From: Dehalococcoidia bacterium
GTDB lineage: Bacteria > Chloroflexota > Dehalococcoidia > GIF9 > JAUXIO01
Direction: 5' to 3'
DNA length: 34,773 bases
Assembly (NCBI GenBank): GCA_030620975.1
Contig: JAUXIO010000008.1
Location: 1 to 34,773, forward strand
A program made the position numbers and the translations under genes. The notes under the pieces are model-generated. The model did not search any database and was not told the DNA's origin. It saw only the letters and a list, made by a program, of their open reading frames with translations. Shown piece after piece: positions 1 through 34,773 of this stretch; the stretch's first letter is position 1, and each line of letters opens with the position of its first letter.

Positions 1-283
1 CCTGTAAGTGTTCGTAGATGCAGCATATCTGCATGGCGAAGTTTTTCTCTGGGTATAACCTTGCTAACTGGTCAGCGTAGTCCTTGGTAGTGGGGTTCTG
101 AGAGTCTATTGCCGTGCAAATCTTTTGGGTTTGAATTACGATTTCAGGTTTTGGAGTGGAAGCGCTACGTGGTGGGCCTTTCCGGACTAAGTTGGGTATG
201 GTGCAAGCTCCCGCCGTGAGCGAGATTAAAAGGCACAGGGCTAGGAGTAAGCTGATATGTAATAGGCTAGTTCCGTATTTCAT
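1..283 (-). CDS. Secreted or lipoprotein-like protein, N-terminal fragment (cut by window edge)
   Basis: Reading the minus strand from an ATG at 283 gives 94 uninterrupted codons running off the left edge. Residues 1-27 look like a secretion signal: a Lys near the start, a Leu-rich core (SLLLALCLLISL), then TAGAC, where the Cys could be lipidated although the residue at -3 is not the usual Leu. The following stretch is Pro/Ser-rich. The last visible residues (DYADQLARLY, then an ICCIYEHLQ-like segment) faintly resemble the start of transglutaminase-like domains; that is a guess. A TATAAT lies at 296-301 on the minus strand, 12 bases before the ATG, with no good -35 and no Shine-Dalgarno. The comEC stop is 90 bases upstream. 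Function not recognised. Confidence 0.55.
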   Translation of the reverse strand, partial: MKYGTSLLHISLLLALCLLISLTAGACTIPNLVRKGPPRSASTPKPEIVIQTQKICTAIDSQNPTTKDYADQLARLYPEKNFAMQICCIYEHLQ

Positions 284-372
284 TAACTAGCTTTAATTAT
301 ACTCTAATTAGCCGTGCAGTTGATATGTTGATTTGTTTGAGGTACAGCTTTTTACTCTGCTGTTAAGGCAAA

Positions 373-2811
373 CTACGGTTGTGGCTTTTGTGCTTTTACC
401 CACAGCCTCTCGCCATCGGTAACGAATTCTATAGTGCCACTTTCTGAAGTTAGATATACTTTGTCTCTGCCTAATCTTTCCTCTAGCCTTTCTACTACTT
501 CAGGGCTGGGATGCCCAAATCGGTTATTTGCGCCCACTGATATCACCGCCACCTCGGGGTCAACTACAGCTAGGAATTCTGCTGAAGTGGAAGTCTGGCT
601 GCCGTGATGGGCGACCTTTAATATGGTGCTTCTCAATTGAGCCCGCTGAGTGACGAGCTGCCATTCCGCCTCACTACCGATATCGGCGGTAAATAGAAAA
701 CTTACTTCACCGAAACTTAATCTCAGCACCACCCCATTGTTATCGATGTCATCACTGGTGCCTTCTAATAGAGGTGATGGTGGGTTGAGTACCTCAATTT
801 TACTACCTCCACCCAAATCAATTTGCTGCCCGGATTGGGCTATGGTACGCTTGATATTTTTCTCTTTTACTAACTCGAGCCATTGCTGGTAGATAGATGA
901 GGCATAGGGTATTCCGGGCTCAAGCACCTGCTTTACTTCATAACGTTGAGCAACCTCTACTAAACCGGTGACATGGTCAGCATGAGGTTGAGTTAGCACT
1001 ACCAGGTCAATGGTTCTATCCCAGAAGGGAAGCTTTTTGCCCAACTCCAGATTTATTGCTTGAGGACTGGGTCCGCCATCAATAAGGATATTTTGCTGGC
1101 AAGGCGTTTGAATTAGGATGGCATCACCTTGACCGATATTGAGAAAACTTATATGGAGCTGGTCATCGGGCAAGGAAAAGACGGCCGCCCAGACCAGAAC
1201 GGTTACTATCAGGAGCGGCGTAATAATCCATTTCCTGGGTAAGTGGGTAGCGAGCTTTGAAATGTTGCTTGCCAGTTGGCTCATTCTTGAGGATACTTTG
1301 GCCCACAAATTAGCTAGCTCCCTTTTATAGTTTATAGAGACCATAATTGTTGCCAGTAAAGCATAGTAGCTCCATATTTGCCAGCTATGTAGCTCGGTTA
1401 CTTGGAGGGAAGAGAAGGGCAGGGCATCAAAACCTTGCACTATTAGAATTAAATAACTGAGGAAAAGCCAGGCCAGCCAACCTGCAATTTGAGCTAGAGC
1501 TGGGGTGAAAAGTCCTAGCCCGCCGACCAAAGCTGCGGTGACAATGATACCGGGTAAGGCAAGTAATGCAAGGAAAGTCGCCGGCAGCCCAACTAGTGAG
1601 ACGATGCCAAAATTGTAGGCGATGACCGGCCAGGTTGCCAATATGGCACTTAAGGTTACGGCGAAACTATCATTGACTATGTTACATAGCGATGCCGCTG
1701 TTCCAGTATTAGTAAAAGATGCAGAAATGGCCTTTCTTCCCCAGCTTTGGAAGTAAGGGAAAAGGAGGACGAGCCCGGTCATAGCGAGAAAGCTGAGCTG
1801 AAAGGATACATCCCATAATATTCGCGGCTGAAATCCCACCATTACCGCCGCGGCAAAAGCTAGGGCAGTTAACGCACTTCGCTGTCTTCCCAGGCATGTC
1901 GCCGCCAAGAACAGGCTTCCCATCACCGTGGCTCGAACTACGGGCGGGCGCATGCCAGTGACTAGGGCATAGAGCCAGATGGCGGTAAATGCCAGCCAGA
2001 TATAAATAGAATGCTGCTTTCCGAAAAGGAAGATGCCGAAGCTGAGGAGCATACCCAGAATAATGCTAACGTGGAGACCGGAAATAGCCAGCATGTGGGC
2101 AGTGCCAGTTTGGGAAAAGGCTTCTCGGAGAGAAGAAGGTATGCCGCCTCTTATGCCTAGGAGAATAGCCTGGGCCAGTGATGCCTGTGGCTCGGGTAAA
2201 GCGATAGAGAGACTTTGTGAAAGGCGATTTCTCAAATAATAAATCCATGTCATCGGCTTGAAGCCTTTTCCCCTGTCCATGATTTCTATTTTGGGGTAAT
2301 AGATAGTGGAATAAATCTCCCGCCGCTCCAGATAGCTCTTATAGTCGAAGTCATCAAATTGCTGTGGCGTCTCCAGCTTGCCGATTATCTTGAGCACGTC
2401 TCCATAGTGGCAGCCGGGATATCTGGGTGCCTGTATGAGAGCAGTTCCTGAAACCTCTCTTTTATCGCCATCTATAGTTATTTCTGTAGCGGAAAGTTGA
2501 AGAGAGGCGGTTACCTCCTTGATTTCGGGCTCTGTTGATACCATTCCTTGGATTTCAACCACTCCACAGTCGTTGTAAAAATGCAGGCAGTGCTCATCAA
2601 CTGCGGGCAGACTTGACTGGGGGTGGAGGGCGCCGCCGAATAAAGCGAAAAGGCAAAGCCCAGTCAGCAGCAAGCCTTTTTTGCAATTGGGGAAGAGAGG
2701 TAGGAAGCAAAAGGGGAGAAGCGCGGAGAGGATAGTGAGTGGGGGCAAAGCAGTTTTTGCCCCCAGGAAAATGCCAGCCACGAAGGCGCAGCTAAGATAA
2801 ATGAGCGTCAC
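373..2811 (-). CDS. comEC: ComEC/Rec2 family DNA internalization protein
   Basis: This 812-residue inner-membrane channel protein is expected to pass single-stranded DNA into the cytoplasm during natural transformation. The order is typical of the family: two N-terminal membrane segments (about 1-60), a soluble domain (about 70-185), the multi-pass Competence domain (about 205-490, with ISGLHVS at 243-249 and the GMRPPVVRA segment near 286), and a C-terminal metallo-beta-lactamase domain (about 550-805, with NIGQGDA, LIDGG, HADH and VAHHGS). The HxHxDH motif reads QPHADH at 608-613, so the first His is Gln. The start is a GTG nine bases after the comEA stop; AAGGA lies a little upstream. comEA and comEC form one minus-strand operon. 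Length is normal for the family. Identification is firm; whether the cells are competent is unknown. Confidence 0.95.
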   Translation of the reverse strand: MTLIYLSCAFVAGIFLGAKTALPPLTILSALLPFCFLPLFPNCKKGLLLTGLCLFALFGGALHPQSSLPAVDEHCLHFYNDCGVVEIQGMVSTEPEIKEVTASLQLSATEITIDGDKREVSGTALIQAPRYPGCHYGDVLKIIGKLETPQQFDDFDYKSYLERREIYSTIYYPKIEIMDRGKGFKPMTWIYYLRNRLSQSLSIALPEPQASLAQAILLGIRGGIPSSLREAFSQTGTAHMLAISGLHVSIILGMLLSFGIFLFGKQHSIYIWLAFTAIWLYALVTGMRPPVVRATVMGSLFLAATCLGRQRSALTALAFAAAVMVGFQPRILWDVSFQLSFLAMTGLVLLFPYFQSWGRKAISASFTNTGTAASLCNIVNDSFAVTLSAILATWPVIAYNFGIVSLVGLPATFLALLALPGIIVTAALVGGLGLFTPALAQIAGWLAWLFLSYLILIVQGFDALPFSSLQVTELHSWQIWSYYALLATIMVSINYKRELANLWAKVSSRMSQLASNISKLATHLPRKWIITPLLIVTVLVWAAVFSLPDDQLHISFLNIGQGDAILIQTPCQQNILIDGGPSPQAINLELGKKLPFWDRTIDLVVLTQPHADHVTGLVEVAQRYEVKQVLEPGIPYASSIYQQWLELVKEKNIKRTIAQSGQQIDLGGGSKIEVLNPPSPLLEGTSDDIDNNGVVLRLSFGEVSFLFTADIGSEAEWQLVTQRAQLRSTILKVAHHGSQTSTSAEFLAVVDPEVAVISVGANNRFGHPSPEVVERLEERLGRDKVYLTSESGTIEFVTDGERLWVKAQKPQP

Positions 2812-2820
2812 TGTCGGCTT

Positions 2821-3333
2821 CTAGTCCTTTACGGTGATTAAGTCCTTGATTTTCTCAAAAGTGTTGCTGCCGATACCCTCAACCTTGGTCAGCTCGATGA
2901 TATTTTGGAAAGGGCCTTTCTCGGTGCGGTAATTGATAATGGAATGAGCTCTGCCTGGACCAATTTCGGGTAAGGCTTCCAGCAGCCAGGCCTCGGCTCG
3001 ATTCACGTCAATTTTTTGGGGTGCAGAGGCTTCGCCAGCTTCAGGCACATAAATCTTAAGATGACCGAGGTCAGCATCGGGCTCAATGCCGCCGGCTGCT
3101 TTTAGGATATCTTCTAAAGTGTCACCTTGCCTCAAGGGATAGAATCCGGGATTGGCCACGGCGCCGCCAACATAAACTTTGTCGGGTAGCTCGGGAGTAG
3201 TAGATGAGGGTAGAGTAATTTCTATCGTCTGGCTCTGGCTTTGCTTGGCGGCCAACACTATGCCACCGCTCAGCACGGCAACAATTAAAAAGATGATAGC
3301 CAATATCCAGTAATTCTTTCGCTGGTTTGTCAT
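2821..3333 (-). CDS. comEA: ComEA family DNA-binding competence protein
   Basis: This 170-residue membrane-anchored protein is expected to bind incoming double-stranded DNA on the outer face of the membrane and pass it to ComEC. One N-terminal membrane segment (about 8-29, ILAIIFLIVAVLSGGIVLAA) is followed by a linker, an SLBB-type domain (about 50-95, VYVGGAVANPGFY and GDTLEDILKAAGG) and a C-terminal helix-hairpin-helix pair (about 105-168, IDVNRAEAWLLEALPEIGPG and VEGIGSNTFEKI). The ATG is preceded by a strong purine-rich ribosome site (GGAGGGGG) about eight bases upstream. It is the first gene of the comEA-comEC operon and is transcribed away from smpB across a 60-base divergent gap. Size and domain order match the family. 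Confidence 0.95.
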   Translation of the reverse strand: MTNQRKNYWILAIIFLIVAVLSGGIVLAAKQSQSQTIEITLPSSTTPELPDKVYVGGAVANPGFYPLRQGDTLEDILKAAGGIEPDADLGHLKIYVPEAGEASAPQKIDVNRAEAWLLEALPEIGPGRAHSIINYRTEKGPFQNIIELTKVEGIGSNTFEKIKDLITVKD

Positions 3334-3354
3334 GAGATGCCCCCTCCACTTATC

Positions 3355-3383
3355 TTGCTTACCTTACATGGCAATGATAGAAT
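3355..3383 (+). promoter_or_regulatory. smpB promoter (sigma-70 type)
   Basis: TTGCTT at 3355-3360 and TAGAAT at 3378-3383 are separated by 17 bases. The predicted start of transcription is about 3390, only a few bases before the smpB ATG at 3394, leaving no room for a ribosome-binding site. Confidence 0.5.
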
Positions 3384-3393
3384 TCTAGCACAA

Positions 3394-3858
3394 ATGGCAA
3401 GTTCAAAGACCATAGCAGTTAATCGCAGAGCCTTTCACGACTATCACATTCTGGACAGGCTGGAAGCGGGTATTGTTCTTACTGGCAGTGAAATAAAGTC
3501 GGTTCGAGCTGGCACTGTAAATCTTCGGGACGCCTATGCTAAGGTTGAAAATAATGAATTATGGCTGTTTAACGCTCATATTGCTCGCTATAAAGCGGCT
3601 AGCCGTGATGTTCCCGAACCAGCACGTAGGCGCAAACTCTTGCTTCACCGGAAGCAAATTGACAATCTCATTGGCATGACGGTGCGGAAAGGTTTGACAA
3701 TAGTGCCGCTCAAGCTGTATATTAAAAATGGAGTAGCTAAAGTTGAATTGGGTATAGTTCGCGGCAAGAAGCTTTATGATAAGCGAGAGGCTATCAGGAG
3801 CCGTGAATTAGATAGAGAAACGGATAGAATGCTGAAGGCAGCGGGAAGGAGGAGGTAG
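3394..3858 (+). CDS. smpB: SsrA-binding protein SmpB
   Basis: SmpB binds tmRNA and delivers it to ribosomes stalled on broken messages (trans-translation). The 154-residue product has the OB-fold core: RRAFHDYHILDRLEAGIVLTGSEIKS near the start, then SVRAGTVNLRDAYAKV, and a basic C-terminal tail (GKKLYDKREAIRSRELDRE) that takes the place of mRNA in the channel. The reading frame is open for 19 codons further upstream, but family members begin at MASSKTIAVNRRAF, a sigma-70-like promoter lies inside that extension, and the normal length is about 150-160. ATG 3394 is therefore chosen; no Shine-Dalgarno precedes it and a leaderless message is likely. The tmRNA gene starts 20 bases after the stop, so the two partners are adjacent. 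Confidence 0.96.
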   Translation: MASSKTIAVNRRAFHDYHILDRLEAGIVLTGSEIKSVRAGTVNLRDAYAKVENNELWLFNAHIARYKAASRDVPEPARRRKLLLHRKQIDNLIGMTVRKGLTIVPLKLYIKNGVAKVELGIVRGKKLYDKREAIRSRELDRETDRMLKAAGRRR

Positions 3859-3878
3859 AGCTAAAATCAGGTTTCTGA

Positions 3879-4228
3879 GGGGGCGCGTGGCTTCGACAGG
3901 GGAAGAGTGAGCAGGATAGCAGGCCGAGGTGCCATCTAGCTCGTAAAACAGGTGGCAAAGACAACTGCCGAAGCAGTTCCAATTGCAGCCTAATTAAGGG
4001 TTGCACATCTAACCCGACCTCACCTTGATGGGTTGGGATTGGGTGACGAAAAGTCAAGGTGCTCCAATTTCCGATGTCAATAGGGGGATGGCTAAGATAA
4101 ATTGACTGGCCCGATTGAACTCGGTCGGCAGAGGACAATCGGGTGAGATAAAAGAGCTGACTAAGCCTGTAGTTGATTCTGGTAGCGTTCCTCTGGACGG
4201 GGAGTTCGACCCTCCCCCGCCTCCACCA
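3879..4228 (+). ncRNA. ssrA: Transfer-messenger RNA (tmRNA)
   Basis: tmRNA releases stalled ribosomes and tags the unfinished protein for degradation. The 5' end GGGGGCG (3879-3885) pairs over seven positions (one G-U) with CGCCTCC before the terminal ACCA at 4225-4228. The conserved GTGGCTTCGACAGG follows the 5' strand, and a T-arm with GTTCGAC sits near 4203-4209. The tag reading frame appears to resume at GCA 3955 and run to TAA 3991-3993, giving AKTTAEAVPIAA; the small hydrophobic end fits ClpXP-type degrons. The resume codon is inferred from frame and the Ala-Ala end. A TAAAAT at 3862-3867 may be its own -10, but no -35 fits, so co-transcription with smpB followed by processing is equally possible. 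Confidence 0.96.
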
Positions 4229-4238
4229 AGAAGTTTCT

Positions 4239-4267
4239 ACGCCCTGTCAGCCAGGGCGTTTGTTTTT
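4239..4267 (+). terminator. Rho-independent terminator after ssrA
   Basis: ACGCCCTG (4239-4246) and CAGGGCGT (4252-4259) form a perfect eight-base-pair stem with a five-base loop, followed by TTGTTTTT. It lies ten bases after the tmRNA 3' end and should end smpB-ssrA transcription. Confidence 0.9.
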
Positions 4268-4328
4268 ACTTCGCCTCTTAGAAAGTTCCTCATAGCCGTC
4301 ATGGTCTTATGCTGCCCTGTGACATTAT

Positions 4329-4430
4329 GAGATTTGCCACGCTTCGCTCGCAATGGCAGGAAAAGAAAATTCGTAATGAGGAGGAAAAGGAAGTTTGCAA
4401 TGGCATGAAAGCAAGGAGTTCGCAGTGACA
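4329..4430. repeat. Decayed palindromic intergenic repeat (copy A) with imperfect 25-base units
   Basis: The left part (4329-4358, GAGATTTGCC then CTTCGCTCGCAATGG) is a short inverted repeat of the same type as the elements at 32166 and 34476. The right part contains about three degenerate units of roughly 25 bases, near 4354, 4381 and 4406, each with a purine run followed by TTCGTAATG, TTTGCAATG or TTCGCAGTG. AAAAGGAAGTTTGCAATG (4385-4402) recurs exactly at 32267-32285 apart from one extra A. The rest of 4268-4476 shows no gene. Confidence 0.7.
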
Positions 4431-4476
4431 AGGAAGAAGGCAAGGTGTCAGTGATCATGTGGGCGAGTACTCGGGC

Positions 4477-4505
4477 TTTACCCTAGGGGAGGGAGATGGT
4501 AGAAT
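4477..4505 (+). promoter_or_regulatory. yebC-ruvCA promoter
   Basis: TTTACC at 4477-4482 and TAGAAT at 4500-4505 are 17 bases apart. Transcription would begin about 4512, leaving a 13-base leader with GAGGA before the yebC ATG. Confidence 0.5.
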
Positions 4506-4524
4506 TGGTTTTGAGGATGTAGCT

Positions 4525-5277
4525 ATGTCTGGGCACTCTAAGTGGTCGCAAATTAAGCGGCAGAAAGGCGTGGCTGATGCCAGGCGGGGGCAACTTTTTA
4601 CCAAGTTAACCCGCGAGATAATTGTGGCGGCGCGCGATGGTGGCTCCAATCCTGAAACTAATTTCCGGCTGCGATTGGGGATACAGAGAGCCCGTGATGG
4701 CAGTATGCCTCTGGAAAACATTGAGCGAGCTATAAAGCGGGGCAGCGGCGAGCTTGAAGCATCTAAACTGGATGAGATAACTTTTGAAGGCTACGACCCC
4801 AACGGAGTGGCAGTTTTGGCGCAGACGGTGACTGATAATCGTAACCGCACTATTCAGGATGTGCGTCGCTTTTTCTCGCGCCACGGCGGTAATTTGGGTG
4901 AACCTGGCTGTGTTAGCTGGCTTTTTGAGTTGAAGGGTGTGATTATTATAGAAGCTAATGATGTGGGTGGCGATGAATTGGCTTTGCAGGCCATTGACGC
5001 CGGCGCTGAGGATTTTAAAGTGGAGAGAGGCTATCTTGAGGTTTATACCACGCCACAGAATCTTGAAACGGTGAGAAAGGCGTTAGAAGGGCAGAAGCCG
5101 ATAGTTTCGGCAGAGCTTTCTCTGTTGCCTAAAACCACAATAACGCTGGAGGAGAAAGACGCCACCCGGACTTTACATTTCCTTGACCAATTGGAAGAGT
5201 TGAGCGATGTGCAGCGCGTTTTTTCCAATGTAGATTTTACCGACGTTGTTTTGGAAAAGTTGCGCGCTCAGGCGTAG
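4525..5277 (+). CDS. yebC: YebC/PmpR (TACO1-like) family protein
   Basis: This 250-residue member of the YebC family starts with the signature SGHSKWSQIKRQKGVADARR and continues with LFTKLTREI, then YDPNGVAVL, DNRNRT and GGNLGEPG. The family has been described as transcription regulators near ruvC and, in the mitochondrial TACO1 branch, as translation activators. The frame is open 22 codons upstream, but the family start at MSGHSKW, GAGGA seven bases before ATG 4525 and a promoter inside the extension favour the shorter form. It is the first gene of a run with ruvC (22 bases downstream) and ruvA, a conserved order. Length is normal. Confidence 0.93.
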   Translation: MSGHSKWSQIKRQKGVADARRGQLFTKLTREIIVAARDGGSNPETNFRLRLGIQRARDGSMPLENIERAIKRGSGELEASKLDEITFEGYDPNGVAVLAQTVTDNRNRTIQDVRRFFSRHGGNLGEPGCVSWLFELKGVIIIEANDVGGDELALQAIDAGAEDFKVERGYLEVYTTPQNLETVRKALEGQKPIVSAELSLLPKTTITLEEKDATRTLHFLDQLEELSDVQRVFSNVDFTDVVLEKLRAQA

Positions 5278-5299
5278 TTGAGTAGTCTGAAGAAATCTT

Positions 5300-5797
5300 A
5301 TGCGAATTCTAGGCATTGACCCCGGCACCATAAATTTTGGCTATGGCGTAGTTGATGGCGAAGATAAGATGACCATGGTTGATTGCGGGGTCTTGACCTT
5401 TTCCTCTCGGATTCCCATAGAACAGAGACTTCACTCCTTACATACGAAGCTGAATGAAATTATTACTCGGTATCAGCCCGATGAAGTAGCTGTTGAAGAA
5501 CCCTTTGTGGCTAAGAATGTGCGTTCGGCATTGGCTGTGGGACGGTCTCAGGCGGTGGCTATGCTGGCTGGAGCTGGTCAGGGATTGCCCGTTTATTGCT
5601 ATACGCCAACTTATATAAAGCAGCAGGTAACTGGCTATGGGAATAGCAGCAAGGAGCAGGTGCAGGAAGTGGTGAAAATCCAGCTTGACCTTTCGCGGCC
5701 TCCTCAGTCTAGCGATGCTGCCGATGCCTTAGCCGTAGCCATCTGCCATCTCCGGCAGATACATCTTAAGCGGGTATTATCAGCTTCGAAGGAGTGA
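5300..5797 (+). CDS. ruvC: Holliday junction endonuclease RuvC
   Basis: RuvC cuts Holliday junctions symmetrically during recombinational repair. The 165-residue protein keeps the RNase H-like active site: Asp7 in GIDPG, Glu66 in VEEPF, and Asp139 and Asp142 in the SSDAADALAVA segment. The YTPTYIKQQVTGYGNSSKEQV stretch matches the family. The ATG follows yebC by 22 bases, and ruvA starts one base after its stop, with AAGGAG in the ruvC end serving as ruvA's ribosome site. Translation of the two is probably coupled. No ruvB follows in the window. Confidence 0.97.
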   Translation: MRILGIDPGTINFGYGVVDGEDKMTMVDCGVLTFSSRIPIEQRLHSLHTKLNEIITRYQPDEVAVEEPFVAKNVRSALAVGRSQAVAMLAGAGQGLPVYCYTPTYIKQQVTGYGNSSKEQVQEVVKIQLDLSRPPQSSDAADALAVAICHLRQIHLKRVLSASKE

Positions 5798-5798
5798 A

Positions 5799-6374
5799 AT
5801 GATTGCCGCTTTAGAGGGTATTTTAGAGTATAGAGGGCTTGATTCAGTCGTTATTAAGGTTGGCGGCGTCAGCCTTCAGGCGTATATTCCCAGCTCAACT
5901 TTGAGTCGGCTTGGAGCTGTGGGTGATAAAGTCTATCTCCATACCTATCTTTACCTTAAAGAAGACAATATTAGCCTCTATGGATTTGCTTCGATCGAAG
6001 AGGTGAAGCTTTTTCAAAATCTTATTTCCGTGTCGGGTATTGGTCCCAAAGCGGGACTGACATTGCTTTCTTCACTCAGCCCGGAGCAACTTGCTCTGGC
6101 TATTACCAGCGGTAATGTTGACCTTCTCAGCCAGGTGCCGGGCATCGGCAGGAAGATAGCCAGCCGCGTCGTTCTTGAGCTAAAAACCAAGCTGGAGAAG
6201 GACTGGAAGGGGGTGGCTGCCTTGCCTTTGGCTCAAGAAAATACCGATGTCATAGCTGCTCTGACCAGCCTTGGCTATTCCTTGAGGGAGGCTACTCAAG
6301 CCGCTTCAGCCTTACCTGAGTCCAAGGAGATGAGCTTGGAGGAGAAGGTTAAGCTGGCACTGCAGCAGTTGTAG
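5799..6374 (+). CDS. ruvA: Holliday junction branch migration protein RuvA
   Basis: RuvA binds the four-way junction as a tetramer and loads the RuvB motor. The 191-residue protein has the OB-fold domain (1-64, MIAALEGILEYRGLDSVVIKVGG), tandem helix-hairpin-helix motifs (about 70-130, SVSGIGPKAGLTLLSSL and QVPGIGRKIASRVVLELK) and a C-terminal domain (about 148-191, DVIAALTSLGYSLREA) that contacts RuvB. The start sits one base after the ruvC stop with AAGGAG in front. RuvB must be encoded elsewhere, because the next gene is an unrelated nuclease-like protein. Confidence 0.97.
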   Translation: MIAALEGILEYRGLDSVVIKVGGVSLQAYIPSSTLSRLGAVGDKVYLHTYLYLKEDNISLYGFASIEEVKLFQNLISVSGIGPKAGLTLLSSLSPEQLALAITSGNVDLLSQVPGIGRKIASRVVLELKTKLEKDWKGVAALPLAQENTDVIAALTSLGYSLREATQAASALPESKEMSLEEKVKLALQQL

Positions 6375-6472
6375 ACCGTAGTTGAGAAACATTAAATCTA
6401 ATACAGAAGCCAATCACACCGGGATCTTAAAACTGATTTGGGACATTAGGTTTATAGCTTAGGGGTTGAATT

Positions 6473-6958
6473 ATGGAAATATATTTATTCATAGTTATTT
6501 TAGCTTTGCTGGCGATAATTGTTGTGTTGCTTCTCAGGCCAAGGAGGGTGGAAATCCCCGCCGTTGAGGATTTGGAGAAGAAGCTGCTCTTCGCTTTGGC
6601 TTCGGAGAAGTCGGTAAAAGACGTTCAGGATATTCTACAGAAGTTACCCCTTGATGTGGTGAGAAGCTTGACTGCGAGCTCGGCCAGGGCGAAGGGGAAG
6701 TTGAGTGAGGTGTTAGCTACTTTTAAGTTTACTCAGTACGACAGGCTTTTCTACCTTGGCGAGCCCGTAGACTTTGTGGGGATTAAGTATGGTGAAGGCG
6801 TGGACTTTATAGAGGTCAAGACGGGTAAATCTGGGCTGAGTGAGGATGAGAAGAAGTTAAGGGAGTTGATTGAGTCGGGGCGGGTCAATTATGTGCCGCT
6901 CTCCGTGGAGAGAATAGGTATTGCTGAGGAAGTTGATATGGAGAACAGGGAGTCTTGA
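6473..6958 (+). CDS. Membrane-anchored Holliday-junction-resolvase-related nuclease-like protein
   Basis: This 161-residue protein begins with one membrane segment (4-21, [18 protein letters not shown]) followed by RPRR, so the rest should face the cytoplasm. Residues 80-140 carry the pattern of the family related to archaeal Holliday junction resolvases (I match it to Pfam Endonuc_Holl from memory): YLGEPVDF with Asp100, then [11 protein letters not shown] with Glu114 and Lys116, the D...ExK core of PD-(D/E)xK nucleases. The middle (30-80) looks helical. AGGGG lies nine bases before the ATG. It follows ruvA after 98 bases and its TGA overlaps the uvrB ATG by one base, placing it in a repair cluster. 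Nuclease activity is not demonstrated for this protein; the family call is fairly sure, the role is not. Confidence 0.75.
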
Positions 6959-8952
6959 TGTCTTCATTTAGGGTTGTCTCGGATTTTGGGCTTACTGGTG
7001 ACCAGCCGCAGGCGGTGGAGAAGCTGGTTGAGGGGCTGGGGAAGGGCTACCGTCAGCAAATGCTGCTCGGCGTTACTGGCAGTGGCAAGACCTTTACTAT
7101 GGCCAACGTTATCGAGAGGATGCAGAGGCCAACTTTAGTTATTTGCCATAATAAGACTCTTGCGGCTCAACTGTGTGCTGAGTTCAGGGAGTTCTTCCCG
7201 GATAATGCCGTGGGGTATTTTGTTAGTTATTATGACTATTATCAGCCTGAAGCCTATATGCCGAGTACTGATACTTATATTGAGAAGGAAACTGATATAA
7301 ATGAGGAGATTGATAAGCTACGCCACGCAGCTACCAGGGCTCTTTTTGAGCGCCGCGATGTGGTCATCGTGGCTTCAGTTTCATGCATTTATGGTCTGGG
7401 TTCGCCCGAGGAATACCATAGCTTTGTGGTTAGCGTGAAGAAAGGGGAGAAGTGCAATCGGGACAAGATAGTTCGCCGCCTTGTGGATATGCAGTATGAG
7501 AGGAATGATTTTGAGCTTGCTCGGGGGAAGTTCCGCATTCGTGGTGATACTCTGGAAATTCAGCCAGCCTATGAAGAGATTGCAGTCAGGGTTGAATTCT
7601 GGGGCGATGAGATTGAACGCATTGTCAAAGTTGACCCACTCACTGGGGAATTGCTGAATGAGCATGATGTAGTAGATATCTATCCAGCCAAGCACTTCGT
7701 TACTTCTTATGATAAGTTAACTGCGGCCATTGAGGATATTAAGGCAGAGTTGGAAGGCAGACTGGAGGAGTTGAAGAGTCAGGGGAAACTTCTGGAAGCT
7801 GCTAGGCTTGAGGCGCGGACTAACTATGATATTGAGATGCTCAAGGAGGTGGGCTATTGTACCGGGGTGGAAAACTACTCCAGGCATCTTCAGCGGCGGA
7901 TGCCGGGAAGCCCGCCGTGGACGTTGCTTGATTATTTCTCCGATGATCTCTTGCTATTTATTGATGAATCGCATATGACGCTTCCCCAGATACGGGGTAT
8001 GTACCACGGTGATACTTCCCGGAAGCAGACATTGGTGGATTATGGCTTTCGCTTGCCTTCGGCTTTGGATAATCGCCCACTGAATTTTGCCGAGTTTGAA
8101 AGGCGTATCAATCAGGTCATATACACTTCAGCCACTCCGGGGCCTTATGAGTATGAACGTAGCCAGCAAATAGTGGAGCAGTTGATACGGCCTACTGGTC
8201 TGCTGGAACCCACTATTGAAGTTAAGCCAATTGGGGGGCAGATTGATGACCTTATTTATCAGATAAAGACTTGTGTTGATAAGGGAGAGCGCTGTCTGGT
8301 AACTACCTTAACTAAAAGGATGGCTGAAGAGCTTTCTGATTATCTCAGGGAAATAGAAATAAAAACCCATTACCTCCATTCTGAGGTTGATACTCTGGAG
8401 CGAGTGGAAATTCTGCGCGACCTTCGTCTCGGCGTCTACGATGTGGTGGTTGGCATAAATCTGCTTCGTGAGGGATTAGATTTACCTGAGGTGAGCCTTG
8501 TGGCCATTCTGGACGCCGATAAGGAAGGTTATTTGAGATCAAAAGAGGCGCTCATTCAGACAATGGGACGTGCCAGCCGCCATGTGGATGGGCATGTTAT
8601 TATGTATTCTGATACCACCACTGCGGCGATGGATGGAGCCATCAAGGAAACTCAGCGGCGCCGCCAGATTCAGGAGGATTATAACTGGAAGCATGGCATT
8701 ACCCCTCAGGGAATAAAGAAGGCAATCAGAGACATCACCGAGCGGGTTAGAGCGGTGGCGGAAACACGAACACCTTATTTAGCTGTTCCCACTTCTAAGG
8801 AGGAAGTAGCTCGCCTTATCAAGGAGCTTGAATCTCAAATGAAAGCTGCTGCCAGAAATCTGGAATTTGAAAAAGCTGCTTTGCTCCGTGACCGAATCAC
8901 TGAGATGAGAAGAGACGAGGAGTTATTGGCCCCCATGGTCAAACCTAAATAG
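6958..8952 (+). CDS. uvrB: Excinuclease ABC subunit UvrB
   Basis: UvrB is the damage-verifying helicase-like subunit of nucleotide excision repair and works with UvrA and UvrC. The 664-residue product has the Walker A GVTGSGKT (about 38-45), the beta-hairpin region ([20 protein letters not shown]), the LLFIDESH Walker B segment, helicase motifs ([28 protein letters not shown]) and the C-terminal UVR domain (about 620-655, [21 protein letters not shown]) that binds UvrC. A TTG one codon earlier is possible, but ATG 6958 sharing its A with the upstream TGA is the usual coupled arrangement. It is the last plus-strand gene before the convergent ftsK, 17 bases away, with no clear terminator between. 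Confidence 0.97.
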
Positions 8953-8969
8953 GCTTCGGGCTGTCCTCT

Positions 8970-11135
8970 TTATTGCGTCTCAGTTTTGCTATTTTCAGCT
9001 TTACCCTGAGCCGTTTTTGCCAAACCTTCCTCTTCCAGCATATCCATAAGTCGGGCAGCCCGTGGATAACCGATGTGGAGGCGGCGTTGCAGGAAGGAAG
9101 TGGAGATGTGCTTATGCTGCTGTGCCAAATTTCTGGCGGCGGTGAGAAGCGGGTCTTCGGCGGTAACTGAAGCTTGAGCTACCTCATCAAATTCAATGGG
9201 CTTAGTTTCTGGTTTTCCCTGGTTGCCCCAGAAGTATACTAACCTCTCAATCTCGGCATCGGTAACTAGGCTTCCCTGAAGGCGCTTGGGTCTGTTAGCT
9301 TCGGTGGGCATATAGAGCATGTCGCCTCTACCCAGTAATTTTTCCGCACCCGTAGCGTCAAGAATGGTGCGCGAATCTACCTGTGAGGTAACTGCAAAGC
9401 TGATGCGCGTGGGGAAATTAGCCTTGATGAGCCCAGTAACCACGTCTACTGAGGGGCGCTGTGTGGCAACAATGAGGTGGATGCCAGTAGCCCGAGATAA
9501 TTGAGCCAGGCGGCAAAGAGTGCGTTCCACTTCGTCGGAGGCTGTCATCATCAAATCAGCCAGTTCATCAATGATTAGCACTAGGTAAGGAAGTCTTTCT
9601 CCGAGTTCGCGATCTTTATTGTAGCTGTCTATGTTACGCGCCCCGACTTGAGCGAAACTGCGATAGCGATTGTCCATCTCTCGGTTGAGCCAGCGCAGTG
9701 CCATTATTGCCTTATTGGTGTCAACAATTACCGGAGTAGCCAGGTGGGGTATGGTGTTGAAGGTGACTAATTCCACTCGTTTGGGGTCAATCATAATGAA
9801 CTGGACATCATCGGGAGTGCTGTGCATAAGCAGGCAGCAGATGGTAGAGTTGAGACAAACGGTTTTGCCGCTGCCAGTGGCTCCGGCGATAAGCAGGTGG
9901 GGCATTCTTGTCAAGTCGGCGGCTATTGTCTCCCCACCGGCTCCTTTGCCTAAGGCCAGGGCAAGTTTTGTTTTGGCTATGGTTTTTTGGAAGGCGTTGG
10001 TCTCTATTACGCTGCGAAGGCCAACTATGCCGAAGGTAATATTAGGCACCTCAATGCCAACTACCTGTTTTCCAGGGACTGGAGCTTCGATTCTAATAGC
10101 GGGTGCAGCTAAGGCTAAGGCCAGGTCATTAGCCAGCGAGGTAATGCGGTCTACCTTGACCCTGGTCTTGGATACCTCTTGCGTTCGCACTTTGATATTG
10201 CCATCTTTGTCTCTTTCTCTAATCTCTTTGTACTTGTGATCCCAGCCTGGCTCAACGCCGAATTGGGTTACTGTGGGGCCAACATTTATTTGAACCACTT
10301 TAGTTTCGACGCCATAGCTAGCTAAAGAATCCTCAATCAGGCGCGCTCGCTTGTCCATGTCAGCCTGGCTTAATTCGGGCCCGGTAGCTTTATCCAAAGT
10401 ATTAATGGGTGGCAATTGCCAGCCGCCAGGGGTAATTACCGGCTGGGATGCTTGAAATTTCGGCTCTGCCTCTGTTATGGGCATTTCAGCGGGTGCTCGG
10501 TAAGGAATGATGATTTCCTTCTCTTCGGGCTCAGTTGTGGTTGCCGCGGGTTTGCTGGCAACTCTGGGTGGAGCTTGACTGGGTTGGGAGAGGAACTGCC
10601 AGATGCTTCGGAAGGCTCGCGTTAGGCTTTTAGCTGCCCTTGTGATTGCCTCCCAGATACCCCTGGGGGCTATAAACAGGGCGCCTAAAAAGATGAACCC
10701 GGCTATCCTCAGTGCTCCAATGGTGTTAGAACTGCCGATAATGCCCTTGCCGAAATTACCTCCCAAGCTGGCTTGGCTGACAATACCCCCTCCGGGGTTG
10801 AAAAAGGCGAGCAATCCCCATAAAGCCAGGGCTAGGGCGATACCACCAAACCACCAGTTCCAGCGTCTTGAGAAGAAATGGGGCTGCCATATTGCCAAGA
10901 TTACTGCCCCAAGGGCAAGGGCCATTATTGCTAAGCCGGCTCCAAACTGTATGAGCAGGCTTTGCCAGGTGGTGACGCCCCACCGGGCGAGCTCTTGCCA
11001 GAATAGGCAAAGTAATACCACCACGATAATCACCGCTATCAGTCTTCTCACTGGCGGCGAAGTTAGAAGACTAAAGAAACGCCTCCATGTCCTCTTCCTT
11101 TGTCTGGGTTGGGATTTAGTCTTTCTTTTAGCCAT
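8970..11135 (-). CDS. ftsK: DNA translocase FtsK/SpoIIIE
   Basis: FtsK pumps chromosome ends through the closing septum. The 721-residue protein has four N-terminal membrane segments (about 31-47, 58-83, 94-112, 141-156), a Pro/Ala-rich linker (180-245), and the motor domain with Walker A GATGSGKT at 418-425, Walker B LVLIIDELAD at 518-527 and the ATQRPSVDVVTGLIKANFPTRI segment. The C-terminal gamma winged-helix domain (about 660-705, LLTAARNL and LQRRLHIGYPRAARLMDMLE) should read KOPS-like DNA motifs. Ribosome site before the ATG is weak (GTGAGTC). It starts ten bases after the RNase J gene and is the last gene of the glycosylase-RNase J-ftsK operon. Length is on the short side of the family because the linker is brief. 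Confidence 0.96.
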   Translation of the reverse strand: MAKRKTKSQPRQRKRTWRRFFSLLTSPPVRRLIAVIIVVVLLCLFWQELARWGVTTWQSLLIQFGAGLAIMALALGAVILAIWQPHFFSRRWNWWFGGIALALALWGLLAFFNPGGGIVSQASLGGNFGKGIIGSSNTIGALRIAGFIFLGALFIAPRGIWEAITRAAKSLTRAFRSIWQFLSQPSQAPPRVASKPAATTTEPEEKEIIIPYRAPAEMPITEAEPKFQASQPVITPGGWQLPPINTLDKATGPELSQADMDKRARLIEDSLASYGVETKVVQINVGPTVTQFGVEPGWDHKYKEIRERDKDGNIKVRTQEVSKTRVKVDRITSLANDLALALAAPAIRIEAPVPGKQVVGIEVPNITFGIVGLRSVIETNAFQKTIAKTKLALALGKGAGGETIAADLTRMPHLLIAGATGSGKTVCLNSTICCLLMHSTPDDVQFIMIDPKRVELVTFNTIPHLATPVIVDTNKAIMALRWLNREMDNRYRSFAQVGARNIDSYNKDRELGERLPYLVLIIDELADLMMTASDEVERTLCRLAQLSRATGIHLIVATQRPSVDVVTGLIKANFPTRISFAVTSQVDSRTILDATGAEKLLGRGDMLYMPTEANRPKRLQGSLVTDAEIERLVYFWGNQGKPETKPIEFDEVAQASVTAEDPLLTAARNLAQQHKHISTSFLQRRLHIGYPRAARLMDMLEEEGLAKTAQGKAENSKTETQ

Positions 11136-11145
11136 GACTCACTGT

Positions 11146-12804
11146 TTATACTTCAATAGTTATAGGCACGATCATAGGTCGGCGCCGAGTTTCTGTATAG
11201 AGAAATTTAGCCAGAACATTTCTTACTTTAGCATTGATGGCTTCTCGCTCTGTGGGGTGTCCTTGGTCCTGTTTCAATGCAGTTATGAGTAGGTCTTGCC
11301 CCTTTTCAACCAAGGCTTCGCCTTCTTTAGCATCTATGAAACCTCGCGATGCGATATTAGGTTTTCCTATTAATCTACCCTCCTTTTTATCAATGACGAT
11401 GGTCACTGCTATAATCCCATCTTGCGATAGTACTTTTCGGTCGCGCAATACCATATTATCCAGGTTACTTACTACTAGGCCATCCACATAGATATTGCCC
11501 ATGGGTAATTTGCTAACTACCTTTCCCGTCTTTCTTCCGAGTTCAAGCACATCACCATCCTCGAGGACAAAGATATTGTTTTTTGGGATTCCCATGTTTT
11601 CTGCCAGTTTGGCATGTAAGCTAAGTTGGCGATATTCACCGTGAATGGGTATAAAGAACTTGGGCTTAACTAAATTGAGCAGAAGTTTTAGCTCCTCTTG
11701 GCTGCCGTGCCCATGGACATGTACCTGCTCTAGCTTTTCATAGATTACCTGGGCACCCTGACGGAAAAGGTTATCCACGGTTCGGTTGACCAATGCCTCA
11801 TTGCCGGGGATGGGGGTTGCTGAGATTACCACGGTATCCCCGCTGACGATGTGAACTTGTTTGTGGTCACGGTTGGCAATACGAACTAGGGCGGAGGTGG
11901 GTTCTCCCTGGCTTCCCGTGGCTAAGATAACAACTTGGTTGCGGGGTAATTGATGTAGCTCATTGGGGTTACCGAGGATGCCCGGCGGGATATTGATGTA
12001 ACCCAGTTCTGATGCCATGCGCACTATATCTTTCATGCTGCGTCCGGTAACGAAGACGCGTCGCTGGTGTTTGGCGGCGGCGTCAATTACCTGCTGGATT
12101 CTGGAAATCAGGGAGGCGAAGGTGGCTATTATTACTCTACCTGGTGCCTCTGTCATAATGCGATCCAGGGTTTCTCCAACTACCCTCTCTGAAGGGGTAT
12201 ATCCACGCAGTTCACTGTAGGTGGAGTCGGAGAGGAGGAGTAAAACGCCTTGCGCTTCCAACTGGGCCAGTCGGTTAAGATTGGTTGTCTTACCATCAAC
12301 TGGAGTGTAATCGAGCTTAAAATCACCGCTGTGGATTATTATGCCTATCGGGGTTTGGATAATTAGTCCCACCGAATCTGGAATACTGTGGCAAACAGAG
12401 AAGAACTCTATTCCAAAGCAGCCCAGTGTAAATTTAGCTCCCGGCTGAATTGTCTTAAGTGTGACTTTTCCCTTCCAGCGGCGTTCTTTAAGTTTTACCG
12501 AGATTAATCCCTGAGTCAGTTTAGTAGAATAGATGGGCAGATTAAGCTGGCGTAGGATATAGGGCAAAGCACCAATATGGTCTTCATGACCGTGGGTAAT
12601 GATCATGCCCTTTAACTTCGTTTTCCGCTCTATGAGATAGCTGATATCTGGGATGACCAGATCAACTCCCAACATTTCTTGTTTTGGGAACATAAGTCCA
12701 GCATCAATAATGATGATATCATTGGCGTATTCCAGGGCCATCATATTCTTACCGACTTCGCCCAGACCTCCCAGGGGGATTATTCTTAGTTTTTGTTCGG
12801 TCAT
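11146..12804 (-). CDS. rnj: Ribonuclease J
   Basis: RNase J is a metallo-beta-lactamase-fold ribonuclease combining endonuclease and 5'-3' exonuclease activity; it matures and decays RNA in bacteria without RNase E. The 552-residue product has the N-terminal LIPLGGLGEVGKN-like segment, the metal motif HGHEDH at 71-76, the beta-CASP domain with ATGSQGEP, the PIHGEYRQL segment near residue 390, and a C-terminal domain ending in RRRPMIVPITIEV. Spacing to the upstream glycosylase gene and the downstream ftsK is ten bases each, so the three are co-transcribed. I did not separate J1 from J2 type. The Shine-Dalgarno before the ATG is not obvious. Confidence 0.95.
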   Translation of the reverse strand: MTEQKLRIIPLGGLGEVGKNMMALEYANDIIIIDAGLMFPKQEMLGVDLVIPDISYLIERKTKLKGMIITHGHEDHIGALPYILRQLNLPIYSTKLTQGLISVKLKERRWKGKVTLKTIQPGAKFTLGCFGIEFFSVCHSIPDSVGLIIQTPIGIIIHSGDFKLDYTPVDGKTTNLNRLAQLEAQGVLLLLSDSTYSELRGYTPSERVVGETLDRIMTEAPGRVIIATFASLISRIQQVIDAAAKHQRRVFVTGRSMKDIVRMASELGYINIPPGILGNPNELHQLPRNQVVILATGSQGEPTSALVRIANRDHKQVHIVSGDTVVISATPIPGNEALVNRTVDNLFRQGAQVIYEKLEQVHVHGHGSQEELKLLLNLVKPKFFIPIHGEYRQLSLHAKLAENMGIPKNNIFVLEDGDVLELGRKTGKVVSKLPMGNIYVDGLVVSNLDNMVLRDRKVLSQDGIIAVTIVIDKKEGRLIGKPNIASRGFIDAKEGEALVEKGQDLLITALKQDQGHPTEREAINAKVRNVLAKFLYTETRRRPMIVPITIEV

Positions 12805-12814
12805 GATTTTTCGA

Positions 12815-13411
12815 TTAGAATAGGCTTAGCTGTTGGGGTTCAGTTTGAGCTTGTACCAAATTTTCTGCTTGAGCTAGTATTTCCGGGATCTTAAGCATAT
12901 CAGCTTGGATGGTCTTGCGCAGACTCCCCTGATGGAGGGCTGCTGCCGGGTGATACATTGGATAGTAAACAATATCACCTCGTTTCCTTGCCTTACCATG
13001 CAGTTTACTAATGCTTTCGTTGGGGAAATATCTTGCTGCGGAATAGCGACCCAAAGTAATAATCATTTTGGGCTGGACTATCTCTATTTGGCGCTCGAGC
13101 CACTTACGGCAAGCTTCTATCTCTTTGGGTAATGGGTCGCGGTTTCCCACTGGTCGACATTTGATAACGTTGGCAATATAAACTTTTTCTCGCCTTAGGC
13201 CAATAGAAGCGAGCAGCTCCTCTAGAAATTTTCCCGCTGGTCCAACGAAGGGGCGTCCCTGTTGGTCCTCGTGCCAGCCTGGCGCTTCTCCAATAAAGAA
13301 CAGGTCAGCTCTTTCTGGGCCTTCTCCCGGCACCACTCTAATGCGGTGTTTGGCTAATTCACAGTCTTGGCAGCGTTCAATCTCTTTATAGAGCTCATTC
13401 AAAGCTGACAT
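12815..13411 (-). CDS. Family 4-type uracil-DNA glycosylase (iron-sulfur)
   Basis: This enzyme removes uracil from DNA to start base excision repair. The 198-residue product has four Cys expected to hold a 4Fe-4S cluster (C14, C17, C85, C101), motif A GEAPGWHED (41-49), the RPFVGPAGKFL segment, and motif B HPAAALH (154-160). The last five residues QLSLF match the consensus of beta sliding-clamp-binding peptides. The frame opens 18 bases further up with GTG at 13429, but ATG 13411 matches the family start and lies eight bases after a well-formed -10, implying a leaderless message. First gene of the operon with RNase J and ftsK; divergent from birA. Confidence 0.93.
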   Translation of the reverse strand: MSALNELYKEIERCQDCELAKHRIRVVPGEGPERADLFFIGEAPGWHEDQQGRPFVGPAGKFLEELLASIGLRREKVYIANVIKCRPVGNRDPLPKEIEACRKWLERQIEIVQPKMIITLGRYSAARYFPNESISKLHGKARKRGDIVYYPMYHPAAALHQGSLRKTIQADMLKIPEILAQAENLVQAQTEPQQLSLF

Positions 13412-13419
13412 TCTAGGTA

Positions 13420-13449
13420 ATACTAACACACCTTAGTTTGACGGGTCAA
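13420..13449 (-). promoter_or_regulatory. Promoter of the glycosylase-RNase J-ftsK operon
   Basis: On the minus strand TTGACC (13449-13444) and TAGTAT (13425-13420) are 18 bases apart. The predicted transcript starts near 13413, at or within three bases of ATG 13411. Confidence 0.5.
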
Positions 13450-13558
13450 TTTAAGTTAGAGGCTCAAGCCTCGAGCTGTCTTTCTAGGTAATTACTTGTT
13501 TTTCTTAACCCTTCCTTCGGCATTAAGTGGGTGGGATAAATGGTTAAGTGCCGGGTCA

Positions 13559-13591
13559 ATTGTTAACCTTTTTGAATTTATGGTTGACAAT
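13559..13591 (+). promoter_or_regulatory. BirA-type operator upstream of birA
   Basis: ATTGTTAACC (13559-13568) and GGTTGACAAT (13582-13591) are inverted repeats matching at nine of ten positions across a 13-base spacer. This is the TTGTnAACC...GGTTnACAA form known for biotin-repressor operators. The right half-site contains the birA -35 hexamer, so binding should block RNA polymerase. An outer CTTAACC (13504-13510) and GGTTAAG (13542-13548) pair may be additional half-sites. Confidence 0.65.
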
Positions 13592-13612
13592 AAGAGCAAA
13601 CCTGTCTAAAAT
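13584..13612 (+). promoter_or_regulatory. birA promoter, near consensus
   Basis: A perfect TTGACA (13584-13589), 17-base spacer and TAAAAT (13607-13612) predict a start at 13619-13620. The birA ATG begins at 13620, so the message would have no leader. Confidence 0.75.
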
Positions 13613-13619
13613 TTGGCTG

Positions 13620-14600
13620 ATGCGCGGGTTAATTCTTAATGCTTTGCGGCGGGAAGGACATATTTCTGGGGAGGAGCTGGGCAGGAGGCTCAACGTCTCA
13701 AGAACGGCGGTTTGGAAATATATTAATGAGCTGCGCAAAAAGGGATACGAAATTGATTCTTCCTCTAAGCTGGGGTATTTTTTCATAAAGGGTCCTGATC
13801 TTCTGCTTCCTGAAGAAATTGCCATAGGGCTTAATACTCGTGTTTTGGGAAGGGAGATAGTGTATCGCGAAGAAACCGACTCGACGCAAGATGTTGCCAA
13901 GGACCTCGTGGAGCGGGGGGCAAAAGAAGGAACGGTGGTCATTGCCGAGGGACAAACTCGGGGAAGGGGGAGAAGGGGAAGAAGCTGGTCATCACCCCAC
14001 CGCGCCGGGGTATACTTGTCTATTATTTTAAGACCGAGCCTTAAACCCTTTGAAGTCCTCCAAATTCCCTTGATTGCCGGCGTGGCGGTGTGTCGAGCTA
14101 TTGAAAGCGTAACTCCCCTTAAGCCCAGAATAAAATGGCCCAATGACATCATTTTGGGTGGGAAGAAGGTGGGTGGGATACTGACTGAGATGAGTGCTGA
14201 GATAGACAGGGTGGACCACATCGCTCTTGGCATTGGAGTAAATGTGAATACTCAAAGGTCCTTGATTCCGTGGGAGATAAGGGAAGCTGCTACTTCTTTA
14301 GCTGAGGAATGTGGTGAATATGTTTCTCGGGTGAGATTTATTCAGCATCTTTTGGCTGAGCTTGAATCGCTCTACGGCGAATTTGTAATGTCTGGTTTCG
14401 GAGCTATCAAGGAGAAGTGGAACGCATTCGATGATACCATTGGCTCTTGGCTGAAAGTTAGCGGAGTGGGGAATGAGGTGGAGGGAGAGGCTATAGATAT
14501 AGACTGGGATGGTGCTTTGATCTTGAAGCAAAAAGATGGGGGTATAGAGAAGATCGTTAGTGGTGACATCACTTTAAGTGGATATGGTAAAGGTAGATGA
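13620..14600 (+). CDS. birA: Biotin-protein ligase with DNA-binding domain (BirA)
   Basis: BirA joins biotin to carrier proteins such as the acetyl-CoA carboxylase subunit and, in forms with a helix-turn-helix domain, represses genes when biotin is plentiful. The 326-residue product has an N-terminal winged helix (about 3-56, GHISGEELGRRLNVSRTAVWKYI), the catalytic glycine-rich loop GRGRRGRSW (115-123), the IKWPNDIILGGKKVGGIL segment and the C-terminal beta domain. An in-frame ATG lies 72 bases upstream, but that extension would contain the promoter, and family members start at the winged helix. The operator overlapping its own promoter points to autoregulation. No biotin synthesis gene is in the window. 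The symporter gene follows after 79 bases. Confidence 0.95.
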   Translation: MRGLILNALRREGHISGEELGRRLNVSRTAVWKYINELRKKGYEIDSSSKLGYFFIKGPDLLLPEEIAIGLNTRVLGREIVYREETDSTQDVAKDLVERGAKEGTVVIAEGQTRGRGRRGRSWSSPHRAGVYLSIILRPSLKPFEVLQIPLIAGVAVCRAIESVTPLKPRIKWPNDIILGGKKVGGILTEMSAEIDRVDHIALGIGVNVNTQRSLIPWEIREAATSLAEECGEYVSRVRFIQHLLAELESLYGEFVMSGFGAIKEKWNAFDDTIGSWLKVSGVGNEVEGEAIDIDWDGALILKQKDGGIEKIVSGDITLSGYGKGR

Positions 14601-14679
14601 TGGGTGTTTATTTTAAAGGTAGCAGAAGAACTGGGGGTATCTGTGTAGCTGGTGTGTTGCTAAATTTAAGGGAGGGAGA

Positions 14680-16053
14680 ATGCTAGACCTGCTAATTGTT
14701 ATTGTTTACTTTGCTGGCATGATAGCTGTCGGCGCATATGTATATGGCAGGGGGAGAGCATCGAGGAGAGACAGTTTTTTTGTCGCAGACCGAGGAGGTA
14801 CGGGCTTACTCATCAGTGGCTCACTTTGTGCCACTATCATTGGAGCCTCGGTTGCTGTAGGGATGACGGGGTTGGGGTTTGAAAGGGGGTTAACTGGAGC
14901 TTGGTGGCTCTTGGTAGGAAGCATCGGGCTCTTTGTCTTGGCTGCCTTTTTTGCGGGGAGAGTCAGAAGGTTTGGACTTTATACACTCCCCGAGCTTGTT
15001 GAAGAGCAATACGATAAAAGAGCGGGCTTGGTGGCCTCTATCTTGATCGTGGTTTCCTGGGTAGGTGTTATTGCGGCACAGATAGTTGCTGCCAGCATAG
15101 TTCTGAGTATCCTTGTTTCTTGCTCCTCGTCCATTTTGATGATTATTTCTGCCTCTGTCTTCATTGTTTATACTGTCCTGGGAGGGCAGCATTCAATAAT
15201 CCGTACTGATTTTATTCAATCCAGCATATTAATTATTGGTATTTTGGGATGCCTGTTTTGCCTTTCAGCCCGCGTGGGTGGAATCGAGGGATTTACAAGC
15301 TCTCTTCCCGTTGAATATTTCTCTTTTCCCGTAAGCTCGAACTTTGGCTGGCTAGATTTGGTATCTTTTCTGTTCTTGGTGGGCTCGACTTATGTAGTGG
15401 GTCCAGATATATATTCCCGATTATTTTGCGCCAAGAGCGAGAAAGTAGCTAGATCTTCAGCTCTTTTGGCAGGCTCGGTGATGATACCCATTGCCTTCTT
15501 CATTGTTATTATAGGGATGGGGGCAAGGGTTTTATTCCCGGATATTGCATCTGAGCAAGCTTTTTCTACTGTAATTCAGGAGGTTTTACCCGTGGGGATA
15601 AGCGGGTTGGTAATTGCTGCTTTGCTTGCCGCTATAATGTCGTCTGCAGATACTTGTTTGCTTACCACGAGTACCATATTAACCGAGGACATTTATAAAC
15701 GCATTTACCCGAGTATAAGTGAAGAAAGGGGATTACTAATTTCTAGAATTGGAATAGTTTTGATGGGTATATTGGCTTTGATGCTTGCTTTGAGGTTGGG
15801 AGGAGTAATAAAATCTCTGCTTCTGGCGTATACAATATTTACCAGCGGTGTAGTTGCTCCGGTAATAGTGGGGTTTTATAAGGATAAGTTGAAAGTAACC
15901 CCCCTGGGAGCTTTAGCGGCTATTGCTGGAGGCGGGGGAACAGCGTTAGTGGTAAAATTACTGGAAGTAGAGCATTTTGAACTGCTTGGTTTTGCTGTTT
16001 GTACTTTACTTTTGTTTGGCGTAAGCAGAATAGCTGGAAAGAAGGCTTTATAA
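14680..16053 (+). CDS. Sodium:solute symporter (SSS) family transporter
   Basis: A 457-residue membrane protein with about 12-13 hydrophobic segments. It shows family traits: the FFVADRGGTGLLISGSL stretch after the first membrane segment, ATIIGASVAVGMTG in the second, LPELVEEQYDKRAG, and the AALLAAIMSSADTCLLTTSTILTEDIYKR segment near 310-340, whose Ser/Asp cluster corresponds to the second sodium site in this family. AGGGAGGGAGA directly before the ATG is a good ribosome site. The substrate cannot be read from sequence. Its position after birA could suggest a vitamin or carboxylate, but that is only a guess. The next gene starts 27 bases downstream. Confidence 0.9.
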   Translation: MLDLLIVIVYFAGMIAVGAYVYGRGRASRRDSFFVADRGGTGLLISGSLCATIIGASVAVGMTGLGFERGLTGAWWLLVGSIGLFVLAAFFAGRVRRFGLYTLPELVEEQYDKRAGLVASILIVVSWVGVIAAQIVAASIVLSILVSCSSSILMIISASVFIVYTVLGGQHSIIRTDFIQSSILIIGILGCLFCLSARVGGIEGFTSSLPVEYFSFPVSSNFGWLDLVSFLFLVGSTYVVGPDIYSRLFCAKSEKVARSSALLAGSVMIPIAFFIVIIGMGARVLFPDIASEQAFSTVIQEVLPVGISGLVIAALLAAIMSSADTCLLTTSTILTEDIYKRIYPSISEERGLLISRIGIVLMGILALMLALRLGGVIKSLLLAYTIFTSGVVAPVIVGFYKDKLKVTPLGALAAIAGGGGTALVVKLLEVEHFELLGFAVCTLLLFGVSRIAGKKAL

Positions 16054-16079
16054 GGATAAGCTGGAGAAAGGAGTTAATG

Positions 16080-16724
16080 ATGGAAGTTAGATGGCTGGGA
16101 CATTCTTGTTTTCAGATTAGGGGGAAAGAAGCAGTTATTATTACTGACCCTTATCACCCCAGTTTGGGTTATTCTCTAGGTAGTCCCAAAGCAGATATAG
16201 TAACATTGAGCCATTCTCATTCTGGGCATAGTTATATTGAAGGTATAGGTGGCGTGCCTAAAAAGATTGATGGTCCCGGCGAATATGAAATGAAGGGTGT
16301 TTTTATCGTTGGTATAGCTACCTTCCATGATAATGAGCGAGGTAGGGAGCGAGGCAAGAACACTGTCTACCTTTTGGAAGTTGATGGTATGACCTTGTGT
16401 CACTTAGGTGATATTGGTCACTTGCCAACACCACAGTTAGTGGAGGAAATGAGTAATGTTGATGTCTTATTTTTACCCGTAGGTGGGGTATCTACTATTG
16501 CTCTTCCCATAGCCATAGAGATGATAAAGCGTTTGAACCCACGAATTGCCATCCCGATGCATTATAAGACACCGGCTTTGACTATGAATCTAGAACCTGT
16601 AGATAGATTTCTTAAGCAATTTGGTATCAAGCAAGTGGTTACCCAACCCAAGCTCATAATTAACCAGTCATCTACTGCTACAGATACTACTCAGATTGTA
16701 GTGCTTGATTATCTCGGGAAATAA
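16080..16724 (+). CDS. Metallo-beta-lactamase-fold hydrolase-like protein (UlaG/COG2220-like) with altered metal motif
   Basis: The 214-residue protein has the compact layout of UlaG-like metallo-beta-lactamase-fold proteins: VRWLGHSCFQI, ITDPYHP, a His motif, DGPGEYE, LGDIGHL, LFLPVGG and IPMHYKTP. The His motif is SHSHSGHS, so in HxHxDH the Asp is Gly49 (H45, H47, H50 kept); a dinuclear zinc site may be incomplete. Two adjacent ATGs exist (16077 and 16080); AAAGGAG at 16067-16073 is better spaced for 16080. It follows the symporter after 26 bases and is probably in the same transcript. Substrate unknown; catalytic activity uncertain because of the substitution. Confidence 0.82.
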   Translation: MEVRWLGHSCFQIRGKEAVIITDPYHPSLGYSLGSPKADIVTLSHSHSGHSYIEGIGGVPKKIDGPGEYEMKGVFIVGIATFHDNERGRERGKNTVYLLEVDGMTLCHLGDIGHLPTPQLVEEMSNVDVLFLPVGGVSTIALPIAIEMIKRLNPRIAIPMHYKTPALTMNLEPVDRFLKQFGIKQVVTQPKLIINQSSTATDTTQIVVLDYLGK

Positions 16725-16733
16725 AACCTTCTT

Positions 16734-16763
16734 TTGACAGAGCTTGTATTCCTTCTTTAGAAT
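16734..16763 (+). promoter_or_regulatory. Promoter of the zinc-ribbon/RNase HI genes
   Basis: TTGACA (16734-16739) and TAGAAT (16758-16763) are 18 bases apart. Predicted start is about 16770, four or five bases before ATG 16775, again leaving no ribosome site. Confidence 0.6.
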
Positions 16764-16774
16764 AAGTTCAAATT

Positions 16775-17470
16775 ATGAGTTTACCAAAGCGTCTCTGTGA
16801 GTTACAGCAAGTTGATTTTGAACTGCGAGAGCAGCAAGGAAACTTAGACAGGATTAATCGCCAGCTTGGCGAGAGTGAAGCTTTGGTTGAGTCAAGGTCG
16901 AGTCTTACTTTAGAGAAGGCACATTTAGCGGAGTTAGAGAGGAAGCAGAAAGACCTTGAATGGGAGACGGGTGATTTAGAAAATAGAATGAGCCAGCTTA
17001 ATGAGAAACTTTATGGTGGCAGGGTAAAGAATCCCAAGGAGCTGTTTAATCTTGAACGTGAGCTTGAAGATCTCAAAGTTAAGCTGAATCGGAAAGAGGA
17101 TGATTTATTAGAAATAATGACTGAGGTAGAAGTAGCTGGGGATAAGGTACAGGTAGCTGCGAAGCAGGTTGAGGAAGTTGAGCGAAGATGGCAGCGGGAG
17201 CAAGAGACACTTGCTCAAAAGCAGGTTGAAGTTGATTCTCAGTTGCTTGCTCTTAGCCAGAGAAGGGGGGAGCTGGCCTCTCAGATTAGTTCAGAGGTTC
17301 TTTCTATTTATGAGCAAGTAAAACAGAGGAAGGGGCGAGCTGTGGCTAGGGTAGAGCAAGGGAGGTGTGGGGGGTGCCTTGTTACTTTGCCTTTAACTGA
17401 GTGGCAACGAGCCAGGGCCGGAGAGCTGGTTCGGTGTGGTAATTGTGGGCGGATTCTTTTTCTCGAGTAG
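16775..17470 (+). CDS. Coiled-coil protein with C-terminal C4 zinc ribbon (DUF164-like)
   Basis: The 231-residue product is mostly a long charged coiled coil (about 5-180, rich in Glu, Lys, Gln and Leu heptads), with a GGRVKNPKEL break at 81-90 typical of this family, and a C-terminal zinc ribbon with CGGC (198-201) and CGNC (221-224). The molecular role of the family is poorly defined; nucleic-acid or protein binding is assumed. It has its own promoter and no Shine-Dalgarno. The RNase HI gene starts 14 bases after the stop, a pairing that suggests a shared transcript and perhaps a link to RNA-DNA hybrid handling. Confidence 0.85.
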   Translation: MSLPKRLCELQQVDFELREQQGNLDRINRQLGESEALVESRSSLTLEKAHLAELERKQKDLEWETGDLENRMSQLNEKLYGGRVKNPKELFNLERELEDLKVKLNRKEDDLLEIMTEVEVAGDKVQVAAKQVEEVERRWQREQETLAQKQVEVDSQLLALSQRRGELASQISSEVLSIYEQVKQRKGRAVARVEQGRCGGCLVTLPLTEWQRARAGELVRCGNCGRILFLE

Positions 17471-17484
17471 ATTTAAAGGCCAAG

Positions 17485-17889
17485 ATGTTTTTGCAAATCT
17501 ACGCTGATGGAGCCTCCCGGGGCAATCCTGGGCAAGGTGCCATTGGCGTTGTTATTGTGGATGAGTGTGGCAAGAAGTTAGCCACGATTTCTCAACATAT
17601 TGGCATAGTTACCAATAATCAAGCGGAGTATAAAGCGGCTATTGCGGCCTTGCAGATAGCCCATAAGTTTGGGGCAACGGAAGTTATTCTTCATCTAGAT
17701 TCGGAGCTGGTAGCAAGACAGCTAACTGGGAGGTATAAGGTAAGAAGTGCCTCTCTTTATCCTTTATACCTTGAAGCTCTTGAGCTGGCGAGAGGTTTCA
17801 GCGGCTTCACCGCCATTCATATCGCGCGTGAGAAGAATGCTCAGGCAGATGCTTTGGCTAATATGGCATTAAAGAAGTTTTCAAATTGA
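17485..17889 (+). CDS. rnhA: Ribonuclease HI family protein
   Basis: This 134-residue enzyme should cleave RNA in RNA-DNA hybrids. The DEDD active site is complete: Asp8 in YADGASRGNPG, Glu48 in NNQAEYKA, Asp72 in LHLDSELV and Asp122 in NAQADALAN. It resembles the short bacterial branch related to reverse-transcriptase-like RNase H domains rather than E. coli RnhA, because the basic protrusion is absent. The frame opens 42 bases upstream inside the previous gene, but ATG 17485, with AAAGG before it and the family start at the first beta strand, is preferred. The rnpB promoter overlaps its last codons. Confidence 0.92.
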   Translation: MFLQIYADGASRGNPGQGAIGVVIVDECGKKLATISQHIGIVTNNQAEYKAAIAALQIAHKFGATEVILHLDSELVARQLTGRYKVRSASLYPLYLEALELARGFSGFTAIHIAREKNAQADALANMALKKFSN

Positions 17890-17914
17890 CCTTTATCTCC
17901 CCTTGATGTAGAGT
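17886..17914 (+). promoter_or_regulatory. rnpB promoter
   Basis: TTGACC (17886-17891) and TAGAGT (17909-17914) are 17 bases apart. The predicted start, about 17921, coincides with the 5' strand of the RNase P RNA closing helix. Confidence 0.6.
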
Positions 17915-17918
17915 GAAG

Positions 17919-18281
17919 TGGGTTAAGCAAACCGGGTGACCGCTCCAGTTTGTGATGCTGGGGAGGAAAGTCCGAGCTTCACCGAGCAGAGCACTGGGTA
18001 ACGCCCAGGAGGGGTGACCCTACGGAAAGTGCCACAGAAACATACCGCTCATTTTCTTGAGTAAGGGTGAAATGGTGAGGTGAGAGCTCACCAGCGGCTG
18101 GGTGACCAGCCGGCTGGGCAAACCCTGCTTGGAGCAAGACCAAATAGAGGGTGAAAGGGTGCTCGGCCCTATCCCTGGGTTGGTCGCTTGACCTCAGTGG
18201 TAACATTGAGGCTAGATGGATGGTCACCACCCTCAGCAGTGTTGGGGGAACAGAACTCGGCTTACAGGTTTGCTTAACCCA
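17919..18281 (+). ncRNA. rnpB: RNase P RNA, bacterial type A
   Basis: The catalytic RNA that removes tRNA 5' leaders. The ends TGGGTTAAGCAAACC (17919-17933) and GGTTTGCTTAACCCA (18267-18281) form a perfect 15-base-pair P1 helix. Conserved blocks appear in order: GAGGAAAGTCCGAGC, ACAGAAACATACCG, GGTGAAATGGTGAGGTGAGAG, AAACCCTGC with GAGCAAGACCAAATAG, GAGGCTAGATGGATGG and ACAGAACTCGGCTTACAG. Length is about 363. No T-rich terminator follows, so the transcript may read into the protease gene and be trimmed. Confidence 0.97.
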
Positions 18282-18347
18282 TTCATTGTATTACTGACAG
18301 CTATTGTGGGCGTTGCCACTTGATTATCAGTGGAGGTAGATAAATGT

Positions 18348-19517
18348 ATGAAAAGGCTTAAGTTTTTCTCTGCTATGCTAGCTACTCTCCTTATTCTGTC
18401 CTCTTTTGGCGTTAGTTGCGCTTTCAAGCAGGAATCGTCATCTGGTTTGCCCCCTGAGTTTGATGTCGTTGGTGAGGCGTGGAATATTCTCCTTGAAGAC
18501 CATGTGGACAAAGATAAGCTGGATGCCGAGAAACTAAGTCGGGCAGCTATAGAAGGGATGGTCCAGGCAGTTGGTGATCCTTACACTGCTTACCTTGACT
18601 CCGATACTTATCGTTTACAGTTGGAGATGCTCAAGGGGAGTTATTCTGGCATCGGCGCTCATATAGCTATCCGGGAGGGCCAATTAACAATTATTGCACC
18701 TATTAGTGGCTCTCCTGCAGAGAGAGGGGGAGTAAAAGCGGGGGACAGGATTTTGGAAATCAATGGCGAATCCACTTCGGGGATGACCTTGACTGAAGCA
18801 GTACTTAAAATTCAGGGACCGCCGGACACCTCAGTTAAGCTTTTGGTACTGCATAAGGGGGATACTGGGCCGATAGAGATGGAGATAACTCGAGCTGAGA
18901 TTGAACTTGAGAGTGTTTTTTGGGAAATGCGGGACGACATTGCTTATATTAAGTTATCCCATTTCACGGAACGTACCAATGGGGAACTTACTTTGGCACT
19001 GGAAGATATTCTCAGTCGAGATGTGACCGGTATTGTTCTCGATCTTCGGGGTAATCCTGGCGGGTTACTTTCAGCGACGGTGGATGCTGTAAGCCAGTTT
19101 TTGGCTGAAGGTGTAGTTGCTAATGTAATAGATGCTGAAGGGAAATATACTGCGTTGCGGGTGAAGCTTGGGGGATTAGCTACCGAGTTGCCGCTGATTG
19201 TGCTTGTGGATGAAGGCAGTGCCAGTGCCAGCGAGATACTAGCCGGTGCGCTTCGAGACCACGGTCGGGCCAAGTTAGCAGGCAGCACTACTTTTGGAAA
19301 GGGGAGCGTTAGCACGATCCGGCAGCTTAGGGATGGTTCAGCTTTGTGTGTTACCATCGCTAGGTGGCTTACTCCTAGAGGTAAACCCATAGAAGGCGCG
19401 GGGCTTACCCCCGACTTTGTGATTGAGTTGGAGGGTAGTGACCTTGTGGACTGGGCAGTTAACTATCTTGGGAGTCAGGCTGGAATGCCTGTAAGTGTGA
19501 GATGTGAAAGTTTTTAA
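18348..19517 (+). CDS. S41 family carboxy-terminal processing protease (CtpA-like)
   Basis: A 389-residue exported Ser/Lys protease. An N-terminal signal (1-24, KRLKFFSAMLATLLILSSFGVSC) ends in a Cys at 23 or 24 that might be lipidated, although Gly at -3 is unusual. A PDZ domain follows (about 85-165, GSYSGIGAHIAIREGQLTII and AERGGVKAGDRILEINGES), then the S41 core with LDLRGNPGGLL, the catalytic Ser in DEGSASASEILAGAL and Lys in STTFGKGSVS. GGAGG lies 11 bases before ATG 18348; a GTG six codons earlier is possible but would destroy that site. It follows rnpB closely and precedes an independent RNA gene. Substrates unknown. Confidence 0.93.
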   Translation: MKRLKFFSAMLATLLILSSFGVSCAFKQESSSGLPPEFDVVGEAWNILLEDHVDKDKLDAEKLSRAAIEGMVQAVGDPYTAYLDSDTYRLQLEMLKGSYSGIGAHIAIREGQLTIIAPISGSPAERGGVKAGDRILEINGESTSGMTLTEAVLKIQGPPDTSVKLLVLHKGDTGPIEMEITRAEIELESVFWEMRDDIAYIKLSHFTERTNGELTLALEDILSRDVTGIVLDLRGNPGGLLSATVDAVSQFLAEGVVANVIDAEGKYTALRVKLGGLATELPLIVLVDEGSASASEILAGALRDHGRAKLAGSTTFGKGSVSTIRQLRDGSALCVTIARWLTPRGKPIEGAGLTPDFVIELEGSDLVDWAVNYLGSQAGMPVSVRCESF

Positions 19518-19536
19518 AAATTTGAGCTATAGGGTC

Positions 19537-19565
19537 TTGACAAATCGTGATAAGTGTGTTAGATT
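19537..19565 (+). promoter_or_regulatory. Promoter of the orphan structured RNA
   Basis: A perfect TTGACA (19537-19542), 17-base spacer and TAGATT (19560-19565) predict a start at about 19572, the first base pairs of the RNA's closing helix. Confidence 0.65.
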
Positions 19566-19570
19566 AATGA

Positions 19571-19692
19571 ATGTCCCAAGTGGTCAAAGCAGAGGTTCGG
19601 TTAGCAAAGGGACCAAGCACAAGGTAGGCGAAAGCCGAAAGGTGGATGGTGAGGTGGTAACCGAAAGAAGCGAGGTCACTTGGGGCATTTTT
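19571..19692 (+). ncRNA. Candidate small structured RNA of unknown family
   Basis: About 122 bases between the protease and HPRT-fusion genes fold into one long hairpin. The closing helix pairs 19571-19585 with 19674-19688 over 15 positions, three or more being G-U. An inner perfect helix joins TTCGGTTA (19596-19603) to TAACCGAA (19658-19665). A possible ACCA/TGGT helix follows, and GGC-GAAA-GCC (19627-19636) could cap the hairpin with a GNRA loop. TTTTTATT follows the closing helix, making it a terminator as well. A near-consensus promoter sits just upstream. I do not recognise the family: it lacks the conserved SRP RNA loop and is short for 6S RNA. A 75-codon frame across it looks non-coding. 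Confidence 0.6.
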
Positions 19693-21151
19693 ATTCCTCT
19701 TCTAGCTCTCTCTCAAGTAGCTCAGGAGTAAGTGTACCAATAAACGGCAAGTTCCGAAATTTACCTTGGTAATCTAGTCCATAACCTACCACGAATTCAT
19801 CAGGGATTTCAAAGCCTATATACTTAAGGGGCACGTGTACCAGCCGGCGCACACTTTTATCAAGGAGAGTGCATACGTGGAGGCTTGCCGGATTATGGGT
19901 GGAGAGATGATTAAGAACAAAATTGAGCGTCATTCCAGTATCAACAATGTCTTCAATCATTAGTACGTCCTGGCCTGTAATGCTGCTATCAAGGTCTTTA
20001 GTTATCTTTACTACTTGCTCGGTATCATCTCCGTAGTAGGAAATTGCCATGAACTCTACAGTGACCGGGAGGGAGATGTGCTGCATTAAGTTGGCCATAA
20101 AGCAAATGACACCTTTCAGGATGCCCACTAGGACCAAATGCCGACCGGCGTAGTCCCTGGAAATATGTTTAGCTATGGTTCTTACCCTGTGTTGGATTTG
20201 ACTGTGGCTAAACAAAACCTGGTTAATTCCCTGCACTTTAGCTTCACCTATGGGTCCGTAACCATATTTCGCCAATAACCGCAGGTAGTCACTTTTGGTA
20301 AGGAGTTTGATGTTAATTTCGGGGTAGAGTTCCTTCAAGCGGCGTAGCTTTCGGTTCTTTTCAGTTATTAAACTCTGTTTAAGTGTTGTAAGCTCAACAT
20401 AGAGGTCTAACTCAGGTAGGTAGAAATCGGGGGTGAACATTTCGGTCACCTTATTACTTTCCTGCTGCAAGGGGAAGGCGCGAGGCTCATAGAGCCACTC
20501 GAGGCGGTAGAAATCTAAAAGCTTGCTGAATTCCTGTTCACTGGGGTGGGCAAAGCTGGATGGTCTTAGTGATGAAGGAGCTAATTTGGGTATTTGGCCC
20601 AGTTCTGTCCGCTCGGTAATCGGTTTTTTATAGTTAGTACTTAGCATTTGGTAAAGTTCAGCTCTCTCCATGGTGGTGGCGCTTATATTGCCAACGGTGA
20701 GGAGAAAAGCTTTATCTGCTTGCGAGTACTGGCGTGGTTCATGGGTGTAAACTCTAATTTCGCCAACGACCTCTTCATTCTGGATCAGTGGTGCCCCCAG
20801 TATGGAAATTATTTTTTCTTGTTTAGCTACCTCGGGATATTGGATTTGCTCATTCTTTGAGGCATCGGTAACAGCAACTACTTTGCCATCCAGAATTCCG
20901 GGAAGGCTTTTATGAGCAAGGAGTGGACCCTTTCGGAGGTAAGAGTCGCTAAGCCCATAGGCACCTGCAACAGTTAAGTACTCCCTTTGAGAATTGAGCA
21001 GCATTATTGAGCAGCCATTAGCTCGCATGGCTTTGGTAGTGCTTTTGGCGATAGAACTAAGGATTCTTCTCAGGGGGAGAGTTGAGTTGGCAACCTTGGC
21101 TATTTGCTTAAGGCCCCCATAATAGCCATTTTCTGACTTGCTTGTTTTCAT
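19691..21151 (-). CDS. GAF domain / PD-(D/E)xK-like / hypoxanthine phosphoribosyltransferase fusion
   Basis: The 486-residue protein joins three parts. A GAF sensor domain spans about 14-169 (RANGCSIMLLN, APLIQNEEVVGEIRVY). Residues about 202-299 look like a restriction-endonuclease fold: EQEFSKLLDFYRLEWLYEPR, then FTPDFYLPELDLYVELTT with Asp242 and Glu253; the usual Lys of ExK is Thr. The C-terminal third (about 310-480) is a type I phosphoribosyltransferase with VGILKGV, SYYGDDTE and the PRPP loop VLMIEDIVDTGMTL (396-409), ending like HPRT (VGYGLDYQGKFRNLPFIG), so it probably salvages hypoxanthine or guanine. A TTG at 21184, abutting the nrdJ TAA, would add 11 residues; neither start has a Shine-Dalgarno. 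Last gene of the nrdR-nrdJ run. Confidence 0.85.
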   Translation of the reverse strand: MKTSKSENGYYGGLKQIAKVANSTLPLRRILSSIAKSTTKAMRANGCSIMLLNSQREYLTVAGAYGLSDSYLRKGPLLAHKSLPGILDGKVVAVTDASKNEQIQYPEVAKQEKIISILGAPLIQNEEVVGEIRVYTHEPRQYSQADKAFLLTVGNISATTMERAELYQMLSTNYKKPITERTELGQIPKLAPSSLRPSSFAHPSEQEFSKLLDFYRLEWLYEPRAFPLQQESNKVTEMFTPDFYLPELDLYVELTTLKQSLITEKNRKLRRLKELYPEINIKLLTKSDYLRLLAKYGYGPIGEAKVQGINQVLFSHSQIQHRVRTIAKHISRDYAGRHLVLVGILKGVICFMANLMQHISLPVTVEFMAISYYGDDTEQVVKITKDLDSSITGQDVLMIEDIVDTGMTLNFVLNHLSTHNPASLHVCTLLDKSVRRLVHVPLKYIGFEIPDEFVVGYGLDYQGKFRNLPFIGTLTPELLERELEEE

Positions 21152-21184
21152 GGCTTGGCTTCTATGAGAGAGGGAGGGTTCCAA

Positions 21185-23800
21185 TTAGCTACATTTAGTA
21201 TAGCCGCAACTGGGACAAATATCACAGCCCTCCTGGTAAAATAAGGTACTTCCACATTCGGGGCACTGCCCAACACAATTCCTAGCTAGACTGGAATCCT
21301 CGAAATTATTGCTGGCTTTGGTCTTGATGTGTTTCTGTAACACACTGCCGATGGCATCGGCACAGGAGAGGACAGCGCGACCCTCTTCCCAAGCGATGGA
21401 AGGACAACGAATACCCTGTAGCTGTTTAACAATAGAAGCTATGTCAATGTCAGACCTGATAGCTAAAGAGATGAGCCGGCTGATAGCTTCAAGCTGTGCT
21501 GAAGCACAACCTCCAGCCTTTCCCAAGCTGGAGAAGACTTCACATATCCCCTCTTCATCGAAATTCACGGTTACGTAAATGTAACCACAGCCTGTAGTTA
21601 TTCTTTCAGTAATGCCTCTGGTAACCTTTGGTCGTTTTCTGGGTGCGAGTTTAGCCTCAATCGTTTTTTCTGTTTTGCCCACAGTTAGTACTTGGCTCTC
21701 CCGGCTTCTGTCTCGGTAAATGGTTATGCCCTTTAAACCTTCCTTGTAGGCAAGCATATATACTTTAGCGATATCTTCTCGCGTTGCCTGGAATGGGAGG
21801 TTGACCGTCTTGGAGACGGCACTATCGGTAGACTTCTGGAAGGCTGATTGCATTTTCACATGCCATTCCGGAGCTACATCGTAAGCGGTAACGAAAAGCC
21901 TCTTTATTCTTTCCGGTATGCCATCTACGTCTCGGAGTTTGGTTCCCTCAGCTAACTGCTTCATCAGCTCTGCAGAGTAGAAACCTTCTCCTTTGGCTGC
22001 TTCTTCAAAGTGAGGATTTACCTCTATAAGCTGTTCATTGTCCAGAATATGGCGCACGTAGCTCAAGGCAAAAAGGGGCTCAATGCCACTGGAGCAACCG
22101 GCGATTATGCTTAGAGTACCAGTTGGAGCAATGGTAGTCCGTGAGGCATTTCTTACTCGAGGGCCATTGGGCATGTCATATATACTATCCTTAAAAGCGG
22201 GAAATACACCTCGTTCCTCCCCTAGTTTTACTGACTCGTTAGTGGCCTTCTCAGATATAAAGCGCATAATATTCTGGGCAAGTTCTAGCGCGTCTTCAGA
22301 ATTGTAGGCGATGCCGAGCATGATTAGCATATCGGCAAAACCCATTACTCCCAGACCTATTTTTCTGGTCGCCTTACCTCTTTTGGCAATTTGAGGTAAG
22401 GGGAACTTATTGACTTCGATAACGTTGTCGAGGAAACGAACCGCCAATTCAGCTGTATCAGCTAACTTGACATAATCGACTTCTGGTTGGCCATTCTTGT
22501 AAGTTATCATTCGCAATAAGTTTATTGAGCCCAAGTTGCAGGACTCGAAGGGAAGTAGGGGTTGTTCGCCACAGGGATTGGTGCTTTCTATTTTACCCAG
22601 CTTGGGTGTGGGGTTGTCTCGATTTATGTGGTCCATAAAGACGAGGCCTGGATCGCCAATACGCCACGCCATATCTACTATTTTATTGAAGACTTCTTTA
22701 GCGCTAATTTTATCAACTACTTCATTCGTGCGTGGGTTAATTAAGTTGTAATCAGTACCTTCTTCTACCGCCTTCATAAACTCTGTGCTGATGGCTACTG
22801 ATAGATTAAAATTGGTCAGAGTCTTTGGGTCTTGCTTGGCTGCAATGAATTTTAGGATATCGGGGTGCTCAACATTGAGGATAGCCATGTTGGCACCTCG
22901 GCGCATTCCCCCTTGTTTGATAACATCGGTAGCGGTATCGAAAGTGCGCATGAAGGAAACGGGGCCGCTGGCCACTCCTCCTGTGGAACCAACCCTATCT
23001 TTTTCTGGTCTAAGATGGGAGAAGGAAAAACCGGTACCCCCGCCACTTTTGTGGATTAAGGCGGTATATTTAACGGCGTCAAAAATGGATTCCATAGAAT
23101 CGCCGACGGGAATAACGAAGCAAGCTGAAAGTTGCCCGAGCTCTCGCCCGGCGTTCATTAGCGTTGGTGAATTGGGCAGGAACTCTAGATTTGCCATAAG
23201 TTGGTAAAATTTCTCTTCCCAAAAGGACACATCTGCATTTGGATCATAAGTAAGCTCAGCTGAGGCAATATGTTTAGCTACGCGGCGGAACATTTGCTCG
23301 GGCGTTTCGATAACTTTTCCCTGGTTGTCTTTCTTGAGGTATCTTTTTTCTAGGACTCTAAGAGCATTTTCACTGAGCCCAGTTTTGGGACCAGCTTTGG
23401 CTGTTGCCCTGGTTGAAGGTGGTTGTTGAGCCGGGGCTTCTTTTACCACAGCTTGGATTGATGAAGGTGGATGTTTGATGCGTGGTGGGGCCAGTTCCTC
23501 CATTCCGGGCAGGGGTTGAGGTAGTTCTAGACGCTGGATTATTTGACTGGTGAGTTCTTCCAGTAACTTTCTATCAGTTATGCCCTTGGACTCACCAAAA
23601 GTAAGAATTAGTTGGCTGATTTCTTTTATTCTCGGCGGAGGCCGATATGGTTTTGGGCGTTGAATTATCTGGCTGGTAAGTTCTTCCAGCAGTTTTCTAT
23701 CAGCTATGCCCATGGACTCACCGGCGGCAAAAATTGCTTGAGCCATGCGGTTGTGGTTAGTAGATTTACGCTGGTTACTTTTTCTTTGGGCTGTAGTCAT
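21185..23800 (-). CDS. nrdJ: Adenosylcobalamin-dependent (class II) ribonucleoside-diphosphate reductase
   Basis: Class II reductase makes deoxynucleotides with a radical from coenzyme B12, with or without oxygen. In this 871-residue chain the family residues are visible: Cys227 (LSACFVIP) and Cys421 (FESCNLGSINL) as the likely redox pair, and Asn408, Cys410 and Glu412 in NPCGE, with Cys410 the thiyl site. A TSCPD domain (about 735-830) and a C-terminal Cys-rich tail (CPEC, CPSCGYTKCS) complete it. The first 100 residues are unusual: two copies of a 31-residue module (19-49 and 61-91) sharing DRKLLEELTSQIIQR exactly. No classic ATP-cone or intein is seen. It directly follows nrdR (TAAATG junction) with GAGGA upstream. 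Confidence 0.96.
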   Translation of the reverse strand: MTTAQRKSNQRKSTNHNRMAQAIFAAGESMGIADRKLLEELTSQIIQRPKPYRPPPRIKEISQLILTFGESKGITDRKLLEELTSQIIQRLELPQPLPGMEELAPPRIKHPPSSIQAVVKEAPAQQPPSTRATAKAGPKTGLSENALRVLEKRYLKKDNQGKVIETPEQMFRRVAKHIASAELTYDPNADVSFWEEKFYQLMANLEFLPNSPTLMNAGRELGQLSACFVIPVGDSMESIFDAVKYTALIHKSGGGTGFSFSHLRPEKDRVGSTGGVASGPVSFMRTFDTATDVIKQGGMRRGANMAILNVEHPDILKFIAAKQDPKTLTNFNLSVAISTEFMKAVEEGTDYNLINPRTNEVVDKISAKEVFNKIVDMAWRIGDPGLVFMDHINRDNPTPKLGKIESTNPCGEQPLLPFESCNLGSINLLRMITYKNGQPEVDYVKLADTAELAVRFLDNVIEVNKFPLPQIAKRGKATRKIGLGVMGFADMLIMLGIAYNSEDALELAQNIMRFISEKATNESVKLGEERGVFPAFKDSIYDMPNGPRVRNASRTTIAPTGTLSIIAGCSSGIEPLFALSYVRHILDNEQLIEVNPHFEEAAKGEGFYSAELMKQLAEGTKLRDVDGIPERIKRLFVTAYDVAPEWHVKMQSAFQKSTDSAVSKTVNLPFQATREDIAKVYMLAYKEGLKGITIYRDRSRESQVLTVGKTEKTIEAKLAPRKRPKVTRGITERITTGCGYIYVTVNFDEEGICEVFSSLGKAGGCASAQLEAISRLISLAIRSDIDIASIVKQLQGIRCPSIAWEEGRAVLSCADAIGSVLQKHIKTKASNNFEDSSLARNCVGQCPECGSTLFYQEGCDICPSCGYTKCS

Positions 23801-24364
23801 TTATTTATTTTTTCCTCTTCTACTTTGTTTCCCCGCGATGTTCTTGCGATTTTGATCTGAGGGTTCTGGTTTTTCCTGAGGTAATAGGGGTAATTGATTA
23901 GCCGGGGGTATTTGGCTCTTACTTTCTACTAATCCATCTACCGCTTGTTTTAGGTCGGTGATATCGCCAAATTCACGATAGACGCTGGCAAAGCGAATGT
24001 AGGCTATGTGGTCAAGCTTCTTTAATCTGCCGATTACCAGATCTCCGATGAGAGCGCTGGGAATTTCGGCTTTGCCCTGGCGGTAGATTTCAGCCTCAAT
24101 GTCATCTATAAGCTTGTCAATAGCTCCTGTTGGTAATGAGCGCTTTTCGCAGGCTTTTCGGACACCGCTAAGCAGCTTGTCACGGTTGAATTCCTCATGC
24201 CTGCCATCCTTTTTAATAACAAAGAGATTGTGAGGTTGTACCCGCTCATAAGTGGTAAAGCGAGAGTGACAACTGAGGCATTCCCGTCGTCGTCTTGTCC
24301 CGTCACCTAAACTGCGGGAATCGATTACCTTTGATTCTGTTTCACCACAATAGGGGCATTTCAT
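23801..24364 (-). CDS. nrdR: Transcriptional repressor NrdR
   Basis: NrdR senses ATP/dATP and represses ribonucleotide reductase genes. The 187-residue protein has the zinc ribbon with Cys3, Cys6, Cys29 and Cys32 (KCPYCG, ECLSCHSRFTTYE) and an ATP-cone (about 49-139, VIKKDGRHEEFNRDKLLSGV). The C-terminal 40 residues are basic and longer than in typical 150-residue members. Its stop abuts the nrdJ start, so it heads an nrdR-nrdJ unit. Candidate NrdR boxes lie in its promoter, suggesting that it controls itself and the reductase. Confidence 0.96.
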   Translation of the reverse strand: MKCPYCGETESKVIDSRSLGDGTRRRRECLSCHSRFTTYERVQPHNLFVIKKDGRHEEFNRDKLLSGVRKACEKRSLPTGAIDKLIDDIEAEIYRQGKAEIPSALIGDLVIGRLKKLDHIAYIRFASVYREFGDITDLKQAVDGLVESKSQIPPANQLPLLPQEKPEPSDQNRKNIAGKQSRRGKNK

Positions 24365-24371
24365 AATTCAG

Positions 24372-24424
24372 CACAGGATATTGAGGTTTAGCTAAAGCTT
24401 ACCCCTATATGTGGCCGTTGTCAA
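24372..24424 (-). promoter_or_regulatory. nrdR-nrdJ promoter with possible NrdR boxes
   Basis: On the minus strand TTGACA (24424-24419) has a poor -10, TAAGCT (24401-24396), at 17 bases. CAATATCCTGTG (24383-24372) fits the right part of the NrdR-box consensus at most positions; CACATATAGG near 24413-24404, in the promoter spacer, fits less well. Their centres are 29 bases apart, slightly less than the usual 31-32. Confidence 0.4.
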
Positions 24425-24445
24425 GGCTTTAAGACTTGAAATTTA

Positions 24446-25534
24446 CTAGCGAGCCACCTGTGCTGATTTGGAGTGGATGTAGTGAGGTGAGCGACGCAGG
24501 AAAGAAGGAACATCAAGGCTATCCTCAGCTACACCTCTGAGCATACGGCGCAACTCGGACTCGGTGGGTATGCCGGCACCGTAGCTGGCGACGAAACCAG
24601 TGGCGATAATAGTAATCTGAACATCGCCATCCATCTCGGGGTCAAAAACTACTCCAAAGATGATATTGGCCTCGGGGTCAACTGCTTGAGCAATGACTTC
24701 GGCAGCTTCATTGCACTCGGCGAGGGTGAGACTGCTACCTCCAGTAACATTGAACAGTACTCCTTTAGCTCCGTTCAAGGATACGTCAAGCAGGGGGCTA
24801 GCTAAAGCGTTTCTGGCGGCGTCAGCAGCTCGATTTTGCCCGCTACCATGTCCGACAGACATCCAAGCCGGTCCGGCGTCCTTCATTATTGATTTGATGT
24901 CGGCGAAGTCGAGGTTAATTAGGCCGGGTACGGTGACCACTTCAGAAATAGCTTGGACGCCCAGCCGGAGTATATCATCAGCTAATCTGAAGGCATTGTC
25001 TACGGTTGTTTTAGCATCGCAAAGCTCAAGGAGACGGTCGTTGGGAACGATGATCAAGGTATCAACCTTATCAGCAAGCTTTGGGATGGCTTCTTCAGCT
25101 ACTTTCGTCCGTCTTGAACCTTCAAAACTGAAAGGCTTGGTCACTATGGCAATGGTGAGAACTCCACATTGTTTAGCTACCTCGGCAACAATGGGAATGC
25201 CACCAGTGCCAGTGCCTCCACCCATGCCGGCGGCGATGAACACCATATCTGTGTTGGCAATCAGTTCCTGAATTACCTGGCGGCTTTCTTCGGCCGCCTT
25301 GGCCCCGGCGACGTGGTCACCGCCGGCCCCCAAGCCTCTAGTTAGCTTTTCTCCCAATTGAATGCGGATGGGAGCTTCGGCTAATGTCAGGGCTTGAGCA
25401 TCTGTATTCATAGCTATAAATTCAACGCCTTTGACATTTTCGCGCACCATGCGCGTGATAGCATTGCAGCCACCGCCGCCAATACCTATTGCCTTAATTT
25501 TGGCTGGCATTGCCGTGAAACTTGTTTTTGCCAT
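24446..25534 (-). CDS. ftsZ: Cell division GTPase FtsZ
   Basis: FtsZ polymerises into the division ring. The 362-residue product has the nucleotide-binding start IKAIGIGGGGCNAI, the tubulin signature GGGTGTG in AAGMGGGTGTGGIPI, the synergy-loop region NLDFADIKSIMKDAG, and a C-terminal peptide DVPSFLRR resembling the conserved FtsA-binding tail. AAGGAGG lies eight bases before the ATG. It is 33 bases downstream of ftsA, and nrdR follows after 81 bases with a separate promoter. Length is near the usual size but the linker before the tail is short. Confidence 0.98.
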   Translation of the reverse strand: MAKTSFTAMPAKIKAIGIGGGGCNAITRMVRENVKGVEFIAMNTDAQALTLAEAPIRIQLGEKLTRGLGAGGDHVAGAKAAEESRQVIQELIANTDMVFIAAGMGGGTGTGGIPIVAEVAKQCGVLTIAIVTKPFSFEGSRRTKVAEEAIPKLADKVDTLIIVPNDRLLELCDAKTTVDNAFRLADDILRLGVQAISEVVTVPGLINLDFADIKSIMKDAGPAWMSVGHGSGQNRAADAARNALASPLLDVSLNGAKGVLFNVTGGSSLTLAECNEAAEVIAQAVDPEANIIFGVVFDPEMDGDVQITIIATGFVASYGAGIPTESELRRMLRGVAEDSLDVPSFLRRSPHYIHSKSAQVAR

Positions 25535-25567
25535 TTTTAGCCTCCTTGTCTAGAAATTGGCCCAAAT

Positions 25568-26785
25568 TTAGCCAGTAAAGAATTTCTTAACCAGACCGAT
25601 AAAGCGGTTAAGGGCACCACTTTGATTTTTGGCTTGCCAGGTTGGTTTGTCTTGATTTCTTACCCCCCAGAGGAGGAGACCGACACCAGTGGCATGGGCT
25701 GGATCGTGAAGAATGTCAGTGATACCGTAAACTCCCATAGGCTCGCCTATTCTTATAGGTATGCGAAGCGCTGACCGAGACAGAGCATCGAGCCCGAGTA
25801 TGTTAGAGCTACCACCAGTGAGTACCAAGCCACTGGGCACCAGCGAGGCATAATCGGAGTTAGGCATTTCAAGAAGGATGAGCCGCAACAACTCTTCCAT
25901 TCGCACTCGGGTAATATTACACAGATCACGATATGAGACGCTGTGGCCGTTTTCTATGCTGATGTTAATTTCCTCGTTACTGGAATTGAGATTTGGCGTC
26001 ACATCTCCATATTTCTTCTTCATGGCTTCGGCAATTTCGAAGGGTAGACCCAGGCCGATAGAGATGTCACTGGTAATTTGATAACCGGCCACGGGGATGA
26101 CCGAGGTGTGGTAGATGCTGCCGTCCTTGAACACGGCGATATCCGTAGTACCTCCTCCGATGTCGGCTAAAATGACACCCAGGTCTCTTTCTTCGGGAGT
26201 TAGCACTGCTTCACCACTGGCCAGGGGCTCTAGGATAAGGTCATCAATTTCAACTCCAATGGCGCGGATACACTTGACCAGGTTTTGCACCGAGGCTATA
26301 GCCGCGGTGATGACATGTGTTTCTACATCCAGCCTGAAACCATGCATGCCTACTGGGTTTTTGATTTTTTCCTGACCATCTAGGGCGTAGTAGCGAGGAA
26401 TGGCATGGAGAACTTTTCTGTCGTCGGGGATGGTGACATCGCGTGCTGAAGACAGTACGCGTTTGAGGTCATTGGGGCGGACTAGACGGTCGTTGCGGGG
26501 AATGGCGATTACCCCTCGGTTGTTAAGCGAGCTTATGTGTCTGCCGGTAACTCCGACATAGGCAGAATCTATTCGTAAACCGCCGGCCTGTTCAGCACGT
26601 TTCACCGATTGGGCGATGGTTTCTTTGGCTTCTTCAACGTTGACCACCATGCCCTTATGTAATCCGTGAGATGGAACGGAACTCACCCCCAGGACCTGGA
26701 TGCCACCCCAGGAGTCCAAATTAGCAAGGATGGTGCACACTTTGGTTGTACCAACATCAATAGCTGAAATAATTCTCTTTGCCAT
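25568..26785 (-). CDS. ftsA: Cell division protein FtsA
   Basis: FtsA is an actin-like ATPase that ties FtsZ to the membrane. The 405-residue product begins ISAIDVGTTKVCTILA (phosphate 1 motif), contains the 1C domain near 90-165, phosphate 2 motif VILADIGGGTTDIAVF, and the adenosine motif LVLTGGSSNILGL. The C-terminal end SGALNRFIGLVKKFFTG is an amphipathic helix fitting the membrane-targeting sequence. AAGGAGG precedes the ATG. A 62-base gap with no ftsQ, mur or ftsI gene separates it from rsmH. Confidence 0.97.
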   Translation of the reverse strand: MAKRIISAIDVGTTKVCTILANLDSWGGIQVLGVSSVPSHGLHKGMVVNVEEAKETIAQSVKRAEQAGGLRIDSAYVGVTGRHISSLNNRGVIAIPRNDRLVRPNDLKRVLSSARDVTIPDDRKVLHAIPRYYALDGQEKIKNPVGMHGFRLDVETHVITAAIASVQNLVKCIRAIGVEIDDLILEPLASGEAVLTPEERDLGVILADIGGGTTDIAVFKDGSIYHTSVIPVAGYQITSDISIGLGLPFEIAEAMKKKYGDVTPNLNSSNEEINISIENGHSVSYRDLCNITRVRMEELLRLILLEMPNSDYASLVPSGLVLTGGSSNILGLDALSRSALRIPIRIGEPMGVYGITDILHDPAHATGVGLLLWGVRNQDKPTWQAKNQSGALNRFIGLVKKFFTG

Positions 26786-26847
26786 CTTATTTGCCTCCTT
26801 AGTTTTGTTTAACTCTCCATAGCTGTTTGTTAATATTTTAGATTGGC

Positions 26848-27792
26848 TTATTTAGGCCTAATGCGCTCAGCCACTCTTAGCTTGGCGCTACGGCTGCGCG
26901 GATTGGATGCTATTTCAAGATGTGATGGCGTAATAACCTTTTTTGATATCAATTTTAAGGTAGCTACGTGTCCGCAGTGGCACACCGGTATTTCTGGGGG
27001 ACAGATGCAGTCTCTGGTTTCTTGCTTCATAAATTGCTTGACTATGCGGTCTTCAAGAGAATGATAGCTAATAACCACTAGCCTGGCTTGGAAATCAAGA
27101 AGTTTAACAGCTTGGCTTAGAGCTGCCTTTAAGTTGTCCAATTCGTGATTGACGGCAATGCGCAGGGCTAAAAAAGTTCTAGTAGCTGGGTGGATCCGGC
27201 GTCGTCTGCCACGCAGGGGTTGCTTTACTAGTTGAGCCAGCTCAAGGGTAGTGGCGGTAGGTCGATTTTGGACAATAGCTCGTGCTATTCGCTGGCTGTG
27301 CCGTTCCTCGCCATATTTTCTAATAAGTTGAGCCAGTTCATTCTCTGAGAGGGTATTGATGATATCGGCTGCAGTTAATCCCCGATTCGGGTTGAAGCGC
27401 ATGTCCAGGGGGCCATCTTGCTGGAAGCTGAAGCCACGTTCGGCGGCATCAAGCTGTGGCGAAGAAATGCCGAGGTCGAGGAGGATGCCATGGACTGGGT
27501 AGAAATCATATTGGGTGCAGATATTCTCGAGATTGGCGAAGCTATCATTAACCAAGGTCGTTGCCCCGCTATAATTGTTGAGTCGCTCGGCAGCTATTTT
27601 GATGGCTTGTGGGTCAATATCTATACCCAGTAATTGCCCTTGTGGATAGCTCTTTTGTAGAATAGCCATGGCATGTCCACCGGAACCTATGGTGCAGTCA
27701 ATATAGCGCTTACCCGGCTGAACTTGCAGTGCTTGGATAGATTCTTTAATTAGCACGGGTGTGTGAGTTTGTAATGTCATGGTGAGACTCAT
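26848..27792 (-). CDS. rsmH: 16S rRNA (cytosine(1402)-N(4))-methyltransferase RsmH
   Basis: RsmH methylates C1402 of 16S rRNA using S-adenosylmethionine. The 314-residue product has [13 protein letters not shown] at the start, the SAM loop [54 protein letters not shown] and the C-terminal [12 protein letters not shown] segment, all family marks. ATG 27792 shares its A with the mraZ TAA, and GAGGGG lies six bases upstream, so translation is coupled. An ATG five codons in is a less likely start. mraZ-rsmH is the conserved head of the division cluster. Confidence 0.97.
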
Positions 27793-28217
27793 TATTGCCC
27801 CTCAAGGCTTTCCATAATTTGCCATAGTTGTTCCTCGGCTGATGCTTTCTCAGAAGCCCATTGTTGCTGGCTCCAGAGCTCAATGCAGTTGTTGGCACCA
27901 ATGATAATGGCAGCGTCGCCGATACCGGCATATTGGCGTAATGGTTGAGGCAATGCCATTCTTCCCTGCCCGTCGAGGTCAAGGCTGAAAGCGGCGCCGA
28001 AGATAATTCGATTCAGCTTTCTCATTTTGCTTGGTGTTACTGCCCGGGCAGCTAAACTATCAGCTAATCTTTTCCATTCAGCTAAGGGATAAGCTACAAT
28101 GCAGGCTTCTGCGCCCCGAGTTAGTATTACTCCTTCCTTGAAGTTCTCCCTGAATTTGGGTGGTAAGGGCAGCCTTCCCTTATCGTCAACTTTATATTCG
28201 TATTCTCCGAAGAACAT
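27792..28217 (-). CDS. mraZ: Transcriptional regulator MraZ
   Basis: MraZ binds DNA as a ring and controls the division cluster from its own promoter. The 141-residue product has two AbrB-like swapped-hairpin repeats, one in [17 protein letters not shown] (about 8-24) and one in [19 protein letters not shown] (about 81-99), each with the conserved DxxGR core. GGGGGA precedes the ATG. Ten-base-spaced TGGGG repeats between the -10 and the start codon are the expected MraZ target, implying autoregulation. Confidence 0.97.
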
Positions 28218-28220
28218 TTA

Positions 28221-28255
28221 TCCCCCTTTTCCCCACAATCCCCCACCAAACACCA
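28221..28255 (-). promoter_or_regulatory. MraZ operator: ten-base-spaced TGGGG repeats
   Basis: On the minus strand TGGTG (28255-28251), TGGGG (28245-28241), TGGGG (28235-28231) and a degenerate GGGGA (28225-28221) recur every ten bases, with five-base spacers. This matches the known TGGGN repeat operator of MraZ. The array starts on the last base of the -10 and ends in the ribosome site. Confidence 0.8.
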
Positions 28256-28285
28256 TTATAGGACACAGATCGTTACCTTTGTCAA
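28255..28285 (-). promoter_or_regulatory. mraZ promoter
   Basis: Both hexamers are perfect on the minus strand, TTGACA (28285-28280) and TATAAT (28260-28255), with a long 19-base spacer. The non-optimal spacing may keep activity low. Expected start is about 28248, inside the MraZ operator. Confidence 0.75.
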
Positions 28286-28450
28286 TACTTTTTACATAAA
28301 ATTTGCAGAAATTTTTTAATTTTGTTGCTGCTTGGTGGTAAGGAAATTGAGCAATATCAACAGGTAGTATTTTTTATTAGTCTCTTTCAATATGTTGGAT
28401 ACGGGCTTGGTGGGGAATTTCAGCGTGGAAGTTGGTATTTGTGAGAAGTT

Positions 28451-28478
28451 TTGAGCTTTCTTATCTGTATGATAAAAT
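28451..28478 (+). promoter_or_regulatory. trmD-rplS-priA promoter (tentative)
   Basis: TTGAGC (28451-28456) and TAAAAT (28473-28478) are 16 bases apart, giving a start near 28485. The remaining divergent gap (28286-28450) is AT-rich, without any further feature I can name. Confidence 0.4.
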
Positions 28479-28525
28479 AAATTTTATATTAGTATATGGC
28501 TGGTATAGTTGCGGACGGCGTCTCG

Positions 28526-29272
28526 ATGCGCATTGATATTTTGACTTTGTTTCCTCAAATGTTTGACGGTCCATTTAGTGAGAGCATTATCAAGCGAGCT
28601 CAGCAGCGGGGTTTGGTTAATATTGTGCTTCATAATATTCGTGACTATGCTCACGATCAACATGGTACTGTAGATGACTATTCTTATGGAGGTGGGCCGG
28701 GGATGATACTTAAACCGGAGCCAATCTTCGAGGCGGTGGAGGCAATAAAGCGAGAGGTCGCTTTAGGCCATTTGCCACTTATTTTACTCAGTCCGCAAGG
28801 TCGCCTTTTTAATCAGAAGGTTGCTCAAGAACTAGCTCACCATCGTCATTTCGTGCTTCTTTGTGGTCATTACGAAGGTGTTGATGAGAGGGTTCGGGAA
28901 CATTTAGCTGACGATGAAATTAGCATTGGCGATTATGTGCTTAGCGGTGGTGAGTTGGCAGCCATGGTGGTGGTGGATGCCGTGGTGAGGCTTCTTCCCG
29001 GGGCACTTGGCTCGGAGATGTCTTTGAATGAGGAGTCTCACGCCAAGGGTCTTCTGGAATATCCTCAATATACTCACCCTCGGGTGTATCGCGGCTGGTC
29101 AGTGCCAGAAGTTTTACTTTCTGGAGACCATGGTAAAGTAGCTCAGTGGCGGCGCCGTCAGGCAATTCTGCGTACTTTGGAGCGGCGCCCTGACCTTTTG
29201 AAAGAGACAGTTCTTTCTGAAGAAGAAAAAGCATTGATGGAGAAGGAAGGGGGAAGTAACCGTGGATATTAG
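28526..29272 (+). CDS. trmD: tRNA (guanine(37)-N(1))-methyltransferase TrmD
   Basis: TrmD methylates G37 next to the anticodon to prevent frameshifting. The 248-residue product begins [21 protein letters not shown] and has the trefoil-knot SAM site: [24 protein letters not shown] and [14 protein letters not shown], followed by the C-terminal domain with [20 protein letters not shown]. An ATG at 28496 would add ten residues ([10 protein letters not shown]); family alignment favours 28526, although neither has a clear Shine-Dalgarno. It overlaps rplS by 11 bases. rpsP and rimM, its usual upstream partners, are not here. Confidence 0.96.
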
Positions 29273-29645
29273 GTCGTTGGTTGAACCTAAAGTAAATCAA
29301 GATATTCCTCAGATTGCCCCCGGTGATACAGTTAGAGTTAGTTCTAAGGTTATAGAGGGGGAGAGGCAGCGCGTTCAAAGCTTCCAGGGGGTAGTAATTA
29401 GGGTCAGAAGAGGCGTTAGCGGTGGCAGTTTTACCGTTCGGCGCGTTATCAGTGGTGTTGGTGTGGAGCGCACCTTTCCCTTTCAATCGCCTCTCGTGGA
29501 CAAGGTGGAAGTAGTCAGGCATGGTAAGGTGCGCCGAGCTAAGCTTTACTACATCCGCAGGCTTAGCGCTAAAGAGGCTCAACTCAAGGAGAGGCGGGAG
29601 AAAGTAGCGGAACAGATGGAAGCGGAAGTTCAAGAAACCCCATAA
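29262..29645 (+). CDS. rplS: Ribosomal protein bL19
   Basis: bL19 lies at the interface between the two ribosomal subunits. The 127-residue product has the family core: [56 protein letters not shown] and the [20 protein letters not shown] end. The start is GTG 29262, 11 bases inside trmD, with AAGGAAGGGGG upstream; this overlap indicates coupled translation. The C-terminal Glu/Lys tail is slightly longer than usual. Confidence 0.97.
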
Positions 29646-29671
29646 GCTCTGGCTTTAGCGGGAAATTCCGA

Positions 29672-32104
29672 ATGAAATATGCTGATGTGGCGGTTAACTC
29701 GCCGGGGAGCTGCTCTAGTTTCTGCTATGCTATACCCTCTCAACTGAGCGTTGGTGTTGGACAAGCGGTATGGGTACCTTTCGGCACTAGAATTCTCCAG
29801 GGTATTGTTCTCAAGTTATCTGACCACCCCTCGGTGGCTTCAACTAGAGAGATAACAGATGTCATTACTCCGCATCCCTTGCTGTCGCCCATCCAAATTC
29901 AACTGGCTGGCTGGATAAGTGAACGCTATCTTTGTTCTCTGTTTGATGCTATAGCTTTGATGTTGCCCCCCGGTTTTGAGCGCAAAGTGGTTACATTTCT
30001 TGAGCTAGCAGCATCAGTTGGTGAAGCTGATTTATCAATGCTGACTGCGGAGCAAAGGCAACTGCTTGGGCTTATTCAGCGGAGAGGTAAGGTTGGGCTC
30101 AGTGAGTTAAGGAAGAGGTTTGGAGAGAGGAGAGCCAGGCTACTTATTGAGCAGCTTCTTCATCGCTACCTGGTGGTGAAGAGTCGGGAATTGGGTAGAG
30201 TTAGGGTGAGGCCAAAGTTAGTTACCCACTTGGAGTTAATGCTTAGCCGGGCCGAAGCTGAGGTTGAGGCAAGCAGGCTGAAGGGGATCAGGGCTTACAG
30301 GCAAGCGGCCGTTATTGAATTTTTAGCTGGGCAAACTGAGCCCGTACCCTTAGCTGAAGTTAGGAAGTTTACTAATTGTCCTCGGGCTGTTATTGGGAGC
30401 TTGAGAAGGCGCGGCTTTATTTCTGTAACTGAGATTGAAGTCAGGCGTGACCCTTTAAGTCATATTAGCTTTGCTCCAGCGCTGCCGCCAACTCTCACTT
30501 CAGCTCAGGAGGCGGTATTGCAGTCCCTTCGCCCTCGCTTAGTTCGCGGAGGTGGAAACAGTTCGGTTTTTCTCTTATTTGGAGTTACCGGCAGCGGCAA
30601 GACCGAGATTTACCTTCGGGCTCTAGCCGAGGTCATTGCCAGTGGTAGGCGTGGCATCTGCCTGGTGCCTGAAATTGCACTCACCCCGCAGACGATAGAG
30701 CGTTTTGTCAGTCGTTTTCCGGGGCGAGTGGCGGTACTTCACAGTGGTTTATCTCTGGGTGAGCAATTTGATGAGTGGCGTCGAATTAGGGAAGGTGACT
30801 GTGATGTAGTCATCGGGCCCAGGGGGGCATTGTTTGCGCCCCAACCCAATCTTGGGCTCATCGTTATTGATGAAGAACACGAGGGGACTTATAAGCAGCA
30901 AGATAAATCGCCGCGCTACCAGACTCGTGATGTTGCCATTAAATTAGCTGAGCTAACCGGTGCTGTGGTCATCTTGGGCAGTGCCACTCCTGATGTTGAG
31001 ACTTTCTATCGGGCGCAAGCAGGGAAGTATCGGCTTGTGGAACTGGAGGAACGGATCAGTCCGCGAGGCCCGACTCTCCTTCCCGAAGTGGAGATAATTG
31101 ATTTAAGGAAAGAACTCAAAGCTGGCAATTCAAGTCTTTTCAGTCGCTCTTTAACTAGTGCCATGGCTGAGGCCTTAGCTCGTGGGGAGCAAATAATTTT
31201 GTTTCTCAATCGCCGTGGTACGTCCACTTTTGTTCAATGTCGGAATTGTGGCTTTATTTTTCGTTGTCGTCGTTGTTCGGTAGCCCTTACTTATCATTCA
31301 GCTCACAGGAAGCTGATTTGTCATCACTGTGGCTATGCTATTCCAACTCCTAAAGCTTGTCCTCAGTGCTTCAGCACTCGACTTAAATTCTTGGGCATTG
31401 GCACTCAAAAAGTGGAGGAGGAAGTGAGGCGGCTTTTCCCTGAATCGCGATTGCTGCGTTGGGATAGGGATATGACTGTCAAAAGATATTCTCATGAACG
31501 GTTCTTATCTGATTTTCGTGAGCATAAAGCTGACATACTTATTGGTACCCAGATGGTAGCCAAGGGTTTGGATTTACCGCAGATAACATTGGCTGCGGTG
31601 GTTAATGCTGATACTGGGCTTAATCTACCTGATTTTCGGGTTGGTGAGCGCACTTTTCAGTTGCTGTGTCAAGTGGCGGGCAGAGCTGGGCGAGGTTTAT
31701 CAGCGGGGAAGGTTATCATTCAGACTTACACCCCAGAGCACTATGCCATTCAGGCTGCCTCAGGACACGACTACTTAGCTTTCTATAGCCAGGAAATAGA
31801 TTATCGTCGTCAGTATGGTTATCCTCCCTTCAGTCGCCTGGCTCGTCTCGTCTATAGTCATACCAATGCTTTGCGGTGTCAGAGGCAAGCGGAGAGCTTG
31901 AGTCAAATTATGGTTGAAGAGCGGGATAGGAGGGGCATTCCCAATTTGAGCCTGATTGGCCCAGTGCCAGCTTTTGTTCCCAGACTGCGGGGCAGGTTTC
32001 GCTGGCAGATCATTCTACGGGGCGCTGACCCCGCCAGTTTTTTGGCTGATATGCCCATTCCCCAGGGCTGGACAGTTGATATTGACCCCGTGGGACTGGC
32101 TTGA
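29672..32104 (+). CDS. priA: Primosomal replication-restart helicase PriA
   Basis: PriA recognises stalled or repaired forks and reloads the replication machinery. The 810-residue product has an N-terminal 3'-end-binding domain (about 1-100, VWVPFGTRILQGIV), a winged-helix region, the helicase with Walker [12 protein letters not shown] (near 305), DEEH in LIVIDEEHEGTYKQQD (near 397) and GSATPD, and a zinc-binding insert with eight Cys (CRNC, CRRC, CHHC, CPQC, about 525-570). Helicase motifs GTQMVAKGLDLPQI and QVAGRAGRG follow. The ATG is 26 bases after rplS, so the three genes probably share a transcript. Confidence 0.97.
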   Translation: MKYADVAVNSPGSCSSFCYAIPSQLSVGVGQAVWVPFGTRILQGIVLKLSDHPSVASTREITDVITPHPLLSPIQIQLAGWISERYLCSLFDAIALMLPPGFERKVVTFLELAASVGEADLSMLTAEQRQLLGLIQRRGKVGLSELRKRFGERRARLLIEQLLHRYLVVKSRELGRVRVRPKLVTHLELMLSRAEAEVEASRLKGIRAYRQAAVIEFLAGQTEPVPLAEVRKFTNCPRAVIGSLRRRGFISVTEIEVRRDPLSHISFAPALPPTLTSAQEAVLQSLRPRLVRGGGNSSVFLLFGVTGSGKTEIYLRALAEVIASGRRGICLVPEIALTPQTIERFVSRFPGRVAVLHSGLSLGEQFDEWRRIREGDCDVVIGPRGALFAPQPNLGLIVIDEEHEGTYKQQDKSPRYQTRDVAIKLAELTGAVVILGSATPDVETFYRAQAGKYRLVELEERISPRGPTLLPEVEIIDLRKELKAGNSSLFSRSLTSAMAEALARGEQIILFLNRRGTSTFVQCRNCGFIFRCRRCSVALTYHSAHRKLICHHCGYAIPTPKACPQCFSTRLKFLGIGTQKVEEEVRRLFPESRLLRWDRDMTVKRYSHERFLSDFREHKADILIGTQMVAKGLDLPQITLAAVVNADTGLNLPDFRVGERTFQLLCQVAGRAGRGLSAGKVIIQTYTPEHYAIQAASGHDYLAFYSQEIDYRRQYGYPPFSRLARLVYSHTNALRCQRQAESLSQIMVEERDRRGIPNLSLIGPVPAFVPRLRGRFRWQIILRGADPASFLADMPIPQGWTVDIDPVGLA

Positions 32105-32165
32105 GCTGCTCCGTTCAGATAGATGGCTGACACTTCAAAGTATAAGGCTATCTGCTCCTTGCCTT

Positions 32166-32285
32166 CGTCATTGCGAGGCACAAGTGCCGAAGCAATCTCT
32201 AAGATGGGATTGCCACGCTGGCTGCTTTGTCACTTCGTTCATCGCAGTTTCAGCTCGCAATGACATAAAAAGGAAGTTTGCAATG
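32166..32285. repeat. Palindromic intergenic repeat element (copy B)
   Basis: CGTCATTGCGAGGCAC...GTGCCGAAGCAATCTC (32166-32199) is followed by a second arm ATTGCCACGC...GCTCGCAATGACA (32209-32265) and the AAAAGGAAGTTTGCAATG tail shared with copy A. The first part is the reverse complement of copy C at 34476-34509 with few differences. It fills the 283-base priA-def gap (32105-32387), in which no gene is seen. Confidence 0.75.
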
Positions 32286-32387
32286 ATGAGGAAGGGCGTG
32301 ATGTGCCACTATTACGTGGACGAGCACATGAGCTTTACTTAGCGGGACCTTTAGATTATTATTTAGCATTACGTAATTGGTAGAAAG

Positions 32388-32882
32388 ATGGCAGTTCTTC
32401 CCATTTCTGTTTTACCCGATGCGGCACTGAGGCAAAAAGCCAAAAGAGTAACCGTCATTGACGACTCCATTCAGAAGCTCATTGATGATATGATTGATAC
32501 CATGCGGGCTGTCTCTGGGGTTGGCTTGGCGGCGCCGCAGGTTGCCGTATCGCTCCGCGTAGCCGTGATTGAAATACCGGGGCGGGAAGTTATTACCCTG
32601 ATTAACCCTGAGGTGGTGAAGAGGAAGGGGGAGCGTGTGGTTGATGAGGCTTGTTTAAGTGTGCCCGGCTATCAGGGGGAGCTTAAGCGCTCGGTAATGG
32701 TTAAGGTCAAGGCGCAGAATCGACATGGCAGGGAGATTCAGCTTAAAGCCAGTGAACTTTTGGCTCAGGCTCTGGAACATGAAATAGACCACCTTGAGGG
32801 TATCTTATATATTGACCGCGTGGAAAGTCAGGACAAACTCTGGAAATTGAGTGCGGAAGAGGTGGCTGAGAAGAGGCTTTAG
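32388..32882 (+). CDS. def: Peptide deformylase
   Basis: Deformylase removes the formyl group from new proteins. The 164-residue product has the three family motifs: GVGLAAPQ (44-51), EACLSVPG with metal ligand Cys89, and HEIDH (131-135) with two His ligands and the catalytic Glu132. Motif II usually reads EGCLS; here Gly is Ala. Only a weak AGAAAG precedes the ATG. It stands alone after the repeat-filled gap and converges with the CARDB gene, 13 bases away. Confidence 0.96.
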   Translation: MAVLPISVLPDAALRQKAKRVTVIDDSIQKLIDDMIDTMRAVSGVGLAAPQVAVSLRVAVIEIPGREVITLINPEVVKRKGERVVDEACLSVPGYQGELKRSVMVKVKAQNRHGREIQLKASELLAQALEHEIDHLEGILYIDRVESQDKLWKLSAEEVAEKRL

Positions 32883-32895
32883 TTTAATGAACTTT

Positions 32896-34338
32896 CTAGA
32901 GTTCTTCGGTAAATTCAGCCATTTCTACAGCAAACTTACCCTGTAAGCTGCCCAATTCTACTGGGTAATAGCCGCTCTTATCTTTGCTTAGCATGAAGCT
33001 GACCTTTTGTCTTTCTCCGGGGGAGAGGGTTATTTCTTGGGAAGCTTCAATTTTATCCTTTATTTTCAGCAATAGAGCATGAGTGCCGCTGGCTCCACCG
33101 CTATTAGTTACCGTGGCGCTGATGGTAATATTTTGTCTTTCCTTAACCCGATTCGGACTGATTTCTAGGTCGGTTACGTTAAAGGCGGCGGCGGGTATGC
33201 TAAATACGCCATTTAGGCCGTCTATCTCAACTAAATAATCACCGGGCATGGTCTCGGTGACATTGAAACCCAGCACATTACTCGCTCCTGGCTCGAGTTT
33301 CACCTCCTTGGTGGCTATTACTCTGCCGTTTATTCTCAATGCCAGTTTATGGCTGCCGCTCATGCCTCCGCTATTAGTTACCTGTGCCGTGATAGTTACA
33401 GTTTCACCCTGTTTAACTTGGCTTGGGTTGATAGTCAGGTTGCTTACTTCAAAACTTGGTGCGGTTACGGGGACTTCGGCTGGCCTCTCAGCTTTGGCCT
33501 TGGTAGCTGGTTGGACAGTTTCGGCAGCCGGCTTTGCAGCCCTCTTACGCGGAGTAGTAATTGAGAATATGAGAAACATCAGTATAGCACCAGCGATAAC
33601 GCCGAAAAGAGCCCACATATAGGGCGGAAACATAGTCCATAGGGAGGTTTTCACGGTGAATACGCCACTTAAACCATCTATTTCTACCTGGTAATCACCG
33701 GCTGCATCCTTGGTTATGGCGAAGCTTACCGTCTGGTTTGCTCCGGGCTCTAGGGTTGCTTCCTGGCTACCGGCGACCTCACCGTTTATCTTTAGTTGTG
33801 CGGTGTAGCTGCCAGTTTCGGTTCCGTTATTAGTTACCATGGCGCTGATGTTGATAGTTTCACTTTCTTTTGGGCTGGCTGGGGTAATGATTAAGTTAGT
33901 TACCTTGAAGGCGGTAATTGTCTCTTGCTGCATGGCATCAGCCCAACCCTGGTCTGGAGCCTCAGCGGCGGTGATGGCAGGTGTTCCCACCGCAGCATCC
34001 TTGTAGTGAAAGTTAGCTGAGTTGCTGCCATTGGGGATAGTTACTGAGGTGATGCTGCCGTCAAAGGCTCCCTCTGCACTAATGTCAAATCTGCCCGTCC
34101 CTGATGTCGAACTTAAGTTAATGATGGTATCGGCGGTGACATTTGCCGGGTTGCCAGAGGTATCTTGAGTCTGAATGGTCATCACCTCGGATGCAATATC
34201 GGGGGTTATTGTCCGTACTTCGGTGGTGAAGACTAGCTTGGTAATTTCTCCAGCAGCATTGGCGTTGACTAAGGCAGGACTAGCTATAACCAAAGCTAGT
34301 ATTAGAACCAGTGGCATTACCCTGAGCAGTTTTTTCAT
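32896..34338 (-). CDS. CARDB-repeat membrane protein with internal transmembrane segment
   Basis: The 480-residue protein starts with a signal peptide (1-29, ending near NANAAG), then an Ig-like region (about 32-140, rich in Thr, Ser and Asn). Three CARDB-like adhesion/Ig repeats follow, at about 143-230, 296-382 and 386-472, each with a pattern like SATVTNSGG, an LKING-type strand and a DYxVEIDGLxGVF end. A single membrane segment (240-260, MWALFGVIAGAILMFLIFSI) lies between repeats 1 and 2 and is followed by TPRKRAAK, so repeats 2 and 3 are predicted inside the cell. GGGGGTG precedes the ATG. Function unknown; protein-protein binding or surface scaffolding is likely. Confidence 0.8.
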   Translation of the reverse strand: MKKLLRVMPLVLILALVIASPALVNANAAGEITKLVFTTEVRTITPDIASEVMTIQTQDTSGNPANVTADTIINLSSTSGTGRFDISAEGAFDGSITSVTIPNGSNSANFHYKDAAVGTPAITAAEAPDQGWADAMQQETITAFKVTNLIITPASPKESETINISAMVTNNGTETGSYTAQLKINGEVAGSQEATLEPGANQTVSFAITKDAAGDYQVEIDGLSGVFTVKTSLWTMFPPYMWALFGVIAGAILMFLIFSITTPRKRAAKPAAETVQPATKAKAERPAEVPVTAPSFEVSNLTINPSQVKQGETVTITAQVTNSGGMSGSHKLALRINGRVIATKEVKLEPGASNVLGFNVTETMPGDYLVEIDGLNGVFSIPAAAFNVTDLEISPNRVKERQNITISATVTNSGGASGTHALLLKIKDKIEASQEITLSPGERQKVSFMLSKDKSGYYPVELGSLQGKFAVEMAEFTEEL

Positions 34339-34392
34339 TAGTCACCCCCAAAATTATGTAATTTGGTCTTGCAATGGCAGAAATCCACTAAA

Positions 34393-34425
34393 TGCTAATA
34401 CTTTATGCTAAATTCACTGCTAAAT
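34393..34425. repeat. Three short direct repeats TGCTAA upstream of the CARDB gene
   Basis: TGCTAA occurs at 34393, 34407 and 34419, spaced 14 and 12 bases, 55 to 87 bases before the CARDB start codon. On the coding strand these read TTAGCA or TTTAGCA. They could be a regulator site, but the AT-rich context makes chance possible. Confidence 0.4.
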
Positions 34426-34475
34426 CAATAGGGTATATTCGTGCATATGATTAGTGACGCCTCTCCTCCTCCCTT

Positions 34476-34550
34476 GAGATTGCTTCGGCGCTATGTGCCT
34501 CGCAATGACGAAAAGGGGTGTCATTGCGAGCCGAAGGAGTGGCAATTTCC
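34476..34550. repeat. Palindromic intergenic repeat element (copy C, inverted)
   Basis: GAGATTGCTTCGGCGC...TGCCTCGCAATGAC (34476-34509) is the reverse complement of the left arm of copy B. GTCATTGCGAG...GAGTGGCAATTTCC (34520-34550) is a second arm in opposite orientation. The 355-base stretch 34339-34693 holds this element and the TGCTAA repeats, and I see no gene in it. Confidence 0.75.
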
Positions 34551-34693
34551 AGGCAACGGCGAAACGACGGGAGACATTGGCCACCTTTCGCGACCTTGGA
34601 GAAGAGAAAGAGGGATATGTCATTAAAGTAGTGAGCAAGTACGGCTACCAGCAGATTGGCGGTAGGCAGAAGTATGGTGTGTTAGTTACCACT

Positions 34694-34773
34694 TTAGCCT
34701 TCTAAAGCGGCCTTTCTTCTAAGAGCCACAAGAGCACTAATGACGATAATTATTAAGAGGGCGATGATGCTGC
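34694..34773 (-). CDS. C-terminal membrane anchor of a protein continuing beyond the window
   Basis: Reading the minus strand from the right edge gives 25 codons ending in TAA at 34694-34696. The peptide is a hydrophobic helix (SIIALLIIIVISALVAL) followed by RRKAALEG. A membrane segment with a short basic tail is a common end for anchored surface proteins and resembles the membrane segment plus RKR of the neighbouring CARDB protein. Too little remains to name a family. Confidence 0.45.
   Translation of the reverse strand, partial: SIIALLIIIVISALVALRRKAALEG

Follow-up and report, generated by a model that had tools for sequence, protein, structure and literature searches.

The gene for a class II biotin protein ligase (birA) in this Dehalococcoidia genome is preceded by an inverted repeat that is, with high probability, a true binding site for the biotin repressor, placed on the promoter of a small operon whose second gene encodes a symporter of the SSS family. 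It is likely that the two genes form a biotin-responsive, self-repressing operon in which the symporter occupies the place of BioY. With somewhat less confidence, such sodium symporters are probably a class of biotin importer that replaces BioY, in both Chloroflexota and Deltaproteobacteria, within BirA-autoregulated birA-transporter operons.

The window (the whole stretch of 34,773 nucleotides that was analysed) belongs to a genome of 1.02 Mb in 71 contigs, 94.65% complete. It was compared with an order set of 60 genomes (including its own), of which 26 encode class II BirA, and with a second, partly overlapping set of named genomes, from which 80 SSS loci were recovered in Dehalococcoidia/Chloroflexota and Deltaproteobacteria. 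Some of these loci also served to train the weight matrix used for operator scoring, and the genome sets overlap; the sites are nevertheless visible by eye. Promoter elements outside the window were assigned by eye from the sequence, and start points were predicted from them.

The operator and promoter of birA

The repeat spans positions 13559-13591 (Table 1). The original prediction described it as a near-perfect inverted repeat of the biotin-repressor type with a 13-base spacer, and this description holds: the arms pair at 9 of 10 positions, and the lone departure, A to G, creates TTGACA. The half-sites are of the TTGTWAACC type, lie at a near-fixed spacing and are located at a promoter, where the site (TTGTTAACC-N13-GGTTGACAA) covers the -35 element. 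The right half had also been said to contain the -35 of a near-consensus promoter, correctly so, as the promoter matches the consensus at 11/12 positions, with 17 nt to TAAAAT, and is the best among four sites in the region.

Table 1. Coordinates of features in the birA-symporter region of the window
Feature	Position	Strand	Basis
Operator left arm, ATTGTTAACC	13559..13568	+	sequence; GTTAAC core kept in relatives
Operator spacer, 13 nt	13569..13581	.	sequence not conserved; length 13 or 14 nt among relatives and 16 nt in E. coli bioO
Operator right arm, GGTTGACAAT, also -35 region	13582..13591	+	sequence, promoter scan, relatives
-35 hexamer, TTGACA	13584..13589	+	promoter scan
-10 hexamer, TAAAAT, 17-nt spacing from -35	13607..13612	+	promoter scan
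Predicted transcription start, at birA ATG or one base upstream	13619..13620	+	predicted from spacing
birA, class II biotin protein ligase/repressor, 326 aa	13620..14600	+	profile matches; start aligns with relatives
BirA winged-helix HTH, residues 5-53	13632..13778	+	Pfam HTH_11, E 3e-15
BirA ligase domains, residues 79-319, with GRGRRGR and KWPND motifs	13854..14576	+	TIGR00121
Shine-Dalgarno-like purine-rich stretch before SSS gene	14668..14679	+	sequence
SSS-family symporter, 457 aa, predicted biotin importer, second gene of operon	14680..16053	+	PF00474; adjacency to class II birA; fold model

A search of the window for TTGTTAACC-N13-GGTTAACAA with up to three mismatches returned one match, and 0/100 shuffled sequences returned any; in the 1.02-Mb genome the operator is the only exact match, and the only match to the sequence model with E<0.7. 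The arms are short, and a chance inverted repeat on an ordinary promoter might be imagined, but the shuffles speak against it and the conservation of the site across families and phyla (see below) refutes it, leaving that reading a negligible probability. The next-best model match in the genome (C8:17948, E 0.76) was taken as noise. The suggestion that the regulon continues elsewhere in the genome was not borne out: the model scan gave no second convincing BirA site, and a wider BirA regulon in this genome was rejected.

The birA ATG, which aligns with the starts of its relatives, begins 7 nt past the -10 hexamer with no Shine-Dalgarno sequence (9 nt in relatives). The window and three other genomes (G032, G043 and G074) share one layout, in which the -35 within the right arm is followed by 17 nt, the -10 and then 7-9 nt to the ATG. 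A related family (f4) is built differently: TTGACA lies upstream, the -10 is supplied by the left arm (GTTAAC[A/C]T in most cases) and a short leader follows, with the operator between the -10 and the ATG, near the start codon. In deltaproteobacterial operons TTGACA is likewise found in the right arm, but farther upstream of birA. Wherever the right arm also acts as a -35 its sequence is GGTTGAC; in f4, where it has no such function, it is GGTTAAC or a decayed form. The imperfect base of the window's repeat is thus explained by the need for that arm to supply the -35.

In the window's lineage, then, the birA message probably starts at the ATG or within two bases of it. The original claim of a leaderless gene stands in part: leaderless transcription is plausible in that lineage (four promoters), but is not general, because f4 has its operator between the -10 and the ATG. 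Leaderless genes are a minority in Chloroflexi, at 4.7% on average in the four genomes of one survey (PMC3160421).

The BirA protein and a second ligase

The encoded ligase had been predicted to carry a DNA-binding winged helix, and the HTH_11 match confirms it; together with a TIGR00121 match of 211 bits, above cut-off, this identifies a class II biotin protein ligase. The protein scores below the cut-offs of two equivalog models, the NCBIfam bifunctional BirA model NF008848 (197.5 bits against 362) and TIGR00122 (51.7 bits against 70). A second, class I biotin ligase without a DNA-binding domain is encoded as a stand-alone gene on another contig of the same genome (C12:5330-6073), which may therefore divide housekeeping and regulatory ligase duties between two proteins. 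A biotin carrier with the acceptor motif ESMKMEN is also encoded, at the start of a contig (C6:95-292); together, carrier and class I ligase indicate that the organism needs biotin. Biotin carboxylase (PF02785) was not found in this genome, and a carrier without a carboxylase domain may belong to a decarboxylase system, or the carboxylase may be missing through a gap in the assembly.

Conservation of the operator in relatives

A matching inverted repeat precedes nearly all of the 26 class II birA genes of the order set, and every one of the 22 that are accompanied by the SSS gene keeps at least 12 of 14 operator core positions. Across 20 aligned sites the cores GTNAAC and GGTTNAC vary little or not at all, and the spacer is unconstrained. 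When scored with the site model, the region upstream of birA is the best match in most class II genomes. The second set tells the same story: of 29 birA-SSS loci, 28 have a site ahead of birA, and in the remaining one the upstream sequence is truncated. Two of these upstream sites are weak (L174, score 10.4; L214, score 15.4), and both loci have a better one between birA and the SSS gene; operators in that position occur in L214, L227 and L174, and weakly in L219. Deltaproteobacterial birA-SSS operons carry TTGTCAACC-N14-GGTTGACAA or near variants. The expectation that the repeat would recur before birA in relatives is thus upheld, at orthologous genes in close and distant relatives alike, and autoregulation of birA, as originally proposed from the overlap of operator and promoter, is the likely consequence.

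Operators were found at 0/51 stand-alone SSS genes of the second set, of which a few, such as L190 and L200, are cut off close upstream and could be linked. Nor was any convincing operator found at BioY genes in genomes without class II BirA, where the best score was 12.8 against about 21-30 for most true sites.

Four genomes with class II birA, all from one genus, lack the SSS gene (G009, G011, G048 and G019; loci L161-L164). Their operators are decayed in G048 and G011, partly so in G009, and intact in G019. Operator scores differ between class II birA genes with and without the symporter (rank test p 0.007, where the latter are these four genomes of one genus); four genomes from one genus are too few, so decay of the operator after loss of the symporter is only suggestive.

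Linkage of birA to the symporter gene

The second gene encodes a member of the SSS superfamily (PF00474, 143.8 bits) with an SLC5-type fold; its predicted structure (pLDDT 90) matches SGLT and CHT1. It matches PF00474 only, and not the BioY family (PF02632). An SSS gene lies directly 3' of class II birA in 22 of the 26 order genomes, often with a 1-nt gap or an overlap, and birA is found just upstream in 29 of the 80 loci of the second set, in Chloroflexota and Deltaproteobacteria, where it is always class II. Linked loci are spread over the SSS tree, requiring 9 changes, at least 6 of them forced by strong branches. Genomes with stand-alone, site-less SSS genes nearly all have only class I BirA, the exceptions being G074, G106 and G107, and no gene neighbour common to the sampled stand-alone SSS genes was found.

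One might argue that the operator serves only to set the dosage of BirA, and that the symporter gene just happens to lie next to it, its product carrying something unrelated. A BirA that regulates itself but no transport gene can be imagined, the SSS gene is also found alone, and the gap of 79 nt between the two genes in the window exceeds that in most relatives, so that co-transcription there is not certain. Against this, the two genes are linked repeatedly, on scattered branches and in more than one phylum, some genomes have extra operators directly before the SSS gene, bioY or bioA takes the same position elsewhere, and the operator is decayed in two of the four genomes that have lost the symporter. 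Mere dosage control of birA therefore appears unlikely.

The symporter gene of the window is followed by a gene for a metal-dependent hydrolase of the beta-lactamase fold (15999-16724); similar genes are found after the SSS gene in L172 and L225 and close to birA in G009, G011 and G019.

Biotin supply and the substrate of the symporter

BioY is encoded by 17 of the 60 order genomes, in 0/26 of those with class II birA versus 17/34 of those without (Fisher p 6.5e-6, without correction for kinship; neither large family taken singly shows a significant exclusion, p 0.10 and 0.34). The window's own genome, which has no PF02632 match, is among those 26; BioY is likewise absent from 14 further linked genomes (0/14), and BioB above cut-off was found in 0/60 order genomes. 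BioY and this SSS gene are both lacking in 19 order genomes (for example, G001, G004 and G010).

G074, which encodes the closest BirA (61%), has the same arrangement of operator, -35, -10 and ATG, followed by bioY in place of the SSS gene; in G106, class II birA is followed by bioA. The G074 contig (G074:C114:1518-9887; L291 and L172) also bears an SSS gene of the stand-alone type, without an operator, 5 kb from birA-bioY, and this combination could possibly be an intermediate of transporter exchange. The birA-bioA locus of G106 (C93, L263; Desulfobacteraceae) carries a BirA-like site, and that genome also has a stand-alone SSS gene.

Taken jointly, the absence of BioY and BioB, the need for biotin, the swapped neighbours, the class I-only genomes with stand-alone genes and the extra operators make the symporter a probable biotin importer. 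The original remark that no biotin pathway gene lies near birA is accordingly not supported, as the adjoining gene most likely encodes the importer. The nearest homologues of the symporter (61-63%) are stand-alone and the SSS gene of G074 is operator-free, and biotin may therefore not be the ancestral substrate.

Other substrates deserve consideration. Human SMVT (SLC5A6), a sodium symporter of the SSS/SLC5 family, carries both biotin and pantothenate, and among named SSS carriers the best equivalog model for the window's protein is that of PanF, the sodium/pantothenate symporter of the same family (112 bits); a PanF-like or multivitamin carrier co-regulated with birA can thus be envisaged. 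However, the PanF score (112.5 bits) is far below the TIGR02119 cut-off of 328, and PanF identity was rejected on that ground; panC is encoded in this genome and in most SSS genomes, so that pantothenate import is not forced; and the exclusion described above concerns BioY. We regard a pantothenate or multivitamin carrier as improbable. What speaks against a biotin carrier is that the likeness to SMVT is remote (profile E 4e-18): SGLT, CHT1 and vSGLT score higher, other SLC5 carriers resemble the protein at least as closely as SMVT does, and by sequence and fold it is nearer SGLT/CHT1 than this vitamin carrier. The symporter might instead carry a carboxylate for a biotin-dependent decarboxylase, with BirA tuning the pathway, in keeping with the resemblance of the ESMKMEN protein to methylmalonyl-CoA decarboxylase or carboxylase carriers; yet there are no decarboxylase genes beside the operon and the exchange with BioY would be left unexplained, which makes a carboxylate substrate highly improbable.

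Relationship to known systems

In E. coli, BirA acts at bioO through half-sites of the same type (TTGTAAACC) that also lie over promoters, with a spacer of 16 rather than 13; bioO controls biotin synthesis genes, not birA or transport. In two biotin scavengers, Lactococcus lactis and Streptococcus suis, the promoter of a biotin transporter gene contains an inverted repeat to which a class II BirA binds (PMC4861984, PMC4877710), and the bound sites are similar to the window's operator. Besides this protein L. lactis possesses a class I BirA (PMC4861984), and so does the genome described here. The transporter in those species is the ECF-type BioY, whereas the window has an SSS symporter, and birA is not described as a target in the available portions of those reports, in contrast to the operator-bearing birA of the window (PMC4861984, PMC4877710). 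BirA autoregulation has been predicted in Desulfovibrionales, and among Proteobacteria only there (PMC5343134); birA is thus a predicted target in both cases, but the regulon in that order comprises biosynthesis and fatty-acid genes, with an SSS transporter not mentioned in the available part of that report. Precedents therefore exist for control of biotin transport by class II BirA and for a cell with two BirAs (PMC4861984), and for BirA autoregulation (PMC5343134). A large vitamin survey names BioY and YigM as bacterial importers of biotin (PMC6593275). Searches of open-licence literature turned up no bacterial SSS biotin importer, a scope that does not settle priority.

Proposed regulation and its implications

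In the scheme that we favour, BirA would convert plentiful biotin to biotinyl-5'-AMP and dimerise on its operator, covering the -35 element and silencing the downstream symporter gene along with its own. Under biotin shortage the promoter would be free, yielding more of the sensor/ligase and more of the symporter, which would bring in biotin or a close vitamer together with sodium. The symporter would thereby fill the place held in other BirA regulons by BioY or by biotin-synthesis genes.

The operator itself offers a clear case of one site that has been re-placed on its promoter, from the -35 to the -10, with its role apparently kept. For those biotin-using genomes of the order that have neither BioY nor BioB, the symporter provides a strong candidate importer, tied to biotin through a conserved repressor site.
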